Positions 1-64,000 of a stretch of DNA of 64,000 nucleotides are shown piece after piece. The DNA lies in contig NZ_RHWX01000003.1 in assembly GCF_003938605.1 (NCBI RefSeq), positions 1 to 64,000 of the forward strand, written 5' to 3'. The translations under genes and the position numbers were made by a program. The number at the start of each line of letters is the position of its first letter. The stretch's first letter is position 1. The stretch comes from Brevundimonas sp. 357. GTDB lineage: Bacteria > Pseudomonadota > Alphaproteobacteria > Caulobacterales > Caulobacteraceae. The notes beneath the pieces are model-generated. The model was not told the DNA's origin. It made no database searches and saw only the letters and a program-made list of their open reading frames with translations.

Positions 1-82
1 TTCCGCTCCTTCCCAGCCAGGGAAATCTCAGCGGAAAACTCTAACGTCCGGTGATCCAGTTTTCGGGGAGCAGATCAAATTC
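1..82. mobile_element. Possible IS21-like element terminus (edge only)
   Basis: The gene on its right loses homology to its family just at this boundary. The short stretch around 56-95 contains TTTCGGGGAGCAGATCAAAT, which resembles the terminal repeats of IS21-family elements as I remember them. No istA or istB coding sequence is visible because the window begins here. The alternative is ordinary degenerate sequence downstream of a decayed gene. Confidence 0.25.
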
Positions 83-343
83 TCAGGGGCACGTCACGAT
101 GACGCTGCCGTATTTGGACGTCCAGGTCAGGGAGTTCGGGCCGCCGGACCCGTCCCGCGCCATGCCGCGCGGAAAGATCCAGAGGTTGGTCATGATCTCG
201 TCCTTCCAGTCCATCGACCGGGCGGTGATCACCGCGCCGTTGTGGCCGTGATAGACAAGGCGGGTGCAGGCCTCGGCCGCCGGAACGGCCAGCATGAAGG
301 CGGCGGCCAGGGCGGCGACGCCCTTCTTCATTCCAATACGCAT
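83..343 (-). pseudogene. Truncated choloylglycine hydrolase / penicillin V acylase-type Ntn hydrolase
   Basis: The N-terminus fits linear amide C-N hydrolases (bile salt hydrolase and penicillin V acylase family). A signal peptide ends AEA and is followed by Cys26-Thr-Arg, the nucleophilic cysteine exposed by processing, and then a typical N-G-A-V-I-T-A-R-S-M-D-W segment. Family members run to roughly 330-360 residues, but this frame stops after 86, with abrupt loss of similarity after about residue 82. Translating the remaining bases to position 1 does not recover the family. It lies 40 bp downstream of an outer-membrane protein gene on the same strand and was probably its operon partner. 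I judge it a broken gene, perhaps cut by an insertion. Confidence 0.7.
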
Positions 344-383
344 GTCGTCTCCTGAGGTGAGAGGATCATCGGGGGAGGGAGGA

Positions 384-1175
384 TCAGTAGGTCAGCGACA
401 GGCCCAGCACCGGGCCGTGGCGGGTCACTTTCCAGTCGAAGCGCTGGCCGGTGAAATCGTCCTGCTCATAGTTCTGGTGCAGCATGCGATAGCCGGCGTT
501 GATCGAGACGGCGCCGCCCGCCAGCGGGGTGCGATAGGAGGCCAGGGCCTGCCAGGCCAGGCTGTGACGGTCATTGTCGCCCAGGCCGCCGGCGTCGACC
601 TGGGTCCGCAGGGTCCAGCGTTCGGACACGTCGCTCTCGACCCGCAGGCCCAGCAGCAGGTCGGTCCATTCGGCGCCCTTGTGCGTGGCGCCCAGCGGGG
701 TGTTCAACTCGGCCCGCAGCTTGCTCCAGCGGGCGCCGATCAGCGGCTCGACGCGGAAGCTGCGCGCGTCGCCGAAGGCGGTGCGACCGCCCACGGGATC
801 GTCGATCAGGCGGAACAGCACGCCGCCCGAGACGGTGGTCGACCGGGTGCCCAGCGCGGCCGGAACGCCCATCAGGGACACGCCCTCATGGGTCTTGGCG
901 TACTGATAGTCGACGAAGGCGCCCCAGCGGCCCTTGCGCACCTCGACGTCGCCCATGACGACGCTCTCCAACTGGTCGAAGGCGTCCGAGGCGGACACGT
1001 CCACCGGCGCCTTGTGCCCGGCCAGGGTGACGTTGCCGTCCAGGGAGGTGGTCCAGACATAGGGGCTGACGGTGACGCGCCACTGGTCGTCGGCGCCGGC
1101 CTGGGCGCTGGCGGAACCGGCGACGGCGAGGCTCGCCAGACCGAAAAGAAGCGAGGCGGGGCGGAGGAACGTCAT
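384..1175 (-). CDS. Outer-membrane beta-barrel protein (hypothetical)
   Basis: This 263-residue protein starts with a clear signal peptide (hydrophobic stretch then GSASAQA). The mature part alternates polar and hydrophobic residues as in transmembrane beta strands and ends in an aromatic residue (SLTY), as expected for BAM-assembled barrels. I chose the ATG at 1175, which directly begins the signal peptide. A GTG five codons upstream (1190) is also possible. It precedes the truncated Ntn-hydrolase gene by 40 bp. The substrate or role cannot be read from sequence, and no plug domain or catalytic motif is visible. Confidence 0.7.
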   Translation of the reverse strand: MTFLRPASLLFGLASLAVAGSASAQAGADDQWRVTVSPYVWTTSLDGNVTLAGHKAPVDVSASDAFDQLESVVMGDVEVRKGRWGAFVDYQYAKTHEGVSLMGVPAALGTRSTTVSGGVLFRLIDDPVGGRTAFGDARSFRVEPLIGARWSKLRAELNTPLGATHKGAEWTDLLLGLRVESDVSERWTLRTQVDAGGLGDNDRHSLAWQALASYRTPLAGGAVSINAGYRMLHQNYEQDDFTGQRFDWKVTRHGPVLGLSLTY

Positions 1176-1285
1176 GGGGAGTTTACTCACTGCGACCGAG
1201 AGAATCGCCCTTGGGTAGAACGGCCGTGCTTAAGTAATCGTAGATCAGCAATCTTTGATTGCATCCTCCCGCTCAGCTCGCTCCG

Positions 1286-2002
1286 TCATCTGAAGCCGTA
1301 GTGATCGGCCAGCGCCTGCAGGCCCTGTTTCAGCAGGGTCTTGCCCTGTCGGCGGCGCAGGGACAGGGCCTGCTCCGCCAGTTGCAGCGACGTGCCGTGG
1401 ATGCAGACCTGTTCGACCATGGCGCGCAGACGCGGGCCGCAGGCGTCCAGCGCCGCCTGCACCCGCGCCGAGGCCGACAGGGCGCGGTCGCCCGGCTCGA
1501 TCCGCCTCGCGCCGCCGCCGGACCCTGTGCGCGGCAGGGCGTCCCAGCGCATGGTCAGGGACGGACCGGCCGCCGCGATCTCGGCCTCGGCGCGCAGGCG
1601 CTCGCCCGCCGCGACCTCGGCCGGGGTCAGCCACGGACGGCCCGACTGGTCCTTGCGCCGAGCCAGCCACAGGATCGGGCTCTCGCCCAGATTGGCGCGG
1701 CGCATCGTCAGGCGGCCGTCGCCCTCCATCACCGCGCGCTCGCCCTCGATGACGCCGGGGCGGCCGGGCGGGGTCGAGGCGGGAGCATGGTCGTTGGCCG
1801 CGCGAGGCAGCCAGCCGCCGCCTTCGCGCAACCGCAGGCCCGGCCGTTCGATCACGGCGCGGAAGACGGCCTCGTCCAGGGTCAACACCACCCGGCTGCG
1901 TCGATCGCCGCCGAGGCGCAAGGGATAGGCGCCGTTCGCCTGATCCAGCCAGGCGCCGGGCCGTTGCAGCAGGCTGCGGGCGCGTTCCAGTTGGCGGCTC
2001 AT
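1286..2002 (-). CDS. DUF6456 domain protein
   Basis: This 238-residue protein matches alphaproteobacterial DUF6456 proteins. The hallmark is an N-x-x-E-S-P-I-x-W-L segment near residue 105, followed by an A-G-E-R-L-R-A-E helix and a T-M-R-W motif. The last 45 residues look like a helix-turn-helix (G-T-S-L-Q-L-A-E-Q) and end H-Y-G-F. The start ATG overlaps the stop of the upstream gene (ATGA, 1999-2002), so the two are translationally coupled. Its partner has a DnaA domain IV-like fold, and both face the ctrA promoter. The function is unknown; DNA binding is an inference from the C-terminal region. Confidence 0.75.
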   Translation of the reverse strand: MSRQLERARSLLQRPGAWLDQANGAYPLRLGGDRRSRVVLTLDEAVFRAVIERPGLRLREGGGWLPRAANDHAPASTPPGRPGVIEGERAVMEGDGRLTMRRANLGESPILWLARRKDQSGRPWLTPAEVAAGERLRAEAEIAAAGPSLTMRWDALPRTGSGGGARRIEPGDRALSASARVQAALDACGPRLRAMVEQVCIHGTSLQLAEQALSLRRRQGKTLLKQGLQALADHYGFR

Positions 2003-2370
2003 CGGCGGGCTCCGATCTCGGGGGCCAGATCGACCAGAGGCAGCTCCATCACCGCCCGCAGCGACCCCTCCAGCCCATCCATCAGCGCGTCATAGTCGGG
2101 CCGGTCGCGTTCATCCTCGGCCCATCGACAGGCCGCGCCCGCCGTCGCCCGGTTCAGGCCGAAGGCGTGGGCCACCCGCTCCAACGGCCAGCCGAAGGAG
2201 ACGTGCGCCAGATACATGGCCGACCAGCGCGCCCGGCAGGCCCTGGGCCGCACCCGCTCGCGTCGCGTCATTTCCGCGACCGGCACGCCCAGGGCCAGAC
2301 CCGACAGCGACAGGGCCGCATCCGCCCGGATGCGGTCGCCCTCCGTCACCGGCACGCGATAGGGTTCCAT
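1999..2370 (-). CDS. Standalone DnaA domain IV-like helix-turn-helix protein
   Basis: This 123-residue protein has a central part (about residues 38-95) that resembles the C-terminal DNA-binding domain of the replication initiator DnaA: an R-x-R-x-x-x-M-Y-L-A helix, then P-L-x-x-V-A-H-A-F-G-L-N-R-A-T-A as the helix-turn-helix, then a K/R-rich tail. There is no AAA+ domain, so it cannot be an initiator by itself. It may compete for or share DnaA-box-like DNA (inference). It is the first gene of a two-gene operon with the DUF6456 gene and is transcribed divergently from ctrA across a 373-bp regulatory region. Confidence 0.7.
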   Translation of the reverse strand: MEPYRVPVTEGDRIRADAALSLSGLALGVPVAEMTRRERVRPRACRARWSAMYLAHVSFGWPLERVAHAFGLNRATAGAACRWAEDERDRPDYDALMDGLEGSLRAVMELPLVDLAPEIGARR

Positions 2371-2432
2371 GATCTTCGCTTCCTCCCGTCATTCCTGTGG
2401 ATGCCGCCATTATGAGTGCGTTCGGCGACCGA

Positions 2433-2452
2433 GATAGGAATGTTGTCCTATC
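2433..2452. promoter_or_regulatory. Perfect inverted repeat GATAGGA-N6-TCCTATC (operator candidate)
   Basis: Seven-base arms at 2433-2439 and 2446-2452 are exact reverse complements separated by six bases. The repeat lies 62 bp upstream of the DnaA-like gene (minus strand) and about 290 bp upstream of ctrA. No T-run follows on either strand, so a protein-binding site is more likely than a terminator. The binding protein is unknown. Confidence 0.5.
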
Positions 2453-2573
2453 AAACGTCAGAAACGGTCGCTTCCCCAGGCGGAGACAGGCATCGGCGGG
2501 GGCGGTTGTGCACGGCCCCTGTGGAAGACGCGTCAGACGTCAACAGGGGAATGAGGGGGCGGCGTCAAATAAA

Positions 2574-2676
2574 TTAACGAATCCTTGACTCAGGACTCTG
2601 GACGGCGATTCGCAAATCACCTTAGGCGTTTCATATCGGGATGCGTTAACCCTTCTTAAGGTTTTGGCCCGTTAAC
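2574..2676 (+). promoter_or_regulatory. ctrA promoter region: GANTC cluster and CtrA-type boxes
   Basis: Four GANTC sites, the target of the CcrM methyltransferase, sit at 2579-2583, 2587-2591, 2594-2598 and 2607-2611. A -35-like TTGACT at 2586-2591 overlaps one of them, and another covers the expected -10 zone, as in a methylation-controlled P1. Downstream, TTAA half-sites at 2646, 2656 and 2672, plus one at 2574, resemble CtrA boxes, which suggests an autoregulated P2 nearer the gene. In Caulobacter crescentus ctrA has this kind of two-promoter control. The sites here are seen directly; the promoter assignment is by analogy. Confidence 0.75.
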
Positions 2677-2743
2677 GTTGGAACAAGGTTACCCGGCCGT
2701 CGCTCCCGCGCGGCTATCCCAAGCTTTGCCTGGAGGGGCAAGA

Positions 2744-3445
2744 ATGCGCGTCCTGCTGATCGAAGACGACCATGCGACAGCCCAAAGCATTGAGCTGATG
2801 CTCAAGTCGGAAGGCTTTAACGTCTATACGACGGACCTGGGTGAGGAAGGCATCGATCTGGGCAAGATCTATGACTACGACCTCATTCTGCTGGACCTGA
2901 ACCTGCCAGACATGAGCGGGCTTGAGGTTCTGCGCCAGCTGCGCAACGGCAAGATCAATACGCCGGTGATGATCCTCTCGGGCAGCCATGAGATCGACAC
3001 CAAGGTCAAGACCTTCGGCGGCGGCGCTGACGACTATCTGACCAAGCCCTTCCACAAGGACGAGCTGATCGCGCGCACCCACGCCGTGGTTCGTCGCTCC
3101 AAGGGCCACGCCCAGGCCATCATCCACACCGGCGAGATCGCGGTGAACCTGGACGCCAAGACCGTCGAGGTGAACAGCCACCGCGTGCATCTGACCGGCA
3201 AGGAATATCAGATGCTGGAGCTGCTCTCCCTGCGTAAGGGCACGACCCTGACCAAGGAAATGTTCCTGAACCACCTGTACGGCGGCATGGACGAGCCGGA
3301 GCTGAAGATCATCGACGTCTTCATCTGCAAGCTGCGCAAGAAGCTGGCGACGGCCGCCGGCGGCAAGCACTACATCGAGACCGTCTGGGGCCGCGGCTAT
3401 GTCCTGCGCGACCCGGCCGAAGGCGCGATCACAGTCGCCGCCTGA
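2744..3445 (+). CDS. ctrA: Cell-cycle response regulator CtrA
   Basis: CtrA is the OmpR/PhoB-type master regulator of the Caulobacterales cell cycle. It activates or represses many genes and blocks replication origin firing. The receiver domain (about 1-120) has the acidic pocket Glu7-Asp8-Asp9, the phosphoacceptor Asp51 and Lys at P-F-H-K. The winged-helix domain (about 128-225) ends G-R-G-Y-V-L-R. The protein is 233 residues, close to the 231 of C. crescentus CtrA, and ends in Ala-Ala, the signal used for ClpXP degradation there. I took the ATG at 2744, preceded by TGGAGGGG; an in-frame start at 2678 would add an unrelated tail. The next feature is its terminator. Confidence 0.97.
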
Positions 3446-3485
3446 ACAGATCCCGTCTGAGCCTCCACTCAGGAACGATCCAGAA

Positions 3486-3518
3486 ACGCCTGCCGATGAA
3501 CTCGGCGGGCGTTTTTAT
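3486..3518 (+). terminator. Rho-independent terminator of ctrA
   Basis: A ten-base stem (3487-3496 with 3502-3511, one G-U type pair) with a five-base loop is followed by TTTTTATTT. It lies 41 bp after the ctrA stop codon. Confidence 0.85.
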
Positions 3519-3522
3519 TTGT

Positions 3523-3545
3523 CCTTCTCCCACAAGGGGAGAAGG
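3523..3545. repeat. Short intergenic hairpin repeat (CCTTCTCCC...GGGAGAAGG)
   Basis: Nine-base perfect inverted repeat, 3523-3531 with 3537-3545, right after the ctrA terminator and just before the stop codon of the convergent xylanase gene. Near-identical hairpins occur at 51540-51558, and a variant lies at 20453-20476, so this is a dispersed intergenic family. Confidence 0.6.
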
Positions 3546-3547
3546 GA

Positions 3548-4618
3548 TTACCGCGCGAACGCCTCGGTCAGCACGCTGAACGTTGGGTTGGGCCGCCCCT
3601 CGTCATTGAACAGCAGGGGGCTGTCCTGGCCGTCGTCGTTCTCGCCGCGCCGCAGCCAGGAATCGCTGTCGCGCACGCCCCAGACGGTGAAGGCGAAGCG
3701 TTGTGCGGGGGGCAGGCTCACGAAGGCCTCGGCCAGTTCCGCCACGCGCGCCGTCTGCTGCTCGCGGCGCTGGGCGCGGGAACGCAGGTCCGGCATCCGG
3801 CCGCCGCGCTTCAGCGACGCATCCAGTTCGGAGACATGGATGGGCAGGCCGAACTGACGGGCCTCGTTCATGAAGCCCGCGATCTGGCCCTTGGGGATTT
3901 CGATGTCGAGGTGGGACTGGATGCCGATGCCCTGAACCGGCGCGCCCGCCTTCAGCAGCCGCTCGACCAGGCGCAGGAAGGCCGCGCCCTTCTTGGGCGT
4001 GTTCTCCAGATTGTAGTCGTTCAGAAACAGGGTCGCCTCGGGCGCGGCGATGCGCGCCTGTTCGAAGGCGCGGATGATATAGGCGTCGATGCCGCCCAGG
4101 CCCCGGCTCCAGACGCAGTCGCGATAGCCGCTTCCGTCGTCCTCGACCGGCTCGTTGACCACGTCCCAGCCGACGATCTGGCTGCGCCAGCGCCCGGCGA
4201 CCTCGGCGATATAGCGGTCGTGTTCGGCGATGAAGCGCGGGCGGTCGTCGACGAGGGCGGTGAACCACGGGTGGTCCTGCGCATACCAGATCAGGGCGTG
4301 ACCGAAGAGGCGGACGCCTAGATCACGCGCGAAATAGGCGATGCGGTCCGGCGCGTCGAAGCGCAGGGAGCCGTCCTCCTGAAGGATATACTCCATCTTC
4401 ATCTCCCACTCGGGCGTGAGTTGGGAGAAGTGGGTGGAGACCAGCTGGAACCAGTCCTGATCCGACAGCTGGCCCGACATGGCGACGGTGCCGACCGGGA
4501 AGGGGGCGACGGCTTTCAGCGGCCGAACAGGGCCGGTCGGCGGCGTGGCGGGCGCCTCGCCCGCGCCGCAGGAGGCGAGCGCGAGGGTCGAGGCCAGCAG
4601 GGCGCGACGGTCGATCAC
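3548..4618 (-). CDS. GH10 endo-1,4-beta-xylanase, predicted lipoprotein
   Basis: This is a glycoside hydrolase family 10 enzyme that cleaves beta-1,4-xylan. The acid/base Glu156 lies in W-D-V-V-N-E-P and the nucleophile Glu264 in H-V-S-E-L-D. The family's S-H-L-D segment is also present. Residues 1-17 form a short signal ending in the lipobox L-A-S-C, so lipid anchoring is expected. The 356 residues fit a single catalytic domain without a carbohydrate-binding module. The start is GTG at 4618, 2 bp after the fliJ stop on the minus strand. It appears to be the third gene of the fliI-fliJ transcript, an unexpected place for a xylanase. Confidence 0.9.
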   Translation of the reverse strand: MIDRRALLASTLALASCGAGEAPATPPTGPVRPLKAVAPFPVGTVAMSGQLSDQDWFQLVSTHFSQLTPEWEMKMEYILQEDGSLRFDAPDRIAYFARDLGVRLFGHALIWYAQDHPWFTALVDDRPRFIAEHDRYIAEVAGRWRSQIVGWDVVNEPVEDDGSGYRDCVWSRGLGGIDAYIIRAFEQARIAAPEATLFLNDYNLENTPKKGAAFLRLVERLLKAGAPVQGIGIQSHLDIEIPKGQIAGFMNEARQFGLPIHVSELDASLKRGGRMPDLRSRAQRREQQTARVAELAEAFVSLPPAQRFAFTVWGVRDSDSWLRRGENDDGQDSPLLFNDEGRPNPTFSVLTEAFAR

Positions 4619-4620
4619 GT

Positions 4621-5034
4621 CTAGCCCTCGGCGCGGCGACGCAGGCCCATTTCGTCATAGGCGGCGGCCTCGCGCTTGGCGGCGGCCGTCAGCTTGTTCA
4701 GCCGGGTGGTTTCGGCGACGTGCTCGAACTTCTTCAGCTCCTCGAAGGCGCCGGTCAGGGCGTCACGGGCGCCTTCCTCTTCGGCGGCGACGGCGGCGAC
4801 CTCGGCCTCGGCGTCGGCGCGGCGCTGCTTCCAGCCGTTGAGATAGGCCTGCAGCATCATCCCGGAGGACGGATCGTGCCGCGCGTTCTCACGCTCGACC
4901 TCGGCCTCGGCGTCCAGCACGGCGACGCGCATCTCGGCCTCGGCCCTGCGGGCGCTGATCTCGGCCAGACGCTTCTGCAGCGTCTCGACCTCATAGTTGG
5001 AGATGCGGATCAGGGATTGGGCCCAGGTCGTCAT
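4621..5034 (-). CDS. fliJ: Flagellar export chaperone FliJ
   Basis: This 137-residue, almost entirely helical coiled-coil protein is rich in Glu, Ala and Arg. FliJ is the central stalk-like component of the flagellar type III export ATPase complex; it stimulates FliI and escorts export chaperones. Sequence conservation in the family is low. The call rests on length, coiled-coil character and its place 16 bp downstream of fliI. Downstream it is followed within 2 bp by the GH10 gene. Confidence 0.85.
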   Translation of the reverse strand: MTTWAQSLIRISNYEVETLQKRLAEISARRAEAEMRVAVLDAEAEVERENARHDPSSGMMLQAYLNGWKQRRADAEAEVAAVAAEEEGARDALTGAFEELKKFEHVAETTRLNKLTAAAKREAAAYDEMGLRRRAEG

Positions 5035-5050
5035 GCGTCGTCTCCCGTGA

Positions 5051-6436
5051 TCATTGGTCCACCATGCCCTGGTTCAGGATGGTTTCAAGTCTGTCGAAAC
5101 TTTCGTTCAGGCGCGTCACGTCGTCCTTGTCCTGGGTCAAGAAACCTTCCAGGGCCGGATTCAGGGCGATGGCGCGGTCGACGATGGGGTCGGCCCCGGT
5201 GCGATAGGCCCCGATGCGGATCAGCTCTTCCATGTTGGAATAGGCGCTCAGGCACTGGCGCGCGCGGCGGTTCAGTTCGCGCTCGGGCGGGGACTGGTTG
5301 CCGGGCATGGTGCGGCTGACCGACTTCAGCACGTCGATGGCGGGGAAGCGGCCGCGTTCGGCGATCTTGCGGTCCATGACGATGTGGCCGTCCAGAATGC
5401 CGCGCACGGCGTCGGCGATCGGCTCGTCATGGTCGCCCCCGTCCACCAGCACGGTGAACAGGGCGGTGATCGGTCCCGCCTCGGTCCCGTCCGGCCGGAT
5501 CGGCCCCGGCCCGGCGCGCTCCAGCAGCTTGGGCAGTTCGGTGAAGACGGTGGGGGTATAGCCCTTGGTCGTCGGCGGTTCGCCCGCCGCCAGGCCGATC
5601 TCGCGCTGGGCCATGGCGAAGCGGGTGACGCTGTCCATCAGGCACAGCACCTCCAGCCCCTGATCGCGGAAGAACTCGGCCACGGCCATGGTCATGTATG
5701 CCGCCTGACGCCGCTTCAGCGCCGGTTCGTCGCTAGTGGCGACCACGACGACGGCGCGTTTCAGGCCTTCTTCGCCGAGGGTCTCCTCGATGAACTCACG
5801 GACCTCGCGGCCCCGTTCGCCGATCAGGCCGACGACGACCACGTCGCAGGTGGCCTGACGCGCCAGCATGGACAGCAGCACCGACTTGCCCACGCCCGAA
5901 CCGGCGAAGATGCCCAGACGCTGGCCCCGGCTGGTGGTGGTGAAGACGTCCATCGCCCGCACGCCCAGGTCCAGCCGCTCGCCCACACGGCCGCGCGAAT
6001 GCGCGGGCGGCGGCGGGGCGCGCAGGGGGTAGGGGACGAGGCCCGGCGTCAACGGCCCCAGGCCGTCGATCGGCTCGCCGAAGGAATCGATGATGCGGCC
6101 CAGCCAGGCGGCGGTCGGGCGCACGCTGGCGGCGGCGTCGATGATGCGGATGTCGGCGCCCGGCGCCACGCCCTCGACCGGGCCGAAGGGCATCAGCAGG
6201 GCCTTGGCCTCGCGAAAGCCGACGACCTCGGCGGGCAGGGGGGGCTGGCCGCGTCGCTCGATCTCGGCCCGCGCCCCGACGGCCAGACGCGACAGGCCGC
6301 CGCGCGACTCGATCAGCAGGCCGCTGACGCCCGCCACCTTGCCGGTGACGACCAGCGGGTCGATCGCTTCGACGGCGGCGACGAGATTGCGCAAAGAAGG
6401 CCCCTGGGCCGCAAGAGGCGCAGCCGTTCCCCGCAA
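5051..6436 (-). CDS. fliI: Flagellar type III export ATPase FliI
   Basis: This is a 461-residue F1-beta-like ATPase that powers unfolding and export of flagellar subunits at the cytoplasmic base of the motor. The Walker A motif is A-G-S-G-V-G-K-S at residues 178-185. The G-E-R-G-R-E-V and Walker B-like L-C-L-M-D-S segments follow, and then the [13 protein letters not shown] motif typical of FliI. No ATG begins the frame. The listed start is TTG at 6436, and a second TTG at 6394 (M-R-N-L-V-A-A-V) matches better where FliI homologs begin. A CtrA-type box lies 12 bp upstream. Confidence 0.95.
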
Positions 6437-6448
6437 ACATGCTCGATC

Positions 6449-6456
6449 ATGGTTAA
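6449..6456 (-). promoter_or_regulatory. CtrA-type box TTAACCAT upstream of fliI
   Basis: Reading the minus strand gives TTAACCAT, identical to the core consensus described for CtrA half-sites. It lies 12 bp before the TTG annotated as the fliI start. fliI belongs to the CtrA-controlled early flagellar class in Caulobacter, so the site is in a sensible place. Only one half-site is seen. Confidence 0.55.
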
Positions 6457-6585
6457 CAGGGGATGAAGTCAGGCATAATTTTTCAACTTATGATTGCAAG
6501 TAATAAAGATGAAACCTTTGAAGCGCCGTTGTTATCGACAGGCTTGTCTAATCCATCGCCGTTATTCTGAAGGGGAGCGGTTCGG

Positions 6586-8070
6586 ATGTTCAGTGGAAGT
6601 CGTCGGTTAAAACAGGCTGCGGATCGAGAGCGGCTCGAGGAACTGGACCGCCGCATGGCGGCGATCGGACGGTCCCAGGCGGTGATCGAGTTCGACCTGG
6701 ACGGCACGATCCGGGACGCCAACGACAACCTGTTGCAGACCATGGGCTACGGCATGGACGAGATCCGGGGCCAGCATCACCGCATGTTCATGGATCCGGC
6801 CGAGGCGGCGACGTCCGACTACGCCGCCTTCTGGCGCGAGCTGAACGAGGGCCGCTTCGTCGCCCGCAAGTTCCGCCGCATGGCCAAGGGCGGGCGCGAG
6901 GTCTGGCTGGAGGCCTCCTACAACCCGGTGCTGGACGAGACGGGGCGGCCGCTGAAGGTGATCAAGCTGGCCGTCGACATCACCGAGGCCGAACAGGCGT
7001 CGCAGCGGGCGGAGCAGGCGCGCATGGCGGCCGAGGCGGCGCAGGCCCGGCTGGTCGGCGCTCTGGCCGAACAGCTTTCACGCCTGTCGGACGGTGATCT
7101 GAGGGCCGCCATCGAACAGGAGATGGAGGGCGCCCATCAGGCCGTGAAGGCGGACTTCAACGGCGCGGTGGCCAGTCTCAGGACGGCGTTGGAGCAGGTG
7201 CTGGCGGCGGTGGCGGCGCTGCGCGGCGGCTCGGACGAGATCAGCCAGGCGTCCGATGACCTGTCGCGCCGCACGGAACAACAGGCGGCGTCGCTGGAGC
7301 AGACGGCGGCGGCGCTGGATCAGATCACCGCCACGGTTCAGCGCAGCGCCGAGGGCGCCCGCCAGGCGGCGTCGGTCGCGTCAAAGGCCCATACCGAAGC
7401 GGGTCGCTCGGGCGAGGTGATGCGCCGCGCGGTTGCCGCCATGGACGGCATCAGCCGCCGTTCGTCCGAGATCAGCGACATCGTCGGGGTGATCGACGAG
7501 ATCGCCTTCCAGACCAACTTGCTGGCGCTGAACGCCGGGGTCGAGGCGGCGCGGGCGGGCGACAGCGGGCGCGGCTTCGCCGTGGTCGCCTCCGAGGTTC
7601 GGGCCCTGGCCCAGCGTTCGGCCGAGGCCGCCAAGGAGATCAAGACGCTGATCGCCGCGTCGGGCGCCGAGGTGGCGCAGGGCGTGGAGTTGGTCGCGGA
7701 GACCTGCCGCGCCCTGGAGCTGATCGCTGGACAGGTCAATGAGATGGATGGTCTGGTCGCCGAAATCGCCGCCTCGGCTCAGGAGCAGGCCTCGGGCCTG
7801 GGCCAGGTCAATCAGGCGGTGAATCAGATGGATCAGGTCACCCAGCAGAACGCGGCGATGGTCGAGCAGACGACGGCGGCGGCAGCCAATCTGAAGACCG
7901 AGGCCGAGCACCTGGCCGAACTGGTCGGTCGCTTCCGCACGGGCGCCGACGACGGCGTGGTGCGCGAGCTGGCGAAGCGCGGCGGCCCGCCCCCGGCGCT
8001 GGAGGCGCAGCGCGCCCGCCTGCGCGCCGTGGTCAACGGTCCGGCGGTGGAGGAATGGACCGAGTTCTAG
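6586..8070 (+). CDS. Soluble PAS-domain methyl-accepting chemotaxis protein
   Basis: This 494-residue chemoreceptor has no transmembrane segment. A PAS domain occupies about 28-128 (I-E-F-D-L-D-G-T-I near the start, then G-Y-x-x-D-E-I-R-G-x-H-H-x-M-F). A coiled region follows, then the MCP signalling domain from about 215 to 455. The hairpin tip with [14 protein letters not shown] is near residue 304. The last five residues, E-W-T-E-F, fit the x-W-x-x-F pentapeptide used to tether CheR or CheB. PAS in this setting often binds haem or FAD for redox or oxygen sensing; the ligand here is unknown. It is divergent from fliI and has RBS GAAGGGGAG. Confidence 0.93.
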   Translation: MFSGSRRLKQAADRERLEELDRRMAAIGRSQAVIEFDLDGTIRDANDNLLQTMGYGMDEIRGQHHRMFMDPAEAATSDYAAFWRELNEGRFVARKFRRMAKGGREVWLEASYNPVLDETGRPLKVIKLAVDITEAEQASQRAEQARMAAEAAQARLVGALAEQLSRLSDGDLRAAIEQEMEGAHQAVKADFNGAVASLRTALEQVLAAVAALRGGSDEISQASDDLSRRTEQQAASLEQTAAALDQITATVQRSAEGARQAASVASKAHTEAGRSGEVMRRAVAAMDGISRRSSEISDIVGVIDEIAFQTNLLALNAGVEAARAGDSGRGFAVVASEVRALAQRSAEAAKEIKTLIAASGAEVAQGVELVAETCRALELIAGQVNEMDGLVAEIAASAQEQASGLGQVNQAVNQMDQVTQQNAAMVEQTTAAAANLKTEAEHLAELVGRFRTGADDGVVRELAKRGGPPPALEAQRARLRAVVNGPAVEEWTEF

Positions 8071-8073
8071 AAG

Positions 8074-8187
8074 TTAGAACAGCAGCTTCACCGCGCCCCG
8101 CATCAACAGGGCAAGCACGGCGCCGAACACCAGGCAGGCGATCAGGTTGGGGATCGGCCGTTGAAGCCGGGACAGCAGGAACTTCAT
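8074..8187 (-). CDS. Small predicted membrane protein, 37 residues
   Basis: An ATG-initiated frame encodes M-K-F-L-L-S-R-L-Q-R, then a hydrophobic helix (I-P-N-L-I-A-C-L-V-F-G-A-V-L-A-L-L-M), then basic R-G-A-V-K-L-L-F. This gives one transmembrane segment with positive ends. The frame begins 16 bp after the stop of the RhtA-like exporter gene on the same strand and ends 3 bp from the convergent chemoreceptor stop. No good ribosome-binding site is visible, so coupling to the upstream gene would be needed. It could be chance, but the tight fit and amphipathic layout favour a real small gene. Confidence 0.5.
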   Translation of the reverse strand: MKFLLSRLQRPIPNLIACLVFGAVLALLMRGAVKLLF

Positions 8188-8203
8188 CGAAACGCGCCTG
8201 TGG

Positions 8204-9115
8204 TCAGGCCGGGGCGGCCGGATCCTGCAGCGGCTGATCCTCGTCTGACGGCGAGGTCAGCACCGCGCCGACCGAGGCGGTGATGATGGCGGCGATGGCC
8301 AGCCATTGCAGGGTGCTGAGGTGTTCGCCCAGGACGAACAGGCCCGCCAGGGCGCCGATGGCCGGATCGCCGCTGACCGCCACGCCGAAGGTGCGCTTGG
8401 GAATGTGGCGCAGGGCGATCATGTCCAGCGTATAGGGCAGGGCGCTGGACACCAGGGCGACCACCAGGCCCAGGACCAGGATTTTCGGGTCGAACAAGGC
8501 CAGGCCCGCGCCGGCGATGCCGAACGGCACGACCGTCATGGCCGCCACCGACATGCCGATGGCGACCGTCGCGCCGCTGGGCAGGTGGCTGACGCGCTTG
8601 CCGAAGACGATGTAGCCCGCCCAGAACACCGCCGCCGCCGCCGCATAGGCGCAGCCGACGGGGTCCAGCGTCGCCACGCCGCCGTCCAGCGGCAACAGCA
8701 GGCCCAGACCCAGGATCGCCAGGCCGACCCAGGCGAAGTGGATCAGACGGCGCGAGTTGAACAGGGCGACCGACAGCGGTCCCATGAACTCGATCGCCAG
8801 CGCCACGCCCAGCGGAATGGTGTTCAGCGCCATGTAGAAGCTGAGGTTCATCAATCCCATGACCGCGCCGTAGATGGCCAGGGCGCGCAGGTCGCTGCGG
8901 GTGAAGGTGCTGCGCCAGGGCCGGAAGACCAGCAGAAGGAACAGGGCGGACAGCCCCACGCGCAGAGCCGCCGTCCCGGCCGGTCCGACCATGGGGTACA
9001 GGGTCTTGGCGAAGGAGGTGCCGGCCGAAAGGGACACCATCCCGCCGATCAGGGCGAGATAGGGCAAGATGGCCGCGATGCGCGGCGTGCGAAGGGCGAG
9101 CGTCAGGGAGGACAT
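8204..9115 (-). CDS. rhtA: EamA-family amino acid exporter, RhtA-like
   Basis: This is a ten-helix drug/metabolite superfamily permease of about 303 residues. It closely resembles E. coli RhtA, which exports threonine and homoserine: compare the S-x-G-T-S-F-A-K-T-L-Y-P segment, I-P-L-G-V-A-L-A-I-E-F-M-G-P and the L-F-N-S-R-R loop. I prefer ATG 9115 over the longer frame to 9169, which would run into the divergent regulator's control region. Divergence from an Lrp/AsnC regulator suggests amino-acid-responsive control. The exact substrate is not proven by sequence. Confidence 0.85.
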   Translation of the reverse strand: MSSLTLALRTPRIAAILPYLALIGGMVSLSAGTSFAKTLYPMVGPAGTAALRVGLSALFLLLVFRPWRSTFTRSDLRALAIYGAVMGLMNLSFYMALNTIPLGVALAIEFMGPLSVALFNSRRLIHFAWVGLAILGLGLLLPLDGGVATLDPVGCAYAAAAAVFWAGYIVFGKRVSHLPSGATVAIGMSVAAMTVVPFGIAGAGLALFDPKILVLGLVVALVSSALPYTLDMIALRHIPKRTFGVAVSGDPAIGALAGLFVLGEHLSTLQWLAIAAIITASVGAVLTSPSDEDQPLQDPAAPA

Positions 9116-9200
9116 GGCGCGGAACCTAGCCAAAACTCGTCTGTGTTTCTCGCTGATTTCACCTGCCATGATGCAAGAAACAGGCGTATATTTTCATCCA

Positions 9201-9683
9201 ATGCAAGAAAACATCGATCTCGATTCCTTCGACCGCCGACTGCTGGCCCTGGTCCGCCGCGACAATCTTCAGCCCGCGCGCGTGCTGGCGGAAAAGGTCG
9301 GCCTGTCGGAATCGGCGGTGTCGCGACGGCTGCGGCGCCTGCGCGACGAAGGGGTCATCATCGCCGACGTCTCGGTGGTCGATCCCGCCCGGCTGGGTCG
9401 CGCCCTGACCATGCACGTCCTGGTCGAGATGGAGCGCGAGGGCACCGCCGTTCTGGACGCCCTGATCGACAAGCTGACCGCCCGCCCCGAGGTGCAGGCG
9501 GCCTGGTATGTGACCGGCGACACCGACCTGATCCTCTATGTCGTCGTGCCGACGATGGAGGCCTATGAGGTCTTCACCCGCGAGATGCTGAATGATGACG
9601 CGCGCGTGCGCGCGTTCAAGACTTTGATTTCGATCCGGGAGGTGCTGCCTTTCGACCCCGCGCGGCGGGCCCTGGCGCGATGA
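9201..9683 (+). CDS. Lrp/AsnC family transcriptional regulator
   Basis: This 160-residue protein has an N-terminal helix-turn-helix (about 5-65: L-A-E-K-V-G-L-S-E-S-A-V-S-R-R-L-R-R-L) and a C-terminal RAM/ligand domain (about 70-150) with V-T-G-D-T-D-L-I-L-Y-V, the family's effector motif. It probably senses an amino acid and controls the divergent RhtA-like exporter. The start at ATG 9201 gives M-Q-E-N-I-D-L-D. An in-frame ATG about 30 bp upstream encodes a near-duplicate M-Q-E-T and is a weaker alternative, because it would lie in the repeated operator-like DNA. Confidence 0.9.
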   Translation: MQENIDLDSFDRRLLALVRRDNLQPARVLAEKVGLSESAVSRRLRRLRDEGVIIADVSVVDPARLGRALTMHVLVEMEREGTAVLDALIDKLTARPEVQAAWYVTGDTDLILYVVVPTMEAYEVFTREMLNDDARVRAFKTLISIREVLPFDPARRALAR

Positions 9684-9751
9684 AATTCGGTTTCAGGCCT
9701 TGATTCAGTTTCGCCGCTGAATCGCCTTGAGAATCCGGATAGGCTGATCTC

Positions 9752-10708
9752 ATGCATGGTCGTTTTCCGATCCTCTACATCGCCGAGGCGGACGCCGAGG
9801 AGGCGGTCCTGTCGTCGGGGGCGCTGGCCCAGCTTGTCGAGGCCATCCCTCAGGCGACCTTCACCGTCGTCGGTTCGCCGGCCAGCGCGCCGCTGTTCGC
9901 CGACCTGCCGCGCCTTCAGCGGCTGATCACCCTGGACCGCGACGGGCGCTGGGACTGGATCGCCCTGTGGAACCAGGTGCGCGAGACCAACTGGGGGCTG
10001 GTGGTTGACATGCGCGGCTCGACCCTGTCGGGCAAGCTGCGGCGTCAGCGTCGGGCGGTGAAGGGCAAGGCGGCGCCGGGCGTGCATCTGGTCGAGCAGG
10101 CGGCGCGGACCCTGCAACTGGATGAGATTCCGTCGCCGAAACTGTTCATCAGCCGCGACACGCAGGAAGCCGCCGACGCCCTGATCCCGTTAGGTGAGGG
10201 CCCGATTCTGGCCATTGGGCCGGGCGCCGACTGGATCGGCAAGCGCTGGCCCGCCGATCGCTACGCCAAGATCGCCATCTCTCTGCTGGGCGAGGGCGGA
10301 CCGCTGGCCGGCGGGCGGCTGATGATCGTGGGCGAGGAGGCGGACCGCGACGCGGCGCAAACCGTCCGCTCGGCGGTCAAGCGCGACCGGGTGATCGAGC
10401 TGCAGGGACGGCTGACCCGACTGCAGACGGCGGCGGCCCTGTCGCACGCGGATCTCTATCTGGGCGGCGACTCCCTGTGGACCCAGCTGGCCGTGGCGGC
10501 GGGCGTTCCGGCGGTGGCGGTCTTCGGCCCTTCGGATGAGACGCTGAAACGCCCGTGGACCGGTGTCGCCGTACGCGGCCCGCGCACCCTCAACGAGTTC
10601 CGCGAACTGGACCCGCGCCTGAACCAGCACATCCAGCACATGATGGACCTGCCCTATGAGCGGGTGCTGAAGGCGGCGAAGAAGCTGCTGGTCGAACGGG
10701 CGGCCTGA
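9752..10708 (+). CDS. Glycosyltransferase family 9 (heptosyltransferase-like)
   Basis: This 318-residue GT-B protein has the features of LPS heptosyltransferases and relatives. The Rossmann half carries V-V-D-M-R-G-S-T, and the C-terminal half carries the nucleotide-sugar motif region I-G-P-G-A-D-W-I-G-K-R-W-P and the D-L-Y-L-G-G-D-S-L-W-T-Q-L-A-V-A-A-G-V-P-A-V-A-V-F-G-P-S run typical of GT9. It would add a sugar to lipid A-core at the inner membrane. The sugar is not determinable. It precedes the dihydroorotase gene by 66 bp. Confidence 0.88.
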   Translation: MHGRFPILYIAEADAEEAVLSSGALAQLVEAIPQATFTVVGSPASAPLFADLPRLQRLITLDRDGRWDWIALWNQVRETNWGLVVDMRGSTLSGKLRRQRRAVKGKAAPGVHLVEQAARTLQLDEIPSPKLFISRDTQEAADALIPLGEGPILAIGPGADWIGKRWPADRYAKIAISLLGEGGPLAGGRLMIVGEEADRDAAQTVRSAVKRDRVIELQGRLTRLQTAAALSHADLYLGGDSLWTQLAVAAGVPAVAVFGPSDETLKRPWTGVAVRGPRTLNEFRELDPRLNQHIQHMMDLPYERVLKAAKKLLVERAA

Positions 10709-10774
10709 TCGCCCCTCGGCTTGCGTCTCCAAGCCTTCGGCGCGCATAAGCGCCGGAGTTTCAGGAGATGCGCG

Positions 10775-12112
10775 ATGACCCAGACCTATGACCTGATCGT
10801 TCGGGGCGGCGAGGTGGCCAACCACGCCGGGCGGGGCAAGGCCGACGTCGGCGTCATCGACGGCCGCATCGCCTTCATCGGCGACCTGTCGCAGGCCTCG
10901 GCCGGAGAGGTGTTCGACGCGACGGGCTTGACCGTGCTGCCGGGCGTCATCGACACCCAGGTCCACTTCCGCGAGCCGGGGCTGGAGTGGAAGGAAGACC
11001 TGGAGACCGGCAGCCGAGCGGCGGCTCTGGGCGGCGTCGTCGCCGTGTTCGAGATGCCGAACACCAACCCAAATACGACCGATCCCGACACCATGGCCGA
11101 CAAGCTGGCGCGGGCGCGCGACCGGATGTGGACGGACCACGCCTTCTACGTCGGCGGCACGCATGAGAACGCCGCGCATCTGGCCGATCTGGAGCGCCTG
11201 CCCGGCTGCTGCGGGGTCAAGGTCTTCATGGGCGCCTCGACCGGCGACCTGCTGATCGCCGACGACGAGGGCGTGCGCAAGGTGCTGTCGAACGTGCGCC
11301 GCCGCGCCACCTTCCACTCGGAAGACGAATACCGTCTGGTTGAGCGCCGCAACCTGGCCCGCACCGGCGACTGGACCAGCCACCCCGAGGTCCGCGACGC
11401 CGAAAGCGCCATCATGTCCACCCGCCGTCTGGTCGGACTGGCCAAGGAGACCGGCGCCCGCATCCACGTCCTGCACGTCACGACGAAGGACGAGATGGAG
11501 TTCCTGCGCTTTCACAAGGACGTCGCCACCGTCGAGATTACGCCCCAGCACCTGACGCTGGTCGCGCCCGAAGCCTATGAACGCCTCGGCGCCTACGCCC
11601 AGATGAACCCGCCGATCCGCTCGCAGGAGCATGTCGACGCCCTGTGGCTGTGGGGCATGCAGCAAGGGGTGGCCGATGTGCTGGGCTCCGACCACGCGCC
11701 GCACACCAAGGAAGAGAAGTCCAAGCCCTATCCGGCCTCACCCTCGGGCATGCCGGGGGTGCAGACCCTGGTGCCGCTGATGCTGACCCATGTGGCCAAC
11801 GGCCGCCTGTCGCTGGAACGCTTCATCGACCTGACCTCGGGCGGGGCGCAGCGGGTGTTCGGCACCGCCAACAAGGGCCGGATGGCCGTCAGCTATGACG
11901 CCGATCTGACTATCGTGGACCTGAAGGCGAAGAAGACCATCACCCACGACCAGCAGGCCACGCGCTGCGGCTGGACCCCCTTCGACGGCTTCGAGGCGAC
12001 GGGCTGGCCGGTCGCCACCATCGTGCGCGGCCGCGTGGTGATGAAGGACGGCGAATTGATCGGCCAGGCGCATGGCCGCCCAGTGCGGTTCCAGGAGACG
12101 TTGGCGGGGTGA
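10775..12112 (+). CDS. pyrC: Dihydroorotase (class I)
   Basis: This 445-residue amidohydrolase cyclises carbamoyl-aspartate to dihydroorotate in pyrimidine synthesis. The metal and substrate motif D-T-Q-V-H-F-R-E-P-G is near residue 60. The M-P-N-T-N-P loop, a histidine in H-V-T and D-H-A-P-H-T-K-E-E-K near 305-315 complete the active-site set of class I enzymes. I chose ATG 10775 with CAGGAG upstream; the frame is open further 5' but that part is unrelated. It lies apart from other pyrimidine genes, so a role as an allantoinase-like hydantoinase is the less likely alternative. Confidence 0.88.
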   Translation: MTQTYDLIVRGGEVANHAGRGKADVGVIDGRIAFIGDLSQASAGEVFDATGLTVLPGVIDTQVHFREPGLEWKEDLETGSRAAALGGVVAVFEMPNTNPNTTDPDTMADKLARARDRMWTDHAFYVGGTHENAAHLADLERLPGCCGVKVFMGASTGDLLIADDEGVRKVLSNVRRRATFHSEDEYRLVERRNLARTGDWTSHPEVRDAESAIMSTRRLVGLAKETGARIHVLHVTTKDEMEFLRFHKDVATVEITPQHLTLVAPEAYERLGAYAQMNPPIRSQEHVDALWLWGMQQGVADVLGSDHAPHTKEEKSKPYPASPSGMPGVQTLVPLMLTHVANGRLSLERFIDLTSGGAQRVFGTANKGRMAVSYDADLTIVDLKAKKTITHDQQATRCGWTPFDGFEATGWPVATIVRGRVVMKDGELIGQAHGRPVRFQETLAG

Positions 12113-12120
12113 ATCAGACC

Positions 12121-12248
12121 GTCACCCTCGGGCTCGTCCCGAGGGCCTAGGGTTGAATGGGCAAGAGGGCCGGATCGTCTGGCCTGATCCAATTGGACGG
12201 GAACCGGCGGCCGCAGAGATGGACCCTCGGGACAAGCCCGAGGGTGAC
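12121..12248. repeat. Paired REP-like palindromes, copy A
   Basis: Two inverted palindromic units with the core CCTCGGGC...GCCCGAGG lie at about 12121-12147 and 12221-12248, facing each other across about 73 bp. The same arrangement is found at 50121-50244 and 51349-51467. The right unit contributes the first codons of the annotated tyrA frame. Confidence 0.75.
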
Positions 12249-12992
12249 GAGAACTTGGGAAGCGGCGCGAAACTCCAACTCGGCCTGATCGGCTTCGGCG
12301 CCTTCGGGCGACTGACGGCGAAACATCTGTCGCCGTGGTTCGACATCCTCGCCCATGACCCGGTTGTAGGCGACGGCGAGGGGCTGGCGCGCATGACGAC
12401 GCTGGAAGAAGCGGCGTCCTGTCCGGTGGTGGTGCTGGCCGTGCCGGTCGGCGCGCTGGCGGAAACGGTTGCGGCGATCGCGCCTCATCTGACGCCGGGC
12501 GCCCTGATCCTCGACGTCGGCTCGGTGAAGGTGAAGCCGGCCAAGGTCATGCTGGAGGGCCTGCCCGAAGGCGTCGCCATCGTCGGCACCCACCCCCTGT
12601 TCGGTCCTCAGAGCGGCAAGGACGGTATCGCGGGGTTGAGGGTCGCCGTCTGTCCGGTGCGCGGCGACAAGGCGACATGGCGCGTGGCCGCCTTCTGCCG
12701 CAAGGCGCTGGGGCTGAAGGTCTTTGTCGTCACGCCCGAGGATCACGACCGCGAGGCGGCGACGGTGCAGGGCCTGACCCATCTGATCGCCAAGGTGCTG
12801 TTGGCGATGGAGCCTCTGCCCACGCGCATGACGACGATCAGCTTCGAGCGCGTCATGCAGGGCGTCGACATGGTCCGTCACGACAGTGCGGCGGTGTTCC
12901 GCGCCATCGAGCACGACAACCCCTTCGCCGCCGAAGTCCGCCGCCGCTTCTTCGATCTGGCCGAACAGGCGCGGGCGGAACTGGACGATTAG
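12219..12992 (+). CDS. tyrA: Prephenate/arogenate dehydrogenase
   Basis: This TyrA-family enzyme makes the tyrosine precursor from prephenate or arogenate using NAD(P). It has a Rossmann motif G-L-I-G-F-G-A-F-G-R-L at the start, D-V-G-S-V-K near residue 105 and T-H-P-L-F-G-P-Q-S-G, the substrate motif. It is 257 residues, short for the family, with no chorismate mutase or ACT domain. The ATG at 12219 lies in a REP-like palindrome, so the first dozen residues are repeat-encoded. TTG 12255 would give a 245-residue protein starting close to the Rossmann fold and may be the real start. Confidence 0.85.
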   Translation: MDPRDKPEGDENLGSGAKLQLGLIGFGAFGRLTAKHLSPWFDILAHDPVVGDGEGLARMTTLEEAASCPVVVLAVPVGALAETVAAIAPHLTPGALILDVGSVKVKPAKVMLEGLPEGVAIVGTHPLFGPQSGKDGIAGLRVAVCPVRGDKATWRVAAFCRKALGLKVFVVTPEDHDREAATVQGLTHLIAKVLLAMEPLPTRMTTISFERVMQGVDMVRHDSAAVFRAIEHDNPFAAEVRRRFFDLAEQARAELDD

Positions 12993-12995
12993 GGC

Positions 12996-13916
12996 CTAGC
13001 GCGGTTTCAGGATGAAATCCGCCACGGCGGGCGCGACTTCGGCGCCCAAAGGAATGGAGGCGTCGCCATAGGTCGCGGCGTTGCCGGCGCGGTCCATCGG
13101 GGCCAGGCGCAGGACGTGGTTGAGGCCGTCGAAGATCACGACCTCAGCCCTGGGTTGGGCCTTCGCCAGGCGCTCCGTATTGGATGGGGGCACCTGGATG
13201 TCGGTGGAGCCGTGACCGAGCAGGATCGGACGGTCGTAGTCAGCGATCAGCGCCTCGGGATCGACCACGAAGTAGGAGATCAGGTACGGCTGGACCGACG
13301 GGCGAAACAGGGCGGCCAGGGCGGGCGGCGTCTGGGCGACGGTGCGTCCCGCTTCCAGTTCGTCCAGAATGGCGAAGGCGTCGGCCTTCATGGCTTCGGG
13401 CAGGGCGGCCTCAAGCTGGCGGCGTACGGCGACGCCCGCGCGCTCACCGACCGGCGACAGCAGGACCAGGCCGCAGACCAGAGTGTTGTCGGCCGCCGCG
13501 GCCTGTCCGATCAGGGCGCCTTCGCTGTGTCCGATCAGCCAGACGCAAGGCTGGCCTGTCCGCTCCGCCGTCAACCGGGCCCAGGCCTTGGCGTCGTCGA
13601 TCATGGTGTCGAAGGTCAGATTGGCCTCGTCCGTCGCCGCCGCCGTGCTGGCGGCGATACCGCGCTTGTCATAGCGTACGGTCGCCACGCCGCGCTCGGC
13701 CAGGCCTTCGGCCAGTTGGCGATAGACGCCGCCCGTCACGCCGATCGGACTGTTCCCATCGCGGTCGGTCGGGCCGGAGCCGGCGATGATGACGGCGGCG
13801 GCGCGTGTCTGATCTTCCGGTGTCAGCAGGGTTCCGTGCAGGGGAGCGGGCGTCGAGGCCAGTTCGACCGGCGTCGAAACCGGCGAGAGCAGCAGGGCGG
13901 CGGCGAGGGTCAGCAT
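12996..13916 (-). CDS. Secreted alpha/beta hydrolase
   Basis: This 306-residue protein has an N-terminal signal-like hydrophobic segment. The nucleophile elbow is G-H-S-E-G (Ser131), and the oxyanion region is A-G-S-G-P-T-D-R-D-G-N, the pattern of the family of periplasmic or secreted dienelactone-hydrolase-like esterases. A late G-L-N-H-V-L gives the catalytic His. The substrate is unknown. It converges with tyrA with only 3 bp between stop codons and lies downstream of the sdpRI pair on the minus strand, 19 bp after sdpI, so it could be the third gene of that transcript. Confidence 0.85.
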   Translation of the reverse strand: MLTLAAALLLSPVSTPVELASTPAPLHGTLLTPEDQTRAAAVIIAGSGPTDRDGNSPIGVTGGVYRQLAEGLAERGVATVRYDKRGIAASTAAATDEANLTFDTMIDDAKAWARLTAERTGQPCVWLIGHSEGALIGQAAAADNTLVCGLVLLSPVGERAGVAVRRQLEAALPEAMKADAFAILDELEAGRTVAQTPPALAALFRPSVQPYLISYFVVDPEALIADYDRPILLGHGSTDIQVPPSNTERLAKAQPRAEVVIFDGLNHVLRLAPMDRAGNAATYGDASIPLGAEVAPAVADFILKPR

Positions 13917-13935
13917 GCTTGTCTCCGTCTTGAGA

Positions 13936-14616
13936 TCAGAAGGGTTGGCGGTCGGGATCGGCGCGCCACACGCGCCAGCTTTCGAACACGGACCAGAGGG
14001 CGGCGATCAGGACGCCGCCGATCAGCAGGCTGAAGCCCAGGGGCTGGGGCGCGACGGGGGCGGTGATCAGGCCGAGCACGCCCAGCCAGAAGAAGAGGCG
14101 GCCCGCCAGCCGGTTGGAGCGATCCCAGGCCAGGCGGCTCTTATAATTCCAGGGGGTGCGCAGGCCGACGATGGGATTGGGCGCGATCCGGCCCATGAAG
14201 GCGCCCATGACGGCGAACAGCAGGCTCATCAGGGCGCCGATCAGGGTCATCGACGGAGCCGCTTGTGACGCAGCGTGGCCCAGGATCGTCCAGACCATGA
14301 AGGCGCTGACGCCGCCAATGGCCAGCAGCGAGACGAATTGGCCGACCTCCAGCCCGCGCCGCCGGGCGGTGTCAGGCGTGCGCTTGGCGTACCAGCTCAT
14401 CGGTCCGGCCGTGATCGCGGCCATGACGGCCATGAAGCCGATTACGCCGGCCAGTTCGTTGCGATCGCCCCAACGATCGGGCTGGCCGTGGATGTCGAAA
14501 TGCATGGGCAGGGGCGTGGTCGGACCTGCGGTCAGAATCCAGACGGCGAGGGCGACGAGGCCTGCGACCGTCAAGGCGGTGAAGGCGTCCAGTACCGTGA
14601 AGCGGGTTCTCGTCAT
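13936..14616 (-). CDS. sdpI: SdpI/DUF1648 family membrane protein
   Basis: This 226-residue protein has about six transmembrane helices. The DUF1648 signature P-x-H-F-D-I-H-G-Q-P-D-R-W-G-D lies after the first helix, and the SdpI segment N-P-I-V-G-L-R-T-P-W-N-Y-K-S follows later. In Bacillus subtilis SdpI gives immunity to the killing factor SdpC and also sequesters the repressor SdpR at the membrane. Here no SdpC-like toxin gene is next to it, so a signalling or general stress role is as likely. It overlaps the regulator gene by 4 bp (ATGA). Confidence 0.88.
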   Translation of the reverse strand: MTRTRFTVLDAFTALTVAGLVALAVWILTAGPTTPLPMHFDIHGQPDRWGDRNELAGVIGFMAVMAAITAGPMSWYAKRTPDTARRRGLEVGQFVSLLAIGGVSAFMVWTILGHAASQAAPSMTLIGALMSLLFAVMGAFMGRIAPNPIVGLRTPWNYKSRLAWDRSNRLAGRLFFWLGVLGLITAPVAPQPLGFSLLIGGVLIAALWSVFESWRVWRADPDRQPF

Positions 14617-14900
14617 GTCGGCGTCTCCTTCTCGTCCGTTTCGCCTGTTCCGCTGAGGTTCATCAGGAAGGCCAGGGCCTCCTCGACCGCCGAAATCTCC
14701 AGCCGATAGCGGATCGACTGGCCGTCGCGCTCAGGGCTGACCAGACCGGCTTCCTTCAGCGCGTTGAGGTGGCCGGTGATGGTCGGCCAACTCATGTCAA
14801 AGGCGGCGGCGATGTCGCCGGACGCCAGCGGTCCCTTGCGCAGCATGGCGATGATGCGCCGTCGCACAGGATGGGACAGGGCCTTGAACAGGCTGTTCAT
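14613..14900 (-). CDS. sdpR: ArsR-family repressor, SdpR-like
   Basis: This 95-residue winged-helix repressor begins M-N-S-L-F-K-A-L-S-H-P-V-R-R-R-I and has S-W-P-T-I-T-G-H-L-N-A-L-K-E-A-G as recognition helix. There is no metal-binding cysteine motif, so it belongs with autorepressors such as SdpR rather than metal sensors. Start ATG 14900 is chosen because the longer frame (to 14936) would run through the palindromic operator. It is coupled to sdpI, and a nested palindrome lies 9 bp upstream of its start codon, which suits autorepression. Confidence 0.88.
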   Translation of the reverse strand: MNSLFKALSHPVRRRIIAMLRKGPLASGDIAAAFDMSWPTITGHLNALKEAGLVSPERDGQSIRYRLEISAVEEALAFLMNLSGTGETDEKETPT

Positions 14901-14908
14901 AGGTAAAA

Positions 14909-14930
14909 TCCTAATTAGGAAATTTCCTAA
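14909..14930. promoter_or_regulatory. Nested palindromic operator at sdpRI
   Basis: Two perfect palindromes overlap: TCCTAATTAGGA (14909-14920) and TTAGGAAATTTCCTAA (14915-14930). Together they give three half-sites of TTAGGA/TCCTAA. This is the expected binding site of the ArsR-type repressor encoded 9 bp downstream. Confidence 0.75.
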
Positions 14931-15019
14931 ATGCAACCCTTGTTCTTTAAGGGGCGGCTGGCCTTGGCGGCGGGCGCGGCCTATGGCTGAGGTTGTTTCA
15001 GAATTTGCGAGTTGTTCTC

Positions 15020-15778
15020 ATGGAAATCCGCGATCAGATCGTTCTCATCACCGGCGGGGCGCGCGGCGTGGGCGCTGCGGCGGCGCGAGCCTTTGCGGGG
15101 CAGGGCGCGCGGGTGGCGATCAACTGGCGCAGCAGCGGCGAGCGGGCCGAGGCGCTGGCGGCGGAACTGGGCGAGCGCGCCTTCGCCGTTCAGGCTGATG
15201 TGACGGACCGCGCGGCCGTGGACGCCATGGTGGCGAAGGTTCAGGGCCATTTCGGCGGGGCGGTCAGCACTGTGGTCAACAATGCGCTGGACTACAGCTT
15301 CAACGGCGACGCCCGCGCCCAGATGGCGGACATCCCGTGGGAAGATATGGAGCGTCAGTTCGCGACCGTGATCCGCGGCGCCCTGAACGTCATTCAGGCG
15401 ACGGCGCCGGGCATGGGCGCGCAAGGCTTCGGCCGGGTGATCAACATCGGCACCAACCTGTTCCAGAACCCGGTCGTGCCCTATCACGACTACACCGCCG
15501 CCAAGGCCGCCCTGCTCAGCCTGACGCGGACGGCGGCGGGCGATCTGGGGCCGTCGGGGATCACCGTCAACATGATCTCGGGCGGGCTTCTGCGGACGAC
15601 CGACGCCAGCGCCGCGACGCCAGAGGCGGTGTTCGACCTGATCGCCGGCATGACGCCGCTGCGGTCGGTGACGACGCCGGAAGAGTTCGCCGATGCGGCC
15701 CTCTTCTTCGCCTCGCCGTGGAGCCGAGCGGTGACGGGGCAGAATCTGGTGGTCGACGGCGGGCTGGTGCGGGATTAA
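15020..15778 (+). CDS. Short-chain dehydrogenase (FabG-like 3-oxoacyl-ACP reductase)
   Basis: This 252-residue SDR has the NAD(P)-binding motif T-G-G-A-R-G-V-G near residue 13 and Y-T-A-A-K as the catalytic Tyr-Lys pair. The residue 13 positions before the Tyr, normally the catalytic Ser, is Thr. The N-N-A-G motif reads N-N-A-L. It ends with T-G-Q-N-L-V-V-D-G-G as in FabG-type enzymes. The start is ATG 15020. The substrate is unknown. It is followed 38 bp later by another SDR gene and may share its transcript. Confidence 0.88.
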   Translation: MEIRDQIVLITGGARGVGAAAARAFAGQGARVAINWRSSGERAEALAAELGERAFAVQADVTDRAAVDAMVAKVQGHFGGAVSTVVNNALDYSFNGDARAQMADIPWEDMERQFATVIRGALNVIQATAPGMGAQGFGRVINIGTNLFQNPVVPYHDYTAAKAALLSLTRTAAGDLGPSGITVNMISGGLLRTTDASAATPEAVFDLIAGMTPLRSVTTPEEFADAALFFASPWSRAVTGQNLVVDGGLVRD

Positions 15779-15816
15779 GTCGGGCCGACAGTAAAGCCTC
15801 AGCCAGGACGGACATC

Positions 15817-16566
15817 ATGAGCGGCGTCATTCTGATCACCGGAGCCACCTCGGGCATCGGCCGGGCGGCGGCGCGTCGTTTCGCGGGCGCGGGCTGGAAG
15901 GTCATCGCCACCGGCCGCCGTCAGGAGCGTCTGGACGAACTGGTCGCGGAGCTGGGCGCTGACCGGGTTCACGCCGCGCCTTTCGACATGCGGGACGAGG
16001 CCGCTATCGACGCGGCGCTGGACGCCTTGCCCGAAGGCTTCCGCGACATCGACGTGCTGATCAACAACGCCGGTCTGGCGCTGGGCACAGCCACCGCGCA
16101 GGAGGCGGACCTGGCCCAGTGGCGCCAGATGATCGACACCAACATCACCGGCCTGGTGACGCTGACGCATCGCCTGCTGCCGCGCCTGATCGCGCGCAAG
16201 GGGGCGATCCTGAACATCAGTTCGGTGGCGGCGACCTACCCGTACAAGGGCGGCAACGCCTATGGCGGGACCAAGGCCTTCGTGCGCCAGTTCTCGCTGG
16301 GGCTGCGCTCGGACCTGCACGGGACAGGGGTGCGCGTCACCTCCATCGAGCCGGGCATGGCCGAGACGGAGTTCACCCTGGTCCGCACCGGTGGCGACCA
16401 GGCGGCGTCCGACGCCCTCTACGGCGGGGCGGCGCCGATGACCGGCGAGGACATCGCCGAGACGCTGTTCTGGGTCGCGACCCTGCCGGCGCACCTGAAC
16501 ATCAACGCGCTGGAGCTGATGCCGGTCAGCCAGTCGTTCGCGGGCTTCCAGGTGGCGCGCGGCTGA
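15817..16566 (+). CDS. SDR oxidoreductase, YdfG-like
   Basis: This 249-residue classical SDR has T-G-A-T-S-G-I-G at the nucleotide site, N-N-A-G-L-A, I-S-S in the catalytic Ser strand and Y-G-G-T-K for Tyr-Lys. The E-P-G-M-A-E-T-E-F segment and the N-I-N-A-L-E-L-M-P end match YdfG, the NADP-dependent 3-hydroxy acid (serine/malonic semialdehyde) dehydrogenase. The start ATG 15817 follows AGGACG. The physiological substrate is uncertain. Confidence 0.9.
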   Translation: MSGVILITGATSGIGRAAARRFAGAGWKVIATGRRQERLDELVAELGADRVHAAPFDMRDEAAIDAALDALPEGFRDIDVLINNAGLALGTATAQEADLAQWRQMIDTNITGLVTLTHRLLPRLIARKGAILNISSVAATYPYKGGNAYGGTKAFVRQFSLGLRSDLHGTGVRVTSIEPGMAETEFTLVRTGGDQAASDALYGGAAPMTGEDIAETLFWVATLPAHLNINALELMPVSQSFAGFQVARG

Positions 16567-16618
16567 TCCCGACGGGGCCGGTCGCCAATCCGCCCCCTTT
16601 TCTCTATAGGGGCTGGCC

Positions 16619-17629
16619 ATGAGCCAGCATCCGCCCCACCGGTTTTCCGTCGCCCCCATGATGGACTGGACCGACCGCAATTGTCGGGCGTTTCACCGCG
16701 CGCTGAGCACGCGCGCCCTGCTCTATACGGAGATGGTGACGGCCCCGGCGGTGATCCACGGCGACCGCGACCGCCTGCTGGGCTTTGATGCGGTCGAGCA
16801 CCCGGTGGCGCTGCAACTGGGCGGGTCGGACCCGGCGCAGCTGGCCGAGGCGGCGAAGATCGGCGAGGCCTATGGCTATGGCGAGATCAATCTGAACGTC
16901 GGCTGCCCTTCGGATCGGGTGCAGTCGGGCAAGTTCGGCGCCTGCCTGATGCGCGAGCCTGAACTGGTGGCCGACTGCATGGCGGCGATCAAGGAGGCGG
17001 TCAGCGTCCCCGCCACCGTCAAATGCCGCATCGGCGTCGATGATCAGGATCCCGAGGTCAGCCTGTTCGCCACGGTCGACGCCTCGGCCGCCGTCGGCAT
17101 CGGCAGCTTCATCATTCACGCGCGCAAGGCGTGGTTGAAAGGCCTGTCGCCCAAGGAGAACCGCGACGTGCCGCCGCTGGACTATGCGCTGGTGCGGCGG
17201 TTGAAGCGCGAGCGGCCGCATCTGTCCATCAGCATCAACGGCGGCATCGGCGATCTGGATCAGGCCGAGGCGCATCTGAGGGCCGACGACGGCGTGCAAC
17301 TGGACGGCGTCATGCTGGGCCGCGCCGCCTATCATGAGCCCGCCCTGATGGGGCAGGTTGATCGGCGCATCTTCGGCGAGACGACGCCGGACGTGGATGT
17401 GTTCGAGGCGCTTGAGCGTTACCGACCCTACATGGCCGCGCGGCTGGACGAGGGCGCCAATCTGGCGAGCATGACCCGGCACATGCTGGGCCTGATGCAC
17501 GGCCGGGCGGGGGCGCGCGCCTTCCGCCGCATCCTGACGGTCGAGGGCGTGAAGCCCGGCGCGGGGCTGGAGGTCGTCGATCGCGCGGTCGAAGCCGTGC
17601 GCGAGGCCGAGGCGCGCAAGGCGGCGTAG
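16619..17629 (+). CDS. dusA: tRNA-dihydrouridine(20/20a) synthase DusA
   Basis: This FMN enzyme reduces uridines in the tRNA D-loop. The TIM-barrel start A-P-M-M-D-W-T-D-R-N-C-R is at residues 12-23. The catalytic Cys is in N-V-G-C-P-S-D-R-V-Q-S-G-K-F-G-A-C-L, and the FMN-binding I-N-G-G-I-G lies near 205. The H-A-R-K-A-W-L-K-G-L-S-P-K-E-N-R motif is specific to DusA among the Dus families. Its length of 336 is normal. The start ATG is at 16619. Confidence 0.95.
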   Translation: MSQHPPHRFSVAPMMDWTDRNCRAFHRALSTRALLYTEMVTAPAVIHGDRDRLLGFDAVEHPVALQLGGSDPAQLAEAAKIGEAYGYGEINLNVGCPSDRVQSGKFGACLMREPELVADCMAAIKEAVSVPATVKCRIGVDDQDPEVSLFATVDASAAVGIGSFIIHARKAWLKGLSPKENRDVPPLDYALVRRLKRERPHLSISINGGIGDLDQAEAHLRADDGVQLDGVMLGRAAYHEPALMGQVDRRIFGETTPDVDVFEALERYRPYMAARLDEGANLASMTRHMLGLMHGRAGARAFRRILTVEGVKPGAGLEVVDRAVEAVREAEARKAA

Positions 17630-17697
17630 AGCGCTCGCCTCCGCTCATCTCGGCGAAGGGGCTGACGGCGCGACGGCGGGCGGCTAAGCCATGGCTC

Positions 17698-18519
17698 ATG
17701 ACCCTGCCCCTGTCTGAACTCGCCCTGATGCTCGCCGCCCTGGTCGGGGCGGGGGCGGTCGCGGGCGTGATCGGCGGCCTGTTCGGCGTCGGCGGCGGGA
17801 CGGTGCTGGTGCCGGCGCTGTTCTACGCCTTCTCGGTGCTGGGCGTGGGCGGGGAGGGCAATCTGCACGTCGCCATCGGCACCTCGCTGCTGACCATCGT
17901 CGCCACCTCGCTGCGATCGCTGGCGACGCATCGGGCGCACGGGGCGGTGGACGAACAGGTACTGAAGACCTGGACGCCCTGGGTGGCGTTCGGGGGGCTG
18001 ATCGGGGCGGCGGTCGCGGGCTTCACCTCCATGGAGGGGCTGGCGATCGTCTATGGCGTCTGCCTGCTGCTGATCGCGGCGCAGATGGGGCTGCTGCCCG
18101 AGCGATTCACCCTGCGAAAGGATCTGCCGACGGGCTGGGGGCGGCGCGGCGTGGGCACGGGCATCGGCCTGCTGTCGGCCATGATGGGCGTCGGCGGCGG
18201 CAGTTTCGGCGGCATGACCATGACCCTGTGCGGGCGGCCGATCCATCAGGCGGTGGCGACGGCCTCGGGCTTCGGTTTGGCCATCGGGTCTGCGGCGGCC
18301 CTGGGATTCGCGGTGTTCGGCTGGGACGCGCCGGGGCGGCCGCCGCTGTCGCTGGGCTACGTCAATGTGCCGGCGGCGGTGATCATGGGGTTGCTGACGG
18401 CATTGACGGCGCCTTATGGCGCGCGGCTGGCGCATCGGTTGGATCGGAAGATGCTGCGCCGGGCCTTTGCGGTCTATCTGCTGCTGACGGCCCTGTCGGT
18501 GGTGCTGAAGGCGCTGTGA
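17698..18519 (+). CDS. TSUP (TauE/SafE) family permease
   Basis: This 273-residue protein has about eight transmembrane helices and two related halves, each with a glycine-rich loop: G-G-L-F-G-V-G-G-G near residue 26 and M-M-G-V-G-G-G-S-F near 165. That internal duplication is the mark of the TauE/SafE family, which moves sulfite, sulfonates or other small anions across the inner membrane. The substrate is not readable. It stands alone between dusA and the chemoreceptor gene. Confidence 0.9.
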   Translation: MTLPLSELALMLAALVGAGAVAGVIGGLFGVGGGTVLVPALFYAFSVLGVGGEGNLHVAIGTSLLTIVATSLRSLATHRAHGAVDEQVLKTWTPWVAFGGLIGAAVAGFTSMEGLAIVYGVCLLLIAAQMGLLPERFTLRKDLPTGWGRRGVGTGIGLLSAMMGVGGGSFGGMTMTLCGRPIHQAVATASGFGLAIGSAAALGFAVFGWDAPGRPPLSLGYVNVPAAVIMGLLTALTAPYGARLAHRLDRKMLRRAFAVYLLLTALSVVLKAL

Positions 18520-18618
18520 GCGCGATTAAGTAGATGCCCGCAGGCGGGCGCTAACACTTTGTCGAACAAGCGCGGGCTAGGGAGCGAGGCTGAACCTCCC
18601 TCCCCGAGCCTTGAAGTC

Positions 18619-20442
18619 ATGTTGCAGAACCTGTCGGTCCCCAAGAAGCTGATCTTGTCTTTCATGGCGGTGATCGCGGCGTGCGGGGCGGCGACCCTGA
18701 TCGTCCTGTGGTGCGTGGCGTCCTTGCAGCGCGCCGATGCGGCGGACACGGCCTCGCGCGAGGTGATGAAGGCGTCGGACCGCCTGATGGCCGCCGCCGT
18801 CGAGCAGCAGAACGCCATGCGCGGCTATGTCGCCAGCCGCGACCCCGGCTTCATCGAAGCCTTCAATCAGGGCGGCGCGGACGTGAAGTCGCGGATGGCG
18901 GACCTGGCCGCGTCGGATGTCGACGGGGCCTACGCCGCCGAGCAGACGGCGCTGATCGCCGCCACCGCTGAATTCGAGAAGAGCGCCCAGGGGGTCATGG
19001 CCCTGGCCCGCGAGCCTGCGACGCATGAAGCCGCCCTGGCTCAACTGGCCTCTGCCGCGCGCCTGTCGGACATTCGACAGGCGGTGGGTTCGATCCAGAA
19101 GCAGGAAGTCGTGCTGGCCGAGGAGCGGGCCAAGGCCAAGGCCTTCGCCTTCACCGAGGCCTATGTCGCCTTCGCCGTAGGCGGGGTTCTGGCGCTGGGC
19201 ATCGCCGTGGGCGCGGCCCTGTGGCTGATCGGGGCGCTGAGCCGTCCGGTCGAGGCCATGACCCGCGCCATGGGGCGTCTGGCGGGCGGCGATCTGAATG
19301 TGGCCATCCCCGCGATCGGCCGCCGCGACGAGATCGGCCGTATGGCCGACGCCGTCCTGACCTTCAAGCAGAACGCCGAGGAAAAGGTGCGTCTGGAGGC
19401 CGAGGCCGAGGCCGCGCGCCACGCCGCCGAAGCCGAACGCCAGGCCCAGGCCGAGCGCGACGCCGAGGCCGCCCGCCAGCAGGCCCGCGTGGTCGAGGGG
19501 GTGGCCAAGGGTCTGGACCGGCTGTCGCACGGCCAACTGGCCTTCCGCCTCAACGATCCGTTCGCGCCTGAGTATGAGGGGCTGCGCACCGACTTCAACG
19601 CGGCGATGGACAAGCTGCAGGGCGTGATGCGGGTGATCGTCGAGCGCGCCGCCGCCATCGGCGCCAGCGCCCGTGAGATTTCACAGGCGTCCGACGATCT
19701 GTCGCGCCGCACCGAACAGCAGGCCGCCAGCCTGGAAGAAACCGCCGCCGCCCTGGAGCAGATCACGGCCACCGTGGCCCGTTCGGCCGAGGGCGCGACG
19801 GAGGCGGGCGGCGTGGTGCGCGGCGCCCAGTCCGAGGCGGTGGACGGTCAGGCCGTGGTCGGCCGCGCCATCGCCGCCATGGGCGAGATCGAACGCTCTT
19901 CGTCCGAGATCGGCGCCATCATCGGGGTGATCGACGAGATCGCCTTCCAGACCAACCTGCTGGCGTTGAACGCGGGCGTCGAGGCGGCGCGCGCGGGCGA
20001 CGCCGGTCGCGGCTTCGCCGTGGTGGCTTCGGAAGTGCGGGCGCTGGCGCAGCGCTCGGCCTCGGCGGCCAAGGAGATCAAGACCCTGATCACCGAGTCG
20101 GGCCGTCAGGTCGGCGCGGGCGTGGCCCTGGTCGGCGACACCGGCCATGCGCTGGAGCGGATCGCCGGTCAGATTCAGCGCCTGACCGTCATCGCCGAAG
20201 AGATTGCCGCCTCTTCGCACGAACAGTCCAGCGGCCTGCAGCAGGTCAACATCGCCGTGAACCAGATGGATCAGGTGACGCAGCAGAATGCGGCCATGGT
20301 TGAGGAATCGACCGCCGCCAGCCACGCCCTGGCCTCCGACGCGATCGAGCTGGATCGCATGATGGGTCAGTTCGCCTTGGACGATGTGCGCGACCTGGAC
20401 GCGCGCGGACGGATGGACGCCCTGGCGCGGGCCGTGGCTTAA
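18619..20442 (+). CDS. Membrane methyl-accepting chemotaxis protein
   Basis: This 607-residue chemoreceptor begins [13 protein letters not shown]1 is at about 11-33, a periplasmic helical domain (CHASE3-like, with R-G-Y-V-A-S-R-D) at 34-175, TM2 at about 180-203 and HAMP near 205-260. A second HAMP-like coiled segment precedes the MCP signalling domain (about 355-590), with its hairpin tip near 438. I take ATG 18619; a TTG at 18559 would add 20 unlikely residues. It has no C-terminal CheR pentapeptide, unlike the receptor at 6586. Ligand unknown. Confidence 0.93.
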
Positions 20443-20452
20443 GCGTCAAATT

Positions 20453-20476
20453 CTCCCTCCCATGAAGGGGAGGGAG
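20453..20476. terminator. Hairpin between convergent genes
   Basis: CTCCCTCC (20453-20460) pairs with GGAGGGAG (20469-20476) between the convergent chemoreceptor and metB stop codons. There is no T-run. It is a variant of the hairpin family seen at 3523-3545 and 51540-51558. Confidence 0.5.
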
Positions 20477-20495
20477 ACGCGCGCGCTTTCCGCGC

Positions 20496-21674
20496 TTACG
20501 CCGCCGCCTTCAGCGTCACCGCGTCCAGGGCTTGGGTCAGGTCGGCCAGGATGTCGTCCTGATGCTCCAGCCCGACCGACAGGCGCAGCAGGCCGTCGGT
20601 GATGCCGGCCGTCACGCGGGCCTCGGGCGTCATGGCGGCGTGGGTCATGGTGGCCGGGTGGGCGACCAGGCTTTCGACCCCGCCCAGGGATTCCGCCAGG
20701 GTGAAGACCTCCAGCCGTTCGATCACCTGGCGCACCGCGTCGGTCCCGCCGTTCAGTTCGAAGCTGAGCATGGCGCCCGGCCCCGACTGTTGCCGCGCCG
20801 CCAGGTCGTGGCCGGGATGGCTGGTCAGGCCCGGATAGTGGACGGCTTTGACCGCCGGGTGCAGCTCCAGCACCGCCGCGACCAGGCCGGCCGTCGCCTG
20901 CTGGCGCTCGATGCGGGTGAACAGGGTCCGCAGGCCGCGCAGGGTCTGATAGGCGTCGAACGGCGAGCCGGTGACGCCCAGGCAGTTGGCCCACCAGGCC
21001 AGCTTTTCATGATCGGCCGGATCGGCCGCGACCACGGCGCCGCCGACCACGTCGGAATGGCCGTTGATGTATTTGGTGGTCGAGTGGACCACGATGTCGG
21101 CGCCCAGCTCCAACGGCCGTTGCAGGGCCGGCGACAGGAAGGTGTTGTCGCACACCACCTTGGCCCCCACGGCATGGGCGCGGCGACAGACGTCAGCGAT
21201 GTCGGTGACGCGCAGCAGGGGGTTGGACGGGGTCTCGACCAGCACCAGCTTGCACCCGTCGGCCAGGGCGGCGTCCAGGGCGGGGCCGTCGTTCTGATCG
21301 ACGAAGGCGACGCGGAAGTGACCCTTCTTGGCGCGGGCGCACAGCAGACGGTGCGTACCGCCGTAACAGTCATGCGGCGCGATCAACAGGTCGTCCGGCT
21401 CCAGCAGGCTGAGCGGCAGGTCGACCGCGGCCATGCCGGTGGCGGTGATGACGGCGCCGGCGCCGCCTTCCAGCTCGGCCAGGGTCTCGGCCAGGACGTC
21501 GCGGGTCGGATTGCCCGAGCGCGAATAGTCGTATTTGCGCGGCTGGCCGAAGGCGGCGAAGGAATAGTTGGACGACAGATACAGCGCCGGCATGACCGCG
21601 CCGTGGGCCGTGTCCGTATCGACGCCCGAGCGGGCGGCGATGGTGCGGGGATCGGCGTGACGGGCGCGGCTCAT
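20496..21674 (-). CDS. metB: Cystathionine gamma-synthase / O-acylhomoserine sulfhydrylase-type PLP enzyme
   Basis: This 392-residue enzyme of the Cys/Met metabolism PLP family has the PLP lysine at Lys201 in S-T-T-K-Y-I-N-G-H-S-D. It has Y-S-R-S-G-N-P-T near residue 50 and E-T-P-S-N-P near 147, also in the cofactor site. It would join an O-acyl-homoserine with cysteine (MetB) or sulfide (MetZ). The start ATG overlaps the metX stop (21671-21674), so both are made from one mRNA controlled by the SAM riboswitch. MetB and MetZ activity cannot be told apart from sequence alone. Confidence 0.9.
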   Translation of the reverse strand: MSRARHADPRTIAARSGVDTDTAHGAVMPALYLSSNYSFAAFGQPRKYDYSRSGNPTRDVLAETLAELEGGAGAVITATGMAAVDLPLSLLEPDDLLIAPHDCYGGTHRLLCARAKKGHFRVAFVDQNDGPALDAALADGCKLVLVETPSNPLLRVTDIADVCRRAHAVGAKVVCDNTFLSPALQRPLELGADIVVHSTTKYINGHSDVVGGAVVAADPADHEKLAWWANCLGVTGSPFDAYQTLRGLRTLFTRIERQQATAGLVAAVLELHPAVKAVHYPGLTSHPGHDLAARQQSGPGAMLSFELNGGTDAVRQVIERLEVFTLAESLGGVESLVAHPATMTHAAMTPEARVTAGITDGLLRLSVGLEHQDDILADLTQALDAVTLKAAA

Positions 21675-22792
21675 TGGTCGATGTCCTTCAGTACGGAGGT
21701 GAGGATGTCGGCGACCAGCCTGTCTTCCTTCAGGAAGGCGTCGTGGCCGTAGACGGAGGGGTGTTGTTCAAAGCGCCAGAGGTTGGGCAGACGATCGGCC
21801 AGCTCTCTCATGTCGTCGATGGGGCAGAGGCGGTCGGTGGTGAAGCCGACCAGGGTGACGGGGGCGCTGATCGCCTCGGGCTCGACGCGATGGCGGTCGA
21901 TGGAGTCCGACAGGGTCAGCCAGCGCGAAGGCGTGGTGCGGTCGCGATAGGCCCGGCCGCGCGCCTGCAGATAGTCGCACACCGGATAGGCCTGGCCCGC
22001 GTGGCTGGGAGCCTCGGAATCGAAGCGGTCGCCGAACTCTTCCTGGGTGCGGTAGGTGGTCATGGCCAGTTCGCGCGCCAGACCGACGGCCTGATCGATG
22101 CGGCCGGTCTCAAGACCCAGTTGCAGGATGCGGCGCTGGATGCCGCGCCAGGCCGTGGCCAGCGGATGCGGGCGATGGGCGGCGGAAACCACCACCAGCT
22201 GCTCGGCCCAGTCGGGGAACAACTCGCCGAAGGCCAGGGCGATCATGCCGCCGTAGGAACAGCCGATGAAGGCGGCGACCTTGTCCACGCCCAGATGGTC
22301 CAGCAGCAGGGCCAGAAGCCGCGCCTGATCCTGGGTCGTGATGGTCAGCGGGGTCTTGGCGTCCTTGACGCCTTCGCCGAATTCAGGCGCGAAATCAAAG
22401 GCCAGGACGCGGAAGCGGGTCAGGTCGATCGGGGCGCGCACGCCGACGGCGCCGGACCACCAGCCCAGCCCCTTCGTCTCGGTGCGGTGGACGTAACGGT
22501 CGGCGGAAATGCCGCCTGCGACCACGATCAGGGGGGCGTTAGCCTTGCCGTGCAGGCGGCCGAGGACCCGCTTCTGGGTCAGGGTTCCGCCGAAATCCAG
22601 TTCGAAGCCGTCGGGGATCGCAACCTCGACGTCATGGGCGCCGTCGCGCTGAAGCAGTTCCGACGGACGGCGCGCGGCCTTCACGCCGATCTGGGCGCCG
22701 CCCTTGGGCGCAGGCGCAGCGGCGGAGGCCTTACAGGAAGGCTCTTCGGTGGTTTCGGTGGAAATCAGGGCCAGGGTCATCGCATCACTCAA
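21671..22792 (-). CDS. metX: Homoserine O-acyltransferase MetX
   Basis: This alpha/beta-hydrolase-fold acyltransferase activates homoserine for methionine synthesis. The nucleophile is Ser179 in G-C-S-Y-G-G-M. Late G-F-T-T-D-R-L-C-P and S-V-Y-G-H-D-A-F-L-K-E segments carry the catalytic Asp and His. The first 35 residues are a variable, low-complexity leader. Related MetX-type enzymes use acetyl-CoA or succinyl-CoA, and I cannot decide which here. It heads the metX-metB operon, 60 bp downstream of the riboswitch aptamer. Confidence 0.92.
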   Translation of the reverse strand: MSDAMTLALISTETTEEPSCKASAAAPAPKGGAQIGVKAARRPSELLQRDGAHDVEVAIPDGFELDFGGTLTQKRVLGRLHGKANAPLIVVAGGISADRYVHRTETKGLGWWSGAVGVRAPIDLTRFRVLAFDFAPEFGEGVKDAKTPLTITTQDQARLLALLLDHLGVDKVAAFIGCSYGGMIALAFGELFPDWAEQLVVVSAAHRPHPLATAWRGIQRRILQLGLETGRIDQAVGLARELAMTTYRTQEEFGDRFDSEAPSHAGQAYPVCDYLQARGRAYRDRTTPSRWLTLSDSIDRHRVEPEAISAPVTLVGFTTDRLCPIDDMRELADRLPNLWRFEQHPSVYGHDAFLKEDRLVADILTSVLKDIDQ

Positions 22793-22852
22793 AGGTTCGG
22801 CTCACCGGCGAAACCCATGCGTGACAGACCTGTGGCGCGCCGCCTTATCGAC

Positions 22853-22986
22853 GCTCCACCCATCTCTCGCGGTCCTTTCAGGCAAGCCCGAAGAACCCCG
22901 CAGGAGTTGGCACCGTTTCGGGCGGAACCCGATGGTTGCCCCGGCGTCAAAGGGCCTAATCCCTCAGCCGGTCTTGATGAGTGAGC
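22853..22986 (-). promoter_or_regulatory. SAM riboswitch (S-box / SAM-I type) upstream of metX
   Basis: On the minus strand the aptamer core has the S-box hallmarks in order: CTCATCAAGA, GAGGGA, GGCCC, TGA, GCCGG and GCAACC. The conserved core is at 22934-22965. The P1 helix closes between GCTCAC-TCATC (5' end at 22986) and GATG-GGTGGAGC (3' end at 22853). S-boxes bind S-adenosylmethionine and shut off methionine genes. The 60 bp to the start codon include a weaker hairpin (about GGTTTCGCC...GAACC) but no T-run, so control of translation initiation is likelier than termination. Confidence 0.9.
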
Positions 22987-23193
22987 TTACGGTGCGGTTG
23001 CGAAGAGCGCCGGTCAAGCGAAAAATTTCACCCCATTTTTGCGCATGTGGTTCATGTGAGTGGCGAAAACGGCGTCCTGAGACGATGTTGCGAAAAATTC
23101 TTTCGAGACGGGGTTGACGCGGCGCGGCGCCCTGGCTCACCCTAAGGCACGATTTTCAACCGGACGCCGCCTGTGCCTTACCGCCTCGCCAGC

Positions 23194-23295
23194 ATGAAGA
23201 CGACCGCGATCGCCGCCTCGGCGACGGGCCTCTTCGCGTCCATGATTACGACCACCGGTACCACCACCATGCCCTTGCGGGCGGGGACCGGATGA
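23194..23295 (+). CDS. thrL: Threonine attenuator leader peptide
   Basis: A 33-residue frame starts at ATG 23194 and contains 10 threonines, clustered as M-I-T-T-T-G-T-T-T-M at residues 17-26. It ends at TGA 23293, 40 bp before a strong terminator and 132 bp before the homoserine dehydrogenase gene. This is the classical layout of a transcription attenuator: scarce Thr-tRNA stalls the ribosome at the Thr run, freeing CGGGCGGG (23278-23285) to pair with CCCGCCCG (23335-23342) and so break the terminator. A TTGACG (23114-23119) could be the -35 of its promoter. The sequence does not resemble the enteric thrL, so the architecture evolved separately or diverged far. Confidence 0.85.
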   Translation: MKTTAIAASATGLFASMITTTGTTTMPLRAGTG

Positions 23296-23334
23296 TGCGC
23301 GCCGTCTAGGCGAGAAAACGCAGAAAACCGATCA

Positions 23335-23362
23335 CCCGCCCGGACCCCCGGGCGGGTTTTTT
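23335..23362 (+). terminator. Attenuator terminator before the homoserine dehydrogenase gene
   Basis: Perfect nine-base stem CCCGCCCGG (23335-23343) with CCGGGCGGG (23348-23356), loop of four, followed by six T. It lies between the threonine-rich leader peptide and the structural gene. The 5' arm is also complementary to 23278-23285 near the leader's end, which gives the alternative antiterminator. Confidence 0.88.
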
Positions 23363-23427
23363 ATTGGCCCGAACCCACCTCCGACCTCTCCCGAAATCCT
23401 CCCAGATCCAGCCTTCAGGAAACGCCC

Positions 23428-25164
23428 ATGTCCGCCTCTCTCGCCCTCGTCGCCGATCAGTTGAAACCGGTCGCAGCCCTCGCCCCCGCCGCCGATGTGG
23501 TGGTGCTGAAGTTCGGTTCGTCGGTCCTGCGCGACGCCGCCCAGGCCCCCGCCGTCGCCAGCGAAATCTACGGCCACGTCCGCGCCGGCCGGAAGGTGGT
23601 GGCCGTGGTCTCGGCCCTGGCCGGACAGACGGATCAGCTGCTGGCCGACGCCCGCAGCCTGGGCCTGGATCACGAGAACGAGCTGCTGCCCGCCTATGTC
23701 GTGCTGGGCGAGGAAAAGGCCGCCGCCCTGGTCGCCGTCGCCTGCGACCGGGTGGGGCTGGACGCCATCGGCCTGTCGGTGCGCGAACTGGGCATCGTCG
23801 CCGAAGGCCCGGCCCAGCACGCCCGCCCCGTGTCGCTGAAGGGCGAGCGTCTGCATCAGGCCCTGGCCGAGCATGAGGTGGTGGTGGTTCCGGGCTTCGG
23901 CGCGGTGCGTTCGAACGGCCGCGTGGCCCTGCTGGGCCGCGGCGGATCGGACCTGACGGCGGTGGTTCTGGCCGCTGAACTGGGCCTGAAGCGCGTGCGT
24001 CTGGTGAAGGACGTCGACGGCCTCTACGACCGCGATCCGGCCTGCGAGACGGGCACGCCGCTGCGCTATCGCCGCGCCAGCTGGGACACGGCGCGCCAGG
24101 TCGGCGGCGCCCTGGTCCAGCATGACGCCATCGACCTGGCCGAGGCGCGCGGCGTCGATATCGAGGTCGCCGCGCTTGGGCGCGCTGAAGGCACGATCGT
24201 CGGCGAACGCGGGGCTCCTCCCGGCCCGGTGCAGGCGGCTGAACCGCTGAAGGTCGCCGTGGCCGGCTGCGGCGTGGTCGGCGGCGGTCTGCTCAGCCGC
24301 CTGCTGCCGGACGACCGCTTTGAAGTGGTCGGCGTCCTGGTGCGCAACCCGTTGAAAAAGCGCGACGTATCGGCGCCCGCCGAACTGTTCACCAATGACG
24401 TCGAAGCCCTGCTGGCCAAGAAGCCGGACCTGGTGCTGGAGGCCCTGTCCGAGGGCGAGGCGGGTCATGCCCTGATCCGCCGCGCGCTGGAGGCGGGCTG
24501 CGACGTGGTCAGCGCCAATAAACAGGCCGTGGCCCGCGATCCCAAGGGGCTTCAGGCCCTGGCCGACGCCAACGGCTGTCGCGTCGCCTGGTCGGCCTCG
24601 GTCGGCGGCGGCTCGCCGATGATCGAGACGTTGCGCGCCGCCCGCGCCGCCGGTCCGGTGGCCGGTTTCGAGGCGGTGCTGAACGGCACGGTCAACTTCA
24701 TGCTGCAACGTCTGGGCGAGGGGGCGACCTTCTCCGACGCCCTGGCCGACGCCCGCGCCGCCGGCTTCGCCGAGGAAGACCCCGCGTCCGATCTGGAGGG
24801 TTTCGACGCCGCGGCCAAGGTCAAGCTGTTGTCGTTCGAGGCCTTCGGCCGCTCGCCCGACGACCTGCCGCGCGATGTCCTGGCCGCCGAGACGCCGCTG
24901 GGCGAGGCGCCGGTGCGCCAGATCGGCGCCTGCTTCGAGCGTGACGGCGCCCTGGACGCCTCGGTGCGGCTTGACGGCGAACTGGAAGACGCGCTCTTCC
25001 TGTCGCTGAACGGAGAGCGCAACGCCTTGAAGGTCTATGGTCAGGACGGCCGAGTGTGGACGTGCAAAGGGCGCGGCGCCGGGCGCTGGGCCACGACCGA
25101 GAGCGTGCTGGCCGATGTCGCCGACGTCATGCGCGCCCGCCGCGCCGCTGCGGAGCTTGTCTAG
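23428..25164 (+). CDS. thrA: Fused aspartokinase-like / homoserine dehydrogenase without ACT domains
   Basis: This 578-residue protein has an amino-acid-kinase domain (about 25-265) and then a homoserine dehydrogenase (about 272-578), which makes homoserine from aspartate semialdehyde. Kinase signs are L-K-F-G-S-S-V, G-R-G-G-S-D-L-T-A and K-D-V-D-G-L-Y-D-R-D-P. Aspartokinases normally have K-F-G-G-T-S, so phosphoryl transfer to aspartate is doubtful. Dehydrogenase signs are A-G-C-G-V-V-G-G-G and G-F-A-E-E-D-P-x-x-D-L-E-G-x-D-A-A-A-K. No ACT domain lies between or after them, unlike E. coli ThrA, so threonine control may fall to the upstream attenuator. RBS CAGGAAA. thrB follows after 2 bp. 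Confidence 0.88.
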   Translation: MSASLALVADQLKPVAALAPAADVVVLKFGSSVLRDAAQAPAVASEIYGHVRAGRKVVAVVSALAGQTDQLLADARSLGLDHENELLPAYVVLGEEKAAALVAVACDRVGLDAIGLSVRELGIVAEGPAQHARPVSLKGERLHQALAEHEVVVVPGFGAVRSNGRVALLGRGGSDLTAVVLAAELGLKRVRLVKDVDGLYDRDPACETGTPLRYRRASWDTARQVGGALVQHDAIDLAEARGVDIEVAALGRAEGTIVGERGAPPGPVQAAEPLKVAVAGCGVVGGGLLSRLLPDDRFEVVGVLVRNPLKKRDVSAPAELFTNDVEALLAKKPDLVLEALSEGEAGHALIRRALEAGCDVVSANKQAVARDPKGLQALADANGCRVAWSASVGGGSPMIETLRAARAAGPVAGFEAVLNGTVNFMLQRLGEGATFSDALADARAAGFAEEDPASDLEGFDAAAKVKLLSFEAFGRSPDDLPRDVLAAETPLGEAPVRQIGACFERDGALDASVRLDGELEDALFLSLNGERNALKVYGQDGRVWTCKGRGAGRWATTESVLADVADVMRARRAAAELV

Positions 25165-25166
25165 TC

Positions 25167-26129
25167 ATGGCCGTTTTCACGCCCGTCACGCCGCAACAGG
25201 CCGACGACTATCTCATGCGCTACCCTCTCGGCGGGTTGGTCGAACTGACCCCGATCGCCGAGGGGGTCGAGAACACCAACTATCGCCTGGTCACGGAGCA
25301 GGGCGCCTATGTCCTGACCCTGTTCGAGGGGCGGACCGAGGCCTCGGCCCTGCCGTTCTGCCTCGGCCTGACAGGGCGGCTGGCGGCGCAGGGCTTCCCG
25401 ACGCCTGCGCCGGTGGCGGACCTGCACGGCCAAATGATCGGCCGCCTGAACGACCGCGCCGCCGCCATCGTCGAATGGACGCCCGGCGCCTGGAAGCGCC
25501 AGCCGACGGACAAGGATCAGTATCGCGCCGGTCAGGTGCTGGCGCTGCTGCATCTGGATGCGGCCGACTATGACGGCGTGCGCGAGAATCCGGTCGGGCC
25601 GCGCGCCTGGGCGAACCTGGCCGCACGTTGCGATACGGTCGCTGTGGGCGAGGATCGCCGGATGCTGGAGCAGATGCAGCGCCTGCTGCCGGACCTAGCC
25701 CGGCCGTGGAGCGATCCCGCCTTGCCGCGCGGGCCGATCCACGCCGATTACTTCCCCGATAACGTCCTGTTCGCGACGAACGAGCATGGGGCGACGGATG
25801 TGGGGGGCGTGATCGACTTCTATTTCGCCTGCGTCGACGTGCTGGCCTATGACCTGGCCATCGCGCTCAGCGCCTGGGGGTTCGACGCCGAGGGGCGGCC
25901 CATGCCGTCGGCTCTGCGCGCCTTCCAGAAGGGCTATGAGTCGGTGCGACCCCTGTCGGGCGCCGAGCGCAAGGCCCTGCCGGAACTCGGTGCGGCGGCG
26001 GTGGTGCGCTTCACCCTGACGCGCCTGCATGACCGGCTGTTCCATGACCCGGCCAATCTGGTCACGCCCAAGGATCCGACGCCCTTCTTCCGGCGACTGG
26101 ACTACTGGAAGGCGGCGGAGCCGGCCTGA
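25167..26129 (+). CDS. thrB: Homoserine kinase ThrB (APH-like type)
   Basis: This 320-residue kinase of the aminoglycoside-phosphotransferase fold phosphorylates homoserine on the way to threonine. It has E-G-V-E-N-T-N-Y near residue 32. The catalytic loop H-A-D-Y-F-P-D-N is near residue 192, and D-F-Y-F-A near 217 binds metal. This type replaces the GHMP-type ThrB in many alphaproteobacteria. The start ATG is 2 bp after the fused dehydrogenase stop, so the two form a threonine operon under the attenuator. Its 3' end overlaps the convergent exporter gene by 28 bp. Confidence 0.93.
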   Translation: MAVFTPVTPQQADDYLMRYPLGGLVELTPIAEGVENTNYRLVTEQGAYVLTLFEGRTEASALPFCLGLTGRLAAQGFPTPAPVADLHGQMIGRLNDRAAAIVEWTPGAWKRQPTDKDQYRAGQVLALLHLDAADYDGVRENPVGPRAWANLAARCDTVAVGEDRRMLEQMQRLLPDLARPWSDPALPRGPIHADYFPDNVLFATNEHGATDVGGVIDFYFACVDVLAYDLAIALSAWGFDAEGRPMPSALRAFQKGYESVRPLSGAERKALPELGAAAVVRFTLTRLHDRLFHDPANLVTPKDPTPFFRRLDYWKAAEPA

Positions 26130-26749
26130 ACGCCGTCCATGTCGTAGAGGGCTAGGGCTACGCCTAATAGGACCAGTGCGCCGCCGATGACGATATCGGC
26201 CTTTCGTCGGTGTTGCAGCACCCGGCGGCGTACTTCGGCCTGGGACAGGAAGACGGCGACTGCACCGAACCAGATCAGGTGGGACAGGGAGATCACGGCG
26301 CCGTAGCCCAGTTTCACGAACGAAGATGCGTCGGCGCCTCCGACCTGGGCGTACAGGCTGATGATGAAGATCGCGGTCTTGGGGTTGAGCGCATTGGTCA
26401 GCAGCCCGCGGCCGAAGGCGCGCCCTCCCTCGACCGAAGGGGTTTCGCTGGCAGCGGGAGCAGGCGGCGTGGGGGTCTTCAGCGCCATTCCGGCTCCCAT
26501 GTAGATCAGGTATGCGGCACCGATCAGGCGCACGACATCCAGAAGATTGGGAAACGCACGCGACAGCAGCGCCAGTCCGAACGCCGCATAGGTTATGTGC
26601 AGCCAGCAGGCCGCAGCCACCCCCGTTGCGACCATCAGCCCGGCGCGGCGTCCTTCGATTGCGCTGGTTCGCGACACCATCGCGAAGTCGGCGCCGGGGC
26701 TGATTACGGCCAGCCAGACCACGCCGAGGACCATGAAGAACTGACTCAT
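26102..26749 (-). CDS. LysE/RhtB family amino acid exporter
   Basis: This 215-residue permease has about six helices and the family's early S-P-G-A-D-F-A-M-V motif (residues 18-26) and a later N-P-K-T-A-I-F segment. Relatives export threonine, homoserine, lysine or arginine. It overlaps thrB tail to tail by 28 bp and is divergent from a LysR regulator, the usual exporter/regulator pair (as lysE/lysG). Placement amid threonine genes points to threonine or homoserine as substrate, which is inference. Confidence 0.9.
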   Translation of the reverse strand: MSQFFMVLGVVWLAVISPGADFAMVSRTSAIEGRRAGLMVATGVAAACWLHITYAAFGLALLSRAFPNLLDVVRLIGAAYLIYMGAGMALKTPTPPAPAASETPSVEGGRAFGRGLLTNALNPKTAIFIISLYAQVGGADASSFVKLGYGAVISLSHLIWFGAVAVFLSQAEVRRRVLQHRRKADIVIGGALVLLGVALALYDMDGVQAGSAAFQ

Positions 26750-26807
26750 CGCGTGCCGCTCAAAGGTTGAAGACGAGGCTTTTGTCGCCCGGCGTAACGG
26801 CTTTGAA

Positions 26808-26826
26808 AAACGAAACTATTTCGTTT
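26808..26826. promoter_or_regulatory. Operator candidate between LysE exporter and LysR genes
   Basis: AAACGAAA-CTA-TTTCGTTT is a perfect inverted repeat of eight-base arms with three bases between, in an AT-rich stretch 23 bp before the LysR start and 58 bp before the exporter start. It is well placed for a divergent LysR operator, although it lacks a clear T-N11-A form. Confidence 0.6.
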
Positions 26827-26849
26827 ATATATGTGAAAATTACTCACTC

Positions 26850-27749
26850 ATGGAAATCGGCATGACCGCCCGAATGCCTTCACTCAATGCACTTCGCGCG
26901 TTCGAAGCTGCGGCGCGCAGCGGTAGCCTGGTGGCTGCGGCGGCAGAGCTGAACGTGACGCATGGCGCAGTGTCCAAACAGGTTCAGTCTTTGGAGCGCG
27001 ATCTCGACACTGTGTTGTTCGAGCGTCGCAATCGGGGCGTCCACCTGACCCGCAAGGGGGAGTGGCTGGCCGAACGGCTGGGCGGCGCCTTTGCGGGCCT
27101 GGATCAGATCATGGTGGGATTTCGCGGCCTTGAGGCGACGCCGGCTCCGCTGACCATTTCCTGCGAGCCGACGCTCAGCTTGCGCCTATTGATCCCGGCT
27201 ATGGCCGATCTGGAGCGGGAAACGGGGTTGCAGGTGCGCATTTTGGCGGCCGGCGGCGCTATAGATTTTCATAATAATAACATTGATGTAGCGGTTAGAC
27301 GAAATGACTTTCCCTTACCGTCCGGCGTCAGGGCGACGTTGCTGGCGCCTGAAATGATGGGGCCGGTTTTGTCGCCATCTCTGTCTGGGCGAGAGAAGAG
27401 GGATGTACCGCGCCTGCACAGCCGCACCCGGCCGCACGCCTGGCGGAATTGGAGCGCCGGTCGTGACGGAGGTTTCGATGGGCCAGGCATCGAGTATGAG
27501 CACTTCTACTTGGCCCTGCAGGCTGCGGAGGCGGGGCAGGGGGCGGCGCTGGCCTCGGTCCATATGACGCGGGGCGAAGTGCAGGCGGGTCGCCTGCTCG
27601 CGCCTGAGGGTTTTAAGCCCGACGGCACGGCCTATGTCGCCTTGCGCTCCGAAGACTCACGCGATGAGCGTATCGACCGTTTCATCGTTTGGATGCAGGC
27701 TCGGATGACCGTCAATCTAAACGAAAATGTCACCCAAGAAATCGCCTAG
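26850..27749 (+). CDS. LysR-family transcriptional regulator
   Basis: This 299-residue regulator has an N-terminal winged helix (A-F-E-A-A-A-R-S-G-S-L-V-A-A-A-A-E-L-N-V-T-H-G-A-V-S-K-Q-V as the GcvA-like recognition region) and a periplasmic-binding-protein-like effector domain from about residue 95. It is divergent from the LysE exporter and probably controls it. ATG 26862 (M-T-A-R-M-P-S-L-N) is a credible alternative start. Bases around 27260-27320 are markedly AT-rich against the surroundings, a hint of foreign origin or relaxed selection. Confidence 0.88.
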   Translation: MEIGMTARMPSLNALRAFEAAARSGSLVAAAAELNVTHGAVSKQVQSLERDLDTVLFERRNRGVHLTRKGEWLAERLGGAFAGLDQIMVGFRGLEATPAPLTISCEPTLSLRLLIPAMADLERETGLQVRILAAGGAIDFHNNNIDVAVRRNDFPLPSGVRATLLAPEMMGPVLSPSLSGREKRDVPRLHSRTRPHAWRNWSAGRDGGFDGPGIEYEHFYLALQAAEAGQGAALASVHMTRGEVQAGRLLAPEGFKPDGTAYVALRSEDSRDERIDRFIVWMQARMTVNLNENVTQEIA

Positions 27750-27764
27750 CAGCCTGCGCGGCGA

Positions 27765-29159
27765 TTAGCCCGCTTCAGCAAACCCCTTCACCGCCGCCAG
27801 GGCCGCTTCGGGCGTGTTCTCGATCACCGTCAGCCGCTCGGGGCGGTCGCCCAAGGCGCGGATGACGGGGGCCGGTTCCGGTTCTACGCCGATGACGCTC
27901 GAGACGAAGGCGCCGAACTTGGACGGGTGGGCGGTGGACAGGGCGACGATCGGCGCACCGTTGCGGTCTAGGCGGCGCGCCGCGGCCAGGGCGACCGCCG
28001 TATGCGGGCAGACGATACGGCCCCAGGCGGCGTGGGCGTGGGCGATCTCGGCCTTGGTCGTCGTCTCGCCGACCGAGACGGCTGAGACCTCGGCGCGCAG
28101 CGCGGCCAGTAGGTCGGCGGGTAGGGTCACGGAGCCCTCGCGCGCAAAGGTCTCGAACACGGCGCGGGTCGCCTCGGCGTCGCGGCCGGCGGCTTCATAG
28201 ACCAGACGTTCGAAGTTAGACGGCGCCTGAACGTCCATCGAGACGCTACCGCTCTCGACCGCCGGGCGGCGGGCGTAGACGCCGTCGTTGATGGCGCGGG
28301 CCAGGGCGTCGTTCTGGTTGACGGCGGCGACGAAACCGGCGGCGGGCAGGCCCATCTTCCTGGCGGCGATCCCGGCGAAGGCGTCGCCGAAATTGCCGGT
28401 CGGCACCACGAAGGTCGCCGCCTGGCCCAGTTGGGCCGTGGCTGAGACATAGTAGGGAATTTGGCCCGCCAGACGGCCCCAGTTGATCGAGTTGACCGAG
28501 GACAGGCGGCCTTGTTCGCGTAAGCGTTCCTCGGCCAGCAGCCCCTTCACCAGACGCTGGCAGTCGTCGAAGTCGCCGCGCACGGCCAGGTTCAGGACGT
28601 TGTCGGCCTCGACCGTCGTCATCTGCTTGCGCTGCACCGGCGAGACCCGGTCCAGCGGGTGCAGGACGATCAGTTTGATGCGCGCGGCGCCCGCAAAGGC
28701 GCGCACGGCGGCGGCGCCGGTGTCGCCGCTGGTTGCGGTCAGCAGGGTCAGGGTCTCGCCCGTCGCGGCCAGGGCCTCGTCCGACAGGGCGGCGACCAGC
28801 TGCATGGCCAGATCCTTGAACGCCGCCGTGGGGCCGTGGAACAGTTCGAGCACGAACAGTCCGGGCTCCAGCTCGACCAGAGGCGTCACCAGCGGATGGT
28901 CGAAGCCCTTGGTCAGGCGGTCCAGGGCGCGGTCCAGCGCGCCCGCAGGCAGGGCGTCGCCGATGAAGGGCGCCATCGCCGCCTTGGCGATCTCGGCGTA
29001 GCCGCGGCCGGGACGGGTGGCGTCGGCGGGCAGGGGAGGCCAGGCCTGCGGCATGTAGAGGCCGCCGTCCGGCGCTATGCCGCGCAGCAGGGCGTCGCTG
29101 AAGCGAGTCGGAGCGGCGTCGCCGCGCGTCGAGAGGTAACGATCAGGGGAGACTGGCAT
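27765..29159 (-). CDS. thrC: Threonine synthase
   Basis: This 464-residue PLP enzyme converts phosphohomoserine to threonine. The PLP lysine is Lys115 in H-G-P-T-A-A-F-K-D. The family's T-A-T-S-G-D-T-G-A-A-A phosphate site is near residue 142. P-T-G-N-F-G-D-A-F-A-G follows in the second half. The N-terminal R-Y-x-S-T-R-G is typical. It lies on the opposite strand to thrA-thrB, converging with the LysR gene with 15 bp between stop codons, so the three threonine genes are close but not one operon. Confidence 0.95.
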   Translation of the reverse strand: MPVSPDRYLSTRGDAAPTRFSDALLRGIAPDGGLYMPQAWPPLPADATRPGRGYAEIAKAAMAPFIGDALPAGALDRALDRLTKGFDHPLVTPLVELEPGLFVLELFHGPTAAFKDLAMQLVAALSDEALAATGETLTLLTATSGDTGAAAVRAFAGAARIKLIVLHPLDRVSPVQRKQMTTVEADNVLNLAVRGDFDDCQRLVKGLLAEERLREQGRLSSVNSINWGRLAGQIPYYVSATAQLGQAATFVVPTGNFGDAFAGIAARKMGLPAAGFVAAVNQNDALARAINDGVYARRPAVESGSVSMDVQAPSNFERLVYEAAGRDAEATRAVFETFAREGSVTLPADLLAALRAEVSAVSVGETTTKAEIAHAHAAWGRIVCPHTAVALAAARRLDRNGAPIVALSTAHPSKFGAFVSSVIGVEPEPAPVIRALGDRPERLTVIENTPEAALAAVKGFAEAG

Positions 29160-29222
29160 GACGGGTTGTTTCTAGCCGTGATCTACGATTTCGTCATGAA
29201 TATTTTGCGCGTGCGAACGGAA

Positions 29223-29244
29223 TTGTTGCAATACGGCGCAACAA
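29223..29244. promoter_or_regulatory. Inverted repeat TTGTTGC-N8-GCAACAA upstream of thrC
   Basis: Seven-base exact arms at 29223-29229 and 29238-29244 lie in the 175-bp divergent region between thrC (start 29159) and the protease gene (start 29335). No T-run is present. Possible operator, binder unknown. Confidence 0.4.
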
Positions 29245-29334
29245 CCTGGCTCAACCGGCGCCAAGGCGGCGGCCGGCGCGCGGAGATGGGAAAGGGGGCT
29301 GGCGCCGCGCCGCCGGCCGGTTCATGTCAGGCGG

Positions 29335-30279
29335 ATGAACCGCCGTTCCCTTCTCATCCGTGCCGGAGCGATTGCCGCCGCCGTCGGCGGCGGCCTGTGG
29401 CTGAAGGACCATGTGCTGTGGCGGCGACCCAGCGTGACGTTCGGCGCCGATGGGACCAGCGGCTGGCTGCCTTTCGTCGCGCCACGGACCCTGTTGCCGA
29501 CGGTGCGCGTTCGGCTGGCGGGGCGGGAGCTGACCGCCCTGATCGACAGCGGGGCGCAGTATTCGGTGATCGACCGGCGGCTGGTGACGGAGCTGGGGCT
29601 GGACGACCTCTTCGACATGCCGTTGATCGCCTATGGCGTGGACGGGCGCGCCCAGATGGGGCGGGGCGTGACGCTGGATCTCGCCGTTGGGACGGCGCGC
29701 GTGGGGCGTCTGCGTGCGGGCATTCTGGACCTGGGGCCGTTGGGGGGCGACGAGGGCCTCGGCGCGCCGCTGATCCTGGGGCAGGATCTGTTGATGGAGG
29801 CGGTGCTGGAGATGGACTTGCGTCGACGGCGGTTGCGGCTGTTCGTCGAGGCCCAGGCGGGGCTGACGCCCGCTTATCGGTCCTTGCCCGTTCGACGTTC
29901 GGGCACGGCTCTGATCGCCGAGGTCGTGGTCGAGGGCGCGCCGGTCAAGGCGGTGGTGGACACCGGTTCGTCCTCGCTTCTGGCGCTTAGCGACGTGGCG
30001 GCGCAGGCATCGGGTCTGTTGGACGGACGGCCTGAACAATCGGGGTCCAGCGTCGTTCTGGGCGGAGTGGCCAGAACGCGGATGATCCGGGCGCAAAGCG
30101 TGGCGCTGGGCGACGAGGCGTGGCGCAATGTGGCGACCGCTGTCTACGCCAGCCGGGCGCTGCCGAACTATCCTGAAGCGCTGCTGGGCATGGAGGCTTT
30201 CGCCGATCGCGACGTTATTTTGGATTTGGGCGACGGACGGCTGCACCTCGCACCGTTGATGGATGTGACCATTGTTTAG
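29335..30279 (+). CDS. Tandem retropepsin-like aspartyl protease
   Basis: This 314-residue protein has an N-terminal Arg-Arg and hydrophobic segment (residues 3-23), a likely membrane anchor or export signal. Two retropepsin-like folds follow. The first carries A-L-I-D-S-G-A-Q-Y-S (Asp71) and the second A-V-V-D-T-G-S-S-S (Asp209). Each half also has a hydrophobic-hydrophobic-Gly flank (L-I-L-G-Q-D, L-L-G-M-E). Retroviral proteases form their site from two identical halves; this single chain seems to supply both, as pepsins do. The substrate is unknown. It stands alone, upstream of the DUF418 gene. Confidence 0.8.
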   Translation: MNRRSLLIRAGAIAAAVGGGLWLKDHVLWRRPSVTFGADGTSGWLPFVAPRTLLPTVRVRLAGRELTALIDSGAQYSVIDRRLVTELGLDDLFDMPLIAYGVDGRAQMGRGVTLDLAVGTARVGRLRAGILDLGPLGGDEGLGAPLILGQDLLMEAVLEMDLRRRRLRLFVEAQAGLTPAYRSLPVRRSGTALIAEVVVEGAPVKAVVDTGSSSLLALSDVAAQASGLLDGRPEQSGSSVVLGGVARTRMIRAQSVALGDEAWRNVATAVYASRALPNYPEALLGMEAFADRDVILDLGDGRLHLAPLMDVTIV

Positions 30280-30344
30280 TCTTGTTGATTTCCCAATGGT
30301 CGAATCCATTTTATCCGCAGCCTGAACGAGGATAAGCGGCCCGT

Positions 30345-31649
30345 ATGACCGCCTTACCGCCCAGCATCACATCGGTGTCGTCCAGTCAGCGGCTGGAGAG
30401 CCTGGATCTCCTGCGCGGGTTCGCCCTGTGCGGCATCCTGCTGGTCAACATCATGATGATGGGCGGGCTTTGGGGACAGTATCATCCGGACTTGCCGCCG
30501 ACCCTGGCCAATCCTGACTGGTCGGCGTGGATCATCCAGCACCTGTTCGCGCAGGGCTCGATGCGGGGCCTGTTCACCCTGTTGTTCGGGGCGGGGATGC
30601 TGCTGATCACCCTGCGCGGCGAAGACGGACGCGGGACGATCCAGGCGGCCGATGTCTATTTCCGCCGCTGCATGGCCTTGTTGGCGCTGGGCGTGTTCAA
30701 CGCCACCGTTCTGCTGTTTCCGGGGGACATTCTCTATGTCTACGGCCTGTCAGGGTTTCTGTTGTTCGTTTTTCGGGCAGCCCGGCCGCGCACGCTGATC
30801 GCTCTGTCAGCCGCCCTGCTTCTGCTGCTGACCGTCGAATCGGCCGTGGTTGGGGCGTATCAGGCGATGGAGGCGCGACGCGGCGCCGAACTGGCGACCC
30901 AGGTCGAGGCCGGTGCTGTCCTATCGGCCGAGGACGCAGAGGCGATGAAGGTCCATGTGCGCGCGCAGGAGGCGCAGACCCTGACGCCTGAGACCATCGC
31001 CGAAGAAACCGCCACGCGCACGGGGGGCGTCGTCGGTCTGCTGAAGTGGAGCGTGCGGACCTGGCTGGACTATGCGGCGTCCAGCTACACCATCACCCTG
31101 GTCATTGAATCGGTCGCCTTCATGTTGCTGGGCATGGCGCTGTTCAAGCTGGGGGTGTTGGGCGGGGCGCGGTCGCTCGGCTTCTATCTGGCGCTGGCCG
31201 GGGGCGGTTACGCCCTGGGTCTGGCGGTGAACGGCGCCCAGGCCGTGATGCTGTGGACCAGCCAGTTCTCGTCCGAATCCTGGACGGCTCAGACCAGCTA
31301 TGAACTGGGTCGCTGCGCCATGACCCTGGGGCACGTCGGTCTGCTGCTGTCGCTGTGGAAGATGAACGCGCTCGGCGTCGTGGGGCGCGCCCTAAGGAAT
31401 CTGGGGCGCATGGCCCTGACCAACTACCTGGGTCAGTCGGCGATCGCGGGCCTGCTGTTCTATGGCCTTGACCTGTGGGGCAGGCTGGACTGGTGGGGCC
31501 TGTGGGGCGTGGCGGCGGGAATCTGGGTGTTCCAGATGGCTTTCAGCGCTCTGTGGCTGCAGGTCTTCAGCATGGGGCCGCTGGAATGGGCGTTGCGCTG
31601 GTTCGCCTATGGACGGCCTTCGCCCCTGAAACGCACGAAGGCCGCCTGA
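30345..31649 (+). CDS. DUF418 family membrane protein
   Basis: This 434-residue protein has about ten transmembrane helices. The N-terminal R-L-E-S-L-D-L-L-R-G-F-A-L-C-G-I-L-L-V-N motif is the usual start of DUF418/DUF405 (YeiB-like) proteins. The C-terminal DUF418 domain (about 255-420) contains G-R-M-A-L-T-N-Y-L-G-Q-S. Related proteins share fold features with acyltransferase 3 membrane enzymes, but no reaction is established. It converges with the metallopeptidase gene, 10 bp between stops. Confidence 0.88.
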   Translation: MTALPPSITSVSSSQRLESLDLLRGFALCGILLVNIMMMGGLWGQYHPDLPPTLANPDWSAWIIQHLFAQGSMRGLFTLLFGAGMLLITLRGEDGRGTIQAADVYFRRCMALLALGVFNATVLLFPGDILYVYGLSGFLLFVFRAARPRTLIALSAALLLLLTVESAVVGAYQAMEARRGAELATQVEAGAVLSAEDAEAMKVHVRAQEAQTLTPETIAEETATRTGGVVGLLKWSVRTWLDYAASSYTITLVIESVAFMLLGMALFKLGVLGGARSLGFYLALAGGGYALGLAVNGAQAVMLWTSQFSSESWTAQTSYELGRCAMTLGHVGLLLSLWKMNALGVVGRALRNLGRMALTNYLGQSAIAGLLFYGLDLWGRLDWWGLWGVAAGIWVFQMAFSALWLQVFSMGPLEWALRWFAYGRPSPLKRTKAA

Positions 31650-31659
31650 TCCATCAGGT

Positions 31660-32511
31660 CTAGAGCTGGGCGAAGGTGTCGCAGGCGGCCGGGTCGCCCG
31701 TCTGATAGCCGCGTTGCAGCCACTCGACCCGCTGGGCTGACGAGCCGTGGGTGAAGCTTTCGGGCGAGACGCGGCCGCCGCCGCGACGCTGCAGGGCGTC
31801 GTCGCCGATGGCCTGGGCGGTCTTCATGCCCTCCTCCAGATCGCCCGGCTCCAGCGCCACCTGGCCGTTCGACACGGCGGCGGCGTTGCTGGCCCAGACC
31901 CCGGCGTAGCAGTCGGCCTGAAGCTCCAGCGCGACGGAATAGCGGTTGCCCTCGGCCTGTGAGCGCGCCGATTGCTGGGCGCGCTGCACCTGCTGGCTGG
32001 CGCCGGTCAGGGTCTGGACGTGGTGGCCGAACTCATGGGCGATGACATAGGCCTTGGCGAAGTCCGCGCCGGACGCGCCCAGCTTGCTTTCCATCTCGCG
32101 CCAGAAGCTCAGGTCCAGATAGACCTTCTGATCGGCTGGGCAGTAAAAGGGGCCCATCGCCGCCTGGCCGTAGCCGCAGCCGGTCTGGGTGCCCTGCGTA
32201 TAAAGCACGGTGGTCGGCGGGGTGTAGCCGCGCAGCTTGGTCTTCCACACGTCGTTGATGTTGGAGCCGATGACTTCGACGAATTGGCCGTCCTGATCCT
32301 CGGGCGAGCCCATCTGGCCCTGCTGCTCGGCCTGGCCGGCGCCGCCGAACTGGCTGGCCAGCTGCTGGGTGGTGTTCGGGTCGATGCCGAAGACGAAATA
32401 GCCGATGGCCGCCAGCACCAGCACGCCGATGCCGCCGCCCGCGACCGCGCCGCCGCCCATGCCGCGCCGGTCTTCAACCCCGCCGCCGCGCCGTCCGCCC
32501 TGCCAACGCAT
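31660..32511 (-). CDS. Neutral zinc metallopeptidase, YpfJ family
   Basis: This 283-residue protein has a glycine/arginine-rich start (M-R-W-Q-G-G-R-R), one transmembrane helix at about 25-42 and a peptidase domain facing the periplasm. The zinc motif H-E-F-G-H is at 159-163, with a downstream E-x-x-A-D (E-L-Q-A-D) supplying the third ligand. This is the YpfJ/zinc_peptidase family, whose substrates are unknown. It is monocistronic and convergent with the DUF418 gene. Confidence 0.9.
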   Translation of the reverse strand: MRWQGGRRGGGVEDRRGMGGGAVAGGGIGVLVLAAIGYFVFGIDPNTTQQLASQFGGAGQAEQQGQMGSPEDQDGQFVEVIGSNINDVWKTKLRGYTPPTTVLYTQGTQTGCGYGQAAMGPFYCPADQKVYLDLSFWREMESKLGASGADFAKAYVIAHEFGHHVQTLTGASQQVQRAQQSARSQAEGNRYSVALELQADCYAGVWASNAAAVSNGQVALEPGDLEEGMKTAQAIGDDALQRRGGGRVSPESFTHGSSAQRVEWLQRGYQTGDPAACDTFAQL

Positions 32512-32595
32512 CTGTCGCTCTCCGCTTTCGTCGTCTGGTCCGAAGCTAGGCTGAAACGCAGGGGCAGGTGAAGAGATGCAAATGTAACGCTGTGG

Positions 32596-32988
32596 TCAGT
32601 GCGGCGAACGGCTCAGCCAGGCGTCGATCTCCGTCACGCCGGGCGCGGTCTGGTCGAGCGGCGGCGTCAGGGTCGCCGGCGCGGGCAGGGCTGTCGGGCG
32701 CGGCGCATAGGCCATCGCAGGCGGCGTCGCCGGGAGCGGCGACCGCGCGGCTTCAAGCCGCTGCAATGTCTGACTGGTCTGCAGCCTCATGCGGGCGGCC
32801 TCGGCCTCACGCTGGTCGGCCTGTAGGCGCAGACGCTCCATGGCCTGGGCGTGCTGCTCGGCGCGGGCGATGTGGGGATCGTAGCCCGCCGGAGGAGGGC
32901 CGGGCCAGCCGGGCCAGGTCTGGGCGCTCGCCGCCAGGGGCGCGGCGTAGAACAGCAGGGTCAGGGCGAACAGGCGCGTCATGCCCAT
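32596..32988 (-). CDS. Hypothetical secreted protein
   Basis: I do not recognise a family. It is 130 residues from ATG 32988 (ATG 32982 also possible). A signal peptide ends L-A-A-S-A-Q-T. A Trp/Pro-rich stretch (W-P-G-W-P-G-P-P-P), then a charged helical region with repeated Q-A-x-x-x-x-L-R/Q (about 50-90), then a Pro/Ala-rich tail follow. It lies 47 bp downstream of erpA on the same strand. No catalytic motif is visible. Confidence 0.6.
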   Translation of the reverse strand: MGMTRLFALTLLFYAAPLAASAQTWPGWPGPPPAGYDPHIARAEQHAQAMERLRLQADQREAEAARMRLQTSQTLQRLEAARSPLPATPPAMAYAPRPTALPAPATLTPPLDQTAPGVTEIDAWLSRSPH

Positions 32989-33035
32989 ACAGATGGGTGT
33001 GTTACGCCTCGCCGCCAAGCGAGGCTTTTCGCGCT

Positions 33036-33425
33036 TCAGATCGCGAAGCTGACGCCGCAGCCGCAGCTGGAAGAGGCGTTGGGATTGCGGATCACGAACT
33101 GGGCGCCCGCCAGTTCATCGACGAAGGCGATCTCGGAATCCTTCAGGAAGGGGATGGAGACCGGGTCGATCACCACGGCCTGCCCGTCGCGGCGCACCAC
33201 CAGATCGTCCGCCTCGGGACCGTCGACCAGTTCGAAGCGATACTGGAAGCCCGAGCAGCCGCCGCCGTCGACGGCGACGCGCAGCAGGACCGGCTTGCCT
33301 TCCGCCTCGGACAGCTTGGCCAGGCGGCGCGCGCCGCTTTCGGCCAGGGTGATGCCCTCGGGCGACCGGGTTGCGACCGACAGCGACAGGTCGCGGGCTG
33401 ATTCTGTGGATTGGACGGTGCTCAC
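33036..33425 (-). CDS. erpA: Iron-sulfur cluster insertion protein ErpA
   Basis: This A-type carrier delivers Fe-S clusters to apo-enzymes. Its 129 residues include the three conserved cysteines: Cys57 in G-G-G-C-S-G-F-Q-Y, and Cys121 and Cys123 in S-S-C-G-C-G-V-S-F. The Gly-Gly-Gly before the first Cys and the D-P-V-S segment favour ErpA over IscA. The start is GTG at 33425. It is divergent from dgt; the 66 bp between the two start codons hold both promoters. Confidence 0.93.
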
Positions 33426-33491
33426 GGCCCTCTATATGAGGGGCCGACAGGCGTTCGCAAAGGCCTGTCGCCATCACGAAGTCCTGCCGCC

Positions 33492-34679
33492 TTGAGCCAG
33501 ACCCGCGCCCCCTACGCCGAAAACCCCGCCGCCAGCCGCGGCCGCCATGTTTTCGAGCCCGCCAGCCGCACCCGCACCGCCTTCGCCCGCGACCGCGACC
33601 GCATCATCCACGCCACCGCCTTCCGCCGCCTGAAGGAGAAGACGCAGGTCTTCGTGGCGCATGAGGGCGACCACTATCGCACCCGGCTGACGCACAGTCT
33701 GGAGGTGGCGCAGATCGCCCGCTCTCTGGCCCACGCCCTGCGGCTGGACGACGATCTGGCCGAGACGGTCGCCCTGGCCCACGACCTGGGCCACCCGCCG
33801 TTCAGCCACGCGGGCGAGGACGAACTGCACGAACAGATGAAGGCGTTCGGCGGCTTCGATCACAACGTCCAGAGCTTCCGCGTCGTGACCGAGCTGGAGA
33901 CCCGCTATCCCGGCTTTCCCGGCCTGAACCTCAGCTGGGAGACGGTCGAGGGCGTGGTCAAGCACAACGGCCCGGTGGCGCACCAACTGACGGACCCGGC
34001 GTGGAAGGCGGTCGCCGCCTATGCGCCGGGCGGGGCGGCCGACTGGGACTTGCGTCTGGGCACCTTCGCCTCGCTGGAGGCCCAGTGCGCGGCCATCGCC
34101 GACGACATCGCCTACAACAACCACGACGTGGACGACGGGGTGCAGGCGGGGCTGTTCAGCCTGTCCGATCTGGCCGATGTGCCGCTGATCGGACGCTGTA
34201 TCGCCAGCGCGCGCGCCGACTGGCCCGACATCGACGAGCGGATGCTGCGGCTTGAAGCCGTGCGCCGCATGATCGGCGTCATGGTCGATGACGTTCTGGC
34301 CGAGACCGAGGCCCGTCTGGCCAAGCACCGCATCGAGACGGCCGAGGACGTCCGCATGGCGCCCGAGACCCTGGTGCAGTTCTCCAGCGGCATGATGGCG
34401 GAACTGGCGGTGCTGCGCCGCTTCCTGTTCGAGCGGATGTATCGCCACTACCGCGTCAACCGGACCCGCAGTCAGGCGCGACGGGTGCTGGCCCAGCTGT
34501 TCCAGCTGTTCATGGCCGAGCCGGAGGTGATGCCGCCGGAATGGCAGGCCTCGGCCCTGACCGACGACCGGGACGCGCGGGCGCGGGCGGTGTGCGACTA
34601 CATCGCCGGTATGACAGATCGTTACGCTATCGAGGTCCACAGGAAGCTGTTCAGCCTCGACCTCGCCCTCGATCTGTGA
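33492..34679 (+). CDS. dgt: Deoxyguanosinetriphosphate triphosphohydrolase-like HD protein
   Basis: This HD-domain hydrolase cleaves dGTP or other dNTPs to nucleoside and triphosphate, keeping the nucleotide pool in balance. Motifs are T-H-S-L-E-V-A-Q (His), [14 protein letters not shown] and F-D-H-N-V-Q-S. R-R-L-K-x-K-T-Q-V-F lies near residue 45. From the chosen TTG at 33492 the protein is 395 residues and begins M-S-Q-T-R-A-P-Y-A, where relatives begin. A longer frame to 33411 would run into the erpA start. Confidence 0.92.
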
Positions 34680-34766
34680 TTCGAGAAGGGCTTCACGGCG
34701 CGTTAGACTGAGCGCCGACGCGCGCCGATTCGCGCGCGTGTCCCACGACCATCAAGGCGCGACCCA

Positions 34767-35564
34767 ATGTCCTACGACGACGATCACCGAGGCAACCCTA
34801 ACGCCGGCCGCGACCGGGGCGCCTATACGCCGCCGACCGACGACGACCTGCCCTTCACGCGCGGCGGCTATGACCCGCGCCGGGCCCCGGCCGCCAAATC
34901 GCCGCCGATCACCCTGATCATCAGCGCTGTCGTGCTGCTGCTGCTGATCGTTGCCGTGGTGGTCTTCTATCGCTCGGGCGTGCGCTCCTCGACGGACGCG
35001 CCGCCCGCCGTCGGCACGCCGGTCGAGAGCATGAAGGTCGAGGCCCCGCTGGACGCCCAGCCGGTCGACCCGGAAGCGGACATTCGCGTCTATCGCGACG
35101 GCGGCGCCCCGAGCGACGCCGCGCCGACCTTCACCCCCGGCCCGGAAGAGGTGCTGCCGCGCCCCGCGCCGGCGACCCCCGCCGCGCCGGTCGAATCCTC
35201 GACCCTGCCGCCCGCCGCGCCCGCGCCTGCGACCAAGGCTCCGACCGCGCCTGCGCCCGCAACCCCCGCTCCGGCGACCAAGGCTCCGGCCCCGGCTCCC
35301 GCGCCCGCACCGGCCGCGACGGGCGGATCGTCGGGCGTGCAGATCGGCGCCTTCTCCTCGACCGCCATCGCCGACCGTGAATACGCCGCCGTCGCCGCTC
35401 GCTTCGGCCAGTACGCTTCGGGCGCCGAAAAGCGCGTGCAGGAAGTCACCGCCGCCAACGGCTCGACCGTCTACCGCACCACCTTCACCGGCATGAGCCG
35501 TGACCGCGCCGTCGCCTTCTGCAATGCGCTGAAGGCCGCGGGCCGCGACTGCATCGTCCGCTAG
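34767..35564 (+). CDS. SPOR-domain inner-membrane protein
   Basis: This 265-residue protein has a cytoplasmic N-terminus (about 1-45), one transmembrane helix (about 48-67) and a long Pro/Ala-rich periplasmic linker (about 120-188, with repeated P-A-P-A-T-K-A-P units). A C-terminal SPOR domain (about 190-265) has the usual V-Q-I-G-A-F start and ends with a Cys pair region. SPOR domains bind denuded glycan strands at the division septum. It lies 13 bp upstream of nagZ, so its operon joins cell-wall and chromosome-segregation genes. Confidence 0.92.
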   Translation: MSYDDDHRGNPNAGRDRGAYTPPTDDDLPFTRGGYDPRRAPAAKSPPITLIISAVVLLLLIVAVVVFYRSGVRSSTDAPPAVGTPVESMKVEAPLDAQPVDPEADIRVYRDGGAPSDAAPTFTPGPEEVLPRPAPATPAAPVESSTLPPAAPAPATKAPTAPAPATPAPATKAPAPAPAPAPAATGGSSGVQIGAFSSTAIADREYAAVAARFGQYASGAEKRVQEVTAANGSTVYRTTFTGMSRDRAVAFCNALKAAGRDCIVR

Positions 35565-35577
35565 GGATCGCGCAAGT

Positions 35578-36627
35578 ATGACCTCCGCCGCCATCTACGG
35601 CTGTTCCGGCCACCGGCTGACGGCGGAGGAACGCGCCTTCTACGCCGAGGCCAAGCCCTGGGGCTTCATCCTGTTCCGCCGCAATGTGGACAGCCCCGAG
35701 CAGGTCAAGGCGCTGGTCTCCGAACTGCGCGACAGCGTGGGCCGCGACGACGCCCCGGTTCTGATCGATCAGGAGGGCGGCCGGGTTCAACGCCTCGGCC
35801 CGCCGCACTGGCCGAAATACCCGCCGGGCGCCGCCTATCTGAGGGCGACCAACGACCCGGCGGCGGCGCGCGAACTGGTGCGTCTTGGCGCGCGGCTGAT
35901 CGCCCATGACCTGCGCGAACTGGGCATCACCGTCGACTGCGTGCCGGTGCTGGACGTGCCGGTGCCGGGCGCCCACGACATCATCGGCGACCGCGCCTAT
36001 GCCCAAGATCCGGCGACCGTGACCCAACTGGGCCGGGCCGCCGCCGAGGGTCTGCTGGCGGGCGGCGTCCTGCCGATCATCAAGCACATTCCCGGCCACG
36101 GTCGCGCCTTTTCGGACAGCCACCACGACCTGCCGGTGGTCGAGACGGCGATCGAGGAACTGGACGCCTGGGACTTTGCGCCGTTCAAGGCGCTTTCGGA
36201 CATGCCGATGGCGATGACGGCGCACGTCGTCTTCACCACCGTCGACGCTAAGCGCCCGGCCACGACGTCGAAGAAGGCGATCCGTCTGATGCGCGAGCGG
36301 CTGGGCTTCTCCGGCCTGATCCTGTCGGACGACCTGTCGATGCAGGCCCTGTCGGGCACGCTGACCGAACGCGCCGAGCAGTCGTTGAAGGCAGGCTGCG
36401 ACGTGGTGCTTCACTGCAACGGCGACCTGAAGGAGATGGCCGCCGTCGCCGAGGGGATGAAGAAGCTGAAGGGCGAGGCCAAGCGCCGCGCCGAGGCTGC
36501 GCTGAACCGCATCGTCCGCGCGCCTGAGCCGCTGGATGTCGCCGAGGGCCGCGCCCGGCTGGAGGCGGCGCTGAACGGCCGCTTCGACGCCGCCAAGGGG
36601 CCTGACGTGGGCGAGGCGCAGGCCTGA
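35578..36627 (+). CDS. nagZ: Beta-N-acetylhexosaminidase NagZ
   Basis: This GH3 enzyme removes GlcNAc from recycled anhydro-muropeptides in the cytoplasm. The conserved K-H-I-P-G-H-G near residue 172 carries the catalytic His loop, D-Q-E-G-G-R-V near 64 binds substrate, and D-D-L-S-M near 250 holds the nucleophile Asp. It is 349 residues without a signal peptide, as expected. The position between the SPOR gene and scpA matches Caulobacterales order. Confidence 0.95.
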   Translation: MTSAAIYGCSGHRLTAEERAFYAEAKPWGFILFRRNVDSPEQVKALVSELRDSVGRDDAPVLIDQEGGRVQRLGPPHWPKYPPGAAYLRATNDPAAARELVRLGARLIAHDLRELGITVDCVPVLDVPVPGAHDIIGDRAYAQDPATVTQLGRAAAEGLLAGGVLPIIKHIPGHGRAFSDSHHDLPVVETAIEELDAWDFAPFKALSDMPMAMTAHVVFTTVDAKRPATTSKKAIRLMRERLGFSGLILSDDLSMQALSGTLTERAEQSLKAGCDVVLHCNGDLKEMAAVAEGMKKLKGEAKRRAEAALNRIVRAPEPLDVAEGRARLEAALNGRFDAAKGPDVGEAQA

Positions 36628-36644
36628 ATGGCCGGGGAGGGCGC

Positions 36645-37469
36645 ATGAGCGAGGCCTTCCAGCCGAACCTCGACTTCACCGCCGTCGAACAGGTCGAGGC
36701 GCAGGAGGCCTTCGTCGTCGACTTGGAGGGCTATGAAGGGCCGCTGCACGTCCTGCTGGCCCTGGCGCGGACGCAGAAGGTGGACCTGCTGAAGCTGTCC
36801 ATCACCCGTCTGGCCGAACAGTATCTGGCCTTCGTGCATGAGGCGCGGCGGCGCAATTTTGCGCTGGCGGCCGACTATCTCGTGATGGCGTCGTGGCTGG
36901 CCTATCTGAAGTCGCGCCTGCTGATCCCGCGCAACGAGAAGGACAAGCCGGAGGAGCCGCCAGCCGAAGAGATCGCCGCCGCCCTGGCCTTCCGCCTGCA
37001 GAAGCTGGAGGCCATGCGCACGGCGGTGGAGGCCATTACCGGCCGCCCGCAGTTGAAGCGTGACGTCTTCACGCGCGGCGACCCGCAGGCGACGGTCATC
37101 ATCCCGTCGGATCGGGTGGACGCCAGCCTCTATGAGCTGATGAGCGCCTATGTCGCCCAGCGCCGCCGCGAGGAACGCCGCAAATACGCCCCCGGCCAGC
37201 GGGTCGAGGCCTTCCAGCTGGAGGCCGCCCGCGACTGGCTGCGCGAGATCATGCCGCGCCTGGCCGAATGGACGCCGCTGGAGCGCGTGGCGCCCCAGAA
37301 GCCGGACGGGCAGGAAGGCCCCAGCCAGGCCAGCTATACCGCCTCTACCCTGTCGGCCAGTCTGGAGCTGGTGAAGGAGGGCGGCATGGACATCCGCCAG
37401 GAGCGGCCATTCGACGCGGTGTGGCTGAAACGCAGAGGGGTGGGTCAGCCGTTGAAGCTGACGCCGTGA
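36645..37469 (+). CDS. scpA: Segregation and condensation protein A
   Basis: ScpA is the kleisin that bridges SMC heads in chromosome condensation. It is 274 residues with the N-terminal motif Y-E-G-P-L-x-x-L-L-x-L-A near residue 28, D-L-x-x-L-S-I-T-x-L-A-x-Q-Y near 50, L-V-M-A-S-W-L-A-Y-L-K-S-R-L-L and a C-terminal helical domain with F-D-A-V-x-x-F-like D-A-V-W-L-K. It overlaps scpB by 4 bp (GTGA). Confidence 0.95.
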   Translation: MSEAFQPNLDFTAVEQVEAQEAFVVDLEGYEGPLHVLLALARTQKVDLLKLSITRLAEQYLAFVHEARRRNFALAADYLVMASWLAYLKSRLLIPRNEKDKPEEPPAEEIAAALAFRLQKLEAMRTAVEAITGRPQLKRDVFTRGDPQATVIIPSDRVDASLYELMSAYVAQRRREERRKYAPGQRVEAFQLEAARDWLREIMPRLAEWTPLERVAPQKPDGQEGPSQASYTASTLSASLELVKEGGMDIRQERPFDAVWLKRRGVGQPLKLTP

Positions 37470-38146
37470 GTCTCGACTTCACCCCCGACCACGTCGAGAT
37501 TGAACGTCGGGTCGAGGCCCTGCTGTTCGCCGCCGCCGCGCCGCTGTCGCTGGCCGAGATCGCGCGTCGTCTGCCCGAGGGCGCCGACGTCGGCGGGGCG
37601 CTGACCGCGCTTCAGGCGCGCTATCAGGGACGCGGGGTCGAACTGGACTGCGTGGCCGAACGCTGGCGGTTCCGTACCGCGCCTGACCTCGGCTTCCTGA
37701 TGACCGAAGAGCGCGAGGAGCCGCGCCGCCTGTCCAAGGCCGCGCTCGAGACCCTGGCCATCATCGCCTACCACCAGCCCTGCACCCGCGCCGAGATCGA
37801 GAGCGTGCGCGGCGTCTCCTTGTCCAAGGGCACGCTGGACCTGCTGCTGGAGATGGACTTCGTGCGCTTGCGCGGGCGTCGTCGTACGCCGGGCCGGCCC
37901 GTCACCTACGCCACGACCGACCGCTTTTTGGAGCATTTCAGCCTGGCCAGCCTCTACGATCTTCCGGGCGTGCAGGAGATGAAGGCGGCGGGCCTGCTGG
38001 ATCTGTCCATGCCGGTCGGTTTCGAGGTGCCCGATCCCTCGCGTGCAGGCGACGACGAAGGCGAGGATCTGCTGACAGGGCTGGACGACGCGGCGCCCGA
38101 GTTCGCCCAGGATTTCGTCAGCGAGGACGAAGAGTCGCAACCTTGA
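37466..38146 (+). CDS. scpB: Segregation and condensation protein B
   Basis: ScpB is the winged-helix partner of ScpA in the SMC complex. It is 226 residues with E-A-L-L-F-A-A-A-A-P-L near the start, the family's L-S-K-A-A-L-E-T-L-A-I-I-A-Y-x-Q-P-x-T-R-A-E-I core near 90 and G-R-P-V-T-Y-A-T-T-x-x-F-L. The start is GTG 37466 inside the scpA stop. The acidic tail of about 30 residues is variable. In C. crescentus tat genes follow here; in this window the ATP synthase F0 operon does. Confidence 0.95.
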   Translation: MSLDFTPDHVEIERRVEALLFAAAAPLSLAEIARRLPEGADVGGALTALQARYQGRGVELDCVAERWRFRTAPDLGFLMTEEREEPRRLSKAALETLAIIAYHQPCTRAEIESVRGVSLSKGTLDLLLEMDFVRLRGRRRTPGRPVTYATTDRFLEHFSLASLYDLPGVQEMKAAGLLDLSMPVGFEVPDPSRAGDDEGEDLLTGLDDAAPEFAQDFVSEDEESQP

Positions 38147-38300
38147 TGGGGACGGATCGTCGCGCCCCCAAGAAGCGTCGGAAAGTCATGGACTTAAGTC
38201 CAAGGCGCGCCGCCTTGACCTGAGGCCGTCTCGCCTATAGGTTCCGCGCCGAAATTCAGACCCGTTCCGGCCCTGCGCCGGGCGCTGAGCGAACAGGCCC

Positions 38301-38666
38301 ATGTCCCCGACGAAGGAATCGCGCGAAGAGGCGATCAAACGCCTCCACGAAAGCGCATCCGCACTGGAGGCGAAGGTCCAGGCCGGGCAATCGGCCGATT
38401 TCGCCGCGCATGCGGTCACGGGCCAGGCCTATAAGATCATCGCCGAGCTTCTCGGCGGTGTTTTCGTTGGTTTGGCTATCGGTTTCGGGGTGGATCGGTT
38501 CTTAGGAACGACGCCCTGGGGCCTGCTGGTGGGAGTCCTTCTGGGCTTCGCCCTGGCGATCTACATGGCGCGCCGCACAGCCAACCGGCTGATGGCGCAG
38601 GCCAAGGCGGCGGGTGTGACGGGTGAAGCCGTTCCCTACGTCGAGGCCGGCGAAAAAGAAGACTAA
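38301..38666 (+). CDS. atpI: ATP synthase protein I (AtpI)
   Basis: This 121-residue protein has a charged N-terminal helix, two transmembrane helices (about 48-66 and 72-90) and a basic end with A-R-R-T-A-N-R. AtpI assists assembly of the c-ring and perhaps ion loading. It heads the F0 gene cluster, 14 bp before atpB, with a 154-bp leader region that should contain the operon promoter. Confidence 0.88.
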   Translation: MSPTKESREEAIKRLHESASALEAKVQAGQSADFAAHAVTGQAYKIIAELLGGVFVGLAIGFGVDRFLGTTPWGLLVGVLLGFALAIYMARRTANRLMAQAKAAGVTGEAVPYVEAGEKED

Positions 38667-38680
38667 GGAGCGAGAGGCCC

Positions 38681-39466
38681 GTGGCCGATCCGATTCACCA
38701 GTTTCAGGTTACGCCTCTGGCGGATTTCGGCAGCGTCACGCTTCCGTTGGTCGGCGAGGTCAGCCTGGCCTTCACCAATTCGCACCTGGCGATGACCATC
38801 GCCTTCGGCATGGCCGTGCTGTTCCTGACCGTGGCCACCTCGGGCGCCAAGGTGGTGCCGGGCCGGATGCAGGCGGCGGGCGAGACCCTGTTCGGCATGA
38901 TCGACAACCTGGCCGCGTCCACGATCGGCCATGAGTCGCGCAAGTATTTCCCCTTCGTCTTCACCCTGTTCATGTTCATCCTGATGATGAACCTGCTGGG
39001 CATGTTCCTGACCTTCACCGCCACCTCGCAGCTGGCCGTGACGGCCACCCTGGGCGTGCTGACCTTCCTGGTCGTGGTCGGCGTCGGCATCGCCAAGAAC
39101 GGCCTGGGCTTCTTCGGCCTGTTCTGGCCGACCAGCGCGCCGCTGGTGCTGCGCCCGGTCGTGGGCCTGATCGAGTTCTTCTCCTTCCTGCTGCGCCCCT
39201 TCACCCTGGCCCTGCGTCTGTTCGGCAACCTGCTGGGCGGCCACCTGGCGCTGAAGATCTTCGCCGGCTTCGTGGTGTCCCTGGGCGCCCTGGCCGTCGC
39301 CGGCGGCGTGGGCCTGTTCGCTCTTCCGGTCGCCGCCCTGTCGCTGGGCATGGTGATCGCCCTGACCGCTTTCGAGTTCCTGGTGGCCTTCCTCCAGGCG
39401 TTCGTCTTCGCCGTTCTGACCTGCATCTACCTCAATGATGTGGTCAACCTGGGCCATGGCCACTAA
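38681..39466 (+). CDS. atpB: ATP synthase subunit a
   Basis: This 261-residue inner-membrane subunit forms the proton half-channels of F0. The essential Arg is in L-A-L-R-L-F-G-N-L-L-G-G-H. The late helix with F-x-F-L-V-A-F-L-Q-A-F-V-F supplies the Gln. The start is GTG 38681, with AAGGAGCGAG upstream. No F1 genes are within this window; split F0 and F1 operons are usual in alphaproteobacteria. Confidence 0.96.
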   Translation: MADPIHQFQVTPLADFGSVTLPLVGEVSLAFTNSHLAMTIAFGMAVLFLTVATSGAKVVPGRMQAAGETLFGMIDNLAASTIGHESRKYFPFVFTLFMFILMMNLLGMFLTFTATSQLAVTATLGVLTFLVVVGVGIAKNGLGFFGLFWPTSAPLVLRPVVGLIEFFSFLLRPFTLALRLFGNLLGGHLALKIFAGFVVSLGALAVAGGVGLFALPVAALSLGMVIALTAFEFLVAFLQAFVFAVLTCIYLNDVVNLGHGH

Positions 39467-39525
39467 GGCTGCGGACCAGTAAGTAAGCCCACCCTCCAAA
39501 CGCTCCAAGAATTAGGAATATCATC

Positions 39526-39750
39526 ATGGAAGCTGAAGCCGCCAAGTTCATCGGCGCCGGTATCGCCACCATCGGTATGGTCGGTTCGGCTCTGGCCGTC
39601 GGCAACATCTTCGGCCAGTTCCTGGCCGGCGCCCTGCGCAACCCGGCTGCCGCCGCTTCGCAAGTCGGCAACCTGTTCGTGGGCGCCGCCCTCGCCGAAG
39701 CCCTGGGCATCCTGGCCTTCGTGCTCGGCATCCTGATCTGGCTCGGCTAA
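39526..39750 (+). CDS. atpE: ATP synthase subunit c
   Basis: This 74-residue two-helix proteolipid forms the rotating c-ring. The proton-binding carboxylate is Glu58 in A-A-L-A-E-A-L-G-I. The loop R-N-P-A-A-A contacts the central stalk. A-G-I-A-T-I-G is the first-helix glycine motif. The length is standard for the order. Confidence 0.97.
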
Positions 39751-39824
39751 TACCGAACCCCTGATCTGCGGCGGCGCGCCCATCAGCGGCTGCGCCGCCG
39801 CATTTGCTTTCACGACGGATCATT

Positions 39825-40430
39825 ATGGCAGCCACTCCCTCAGCTCCGCCGCCGGTCTTGCCGGTGGAACAGGCCGTTGAATACGCGGCCGAAACCGGGC
39901 ACGTGCCCGCCAACGCGGCTGCCGCCGCCGCCGAGCATGACGCTGGCGGACTGCCGCAGTTCGAGTTCCAGCACTGGGCCGGGCAGGTCGTTTACCTGCT
40001 GATCCTGTTCGTCATCCTGTACCTGCTCATCGCCAAGGTCTTCGCGCCGCGTCTGCGCCGCGTGATCGACGAGCGGGCCGACACCATTTCTACGGCCGTC
40101 GCCACGGCGCGCTCGGTCCAGACCGAGGCCGCCGCCCAGGCCGACGCCGCCCGCGCCGAGGTCGAGAAGGCCCGCGCCGACGCCCGCGCCGCCTCGATCG
40201 CCGCCAAGGCTCGCGTGACCGCTGAAATCCAGGCCCGTCAGGCCGAGGACGAAGCCGCCGTCGCCGCCCGCATCGCCACGGCCGAAGCCGGCATCGCCGC
40301 CACTCGCGACGCTGCGCTGGCCCACGCCGGCGCCATCGCCGCCGACACCACTCGCGCTATCGTCGAGCGTCTGACGGGCCAGGCCCCCAGCGCCGATGAA
40401 GCCGCCGCCGCCGTCAAGGGAGCCGCCTGA
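39825..40430 (+). CDS. atpG: ATP synthase subunit b' (AtpF')
   Basis: This 201-residue b-type stator subunit has a long Ala/Pro-rich start, one transmembrane helix (about 48-68) and then a long charged coiled coil dominated by Ala, Glu and Arg. With the next gene it forms the b/b' heterodimer found in alphaproteobacteria and cyanobacteria. The start ATG 39825 was taken over the upstream in-frame codon at 39804. It is 2 bp from atpF. Confidence 0.9.
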
Positions 40431-40432
40431 CC

Positions 40433-40948
40433 ATGCCCGCCTTCCTGCACGGCAGTTTCTACGACCTGTCCAACGCCGAACTCTGGGTCGGCGTCGGCCT
40501 GCTGATCTTCTTCGGCATCCTGGTCCTGGCCAAGGTTCCGCGCATGGTCGCGGGCGCCCTGGACGGCAAGGCCGCCAAGATCCAATCCGAACTGGACGAG
40601 GCCGCGCGCCTGCGCGCCGAAGCCGAAGCCATGCTGGCCCAGATCCGTCAGGAGAAGGCCGAGGCCGAGGCTCAGGCCGCCGACCTGCTGGCCACGGCCG
40701 AAGCGGACGCCAAGCGTCTGGAAGCCGACGCCAAGGCGCGTATCGAGGAATCGACCGCCCGCCGTCAGGCCCTGGCCGAGCGTCGCATCGCCCAGGCCGA
40801 GGCCGAGGCCACGCAAGAGGTCAAGGCCGCGGCCGCCGACCTGGCCGCCAAGGCCGCGCAGCAGATCCTGGCCGCCCGCATCGCCGGCGCCAAGACGGAC
40901 GCCCTGATCGACCAGGCCATCGCCCAGATCGGCGACAAGCTGAACTGA
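40433..40948 (+). CDS. atpF: ATP synthase subunit b
   Basis: This 171-residue stator subunit has a transmembrane helix at about 15-37 ([14 protein letters not shown]), then a coiled coil with many Ala-Glu-Ala repeats, ending near the F1-binding region. It is the last gene of the atpI-B-E-F'-F cluster. A strong terminator lies 38 bp after the stop codon. Confidence 0.93.
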
Positions 40949-40986
40949 TCGCTTTCGCGCTCGACCTCAGCCCTGAAAAAACATCA

Positions 40987-41014
40987 GGCCCCGCCGGCGA
41001 CGGCGGGGCCTTTT
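40987..41014 (+). terminator. Rho-independent terminator of the F0 operon
   Basis: Perfect nine-base stem GGCCCCGCC (40987-40995) with GGCGGGGCC (41002-41010), six-base loop, then TTTT. Confidence 0.88.
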
Positions 41015-41050
41015 GCTTGTCCGATATCCTGTTGTCGGGATGGAGGACGG

Positions 41051-41521
41051 TCAGTGGGCGGGGGCTGCTCCGATCGGGGCTGCGCCCCGCTTCTCACGCT
41101 CGACCAGGCGGGCGTAGACATTGCCCAGGACGGCGCCGAAGACCATGTGAAGCGCCAGCAGCCAGCCGATGGTGCCGAAGCCGGACGAGCCGGTGAAGGT
41201 CCGGTAGTCGCCCACCATGGTGAGGAACAGCATCATCGCCACCCACGCGCCGACGGCGAAGACGATGCCCTTAGTGATCGGCGTGGCGGTCGGCAGTCGC
41301 GGATAGGCGATGCCGAAGAGCGACCCCAGGACGAAGGTGCCCATGATCAGGTGAAGCGCCCATCCGGCCGCCATATTGCCCGGCATGCCGAACATCTGGG
41401 CGACGATCCCCGGAAAGGGATCGAACATGTGGTTGAGGAACAGATTGACGAGCTCAAGCACGGAAACCGCGACGGTAGCGACGAAGCCGGCGATGATTCC
41501 CTTTTTTACGCGTGACATCAT
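41051..41521 (-). CDS. DUF6789 family membrane protein
   Basis: This 156-residue protein has four predicted transmembrane helices (K-K-G-I-I-A-G-F-V-A-T at the start, then A-G-W-A-L-H-L-I-M-G-T, and so on). The A-G-W-x-x-H-x-x-x-G-x-x-x-G and H-M-V-F-G-A-V-L-G segments match DUF6789. The function is unknown. Two ATGs are adjacent; I used the first, 41521. A perfect palindrome lies about 77 bp upstream. Confidence 0.75.
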   Translation of the reverse strand: MMSRVKKGIIAGFVATVAVSVLELVNLFLNHMFDPFPGIVAQMFGMPGNMAAGWALHLIMGTFVLGSLFGIAYPRLPTATPITKGIVFAVGAWVAMMLFLTMVGDYRTFTGSSGFGTIGWLLALHMVFGAVLGNVYARLVEREKRGAAPIGAAPAH

Positions 41522-41574
41522 GTGAACAGCGCCTCCCAACGCTATCAACTTCGAGACTACGCAGGGAGGAGCAT

Positions 41575-41612
41575 ACGCCGTTCCAGGCGGAAACGGCGTG
41601 AACGTCGTTCAC
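41575..41612. promoter_or_regulatory. Abutting palindromes upstream of the DUF6789 gene
   Basis: ACGCCGTT (41575-41582) pairs with AACGGCGT (41592-41599) across nine bases. It overlaps GTGAACG-T-CGTTCAC (41598-41612), a perfect 15-base palindrome. The second looks like a dimeric repressor site (TetR- or LuxR-like symmetry). It serves the minus-strand gene starting at 41521. Confidence 0.5.
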
Positions 41613-41639
41613 ATTCCTGTGTTTGCCTTAGCTTGGCCT

Positions 41640-42089
41640 TTATCGCCGGAAGGCGCGCCAGGCGCGACGCAGACGCCGGCGGAAGCGCGCCAGGGGGCGA
41701 CGGCGGCGGCGCAGCACCATCTTTTCGGCGCGCAGGGTCTGCTGCCAGAAGACCGGGGCGATCTCGGGTTTTTTGCGCATCAGACGGCGGAAGGGATAGA
41801 TCCACTTCGGCCGTGCGCGCTGGGCGCGGATGAACTGCCGCTTGGCCCACCATGAGTTGCGCAGGACGATGACGAGGCCCAGGGCGATGACCGGCACGCC
41901 GCCGGGGCCGGGCAGGGGGGCGATCAATATGCCCAGCACGATGATGAGGAAACCGACCGCCATCAGCGCCAGGCGACGCAGACGCCGCGCCAGCCCCGGA
42001 CGGGGCGGCGGAGGCGGGCGCAGCGAGGGCAGGACCAGGGTCACGGGGGCGGCGTCTCGAACAAGGGTTCGGCCAGGGAGGGCCGACAA
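41640..42089 (-). CDS. PGPGW-type small membrane protein
   Basis: This 149-residue protein has a Pro/Arg-rich N-terminus, a hydrophobic stretch at about 40-60, then A-P-L-P-G-P-G-G-V-P-V-I-A-L-G-L, resembling the putative transmembrane protein family named for its P-G-P-G-W motif (Trp replaced by Gly here). The C-terminal 60 residues are very basic, with runs of Arg, suggesting contact with nucleic acid or phospholipid head groups. Function unknown. Confidence 0.6.
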   Translation of the reverse strand: MSALPGRTLVRDAAPVTLVLPSLRPPPPPRPGLARRLRRLALMAVGFLIIVLGILIAPLPGPGGVPVIALGLVIVLRNSWWAKRQFIRAQRARPKWIYPFRRLMRKKPEIAPVFWQQTLRAEKMVLRRRRRPLARFRRRLRRAWRAFRR

Positions 42090-42162
42090 TCAGTAAACGC
42101 ACGAGACAAGGCCGAAAGGCGGCGTCGCCATGACGCTTTCGTAAGTCGGTCCAGAAATGCAG

Positions 42163-42190
42163 AACGCCGTGTCCCGAAAGACACGGCGTT
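42163..42190 (-). terminator. Hairpin terminator of the gcv operon
   Basis: Perfect 11-base stem AACGCCGTGTC (42163-42173) with GACACGGCGTT (42180-42190), loop TTTCGG on the minus strand. It lies 28 bp after the gcvPB stop. The T-tract is weak (TTCTGCATTTC), so efficiency is uncertain. Confidence 0.7.
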
Positions 42191-42218
42191 CCCGGTGTTC
42201 AGGCCTGTTCCGACCGGA

Positions 42219-43796
42219 TCAGCCGGCGCGGTTGGAGCCTTCCGGCGCGGCCCAGCGCAGGCGCGGCGAGCGCGCGGCGCGGGTCTCGTCCAGACGCCGC
42301 AGGGGCGCATGGAAGGGCGCGCCCTTGAAGCGTTCGACGTCGCCGGCCTTGGCGGCGCCCGCCAGCAGGCGCATGGCCTCGATGAAGCGATCCAGTTCGG
42401 CCTTGGACTCCGTCTCGGTCGGCTCGATCAGCATGGCCCCGTGGACGACCAGCGGGAAATACATGGTCATCGGGTGGAAGCCCTCGTCGATCATCGCCTT
42501 GGCGAAGTCGAGCGTGGTGATATCCGTGCCCTTCAGCCATTCGTCGTCGAACAGGGCTTCGTGCATGCAGGGGCCGTCGGGGAAGGCCGGGCTCATCAGG
42601 TCTTCCAGACGGGCCTTGATGTAGTTGGCGTTCAGCACGGCGTCCTCGGCGACCTGACGCAGGCCGTCGGAGCCGTGGGACATCATGTAGCTGAGGGCGC
42701 GCACATACATGCCCATCTGGCCCTGGAAGGCGCACAGGCGGCCGAAGGCCTGCTCGGCCTCGTCTTCCTCGCGTTCGATCAGCTTGTAGCCGTCGCCGGT
42801 GTTCACGACCCAGGGAGCGGGGGCGAAGGGGGCCAGGGCCTCCGACAGCACGACCGGACCGGCGCCCGGACCGCCGCCGCCGTGCGGCGTCGAGAAGGTC
42901 TTGTGCAGGTTGATGTGCATGGCGTCGACGCCCAGGTCGCCGGGGCGCACCCGACCGACGATGGCGTTGAAGTTGGCGCCGTCGCAATAGAAGTAGGCGC
43001 CTGCTTCGTGCGTCAGGCGGCTGATTTCCAGAATGTCGCGTTCGAACAGGCCGCAGGTGTTCGGGTTGGTGACCATGATGGCCGCCACGTCCGGGCCCAG
43101 CTTGGACGCCAGATCGGCCACGTCGACGCGGCCGTCGTCGGTCTGGGCCACTTCGACCACCGAATAGCCGACGAAGGCGGCCGTGGCCGGATTGGTGCCG
43201 TGGGCCGAGGTCGGGACCAGCACCTTGCGGCGCTGCTCATGCTCGCCCTTGGCTTCGTGGGCGGCGCGGATGGCCATCAGGCCGCACAGCTCGCCGTGCG
43301 CGCCCGCCTTGGGCGACAGGGCGACGGCGGGCATGCCCGTCAGCGTTGTCAGCCAGTGGGCCAGCTGGTCCATCAGCTCCAGCGCGCCCTGCACCGTCGA
43401 CTGCGGCTGCAGCGGGTGGATGTCCGAGAAGCCCGGCAGGCGCGCCATCTTCTCGTTCAGGCGCGGGTTGTGCTTCATCGTGCACGAGCCCAGCGGATAC
43501 AGCGCCAGATCGATGGCGTGGTTCTTCTGGCTCAGGCGCACATAGTGGCGCATGGCCTCGGGCTCGCTGAGGCCGGGCAGGCCGATCGGATCCTTGCGAA
43601 CCAGATCGCCCAGGTCCGAGCCGTTGGTCGCGGGTTTCGGCAGGTCGACGCCGGTCTTGCCCCAGCCTTCGCCTTCGAAGATCAGCGGCTCGTCCTGCAG
43701 CAGGCCGCGCCCGCCGGTCAGGGTGGCGGGCTTGTAGGACGCGTCCGAGGCGGCGTTCGGGGCGGTCGGGCGGCCGACAGTGTTCATCGTGCTCAT
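42219..43796 (-). CDS. gcvPB: Glycine dehydrogenase (decarboxylating) subunit 2
   Basis: This is one half of the P-protein of the glycine cleavage system, which decarboxylates glycine and passes the aminomethyl group to GcvH. It is 525 residues. The PLP lysine is Lys299 in I-N-L-H-K-T-F-S-T-P-H-G-G-G-G-P-G, and L-Y-P-L-G-S-C-T-M-K-H-N-P is the conserved N-terminal signature. It follows gcvPA by 15 bp. The two-subunit P-protein is the common form in Caulobacterales and Gram-positives, in place of the single 950-residue GcvP. Confidence 0.96.
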   Translation of the reverse strand: MSTMNTVGRPTAPNAASDASYKPATLTGGRGLLQDEPLIFEGEGWGKTGVDLPKPATNGSDLGDLVRKDPIGLPGLSEPEAMRHYVRLSQKNHAIDLALYPLGSCTMKHNPRLNEKMARLPGFSDIHPLQPQSTVQGALELMDQLAHWLTTLTGMPAVALSPKAGAHGELCGLMAIRAAHEAKGEHEQRRKVLVPTSAHGTNPATAAFVGYSVVEVAQTDDGRVDVADLASKLGPDVAAIMVTNPNTCGLFERDILEISRLTHEAGAYFYCDGANFNAIVGRVRPGDLGVDAMHINLHKTFSTPHGGGGPGAGPVVLSEALAPFAPAPWVVNTGDGYKLIEREEDEAEQAFGRLCAFQGQMGMYVRALSYMMSHGSDGLRQVAEDAVLNANYIKARLEDLMSPAFPDGPCMHEALFDDEWLKGTDITTLDFAKAMIDEGFHPMTMYFPLVVHGAMLIEPTETESKAELDRFIEAMRLLAGAAKAGDVERFKGAPFHAPLRRLDETRAARSPRLRWAAPEGSNRAG

Positions 43797-43811
43797 GGTT
43801 CCAATCTCCCC

Positions 43812-45158
43812 TTAGGCGGCCAGAACCTTGGCGAGCGCACCCGCCAGGATCTTGATGTCGGCGTCCAGCGTCGTCTCGGTGGCGGCGACCAGCAGGACGT
43901 CGTCGAGGCCCGCGTCCGGGGCCAGACGGCTGTAGGGCACGCCGCACAGGATGCCGTTGTCGGCCATGGTCTGCACGACCTCGGCCGCGTTCTTCGACAG
44001 CTTGACCGCGAACTCGTTGAAGAAGCGCGGGGTTAGGATTTCGACGCCCGGAATGGCGGCCAGCGCGTCGCGGGTGGCGAGCGCCTTCTCGTGGTTCAGC
44101 AGGGCCAGCTGGCGCAGGCCTGTCTCGCCCAGCAGGCTCATGTGGATGCTGAACGCCAGGCAGCACAGGCCGGAGTTGGTGCAGATGTTCGACGTGGCCT
44201 TGTCGCGGCGGATGTGCTGCTCGCGCGTCGACAGGGTCAGGACGAAGCCGCGCTTGCCCTCGGCGTCCACCGTCTCGCCGCAGTAGCGGCCGGGCGTCTG
44301 GCGCAGCAGCTTCTCACGGGTGGCGAACAGGCCGATGTAGGGGCCGCCGAAGTTCAGGGCGTTGCCGATCGACTGGCCTTCGGCCGCGACGATGTCGGCG
44401 CCCATTTCGCCGGGGGACTTCAGCAGGCCCATCGACACGGCTTCCGTCACCACGACGATCAGCAGGGCGCCCGCGGCGTGGGCGGCTTCGGCGATCTTGG
44501 TCACGTCGGTGGCCGTGCCGAAGACGTTGGGGGTCTGGACCACGACGCAGGCCGTGTCCTTGTCGATGGCGGCGATGACGGCGTCTTCGGCGTCAACGGC
44601 GGCGGTCAGGGCCTGGGTCTCGACGCCGACGGCGTGGACCACGGTCTCGGTCGCCTTGACGTAGTGGGGATGCACGCCGCCCGAGATGACGGCCTTGTTG
44701 CGGCGGGTCACGCGGGTGGCCATCAGCACGCCCTCGGCCATGGCGGTCGAGCCGTCATAGAGGGAGGCGTTGGCGACTTCCATGCCGGTCAGGTTCGCGA
44801 CCTGGGTCTGGAACTCATACAGGTACTGCAGTGTGCCCTGGGCGATTTCCGGCTGGTAGGGGGTGTAGCTGGTCAGAAACTCCGACCGCTGGATCACATG
44901 GTCCACCGTGGCCGGGATGTGGTGCTTATAGGCGCCAGCGCCGCAGAAGAAGGGCGCGGTTCCCGCCGTGGCGTTCTTGCTCGCCATGGCCGAGAGGGCG
45001 CGTTCGACCTCCAGTTCGCCCGCCACGCGGGGCAGGTCGACGAAGCCGTCGCGGCGCGCGGCCTGCGGCACGTCGATGAACAGGTCGTCGATGGATTTGG
45101 TGCCGATGGCGGCCAGCATGGCCTCACGGTCGTCGGGCGTCAGGGGGAGGTAGCGCAT
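43812..45158 (-). CDS. gcvPA: Glycine dehydrogenase (decarboxylating) subunit 1
   Basis: This 448-residue partner of GcvPB has the PLP-enzyme fold without a Schiff-base lysine. Signatures are [11 protein letters not shown] at the N-terminus, [15 protein letters not shown] near 95 and [10 protein letters not shown]. The two subunits form the active P-protein heterotetramer. It lies 121 bp downstream of gcvH. Confidence 0.96.
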
Positions 45159-45279
45159 TACGAGTCCTCGGCGGCATCCCGGAGGTCGCGCGGGGCGACG
45201 CTCCGGGAGCGCTTCAAGCGGCGGGGAATCCGGCGATCCCGGATCGGCGCGCCGCGCCGTCCGGGGACGACGGCGGGTC

Positions 45280-45645
45280 TTAGAGGGTGGTCAGATAGGC
45301 GTCGTAGGCGGCCTGATCCATCAGGCCGTCCAGCACCGAGGCGTCGGACACCTTGATCTTGGCGAACCAGCCTTCGCCTTCGGGATCGGCGTTGACGGTT
45401 TCCGGGGCGTCGGCCAGGGCGGCGTTGCCCTCGATCACTTCGCCCGCGATGGGGGCGTAGACGTCCGAGGCGGCCTTGACCGATTCCACGACGGCGAAGC
45501 TGTCGCCGACCGAGACGGTCTTGCCGGCTTCCGGCGTCTCGACGAACACTACGTCGCCCAGCGCGTCAGCGGCGTGCTTGGAGATGCCGACTGTGGCGAC
45601 GTCGCCGTCCAGGCGAACCCACTCGTGATCCTTGGTGAACTTCAT
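45280..45645 (-). CDS. gcvH: Glycine cleavage system H protein
   Basis: This 121-residue lipoyl carrier shuttles the aminomethyl group between P and T proteins. The lipoyl-lysine is Lys57 in E-S-V-K-A-A-S. The end W-F-A-K-I-K-V-S-D is typical. It sits 14 bp after gcvT. Confidence 0.97.
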
Positions 45646-45659
45646 GTACTGACCCCTCT

Positions 45660-46772
45660 TCAGGCCTTGGGTTTGCGATAATAGCGGGTCGCCACGAAAG
45701 GCGTGGCGATGACTTCGGCGGCGGCGGGACGGCCGCGCACCAGGACTTTCAGGACCGTGCCCAGCTCGGCGAAGGCCGGCGGCACATAGCCCATGGCGAT
45801 GTTGTGACCCAGCGTCGGCGAGGGGCCGCCCGAGGTGATCTTGCCGATCACGACGCCGTCGGCGTCGGCGATCTCGGCGCCTTCGCGGGCGGGGGCGCCT
45901 TCCTTGACGTGCAGGCCGACGCGGACGCGAGCCGGGCTTTCGGCCAGTTGTTTCAGGATGACGTCAGCCCCGGCGAAGTCGGCGCGTTCCTTGCGCGACT
46001 TGGACAGGGCGAAGGTCAGTGCGGCCTCGACCGGGGTGGTCTCGGCGTCGATGTCGTGGCCGTGCAGCGGCAGACCGGCTTCCAGACGCAAGCTGTCGCG
46101 CGCGCCCAGGCCGACCGGCTTCACGCGGGCGTCGGTCAGCAGCAGGTTCCACACGCGCTCTGCGGCGGCGGCCGGAACCGAAATTTCATAGCCGTCCTCG
46201 CCGGTGTAGCCCGAGCGCGAGACGATGCAGTCCTCGTCGAACAGGCTGATGGTGCGGCAGTCCATGAAGCCCATGTCGCCCAGCGCCGGTTCGTGCTTGG
46301 CCATGACTTCGGCGGCTTCCGGCCCCTGGATGGCCAGCAGGGCGCGGTCCAGCACCTCCAGCTTGGCATCGCCCGACAGATGGGCGTTCAGGAAGGCGAA
46401 GTCGGCGTCCTTGTTGCCCGCGTTGACGACGACGTAGAGGCCGTCCTCGAACGGCTTGCCCGCCATCAGGTCGTCCATGATCCCGCCCTGGCCGTTCAGC
46501 AGCAGGGAGTATTTCTGCTTGCCGGGCTTCACGATCGCATAGTCGCCGGGCACGAAGCGCTCGAACTGGGCGATGGCGTCGGCGCCGGTGATGCGCGCCT
46601 GACCCATGTGGGAGACGTCGAACAGGCCGGCGTGCTCGCGGGTCCAGCGGTGCTCGGCCAGCACGCCTTCATACTGGACCGGCATGTCATAGCCGCCGAA
46701 GCCGACCATGCGGGCGCCCAGCGCGCGATGCGCGGCGTTGAGTGGGGTAGTCTTAAGGGCCTGATCGCTCAT
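45660..46772 (-). CDS. gcvT: Aminomethyltransferase (T protein)
   Basis: This 370-residue tetrahydrofolate-dependent enzyme releases ammonia and makes methylene-THF from the H-protein intermediate. Signatures are L-F-D-V-S-H-M-G-Q near 50, Q-G-G-I-M-D-D near 105 with the catalytic Asp, and [13 protein letters not shown] set the start at ATG 46772. The frame stays open for another 250 codons 5', but that part is riboswitch. First gene of the operon. Confidence 0.96.
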
Positions 46773-46823
46773 GGCGTCGCCTCCGGGTCGCGGGTTGCGG
46801 CGATAGCTCCGCCGTCGTCGCGC

Positions 46824-47036
46824 CCCCGCTGTCCTGAAGCCTGAGAGATTCCGACCGTTCCCTCCCAAGGGGCGGCCTTGCTCCGTCGGCGCGCCCTCGG
46901 ATTCTTGACGATCCTTCGGCGACTTTCCAGCGTCCGTGCGCTTTCGCGGTCCTTTTGCCTGAGCGTTTCCGGGGCGGTTGCGCCTTCGGCTCCGGGCGCC
47001 GCGAACGGACCCGATCTCTCCCGCGAGAGCGTTCGA
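46824..47036 (-). promoter_or_regulatory. Tandem glycine riboswitch upstream of gcvT
   Basis: Read on the minus strand, two glycine aptamers follow each other. The first shows GCTCTCGCGGGAGAG, GGCGCC-GAAGG-CGCAACCGCC and CTCAGGCAAAAGGACCGC. A linker follows. The second shows CTGGAAAG, GCCGACGGAGCAAGG, GGAATCTCTCAGGC and TTCAGGACAGCGGGGG. The conserved C-T-C-A-G-G-C blocks are at about 46842-46848 (second) and 46957-46963 (first). These switch on gcv genes when glycine is high. The 51 bp after the second aptamer probably forms the expression platform. Confidence 0.93.
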
Positions 47037-47148
47037 CCTAAGGCCCCGACTCCGGCGCGAAGTCAAGCGGCGCCGGACTTGCCGCGATCGATCCGAACGG
47101 CCATGAGGGGGTGGAACCGCGCTTCGCCCACAGGATTTCAAGGACGTC

Positions 47149-48117
47149 ATGACCGCCCGCACCGATCTCGCCGCCCACCTCGCCTCCCTCGACCTGCCGC
47201 AGGGACTGGTCGAGACGCTGACGACGGCGGCCGCCGCCTGTGTCGAGATCCGCCAGGTGGTGGCGGGCGGCGCCCTGGTCGGCGCCCTGGGCGCATCGGG
47301 CGCCGTCAATGTGCAGGACGAGGAGCAGAAGAAGCTCGACGTCATCGCCAACGACATCCTGACCGAGGCGTTGCTGGCCAATCCGGCGGTGGCGGGCGTG
47401 GCGTCCGAGGAAATGGACACGGTGCAGCCCTCCACCAACCCGGCGGGCGAGTATCTGGTGCTGTTCGATCCGCTGGACGGCTCGTCCAACATCGACATCA
47501 ATGCGCCGGTCGGCACCATCGTCTCGGTGCTGAAGGCGCCGTCGGCCCAGCCGACCGAGGCCGACTTCCTGCAATCGGGCCGTCAGCAGGTCGCGGCGCT
47601 CTACGCCGTTTACGCCGGTCAAGCCATGCTGGTGCTGACGACGGGCAAGGGAGTGGCGGGCTTCACCCTGGCGCCCGACGGCCGCTGGCTGATGACGCAT
47701 GAGGACGTGCGCATTCCTGCCGATACGAAAGAGTTCGCCATCAACATGTCGAACCAGCGCCACTGGGCTGAGAGCGTCCAGCGCTACGTCGACGGCTGCC
47801 TGAAGGGCGCCGACGGCCCGCGCGGCAAGAATTTCAACATGCGCTGGGTCGCCGCCATGGTGGCCGACGTGCACCGCATCCTGATGCGCGGCGGCGTCTT
47901 CCTCTATCCGTGGGATAAGCGCGAGCCGAACAAGCCGGGCAAGCTGCGCCTGATGTATGAGGGCAACCCCATGTCCTTCCTGGTCGAGCAGGCGGGCGGC
48001 AAGTCCACCACCGACGGCAAGCAGGCCATCATGGACGTGACGCCGACCGAGCTGCACCAGCGGGTGCCGGTCGTCCTCGGCTCGGCCGCCGAAGTCGACC
48101 AGATCGCGGCGGCCTGA
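47149..48117 (+). CDS. fbp: Fructose-1,6-bisphosphatase class 1
   Basis: This 322-residue gluconeogenic phosphatase has the metal-binding signature [13 protein letters not shown] near residue 105, S-E-E-M near 87 and the late [17 protein letters not shown] segment, which are the class 1 marks. It is divergent from the gcv operon, so both promoters share the 112 bp between the riboswitch 5' end and the fbp start. It is 4 bp upstream of pncA. Confidence 0.96.
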
Positions 48118-48121
48118 CGCC

Positions 48122-48760
48122 ATGCAGATCGCCGCTTCTGACGCCCTTCTGGTCATCGACGTCCAGAACGACTTCTGCGAGGGCGGCGCCCTGGCGGTGC
48201 AGGGCGGGGCGGCGATCATGCCCCTGATCAACCGACTGGCGGAGCGGTTCACGACCGTCATCGCCACCCAGGACTGGCACACGCCGGACCAGATCAGCTT
48301 CGCCTCCAACCACGCGGGCGCGGCGCCCTTCACGCAGATCGAGGTCGCCTATGGCCCCCAGATGCTGTGGCCGGATCACTGCGTGCAGGGGACGCCGGGG
48401 GCGGACTTCCACCCCGACGCGGCGTCTGCCGTGACCAAGGCGCTGGCCGTGGTCCGCAAGGGCTATAATCCGGCGGTCGACAGCTACTCCGGCTTTTATG
48501 AGAACGACCACAGGACGGCGACAGGTCTGGCGGGGCTGCTGCGCGATCTGGGCGTGAAGCGCGTCTTCCTGTGCGGTCTGGCCTATGACTACTGCGTCCG
48601 CTTCACCGCCGAGGACGCGGTGCGCGAGGGCTTCGAGGCCGTAGTCATCGCGGACGCCTGCCGCGCCATCGCCCCGGACACGGCGGCCGCCGCCAAGGCC
48701 AGCTTCAGCGCGCTGAAGATCGCCGAGATCGCGGCCGCAGACCTGATCCCTCACTCATAG
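48122..48760 (+). CDS. pncA: Nicotinamidase
   Basis: This 212-residue isochorismatase-fold hydrolase turns nicotinamide into nicotinate for NAD salvage. The catalytic triad is Asp13 (V-I-D-V-Q-N-D-F-C), Lys113 (V-R-K-G) and Cys158 (G-L-A-Y-D-Y-C-V). Metal ligands are Asp51 and His53 (D-W-H-T) and His86. Because it is 4 bp from fbp, it is likely co-transcribed. Its stop overlaps the convergent dinB 3' end by 10 bp. Confidence 0.95.
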   Translation: MQIAASDALLVIDVQNDFCEGGALAVQGGAAIMPLINRLAERFTTVIATQDWHTPDQISFASNHAGAAPFTQIEVAYGPQMLWPDHCVQGTPGADFHPDAASAVTKALAVVRKGYNPAVDSYSGFYENDHRTATGLAGLLRDLGVKRVFLCGLAYDYCVRFTAEDAVREGFEAVVIADACRAIAPDTAAAAKASFSALKIAEIAAADLIPHS

Positions 48761-50052
48761 AAGTCCGCCTCGTCGGGGATGCGGGTGAAGGCGATCTTGG
48801 CGCCGATGTAGTCGGGCAGGCCCGCCTTGGGGCCGATGCTGACCGTGTCCTTGCCATAGCGTTTGTTCAGCGCGTCCAGCGCCTGCGACAGGCGTAAGGA
48901 AGGCGCGTCGCCGCCCTGATCCGGGCCGATGTCGAACAGATCGGCCTCGAAGGCGCCGCGCGCCTTCAGGCCGTGGACGCCGACGCCGACATAGCTCAGC
49001 CGCCCGGCCTCCAGCTCCGGCTCGACCCGGCGCCACAGCGCGTCCAGCGCGGCCAGCAAGGCGAAGGTGTCCTGCGTCGGGGCGACGGCGCGGGTCAGCC
49101 CCGTCGTGTCCCAGCCGCGTTTGGCGCCTTTCGGCCCCATGTCGAGATGCAGGCTGATCCCGGCGCCCGTCAGCCCCATCCGACGCAGCCGCGCCCCGCA
49201 CTTGACCATCAGCCGCCGCGCGACGGCCCGCGCCTTGTCCGGGTTGCGCATCGCCTGGGCCAGGACGTGGCTGTGGCTGATTGAGGCGGGGGGCTTTTCC
49301 GGCGCCGGCTCGCTGTCGAGGCCGTGCAGGCCACGCCAGATACGCTCGCCCTCGATGCTGTTCCAGACCGCCCGCGCTTCCTTGGCGGTCATGTTCCACA
49401 GACCCGCCGTGTCCGTGACGCCCGCTGCGGCCAGCCTTTGCTGCATGCGCGAGCCGACACCCGGATACTGCGACAGCGGCAGGTGCAGGATGGCGCCGGG
49501 CAGTTCATGGGCGCGCAATATGGTCAGCCCGGCGGGCTTCTTCATGCCGCAGGCCGTCTTGGCTAGAAACCGTGAAGGCGCCAGCCCGATGGAGGACCGC
49601 AGGCACTCGCCGACGTTCTCAAGGATGCCCGCCTGAATGCGCTGTGCCAGGGCGACGGCGTTCGTCTCGCGCCGCTCCGGCCCGATCAGCTGGCACGAGC
49701 ATTCGTCGATGGAGCCGACCTTCCACACCGGCACGTGCCGGTCGATCTCATGCATGATCTGCTTGTGTACCTGAACGTAGAGGTCGGGCCGGGCCTCGGC
49801 GACGATCAGGTCGGGGCACAGGCGGCGCGCCTCGGCCACCTGCATCCCGGTGCGGACGCCGAAGGCCTTGCTCTCATAGCTGGCGGCGATGGCGCCGGAG
49901 TATTCGCTGATCGCCGGGCGGACGATGACGGGCTTGCCGCGCCAGTCGGGGTTCCGCTGCTGCTCGACGCTGGCGAAGAAGGCGTTCAGGTCGATGAACA
50001 GCCAGCGTAGGCCTGCGGCGTCTTCATCAAGCTGTCGGCCGGGATGCTCCAT
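48751..50052 (-). CDS. dinB: Y-family DNA polymerase (DinB/ImpB-like)
   Basis: This 433-residue translesion polymerase has catalytic acids Asp21 in F-I-D-L-N-A-F-F-A-S-V-E and Asp116-Glu117 in G-S-I-D-E-C-S. The first motif has Leu-Asn where DinB usually has Met-Asp, a trait of the alphaproteobacterial ImpB/MucB/SamB-annotated branch. Helix-hairpin-helix thumb (P-G-V-G-S-R-M near 213) and little-finger domains follow. A LexA-type box ends 5 bp before the start codon, so damage induction is expected. No imuA or dnaE2 lies beside it. Confidence 0.92.
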   Translation of the reverse strand: MEHPGRQLDEDAAGLRWLFIDLNAFFASVEQQRNPDWRGKPVIVRPAISEYSGAIAASYESKAFGVRTGMQVAEARRLCPDLIVAEARPDLYVQVHKQIMHEIDRHVPVWKVGSIDECSCQLIGPERRETNAVALAQRIQAGILENVGECLRSSIGLAPSRFLAKTACGMKKPAGLTILRAHELPGAILHLPLSQYPGVGSRMQQRLAAAGVTDTAGLWNMTAKEARAVWNSIEGERIWRGLHGLDSEPAPEKPPASISHSHVLAQAMRNPDKARAVARRLMVKCGARLRRMGLTGAGISLHLDMGPKGAKRGWDTTGLTRAVAPTQDTFALLAALDALWRRVEPELEAGRLSYVGVGVHGLKARGAFEADLFDIGPDQGGDAPSLRLSQALDALNKRYGKDTVSIGPKAGLPDYIGAKIAFTRIPDEADFYE

Positions 50053-50057
50053 GACGT

Positions 50058-50072
50058 GAACATATCAGGAAC
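50058..50072 (-). promoter_or_regulatory. LexA (SOS) box of dinB
   Basis: The minus strand reads GTTC-CTGATAT-GTTC, an exact match to the alphaproteobacterial LexA consensus GTTC-N7-GTTC. It is only 5 bp upstream of the dinB ATG, so bound LexA would cover the transcription start or early message region. Confidence 0.88.
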
Positions 50073-50120
50073 ATTGTGCGTGTGGGAGTCGGATGTCGGA
50101 TGACCGGCCTGTTCCCCACT

Positions 50121-50244
50121 GCCGTCATCCTCGGGCTTGACCCGAGGATCCAGCCTGGCCGACAGCCACGGCATGAAACACTGGCGTCTGCACGCATCCG
50201 GCCGGAGCGGTTCTGGATCCTCGGGTCAAGCCCGAGGATGACGG
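50121..50244. repeat. Paired REP-like palindromes, copy B
   Basis: Two mutually inverted 31-32-bp units, 50121-50152 and 50214-50244, share GCCGTCATCCTCGGG and the matching half. Each is itself palindromic around CCTCGGG...CCCGAGG. The 61-bp spacer differs from the other copies. It lies between dinB and the deaminase gene. Confidence 0.8.
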
Positions 50245-50263
50245 CGAAGAGGGGGAGGGCGGC

Positions 50264-51274
50264 TCAGTTCGCCGCCGCGTAGGCCTCCACCTCGGCGATC
50301 CGCGCGGCCTTGTCGGCGTCGCTGAGGAAGCTGCCCTCGAAGCTGTTCTTCGCCAGTTGCACCACCTGTTCGCGCGTCAGACCGACCGCCTCGGCCAACT
50401 GGCTGTAGTTGGCGTTCACATAGCCGCCGAAATAGGACGGGTCGTCCGAGTTCAGGGTGACGTGCAGACCCCGGCGCAGCATCTCGGGGACCGGGTGGTC
50501 CTTCAGATCCTTGACCACGCACAGCTTTAGGTTCGACAGGGGGCAGACCGTCAGCGTCATCTGTTCGGCGGCCAGACGGGCGATCAGGGCCTCGTCCTCC
50601 ATTGAGCGGTTGCCGTGGTCCATGCGGTCGATGTGCAGCAGGTCCAGCGCCTCGCGCACATATTCGGGCGGGCCTTCCTCGCCGGCGTGGGCGCACAGCT
50701 TAAGGCCTAAGTCGCGGGCGGCGGCGAAGACGCGCTGGAACTTCGACGGCGGGTGGCCGACCTCGGAGGAATCCAGTCCGACGCCGATGAAGTGGTGCAG
50801 ATAGGGCTTGGCGGCCTCCAGCGTGGCGAAGGCTTCGTCCTCGCTGAGGTGACGCAGGAAGCTGAGGATCAGGCCGCTGGTGACGCCGAGTTCCGCCTTG
50901 GCGCGATCCATCCCCGCGATCAGGCCCTCGACCACGACGGCGAAGGAGACGCCCCGGTCGGTGTGGGTCTGGGGGTCGAAGAAGATCTCGGCGTGGCGCA
51001 CGTTGTCGGCCGCGGCGCGCTGGAAATAGGCGAAGGCCAGATCCTCGAAATCCTGACGGGTCAGCAGCACGGCCGCGCCCGCGTAATAGATGTCGAGGAA
51101 GTCCTGCAGGTTCGAGAAGTCATAGGCCGCGCGCACGGCCTCGACGCTGTCATAGGGGATGGCGACGCCGTTGCGCTGGGCCAGTTCGAACATCAGTTCG
51201 GGCTCAAGCGAGCCCTCGATGTGCAGGTGCAGTTCCGCCTTGGGCAGGCCGGCGATGAAGGCGTCGAGGGACAT
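50264..51274 (-). CDS. add: Adenine/adenosine deaminase family enzyme
   Basis: This 336-residue zinc deaminase has the metal motif H-L-H-I-E-G (His16, His18), H-A-G-E-E near 190, catalytic H-G-N-R and N-S-D-D-P-S-Y-F-G-G-Y near 285. In adenosine deaminases the last motif usually reads N-T-D-D-P, while N-S-D-D-P-x-Y-F-G-G-Y marks the adenine deaminase branch (Aah1-like). I therefore expect adenine to hypoxanthine in purine salvage. Start ATG 51274; a longer frame to 51328 is less likely. Confidence 0.9.
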   Translation of the reverse strand: MSLDAFIAGLPKAELHLHIEGSLEPELMFELAQRNGVAIPYDSVEAVRAAYDFSNLQDFLDIYYAGAAVLLTRQDFEDLAFAYFQRAAADNVRHAEIFFDPQTHTDRGVSFAVVVEGLIAGMDRAKAELGVTSGLILSFLRHLSEDEAFATLEAAKPYLHHFIGVGLDSSEVGHPPSKFQRVFAAARDLGLKLCAHAGEEGPPEYVREALDLLHIDRMDHGNRSMEDEALIARLAAEQMTLTVCPLSNLKLCVVKDLKDHPVPEMLRRGLHVTLNSDDPSYFGGYVNANYSQLAEAVGLTREQVVQLAKNSFEGSFLSDADKAARIAEVEAYAAAN

Positions 51275-51348
51275 GGAGGGCTCCGGTAGCGTGGCGTGCA
51301 GCCTAGCGGTCCCGACCTTTGCCGTCATCCATGCCGGGTTTTTAAGTC

Positions 51349-51467
51349 GCCGTCATCCTCGGGCTTGTCCCGAGGATCCATAAACACAACGTCTGAAGTC
51401 GAAGCTCAGCATGCACAGCGGCAAGGTCTGAGCGTCTGGATCCTCGGGACAAGCCCGAGGATGACGG
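51349..51467. repeat. Paired REP-like palindromes, copy C
   Basis: Units at 51349-51380 and 51437-51467 are inverted copies of each other and nearly identical to copies A and B. Spacer of 56 bp. Located between the deaminase and argS genes; no gene is seen in this 294-bp gap. Confidence 0.8.
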
Positions 51468-51524
51468 AGACGTTGGCAAGGGCGCACGACGGCTTGCGCC
51501 GACTTCAGCCGGGAACCCTCATCC

Positions 51525-51558
51525 GGCCCTTCGGGCCACCTTCTCCCATCGGGAGAAG
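51525..51558. repeat. Two adjacent mini-hairpins
   Basis: GGCCC-TTC-GGGCC (51525-51537) is followed by CTTCTCCC-ATC-GGGAGAAG (51540-51558), just after the argS stop on the minus strand. The second belongs to the hairpin family also seen at 3523-3545. It may act as a terminator for argS or for read-through, though no T-run is evident. Confidence 0.6.
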
Positions 51559-51568
51559 GAAGCTGTTC

Positions 51569-53368
51569 CTACATCCGCTCGGGCGTCTCTATGCCCAGCA
51601 GGCGCAGCGCCGTCTCCAGCTGGTGCAGGGTCGCGGCGGCCAGGGCCAGGCGCGAGCCCTTGGCCGCTGCGTCCGGCGCGACCAGGATCGGGCAGGCGGC
51701 GTAGAATTTCGAGAAGCTCTGCGCCAGGCGATAGGCGTGCTCGGCGATCAGATTGGGCGAACGCTTGTCATAGGCGTCGGCCGTGGCCGCGTCGAAGGCG
51801 TCCAGCGTCAGGGCCAGATCGCGTTCGGCGGCTTCCTCGATGACGATGGGGGCCAGGGCCACGCCCTGTTCCGCCGCCTTGCGCAGCAAGGATTTCACCC
51901 GCACGGCCTGATATAGCAGATAGGGGCCGGTCTTGCCTTCGAAGCTCATGAAGCGGTCGAGGTCGAAGACGTAGCTGGTCGTGCGGTTGTTCGACAGGTC
52001 CGAGAACTTCAGCGCGGCGATCGCCACCTTATGGGCGATGTCCTCGAACTCCTCGGCGGGCAGGTCGTCGCCCAGCTTGGCTTCATGCAGACGCTCGCGC
52101 GCCTTTTCCGTCGCCTGATCGATCAGGTCGCGCAGTTTCAGGACGCCGCCCGCGCGGGTCTTGAACGGCTTGCCGTCGGCGCCGTTCATGGTGCCGAAGC
52201 CGAGGTGCTCCAGCGACTTCTCGGGCGCGTATCCGGCCAGATAGGCGGCGCGGAAGACCTGTTCGAAATGCTCGGCCTGACGCTCGTCGACGACGTAGAG
52301 GATCAGGTCGGGCGCAATCGACTTCTTGCGGTCCAGGATCGTCGCCAGGTCGGTCGTGCCGTACATGGCCGAGCCTTCGGAGCTGATGACCAGCAGGGGC
52401 GGGGGCGAGGGCGCCTCGATCACCGAGCCGTCGGCCAGCTTCTTCTTGCGCGTCTCGCCGTCGCGGGCGACGTGGACCACCTGGGCGCCGTCGTCCTCGA
52501 CCAGCAGGCCCTTGGCCTTCAGGTCGGCGATCATCTCGTCCATCAGCGGATCGGCGTCGCTTTCGCCGTTCCACAGGTCGAAGTCGACCGACAGGTCGTC
52601 ATATTCGCGCTTCAGCGCCTCGCGGCTGACGGCGACGAAGTGCGACCACAGCGCGCGATAGCCGGGGCGGCCGCCCTGCAGTTCGGCGGTCGCCTTGCGG
52701 GCGCGGTCGCGGAAGGCGGGGTCTTCCTTGGCCTTGCCCGCCGCCAGCGGATAGAGGCGGTCCAGATCAGCCAGAGTCACCGGCGTCTCGGCCGGGAAGG
52801 GGCCGTCGCCCTCGACCATGAAGGCGTCCGCGAGCCCTTCGTCGCCGCAGGCGGTGATCAGCAGGCCCATTTGGAAACCCCAGTCGCCGAAGTGCGCGTC
52901 GCCGGTCACGTGGTCGCCGCGCAGGCGGAACAGCCGCTTCAGGCTCTCGCCGATGATGGCGCTGCGCAAATGGCCGACGTGCATCGGCTTGGCCACGTTC
53001 GGGCCGCCGTAGTCGATGACCACCTTGCGCGGTTCGACGCGCGAGGCGCCGGCCAGTTCCTTGTCCGCCGCGACCTCGGCTGCGCGCTGGGCCAGGGCCG
53101 CATTCGACAGCTTCATGTTGATGAAGCCGGGACCGGCGACCTCGACCGATGACAGACGCGGATCGGCGGCCAGACGCTCGGCCACCTTGGCGGCCAGTTC
53201 GCGCGGATTGGCCTTCAACGCCTTGGCCGCGGCCAGGGCGCCGTTCGACTGGAAGTCGGCCAGATCGGGACGGTCGGACGCGGTGACGCGGGCCAGGGCC
53301 TTGTCCACGCCTTCGGCGGCGAAGGCGGCTCCGACCGCTTCGCTGAGAGAAGTCTTGAGGTCGGTCAT
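51569..53368 (-). CDS. argS: Arginyl-tRNA synthetase
   Basis: This 599-residue class I synthetase has a HIGH-type motif, P-M-H-V-G-H-L-R-S, near residue 112 with preceding D-Y-G-G-P-N-V-A-K. The C-terminal DALR anticodon-binding domain ends with [10 protein letters not shown]. As often in ArgRS, there is no clear KMSKS. Start ATG 53368, 3 bp after the stop of the upstream hypothetical gene, so the two form an operon. Confidence 0.96.
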
Positions 53369-53371
53369 GTC

Positions 53372-54007
53372 TTAGTTGGTCTGCTGGCCCGAAGTCGGGC
53401 GGAATCGGCTGCCGGATCGGTTGAACTCGGCCATCTGCGGCGTGACGTCGAAGCCGATCAGGACTTCGAAATTACCGCCGCTGGTGGTGGATTCGGCGCG
53501 CGGGATGACGATGGTCTGGCTGGCTTCGGCCTGGGTGCGATCGGCGCCGCCGAAGGTCACGGGCAGGTCGAAATATTCCTTGGCCAGGACCGCCGAGTTC
53601 CGCTCGGTCACGGCGATCCAGTAACGATAGGTGCGGGCGTCGCCCTCGGCCTGCGGACCCTTGCCCAGGCTGAACAGCAGGTTCATGTCCAGGCGGATGG
53701 GGTCGTCTTCACGATAGACGCAGTCGGAACTGACGCCCTCGATCTCGCCGGTAAAGCCCACGCCGTTGGCCGAGGGGCGCTCATAGTCCGACAGTTCGAC
53801 GTAGCGGGCCGCATCGTAGAGAATCTTCACGAAGGGGCAGGGGCCGGCGTTGGCGCGACGGCTCAGCGGTGCGATGCGCGCGGGACGGGCGGGGGCCTTT
53901 TCGGCCTGCTGGCCTTGTTGCGGGCGTCCGCTTTGCGCCTCAGCGGCTTGGGGGATCAGCGCGGCCGTGACAGAGAAGGCGGCGAGGGCGGTCAGGACGC
54001 GACGCAT
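53372..54007 (-). CDS. Conserved secreted protein of unknown function
   Basis: This 211-residue protein has a signal peptide (M-R-R-V-L-T-A-L-A-A-F-S-V-T-A-A-L then A-E-A-Q), a Gln/Pro-rich linker and a globular domain with G-P-C-P-F-V-K-I-L-Y-D-A-A-R-Y-V-E-L near residue 55 and a second Cys (S-D-C-V-Y-R) near 95, which may pair in a disulfide. I do not recognise the family by name. It heads an operon with argS. Confidence 0.75.
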   Translation of the reverse strand: MRRVLTALAAFSVTAALIPQAAEAQSGRPQQGQQAEKAPARPARIAPLSRRANAGPCPFVKILYDAARYVELSDYERPSANGVGFTGEIEGVSSDCVYREDDPIRLDMNLLFSLGKGPQAEGDARTYRYWIAVTERNSAVLAKEYFDLPVTFGGADRTQAEASQTIVIPRAESTTSGGNFEVLIGFDVTPQMAEFNRSGSRFRPTSGQQTN

Positions 54008-54166
54008 CAGGAGCTTTCCGGCAGTCGATGGGGGCGCGGACGATCAAACATCCGATCGAACCACGCTGGGTGGTGATAGCGGCTAAAGCGAGGCGCGGCA
54101 AACGGCCTGCGCATCCTTGGGTGATGAAGGTGGCGACGACGCCTGCGAAGGACTAGGTTCCGGCTC

Positions 54167-55138
54167 ATGAACGCGCCCGTGCCGACTTCCGATTTTCAAC
54201 GCCGCCCCCTGTCCATTCGCATGGCGACGCCGCGCGGCTTCTGCGCCGGGGTGGACCGGGCCATCCAGATCGTCGAACGCGCGATCGAGAAATACGGCGC
54301 GCCCGTCTATGTGCGCCACGAGATCGTCCACAACCGCCACGTCGTCGACCGATTGAAGGGGCTGGGGGCTGTCTTCGTCAAGGATCTGGACGAGTGCCCG
54401 GACGACCGACCGGTCGTCTTTTCGGCCCACGGCGTGCCCAAGTCGGTGCCCGCCACCGCACGAGCCCGCGAGATGCTCTATCTGGACGCCACCTGCCCGC
54501 TGGTTTCCAAGGTTCACGTCGAAGCCGAGCGCAATTTCGCAGCGGGTCGCCACGTCATCCTGATCGGCCACGCGGGCCATCCCGAGGTCGTCGGCACCAT
54601 GGGCCAGTTGCCCGCCGGCGCCATCAGTCTGGTCGAGACGGTCGAGGACGCCGAAAGCTTCCAGCGTCCTGGCGACCAGCCGCTGGCCTACGCCACCCAG
54701 ACCACTCTGTCGGTGGACGACACGGCCGAGATCCTGGCGGCGCTGAAGCGGCGCTTCCCCGAACTGCCCGACCCGCACAAGGAAGATATCTGCTACGCCA
54801 CCACCAATCGGCAGGAAGCGGTGAAGCGCCTGGGCGAGGGATGCGATCTGGTGCTGGTGGTGGGGTCCAAGAACTCGTCCAACTCGGCGCGGCTGGTTGA
54901 TGTGGCTCTGCGCGCCGGCGCCAGGGACGCGCGTCTGGTGGATGACGCCGGCGATCTGGACTGGGCCTGGTTCGAAGGAGTCGCGGACGTGGGACTGACG
55001 GCGGGAGCCTCGGCGCCCGAACCGCTGGTGCAAGGCGTTATCGCCGCGCTTGAACAGCGATTCGACGTGACCGTGACGGAAGACGACGGCGCCCGCGAGA
55101 CCGTGACCTTCAAGCTGCCTCGCGTCTTGACGACCTGA
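54167..55138 (+). CDS. ispH: 4-hydroxy-3-methylbut-2-enyl diphosphate reductase
   Basis: This 323-residue iron-sulfur enzyme makes IPP and DMAPP in the last step of the non-mevalonate isoprenoid path. The three cluster cysteines are visible: Cys26 in G-F-C-A-G-V-D-R-A, then D-A-T-C-P-L-V and [22 protein letters not shown] and S-K-N-S-S-N-S are also conserved. A bidirectional terminator follows 14 bp after the stop. Confidence 0.96.
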
Positions 55139-55152
55139 TCCGGGCACAGAAA

Positions 55153-55184
55153 AAGGGCGCGTCCGTCGAAACGAACGCGCCCTT
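55153..55184. terminator. Bidirectional terminator between ispH and the DUF3035 gene
   Basis: Ten-base perfect stem AAGGGCGCGT (55153-55162) with ACGCGCCCTT (55175-55184). On the minus strand it is followed by TTTTT extending from the stem, so it suits the minus-strand lipoprotein gene ending at 55209 best. Confidence 0.8.
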
Positions 55185-55208
55185 GAACATGCGGAATGTT
55201 CGGTAGCC

Positions 55209-55775
55209 TTACAGGCCTGGCAGCTTGAAGCGGGTGTCGCGGCGCGGCGCGATGGTGATGCCTTCGCGGCCGCCTGTCAGAGCCTGCAGACGCTCATATT
55301 CGGTCGAGGCGTCGATGGTCCGGGCGCCTTCGCCGGTCTGGGCCACGGTCGCAACCTGGCTGGCGGCGTCGTCCTTGCGCCAGAACATGATTCGATTGGC
55401 CCAGCTTTCTTCCTTGTGGGCGATGTTGCCGAACTCGTCATCGACAACATAGCGGGCTAGGGGGTCGGCGCGATCGGCGCCGGCCTGGGCGGTCAACGCC
55501 TGCTCGCCGGCGGTGCGGGTCACGGCTTGGCGCTGGCCCAGCAGAATCTGGCGCGCGGCGCTTTCCGGGGCCAGCTCCTGCGGGCGCGGGGCGCCGGGCG
55601 AAGGCGGGGTCAGGCCGTATTCCGGCGGCACCACCAGCGGGGCGCTGGCCACGGTGACGAATTCGTCCGGCACGACCTTGGACAGGCCGACGCTCTGCTT
55701 CATCGATCCGCAGGCGCTCAGGCTGAGGGCCGCGCCGGCGGCCAGGGTCACGATCAGGACAGGACGGTTACGCAT
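55209..55775 (-). CDS. DUF3035 lipoprotein
   Basis: This 188-residue lipoprotein has lipobox L-S-A-C at residue 22. The segment P-D-E-F-x-x-V-x-x-A-P-L-V-V-P-P-E-Y-G-L-x-P-P is the DUF3035 signature. A similar proline-rich motif is shared with BamC of enteric BAM complexes, and an alphaproteobacterial subunit, BamF, was described on that basis as I recall. A role in outer-membrane protein assembly is thus plausible, not shown. It follows lspA, whose product processes such lipoproteins, by 68 bp. Confidence 0.85.
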   Translation of the reverse strand: MRNRPVLIVTLAAGAALSLSACGSMKQSVGLSKVVPDEFVTVASAPLVVPPEYGLTPPSPGAPRPQELAPESAARQILLGQRQAVTRTAGEQALTAQAGADRADPLARYVVDDEFGNIAHKEESWANRIMFWRKDDAASQVATVAQTGEGARTIDASTEYERLQALTGGREGITIAPRRDTRFKLPGL

Positions 55776-55843
55776 GGGTCGTTCGGCTCCGGGAGGCGCG
55801 CCGCACGGGCGCAGGCTCGGGTCGATAAGTTAAGAGGGTGTGA

Positions 55844-56371
55844 TTACGACTTTTCGTGGGCCGCGCCAACTGTCGAACGGCGCTCGGACAGGAAGCTGTC
55901 CAGGATCAGCAGGACGACGCCGACGGTGATGCCGCTGTCGGCGATGTTGAAGATCCAGGGGAACAGGCCCGTGCCGGAAAAGTCGAGGAAGTCGACCACG
56001 CCGCCGAAGCGAATGCGGTCGATGACGTTGCCGATGGCGCCGCCCATGACCAGGCCGATGGCCGCGACCAGCAGACGGCGGTCCGCCCGCGTCGCCCACC
56101 AGGCCAGCAGGCCCGCCACCACGACGGAGAAGACGCTCAGGATCCAACGCCCTGCGCCGCCGCCGAACAGGCCGAAGCTGACCCCGGTGTTCAGCACATA
56201 GGTCAGGTTGAACACCGGCGGCGCCACCTCGGCGATGCGGAAGCCGTCGGGAATGTGGGTGATGTGTTCAGCGCCGATGGCGCTCAGCACCCAGGCCTTG
56301 GTCAGCTGGTCCAGCACGATGACGGCGAGGGCGATCAAATAGGCGCCCAGGGCGAGACGGGAAATCTTCAT
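55844..56371 (-). CDS. lspA: Lipoprotein signal peptidase
   Basis: This 175-residue inner-membrane aspartyl protease (four helices) cleaves lipoprotein signal peptides. The catalytic Asp pair is in G-N-V-I-D-R-I-R-F-G-G-V-V-D-F and F-N-I-A-D-S. N-T-G-V-S-F-G-L-F is also conserved. I set the start at ATG 56371 (M-K-I-S-R); the frame extends to 56440 without support. First gene of the lspA-DUF3035 operon. Confidence 0.95.
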   Translation of the reverse strand: MKISRLALGAYLIALAVIVLDQLTKAWVLSAIGAEHITHIPDGFRIAEVAPPVFNLTYVLNTGVSFGLFGGGAGRWILSVFSVVVAGLLAWWATRADRRLLVAAIGLVMGGAIGNVIDRIRFGGVVDFLDFSGTGLFPWIFNIADSGITVGVVLLILDSFLSERRSTVGAAHEKS

Positions 56372-56478
56372 GCCGAGCGGGTTAGCAGGAAGACGTTCGG
56401 CGGCGAAGAGGGAAATCGAAGAGGCGCGGATCGTCCGCACGGCCTTTCCCCCCGGTTTTCCCTCGCTATAAGCAGGGC

Positions 56479-57348
56479 ATGACCCTGCCTCATCCGCTGC
56501 CCCGCCTGTCCGCCGTCGCCGACGACTACGACATCCTGCTCTGCGACGTCTGGGGTGTGATCCACAACGGCCGCGAAAGCTGGCCCGCGGCCTGCGAGGC
56601 CCTGACCAAGTTCAATGAGAAGGGCGGCCATGTCGTCCTGATCTCCAACTCGCCGCGCCCCTCGCCGGACGTGGTGGCGCAGCTGGACGCCCTGGGCGTG
56701 CCGCGCAGCGCCTGGAAGGCCTTCGTCACCTCGGGCGACGCCACCCGCATGGAACTGGCGCGCCGCGCGCCCGGACCGGCCTGGATCATCGGGCCGGACC
56801 GCGACTTCGTCCTCTATGAAGGTCTGGACCTGACCAGCGCTCACGACGCGGGCGACGCCGCATTCATCTCCGTCACCGGCCCCTATGACGACACGACCGA
56901 GACGCCCGAGGACTATCGCGAGCGCCTGACGCCCGCCGTCGAGCGTGGGCTGGAGCTGATCTGCGCCAACCCCGACCGCATCGTCCAGCGCGGCGATTCC
57001 ATCATCTACTGCGGCGGCGCCATCGCCGATCTGTATGAGTCCATGGGCGGCCGCGTGGTCATGGCGGGCAAGCCGTTCGCGCCCATCTACGCCCTGGCGC
57101 TGAAGGAGGCCGAGGGGCTGATGGGGCGGCCGGTCGATCGTTCGCGCGTCCTGTGCATCGGCGACGGCGTGGTCACGGACGTTCTGGGCGCCGCCGAGCA
57201 GGCGCTGGACTGCCTGTTCATCGCCCAGGGTATTCACGGCGACGCCGCCAAGGGGCCGGACGGAACGCTCGATCCCGCCCGCGCGGCCGAATTGCTCCGT
57301 GCCGAGACGACCTTCGCCCGCTACGCCGCTCTGGAACTCACGTGGTGA
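56479..57348 (+). CDS. HAD-superfamily class IIA hydrolase
   Basis: This 289-residue phosphatase has motif I C-D-V-W-G-V-I-H-N-G near residue 22, motif II I-S-N-S-P-R-P, Lys in A-G-K-P-F-A-P and motif IV I-G-D-G-V-V-T-D. The D-V-W-G-V form matches the alphaproteobacterial NagD-like group (TIGR01459). The substrate is unknown. It is divergent from lspA and first in a row HAD-MaoC-ribF with short gaps. Confidence 0.9.
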   Translation: MTLPHPLPRLSAVADDYDILLCDVWGVIHNGRESWPAACEALTKFNEKGGHVVLISNSPRPSPDVVAQLDALGVPRSAWKAFVTSGDATRMELARRAPGPAWIIGPDRDFVLYEGLDLTSAHDAGDAAFISVTGPYDDTTETPEDYRERLTPAVERGLELICANPDRIVQRGDSIIYCGGAIADLYESMGGRVVMAGKPFAPIYALALKEAEGLMGRPVDRSRVLCIGDGVVTDVLGAAEQALDCLFIAQGIHGDAAKGPDGTLDPARAAELLRAETTFARYAALELTW

Positions 57349-57387
57349 GTCTCGCCATTTCGTCGCACCTGCCTTAAAGGGCCGCTC

Positions 57388-57849
57388 ATGGTTGATCTGG
57401 TCCAAGCGCACCCGTCGGGCGGTTACATCCTCGACGAACTCCATGTCGGCATGGCCGCAGAGAAGACGGTTCACGTCACCGAAGAGCGGATTCGTCTGTT
57501 CGCCGAGGCGTCCGACGACTTCAATCCGGTGCACCTGGATGAGGCCTTCGCCGCCAAGACGGCCTATCGCGGCCGCATCGCCCACGGCCTGCTGTCGGCG
57601 GCTTTCGGCTCGGCGGTGGTGGGGACCATCCTGCCGGGCGCGGGCTCGATCTACATCTCCCAGACGCTGGCCTTCCATTTCCCGGTGCGGATCGGCGACA
57701 CGGTGCGGATCGTCATCACCGTCATCGCCCTGGACCACGACAGCGCGCGCGGCGAGCTGCGCTGCGAGGGCTTCGTCGAGGACAAGCTGATCATGGACGG
57801 CGTGGCCGTCGTGCGCGTGCCGCGCCGCCGCAAGCCTTCGGCGCGCTGA
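57388..57849 (+). CDS. MaoC-like (R)-enoyl-CoA hydratase
   Basis: This 153-residue single hot-dog domain has the hydratase-2 motif: D-D-F-N-P-V-H-L-D near residue 46, then G-R-I-A-H-G. It would hydrate 2-enoyl-CoA to (R)-3-hydroxyacyl-CoA, linking fatty acid oxidation to PHA or other pathways. It lies 39 bp after the HAD gene and 11 bp before ribF. Confidence 0.92.
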   Translation: MVDLVQAHPSGGYILDELHVGMAAEKTVHVTEERIRLFAEASDDFNPVHLDEAFAAKTAYRGRIAHGLLSAAFGSAVVGTILPGAGSIYISQTLAFHFPVRIGDTVRIVITVIALDHDSARGELRCEGFVEDKLIMDGVAVVRVPRRRKPSAR

Positions 57850-57860
57850 GAGCCGTCCGC

Positions 57861-58790
57861 ATGGTCGAGGTCATTCGCGACTGGCGCGGTCTGACCGCCG
57901 CGCAGCAGGGGGCGGCCGTGGCCGTCGGCGCCTTCGACGGCGTGCATCGCGGCCATCAGGCGGTCATCGCCTCGGCGCGCGAGGCGGCGGATCACCTGGG
58001 CGTCCCCCTGGCCGTGGTCAGCTTCGATCCTCATCCGCGCCGCCTGTTCCAGCCCGAGGCCGCGCCCTTCCGCCTGATGACGCCGGACCAGATGGCGCGC
58101 GCCCTGGCGCCGCTGGGCGTCGACCGCCTGTATCTGTTGCCGTTCGATCGCGAGATGGCGGGCATGTCGGACGAGGAATTCGCCCGCCGCGTCCTGTCCG
58201 AGGGCCTGGGGATCAGACACGCCGCCGTCGGCTTCGACTTCACCTTCGGCAAGGGCCGCTCCGGCTCGCCGGCTCTGCTGCAAGCCTATGGCGAGACGCT
58301 GGGCTTCAGCGTCTCCGTCACCGACCGCATCGACGACGCCTCGGGCCTGAAGCTGTCGTCCAGCGCCGTGCGCGAGGCGTTGAAAGCCGGCGACATGGAC
58401 CGCGCCGCCGCCATCCTGGGCCGCCCCTTCGCCATCCAGGGCGAGGTGATCCACGGCGACAAGCGCGGCCGCACCATCGGCGTGCCGACCGCCAACATCG
58501 CCATGGGCGACTATATGCGCCCGGCCTATGGGGTCTATGCGACCCGCACCCGCCTGCCCGATGGGCGGGTGGTCAAGGGCGTCGCCAACCTGGGCGTCCG
58601 TCCGATGTTCGAGGTCGAAGAGCCCCTGCTCGAAGTCTGGCTGCTGGACTTCGACGAGAGCCTCTACGGTCAGGTGCTGGAGACCGAGCTGATCGCCTTC
58701 CTGCGCGGCGAGATGAAGTTCGACGGCCTCGATGCGCTCAAGGTCCAGATCGACGCCGACGCCGCCGCCGCCCGCGCGCTTCTGGGCTGA
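57861..58790 (+). CDS. ribF: Bifunctional riboflavin kinase / FAD synthetase
   Basis: This 309-residue enzyme makes FMN and FAD. The N-terminal adenylyltransferase has V-G-A-F-D-G-V-H-R-G-H near residue 22 and S-S-S-A-V-R near 170. The C-terminal kinase has G-R-x-I-G-V-P-T-A-N near 205 and G-V-Y-A-T. Standard length. In C. crescentus ribF and ileS are near one another; here three small genes and an esterase lie between them. Confidence 0.95.
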   Translation: MVEVIRDWRGLTAAQQGAAVAVGAFDGVHRGHQAVIASAREAADHLGVPLAVVSFDPHPRRLFQPEAAPFRLMTPDQMARALAPLGVDRLYLLPFDREMAGMSDEEFARRVLSEGLGIRHAAVGFDFTFGKGRSGSPALLQAYGETLGFSVSVTDRIDDASGLKLSSSAVREALKAGDMDRAAAILGRPFAIQGEVIHGDKRGRTIGVPTANIAMGDYMRPAYGVYATRTRLPDGRVVKGVANLGVRPMFEVEEPLLEVWLLDFDESLYGQVLETELIAFLRGEMKFDGLDALKVQIDADAAAARALLG

Positions 58791-58883
58791 GGCCTGGGCG
58801 CCCCTGCGGCGTGACTCATTTGTAAGTCGGAACGGCGTTCGGCCTGAGTTAGTCTCTGCGTTTAAAAGCGGAAGAGGCTCGCC

Positions 58884-59723
58884 ATGGGGCAGGGGTTTTC
58901 GCGTGTAGTTCTGGCGGTGGTTCTGGCCGTCGCGGCCGGATCGGCGGCGGCCCAGGCGCCGCAGGTCGTCACCTATAAGACGGCGGGCGAGCAGGCCCTG
59001 TCCGCCCATCTGTTCGCGCCGAGCGATGTCGCTGCGAGGCCGCGACCGGCGATCCTGATGTTCCACGGCGGCGGCTGGGTGGCGGGCGAACCCGCCTGGA
59101 CCTATCCGGCGGCGCGGCGGATGCAGGCGCAGGGCCTGGTCGCCATCCCCATCGAGTATCGCCTGTCAGGCGAGACGGCGACGCCCGCCGACGCCTTGTC
59201 CGACGCCTGCGACGCCTTCGCCTGGCTGCGCGCCCATGCGGCGGAGCTGGGCGTCGATCCGCAGCGAGTGGCGGGCTACGGCGTCAGCGCGGGCGGGCAT
59301 CTGGTCGCCGCCGCCGGACTGGGCGGCTGTGCGGAAGGGATCAAGGGGCCGGACCTGCTGCTGCTCTGGTCGCCGGCGCTGGATCTGGCCCAGGACGGCT
59401 GGGTGCGGCGGCTGCTGGGCGGAGCTGACCCGGCGACGATCTCGCCGTTGAGCTTGGCGGCGCGAGGCGGTCCGCCCGCCGTCATCGTGCAAGGCGCGGC
59501 CGACACTCTGACCCCCGCGCGCGGCGCTCAGGCCTTCTGCGCTGCGCTAGTCCAGGCGAATGGCGCTTGCGACCTGCATCTCTATCCGAGCCTGGGGCAT
59601 CTGCTGACCCGCAACCTCGACAATCAGGAAAGCGACTTCGACCCCGATCCCGTCGCCCGCGCCGACGGCGAAGCGCGGCTGGACGCCTTCCTGGTCGCGC
59701 ACGGGTATGGATCAAAGCCATAG
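58884..59723 (+). CDS. Secreted alpha/beta hydrolase (esterase, HGGGW type)
   Basis: This 279-residue protein has a signal peptide (A-A-G-S-A-A-A-Q). The oxyanion motif H-G-G-G-W is near residue 59, the nucleophile is in G-V-S-A-G-G near 138, Asp is in G-A-A-D-T-L and His in S-L-G-H-L. This is the BD-FAE/acetylesterase group of the hormone-sensitive-lipase-like family. Such enzymes often deacetylate or release feruloyl groups from xylan, which would fit the xylanase at 3548, but no link is shown. Confidence 0.88.
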   Translation: MGQGFSRVVLAVVLAVAAGSAAAQAPQVVTYKTAGEQALSAHLFAPSDVAARPRPAILMFHGGGWVAGEPAWTYPAARRMQAQGLVAIPIEYRLSGETATPADALSDACDAFAWLRAHAAELGVDPQRVAGYGVSAGGHLVAAAGLGGCAEGIKGPDLLLLWSPALDLAQDGWVRRLLGGADPATISPLSLAARGGPPAVIVQGAADTLTPARGAQAFCAALVQANGACDLHLYPSLGHLLTRNLDNQESDFDPDPVARADGEARLDAFLVAHGYGSKP

Positions 59724-59786
59724 CGGGCCGCTTGCGCGCCGCGCCCTGCGCGGCCAGGTGCAGAACGGCGTTCAGGGGAGGGGCGA

Positions 59787-60281
59787 ATGCAGAGTGATAA
59801 CCCAATGGCCTGGCGAGCGATCGCGGGCGTCTGCGCCCTGTGGGCCGTCGCGTCGGCGTTCAGCGGGGCGGGCGTGTCGGCGCCGCTGCTGATCGGAGCC
59901 TTGGCGCTGATTTGCGGCGTCAACGCCGACGCCCGGCGCTGGACGACAGGCAAGCTGTCGTGGGCCTTGTCCGGCTCGGCGTTGCGGCTCGTTCTGGTGA
60001 TGATCGGCGTGATGATGCTGTGGCAGACCGTCGGCCTGGAACTGGCTCTGTTCGCCGCCGGTGACGTGCTGGCCTATCTCGAAGTCCTGACGGCGGTCAG
60101 CCTGATGACCGCACAGGCGCGGTTGGCGCCGGTCAGGGCGGCGATGACGCGGCGCGTGACGGCGCTCATGCAGCCGCTGCGCCGCTTGAAACTCAGAAGT
60201 CGGGCGCGCCGTATCCGGCCGAAGACGCCGCCGTCTTCCAGCGACGCCGACGGAACGGAGGGCGTCTGGGCCTTCGCTTGA
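59787..60281 (+). CDS. Hypothetical membrane protein
   Basis: This 164-residue protein has about three to four hydrophobic helices in the first 110 residues, then a very basic tail (R-R-L-K-L-R-S-R-A-R-R-I-R). No family recognised. A similar layout (membrane part plus Arg-rich tail) is seen in the small protein at 41640. It converges with the DUF3828 lipoprotein gene, with 4 bp between stops. Confidence 0.6.
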   Translation: MQSDNPMAWRAIAGVCALWAVASAFSGAGVSAPLLIGALALICGVNADARRWTTGKLSWALSGSALRLVLVMIGVMMLWQTVGLELALFAAGDVLAYLEVLTAVSLMTAQARLAPVRAAMTRRVTALMQPLRRLKLRSRARRIRPKTPPSSSDADGTEGVWAFA

Positions 60282-60285
60282 GGCT

Positions 60286-60852
60286 TTAGCTCTCCGCCTT
60301 CTCGGCGATGGCCATCAGGTCGTCGTGCAGCGACTTGCCCTTGTCGTCGATGATGTCGGCGATGCGCCACATCGGGCCTTCCTTCACCAGCTTCAGCGTC
60401 TGGCGACGCTCGCGGCCGTGGTTGGTGAAGACGACCTCGGCGGTCGCGGCTTGGGGGCCGTCGGGCGTCATCGTCACCGCCTTCAGGGCGAAGCCGTCGA
60501 TGTCCTGGCAGGCGCAGATGGGGTCGTAGTTCAGATAGGGGACTTCGTCGCGGGACTGAGCCTCGCGGAAGTCGACGCCGATCAGGGCGTTCAGGGTGCG
60601 TGAATAGAGGGGGTCGCGGCCGGGGGTGATCGCCGCCTCGGCCGGGTCGGGCGCATCACGAGGCTCCGCCGCGCGGGCGTAGAGGGCGCGCACGAAGGCT
60701 TCGGCGTCTTTTTCGCCTGCCGCATAGACGGCGGCGCGGCCGGTCAGGGCCGACGCGGCGGCCTCAGCCGGAGCGGGCGCCTCCTTTTCCGCCGAGCAGG
60801 CGGCCGCCGTCAGGGCCAGCACCGCCGCCGTCGCCAAGGCCTGAATACGCAT
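60286..60852 (-). CDS. DUF3828-like lipoprotein
   Basis: This 188-residue lipoprotein has a lipobox ending A-A-C at residue 19, followed by Ser. The domain has paired I-C-A-C-Q-D near residue 113 and the closing W-R-I-A-D-I-I-D, as in DUF3828 proteins. The function is unknown. The 285 bp upstream, shared with ileS, hold no gene that I can support. Confidence 0.75.
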   Translation of the reverse strand: MRIQALATAAVLALTAAACSAEKEAPAPAEAAASALTGRAAVYAAGEKDAEAFVRALYARAAEPRDAPDPAEAAITPGRDPLYSRTLNALIGVDFREAQSRDEVPYLNYDPICACQDIDGFALKAVTMTPDGPQAATAEVVFTNHGRERRQTLKLVKEGPMWRIADIIDDKGKSLHDDLMAIAEKAES

Positions 60853-61137
60853 CCGATCCGTCTCCCGTCTGTTCGCCTGGACTATGGCGCAGGGGGCGTG
60901 CGGTCTGCTAGAGCTTTCCCATCATGACCGTTCGCGTGATCCGTCCGATTTCGATTAGCCGCCCGGCGTAGCGCCGCAGGGCTGACAGCCCCGCGCACGT
61001 CGGGATTTCTCGAAACATTCCGCCGAGACGACGCCGCCTTGAGCCATCAGGGCATGGGCCGTCCGGCGCCTTCACGCTAGACTGACGCCCGACGCCGTTT
61101 CCAAACGGCCGCGCGCGCAAAGACGAAAAGACATTCC

Positions 61138-64000
61138 ATGGCCGACGCCGACACCCAGACCCCTTCCGGCCGCGACTATCGCGACACCGTCTTCCTGCCC
61201 GAGACGCCGTTCCCGATGCGCGGCGGCCTGCCCAAGAAGGAGCCGGAAATCCTGGCCCAGTGGGGCGACCTGTACGGAACCTTGCGCGCCCTGCGTCAGT
61301 CGCAGAAGGCGCCGCTGTATGTGCTGCACGACGGCCCGCCCTACGCCAACGGCGACATCCACATCGGCCATGCCCTGAACAAGACGCTGAAGGACTTCGT
61401 GGTCCGCTCGCGCTTCCTGCTGGGCTATGACGTCGACTACGTTCCCGGCTGGGACTGCCACGGCCTGCCGATCGAGTGGAAGATCGAGGAGCAGTTCCGC
61501 GCCAAGGGCCGCCGCAAGGACGAGGTGTCGAAGGAAGAGTTCCGCACCGCCTGTCGCGAATACGCCGGCAAATACATCGACCTGCAGCGCGACCAGTTCC
61601 TGCGTCTGGGCATCACCGGCGACTTCGCCAACCGCTACGCCACCATGGACTTCACGTCCGAAGCGGCCATCGTCGCGGAGTTCCACAAGTTCAAGAACTC
61701 GGGCCAGCTGTATCGCGGCTCCAAGCCGGTGATGTGGTCGCCGGTCGAGCGCACGGCCCTGGCCGACGCCGAGGTCGAGTATCACGACCACGTCTCGCCC
61801 ACGATCTGGGTCAAGTTCCCGGTGGTCGGCGCGACCGACAGCCACCCGGACGACCTGCTGACCTTCCGCGCGGCGACGCCCTCGATCGTGATCTGGACGA
61901 CCACGCCGTGGACCATCCCGGCCAACCGCGCCATCAGCTACGGCCCCGAGATCAACTACGGCCTGTATGAGGTCACGGCCCTTGAGGAAGGGCTGGACTA
62001 TGAGCCCTGGGCCAAGCCGGGCGACCGCTTCATCCTCGCCGACAAGCTGGCCGAAGAGGTGTTCAAGGCCGCCAAGATCGCCGCCTGGACGCGCGTCTAC
62101 GACATCGACCCGTCGGGCCTGGAGTGCGCCCACCCGCTGGCCGCCCTGGACAGCGGCTATGGCTTCTCCGTGCCGCTGCTGGCGGGCGATCACGTCACCG
62201 ACGACGCTGGCACCGGCTTCGTCCACACGGCGCCGGGCCACGGCGCGGACGACTACAATGTCTGGCTGGCCCACGGCCATCGCGAGGTGCCGGACACGGT
62301 CGATCCCGACGGCGCCTACTACGACCACGTGCCCCTGTTCGCGGGCCTCAAGGTGCTGGAGACCGAGGGCAAGAAGACCGGCAAGTTCGGCCCCGCCAAC
62401 GGCGCGGTGATGGAAAAGCTGATCGAGGCGGGCAACCTGCTGGCGCGCGGCCGGATGGAGCACTCCTATCCGCACAGCTGGCGCTCCAAGGCGCCGATCA
62501 TCTTCCGCAACACGCCCCAGTGGTTCATCCGCATGGATGAGGAACTGGAAGACGGCGCGACCCTGCGCGACAGCGCTCTGAACGCCATCGACGCCACCGC
62601 CTTCCACCCGGCGGCGGGCAAGAACCGCATCCGTTCGATGGTCGAGGGCCGCCCCGACTGGCTGATCAGCCGTCAGCGCGCCTGGGGCACGCCCCTGGCC
62701 ATGTTTGTGGACAAGCAGACGGGCCAGCCCCTGCACGACCCCGAGGTCGACGCCCGCATCGTCAAGGCCGTGGCCGAGGGCGGCGCCGATGTCTGGTTCT
62801 CGGCGCCCGACGCCGACTTCCTGGGCGCGCACGACCCGGAGCGGTTCGAGAAGGTCACCGACATCCTCGACGTCTGGTTCGACTCCGGCTCGACCCACGC
62901 CTTTACGCTGGACCCGCGCACGGCCGAGAGCGGCTATACGGGCGACCGCCCGTCGCACTGGCCCGCCGATCTCTACCTGGAAGGCTCGGACCAGCATCGC
63001 GGCTGGTTCCAGTCGTCGCTGCTGGAGGGCTGCGGCACACGCGGCCGGGCGCCGTTCAACGCCGTCCTGACCCACGGCTTCACCCTGGACGAGAACGGGG
63101 AGAAGATGTCGAAGTCGCGGGGCAACACCACCGACCCCCTGACCATCATCAAGGAGTCGGGCGCCGACATCCTGCGTCTGTGGGTGGCCCTGGTCGACTA
63201 TTCGGACGACCAGCGCATCGGCAAGCAGATCCTGCAAACCACGGTCGACGCCTATCGCAAGCTGAGGAACACCGTCCGCTATCTGCTGGGCGCGCTGAAC
63301 GGCTTCGACGAGGTCGAGCGCCTGACGGACTATGATCAGTTCCCGCCGCTGGAGAAGTTCATCCTGCACCGCCTGTGGGAGCTGGATGGCCAGGTGCGTC
63401 AGGCCTACGAGGAATACCGCTTCCAGGACGTGGTGCGGCCGGTGCTGGAGTTCTGCTCGGGCGACCTGTCGGCGCTGTATTTCGACGTGCGCAAGGACAG
63501 CCTCTATTGCGACCGTCCCGACAGCATCAAGCGCCGCGCCGTCCGCACGGTGATGGACGAGGTGTTCAGCCGCCTGACCGCCTGGCTGGCCCCGCTGACG
63601 CCCTTCACGATGGATGAGGCGTGGACGACGCGCTTCCCCGAAGCCGGCACCAACTGCGCGCGGGTGATCCCGGAGACGCCGGGCCAGTGGCGCAACACGG
63701 CCGAGGCCCAGCGCTGGACCAATGTCGAGACGGTGCTGGAAGTGGTCAACGAGGCGCTGGAAGCCGCGCGTCGCGACAAGGTCATCGGCGGGGCGCTGGA
63801 CGCCTGGCCGGTAGTGACGGCCCCGGCTGAACTGCTGGCCCCGTTCGAGGGACTGGACGCCGCCGAGGTGTTCCGCACCTCGGGGGCTGAACTGATTGCG
63901 GGCGGCGAGGCCGTGACTGTCGAAGTGAACACGGCGGACTATCCCAAATGCGCCCGCTCCTGGCGCCGTGTGCCGGACGTCGGCTCCGACGCCGACTATC
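61138..64000 (+). CDS. ileS: Isoleucyl-tRNA synthetase, 5' part
   Basis: This class I synthetase starts at ATG 61138 and runs off the window after 954 codons without a stop. The HIGH motif is in P-Y-A-N-G-D-I-H-I-G-H-A-L-N, the editing-domain region I-W-T-T-T-P-W-T-I-P-A-N follows near 255, and the K-M-S-K-S motif is in G-E-K-M-S-K-S-R-G-N near 660. Family length is about 930-980, so only the last residues are missing. No T-box is seen in the leader, as expected outside Gram-positives. Confidence 0.97.
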   Translation, partial: MADADTQTPSGRDYRDTVFLPETPFPMRGGLPKKEPEILAQWGDLYGTLRALRQSQKAPLYVLHDGPPYANGDIHIGHALNKTLKDFVVRSRFLLGYDVDYVPGWDCHGLPIEWKIEEQFRAKGRRKDEVSKEEFRTACREYAGKYIDLQRDQFLRLGITGDFANRYATMDFTSEAAIVAEFHKFKNSGQLYRGSKPVMWSPVERTALADAEVEYHDHVSPTIWVKFPVVGATDSHPDDLLTFRAATPSIVIWTTTPWTIPANRAISYGPEINYGLYEVTALEEGLDYEPWAKPGDRFILADKLAEEVFKAAKIAAWTRVYDIDPSGLECAHPLAALDSGYGFSVPLLAGDHVTDDAGTGFVHTAPGHGADDYNVWLAHGHREVPDTVDPDGAYYDHVPLFAGLKVLETEGKKTGKFGPANGAVMEKLIEAGNLLARGRMEHSYPHSWRSKAPIIFRNTPQWFIRMDEELEDGATLRDSALNAIDATAFHPAAGKNRIRSMVEGRPDWLISRQRAWGTPLAMFVDKQTGQPLHDPEVDARIVKAVAEGGADVWFSAPDADFLGAHDPERFEKVTDILDVWFDSGSTHAFTLDPRTAESGYTGDRPSHWPADLYLEGSDQHRGWFQSSLLEGCGTRGRAPFNAVLTHGFTLDENGEKMSKSRGNTTDPLTIIKESGADILRLWVALVDYSDDQRIGKQILQTTVDAYRKLRNTVRYLLGALNGFDEVERLTDYDQFPPLEKFILHRLWELDGQVRQAYEEYRFQDVVRPVLEFCSGDLSALYFDVRKDSLYCDRPDSIKRRAVRTVMDEVFSRLTAWLAPLTPFTMDEAWTTRFPEAGTNCARVIPETPGQWRNTAEAQRWTNVETVLEVVNEALEAARRDKVIGGALDAWPVVTAPAELLAPFEGLDAAEVFRTSGAELIAGGEAVTVEVNTADYPKCARSWRRVPDVGSDADY

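Follow-up and report, generated by a model that had tools for sequence, protein, structure and literature searches.

The closest described counterpart of the element reported here is the thr leader of Escherichia coli, thrL, represented in Rfam by the model RF00506 (Thr_leader). For thrL, Elf and Ehrenberg, in the part of their account dealing with this leader, give eight ACC codons and explain the codon bias by selective charging of isoacceptors (PMC1183508); its Thr codons, as counted here, are seven ACC and one ACA. The Rfam amino-acid leaders may have a gammaproteobacterial origin with very few transfers, according to the passages concerned in Sun et al. 2013, where a table includes four Caulobacterales genomes (PMC3766115). 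Among alphaproteobacteria, leader peptides have been described in Sinorhizobium meliloti, namely peTrpL and SEP5, the latter containing six Thr and three Lys codons and preceding an aspartate dehydrogenase gene; the leader role of SEP5 is only suggested in that description (PMC10117765). In the window, that is, the whole stretch of 64,000 nt from Brevundimonas sp. 357 that was analysed, we describe an element upstream of thrA–thrB that, with a probability of roughly 0.9, is a ribosome-mediated transcription attenuator of these two genes, sensing charged tRNA-Thr. The mechanism is a known one and its prediction here is well supported, in a lineage for which searches of an open-access library by title and abstract (a scope outside which the survey of Vitreschak et al. 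2004 falls) gave no report of a thr attenuator, either in Brevundimonas or in Caulobacter.

Leader, terminator and neighbouring genes in the window

An earlier note, made from the letters of the window, had described a leader of 33 residues with 10 Thr, and this open reading frame is indeed present, translating from ATG 23194 to TGA 23293–23295 as MKTTAIAASATGLFASMITTTGTTTMPLRAGTG with Thr at 10 of its 33 positions; the length is less secure, as the leader probably starts at GTG 23173 and would then have 40 codons (Table 1). The upstream start is favoured because a start codon chosen mechanically 3' of a TTGAC box is GTG 23173 in the window. The same choice, entered with 46 leaders, gave starts in 44 (GTG 31, TTG 10, ATG 3), at a distance of 55–64 nt from the box in 36 of the 44. 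The box is present in 45 of the 46 nonredundant leaders, L070 being the one without it, and in L009 an inner TTGAC was chosen, with no start after it. No promoter was found upstream of the leader in a scan with a consensus of the E. coli type.

Table 1 Features of the predicted attenuator and its surroundings.
Feature	Coordinates	Strand	Basis
Putative promoter: TTGACG 23114–23119, 18 nt, CACCCT 23138–23143	23114–23143	+	TTGAC box in relatives
Leader ORF	23173–23295	+	Likely start GTG 23173 (40 codons); start in the earlier note ATG 23194 (33 codons); stop TGA 23293–23295
Regulatory codon cluster M-I-T-T-T-G-T-T-T-M	23242–23271	+	Sequence reading; comparison of 66 leaders
Antiterminator strand CGGGCGGG, within final leader codons	23278–23285	+	Exact complement of 23335–23342
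Terminator 5' arm, doubling as antiterminator partner	23334–23343	+	Terminator detection, folding, relatives
Terminator 3' arm (23348–23357) and T-run (23357–23362)	23348–23362	+	Sequence reading, terminator detection
thrA: fused aspartokinase-homoserine dehydrogenase, 578 aa	23428–25164	+	Pfam, NCBIfam; ACT domain none detected
thrB: homoserine kinase, thrB_alt type	25167–26129	+	TIGR00938 (NCBIfam) and PRK05231, both over cut-offs
metX (to 22792) and cystathionine gamma-synthase gene, here called metZ (20496–21674)	20496–22792	−	Pfam/NCBIfam; divergent from thrA
SAM riboswitch of the divergent metX–metZ operon	22857–22983	−	RF00162, 77.9 bits

The cluster M-I-T-T-T-G-T-T-T-M was found where the earlier note had placed it, and Thr-rich leaders occur in all of the 66 leader rows compared, with 6–10 Thr in the last 30 residues; these rows comprise the window, 61 of the loci L001–L066, L070 and L111–L113, of which L112 duplicates L047. 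Within the clusters, ACC makes up 246 of 271 Thr codons, versus 91 of 161 in eight genes of the window (Fisher p 3e-16, for sequences that are not independent). In synonymous shuffles, a protecting 1:2 hairpin showed no selection beyond the peptide (mean z 0.26; p ≤ 0.05 in 1 of 46), nor does it account for the ACC bias.

Past the stop codon, where a strong terminator at about 40 bp had been claimed, lies a stem of 10 pairs, nine of them G–C, closed by a loop of 4 nt (23334–23357) and running into the T-run, at a stop-to-stem distance of 38 nt; across the 66 rows this gap is 29–39 nt, with stem energies of −16.8 to −27.6 kcal/mol. The exact competing pairing likewise holds, as CGGGCGGG in the leader tail and CCCGCCCG at 23335–23342 in the 5' arm are complementary at 8 of 8 positions, and the tail–arm pairing is stronger than in 200 tail shuffles (p ≤ 0.05) in 62 of the 66 rows, with L032, L054, L060 and L066 above this threshold. 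In L070 the pairing is retained with different letters (p 0.03), the sole strongly sequence-diverged case that keeps it. The alternative pairing and the terminator are mutually exclusive, which is characteristic of the Thr attenuator class, and this holds without covariation backing: in an alignment of 45 sequences double changes were seen at one of the 10 terminator pairs and at none of the eight antiterminator pairs, neither figure being above shuffles. With so little variation in the arms, the compensatory changes that the earlier note suggested looking for in a comparative alignment are all but absent.

By folding, an RNA that stops short of the 3' arm and has its tail free takes the antiterminator fold, and an RNA with the tail removed takes the terminator fold. 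The minimum for a complete RNA starting at 23276 or 23278 is the antiterminator; for the full-length RNA with 23268–23364 free it is the terminator (−45.0 versus −42.1, 2.9 kcal/mol better), and the full-length leader RNA, untranslated, also folds with the terminator. Since the start of folding sets the minimum (23268 versus 23276/23278), the outcome depends on the fold start and on timing.

The genes downstream of the leader are threonine-making ones, as in the Thr attenuator class, and thrB adjoins thrA in 59 of the 62 leader loci among L001–L066, the others being L039 and L060, which end early, and L043, which gave no match. ACT domains were not detected in the ThrA of the window, whereas the ThrA of E. 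coli, taken as a control, did show them. The SAM riboswitch and the predicted Thr attenuator stand back to back in one intergenic region. Next door to the leader, metX is divergent in 52 of the 62 leader loci, and a SAM riboswitch was present on the met side in all 10 of these 52 that were given to Rfam (L004, L010, L012, L018, L027, L032, L033, L034, L043 and L065); Rfam gave none in four loci that lack a nearby metX (L042, L047, L053 and L055), in L070, the sequence of which begins close to metX, or in the short L113. Elsewhere in the window, a glycine riboswitch aptamer was found on the minus strand at 46937–47033 (RF00504, 61.3 bits).

Distribution among thrA and hom loci

Upstream DNA could be read at 64 of the thrA loci L001–L066, L007 and L057 being cut short there, and the detector gave both leader and terminator at 61 of these 64. 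Of the remaining three, L031 has the leader and a terminator with only four T, missed by the detector, and L059 and L061 have neither. The named records of the close relatives are mostly Brevundimonas; L070, in which leader and terminator are also present, belongs to a distant proteobacterium. For a chance control, the window and L001–L066 (67 sequences, 549,389 bases, 84 terminators) were scanned for open reading frames that have a stretch of 10 residues with 5 or more Thr and end shortly 5' of a terminator. Such frames numbered 59, once each in 59 sequences, all on the thrA strand and with the stem 63–167 nt upstream of thrA. Within 260 nt upstream of thrA lie 61 of the 84 terminators, and none of the 23 outside this zone, a small control, is preceded by a Thr-run frame. 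Runs of other residues in the same scan (A 3, H 3, G 10, L 1, R 1) fell partly at the very same leaders. The model RF00506 scored 13.3 bits on the window (E 7, at 23234–23363), below its gathering cut-off of 55 bits, and exceeded the cut-off in none of 101 genomes of the genus; its sub-threshold matches are scattered and are given no weight as support.

The leader is absent at all 13 distinct Caulobacteraceae hom/thrA loci with metZ upstream on the same strand (L059, L061, which is identical with L080, and L100–L110), and a SAM riboswitch lies upstream in 9 of 9 metZ-linked loci tested, before metX in L059, L061 and all seven extended hom loci. A terminator-like hairpin without a Thr open reading frame is present in L100 and L101. 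Between metZ and hom in the seven extended hom loci, 5 Thr nowhere fall within 10 residues; L145 and L146 have such a stretch elsewhere. The exception to the metZ pattern is L070, with the order metX, metZ, leader, thrA, where at positions 2600–2800 a Thr/Ile leader, MTIIITTTMTTTT, and a terminator are followed by an ACT-less aspartokinase-homoserine dehydrogenase.

A met-linked homoserine dehydrogenase was observed in some Brevundimonas (L141–L147) behind SAM riboswitch–metX–metZ, with the thrA fusion elsewhere or missing. It is 46–57% identical to the fusion, mostly to its dehydrogenase half, and about 110–360 nt separate the metZ match from the hom match. Both kinds of gene, the thrA fusion and the met-linked hom, are carried by the genomes G117 and G189.

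At the other Caulobacteraceae loci (17 of group g14, two of group g3 and 26 other hom loci), no leader was found within up to 600 nt upstream; L089 and L128 each have, far upstream, a frame with 4 Thr in 10. In both g3 loci metX diverges from thrA, yet the leader is missing, and therefore the divergent layout alone does not go with the attenuator. No terminator was found at nine planctomycete-type loci (L067–L069, L072–L077). In two of these, L072 and L073, a metZ-like frame upstream of thrA ends Thr-rich, with 7 and 6 Thr in 10. In a class-wide search (E ≤ 1e-70, at most three candidates scored per genome), 2 of 385 genomes gave matches, both of this genus; as few Caulobacteraceae were sampled and fused relatives occur in other genera of the family, this search says little on spread.

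Amino acids sensed and frame translated

It is possible, although we consider it doubtful, that the leader is a joint sensor of Thr, Ile and Met, all of them made from homoserine, and not of Thr alone. In the last 20 codons of the 46 nonredundant leaders Thr accounts for 34.5%, Met for 8.5% and Ile for 8.0%, versus 4.8, 1.9 and 3.3% in the eight window genes, and the ThrA of the window is the only PF00742 match in its genome, i.e., the sole homoserine dehydrogenase found there. However, Gly is enriched too (19% versus 8.8%), so that composition near the ACC/ATG codons may explain part of the excess, and the leaders of G117 and G189, judged by eye without a count, retain a Met codon in the cluster despite the met-linked hom in these genomes.

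Less probable, and in our judgment unlikely, is that the element acts mainly in trans, as a terminated small RNA or a small protein, with attenuation secondary. The rnTrpL/peTrpL system of S. meliloti, as far as it is described in PMC10117765, provides a precedent; against this stands the leader comparison, in which the 5' portion before the cluster is variable, whereas the Thr cluster, the tail and the terminator are conserved, a pattern still compatible with a role in trans.

A his-type leader, translated in the overlapping His-rich frame, has very little probability. In this frame the ACC/ATC runs read CAC/CAT, His occupies two core columns, one in 43 and the other in 44 of the 46 leaders, and the comparison of codon columns finds it as conserved at the core as the Thr frame; nor do the pN/pS values of 20 pairs single out the Thr frame (0.76, with 0.72 and 1.16 in the other two). 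Owing to this ambiguity at the codon columns, starts and stops were compared in the 66 rows: a start with a fitting stop exists in 66 of 66 for the Thr frame, in four for the His frame and in none for the Pro frame, and a start codon as such, whatever the stop, in 35 for the His frame and seven for the Pro frame. As the rows had been picked by Thr density and by a stop at most 110 nt from the terminator, the choice favours the stop of the Thr frame but not its start. Further against the His frame, the downstream genes are thrA–thrB, with no his gene, and the same overlap is seen in thrL of E. coli. The start/stop comparison and the gene context together favour the Thr frame.

That the terminator is a chance one, or an unrelated one of an upstream transcript, beside a low-complexity frame is improbable in the extreme, as the lack of an RF00506 match above cut-off is outweighed by recurrence at thrA only, by the narrow spacing and by the tail–arm pairing. 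The reading of the element as a Thr attenuator, proposed in the earlier note, is accordingly the one favoured by the recurrence of leader, terminator and pairing across the genus, by their position on thrA–thrB and by the comparison of frames.

Predicted mechanism and comparison with known systems

What the sequence itself shows is an open reading frame, a terminator and a pairing that excludes it, all of them recurrent and linked to thrA–thrB. The leader would be translated, and the steps of stalling and read-through, together with the direction of the response, may be envisaged as follows. With sufficient Thr, the ribosome would pass the Thr codons, reach the stop and cover 23278–23285, whereupon the 5' arm (23334–23343) would pair with 23348–23357 and transcription would end at the T-run. 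With Thr in short supply, the ribosome would stall in the ACC codons and leave 23278–23285 free for pairing with 23335–23342 once the latter is made, and the polymerase would continue into thrA–thrB. With ribosome footprints of the usual size, 23278–23285 would be covered when the ribosome is at the stop and uncovered when it is stalled at most of the Thr codons (23248–23268).

The prediction extends a textbook regulator to an alphaproteobacterial group in which the curated RNA model fails to see it. As the predicted Thr attenuator and the SAM riboswitch lie on opposite sides of one intergenic region, the way in which homoserine is divided between threonine and methionine becomes testable as a competition between two RNA devices, which would centre on an enzyme without detected ACT domains. 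We speculate, with less than even confidence, that feedback on the homoserine branch in Brevundimonas has moved from allostery to RNA, placing the ACT-less fusion under a Thr (perhaps Thr/Ile/Met) attenuator and the met branch under the SAM riboswitch, with genomes that have two dehydrogenases, as seen in G117 and G189, putting one under each, and that the attenuator has an origin independent of its enteric counterpart.

The leader resembles peTrpL and SEP5 in being a short open reading frame in which codons for the relevant amino acid are clustered, located 5' of a biosynthetic gene (in the portions of PMC10117765 concerned), and differs from SEP5 in its terminator, none being mentioned for SEP5 in those portions. 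Unlike the E. coli system, the leader is 40 codons long, provided that it starts at the GTG, instead of 21, the distance from stop to stem is 38 nt instead of 24, the enzyme encoded downstream has 578 aa without detected ACT domains instead of 820 aa with them, and thrC is separate, on the opposite strand. In common with thrL, it has an ACC-rich run of Thr/Ile codons, an overlapping reading in the His frame, and an antiterminator strand that is located in the final leader codons (GGTGCGGGC before TGA in thrL) and is the exact complement of the terminator 5' arm; as in the thr operon of E. coli, the gene predicted to be controlled encodes an aspartokinase-homoserine dehydrogenase and is followed by thrB.
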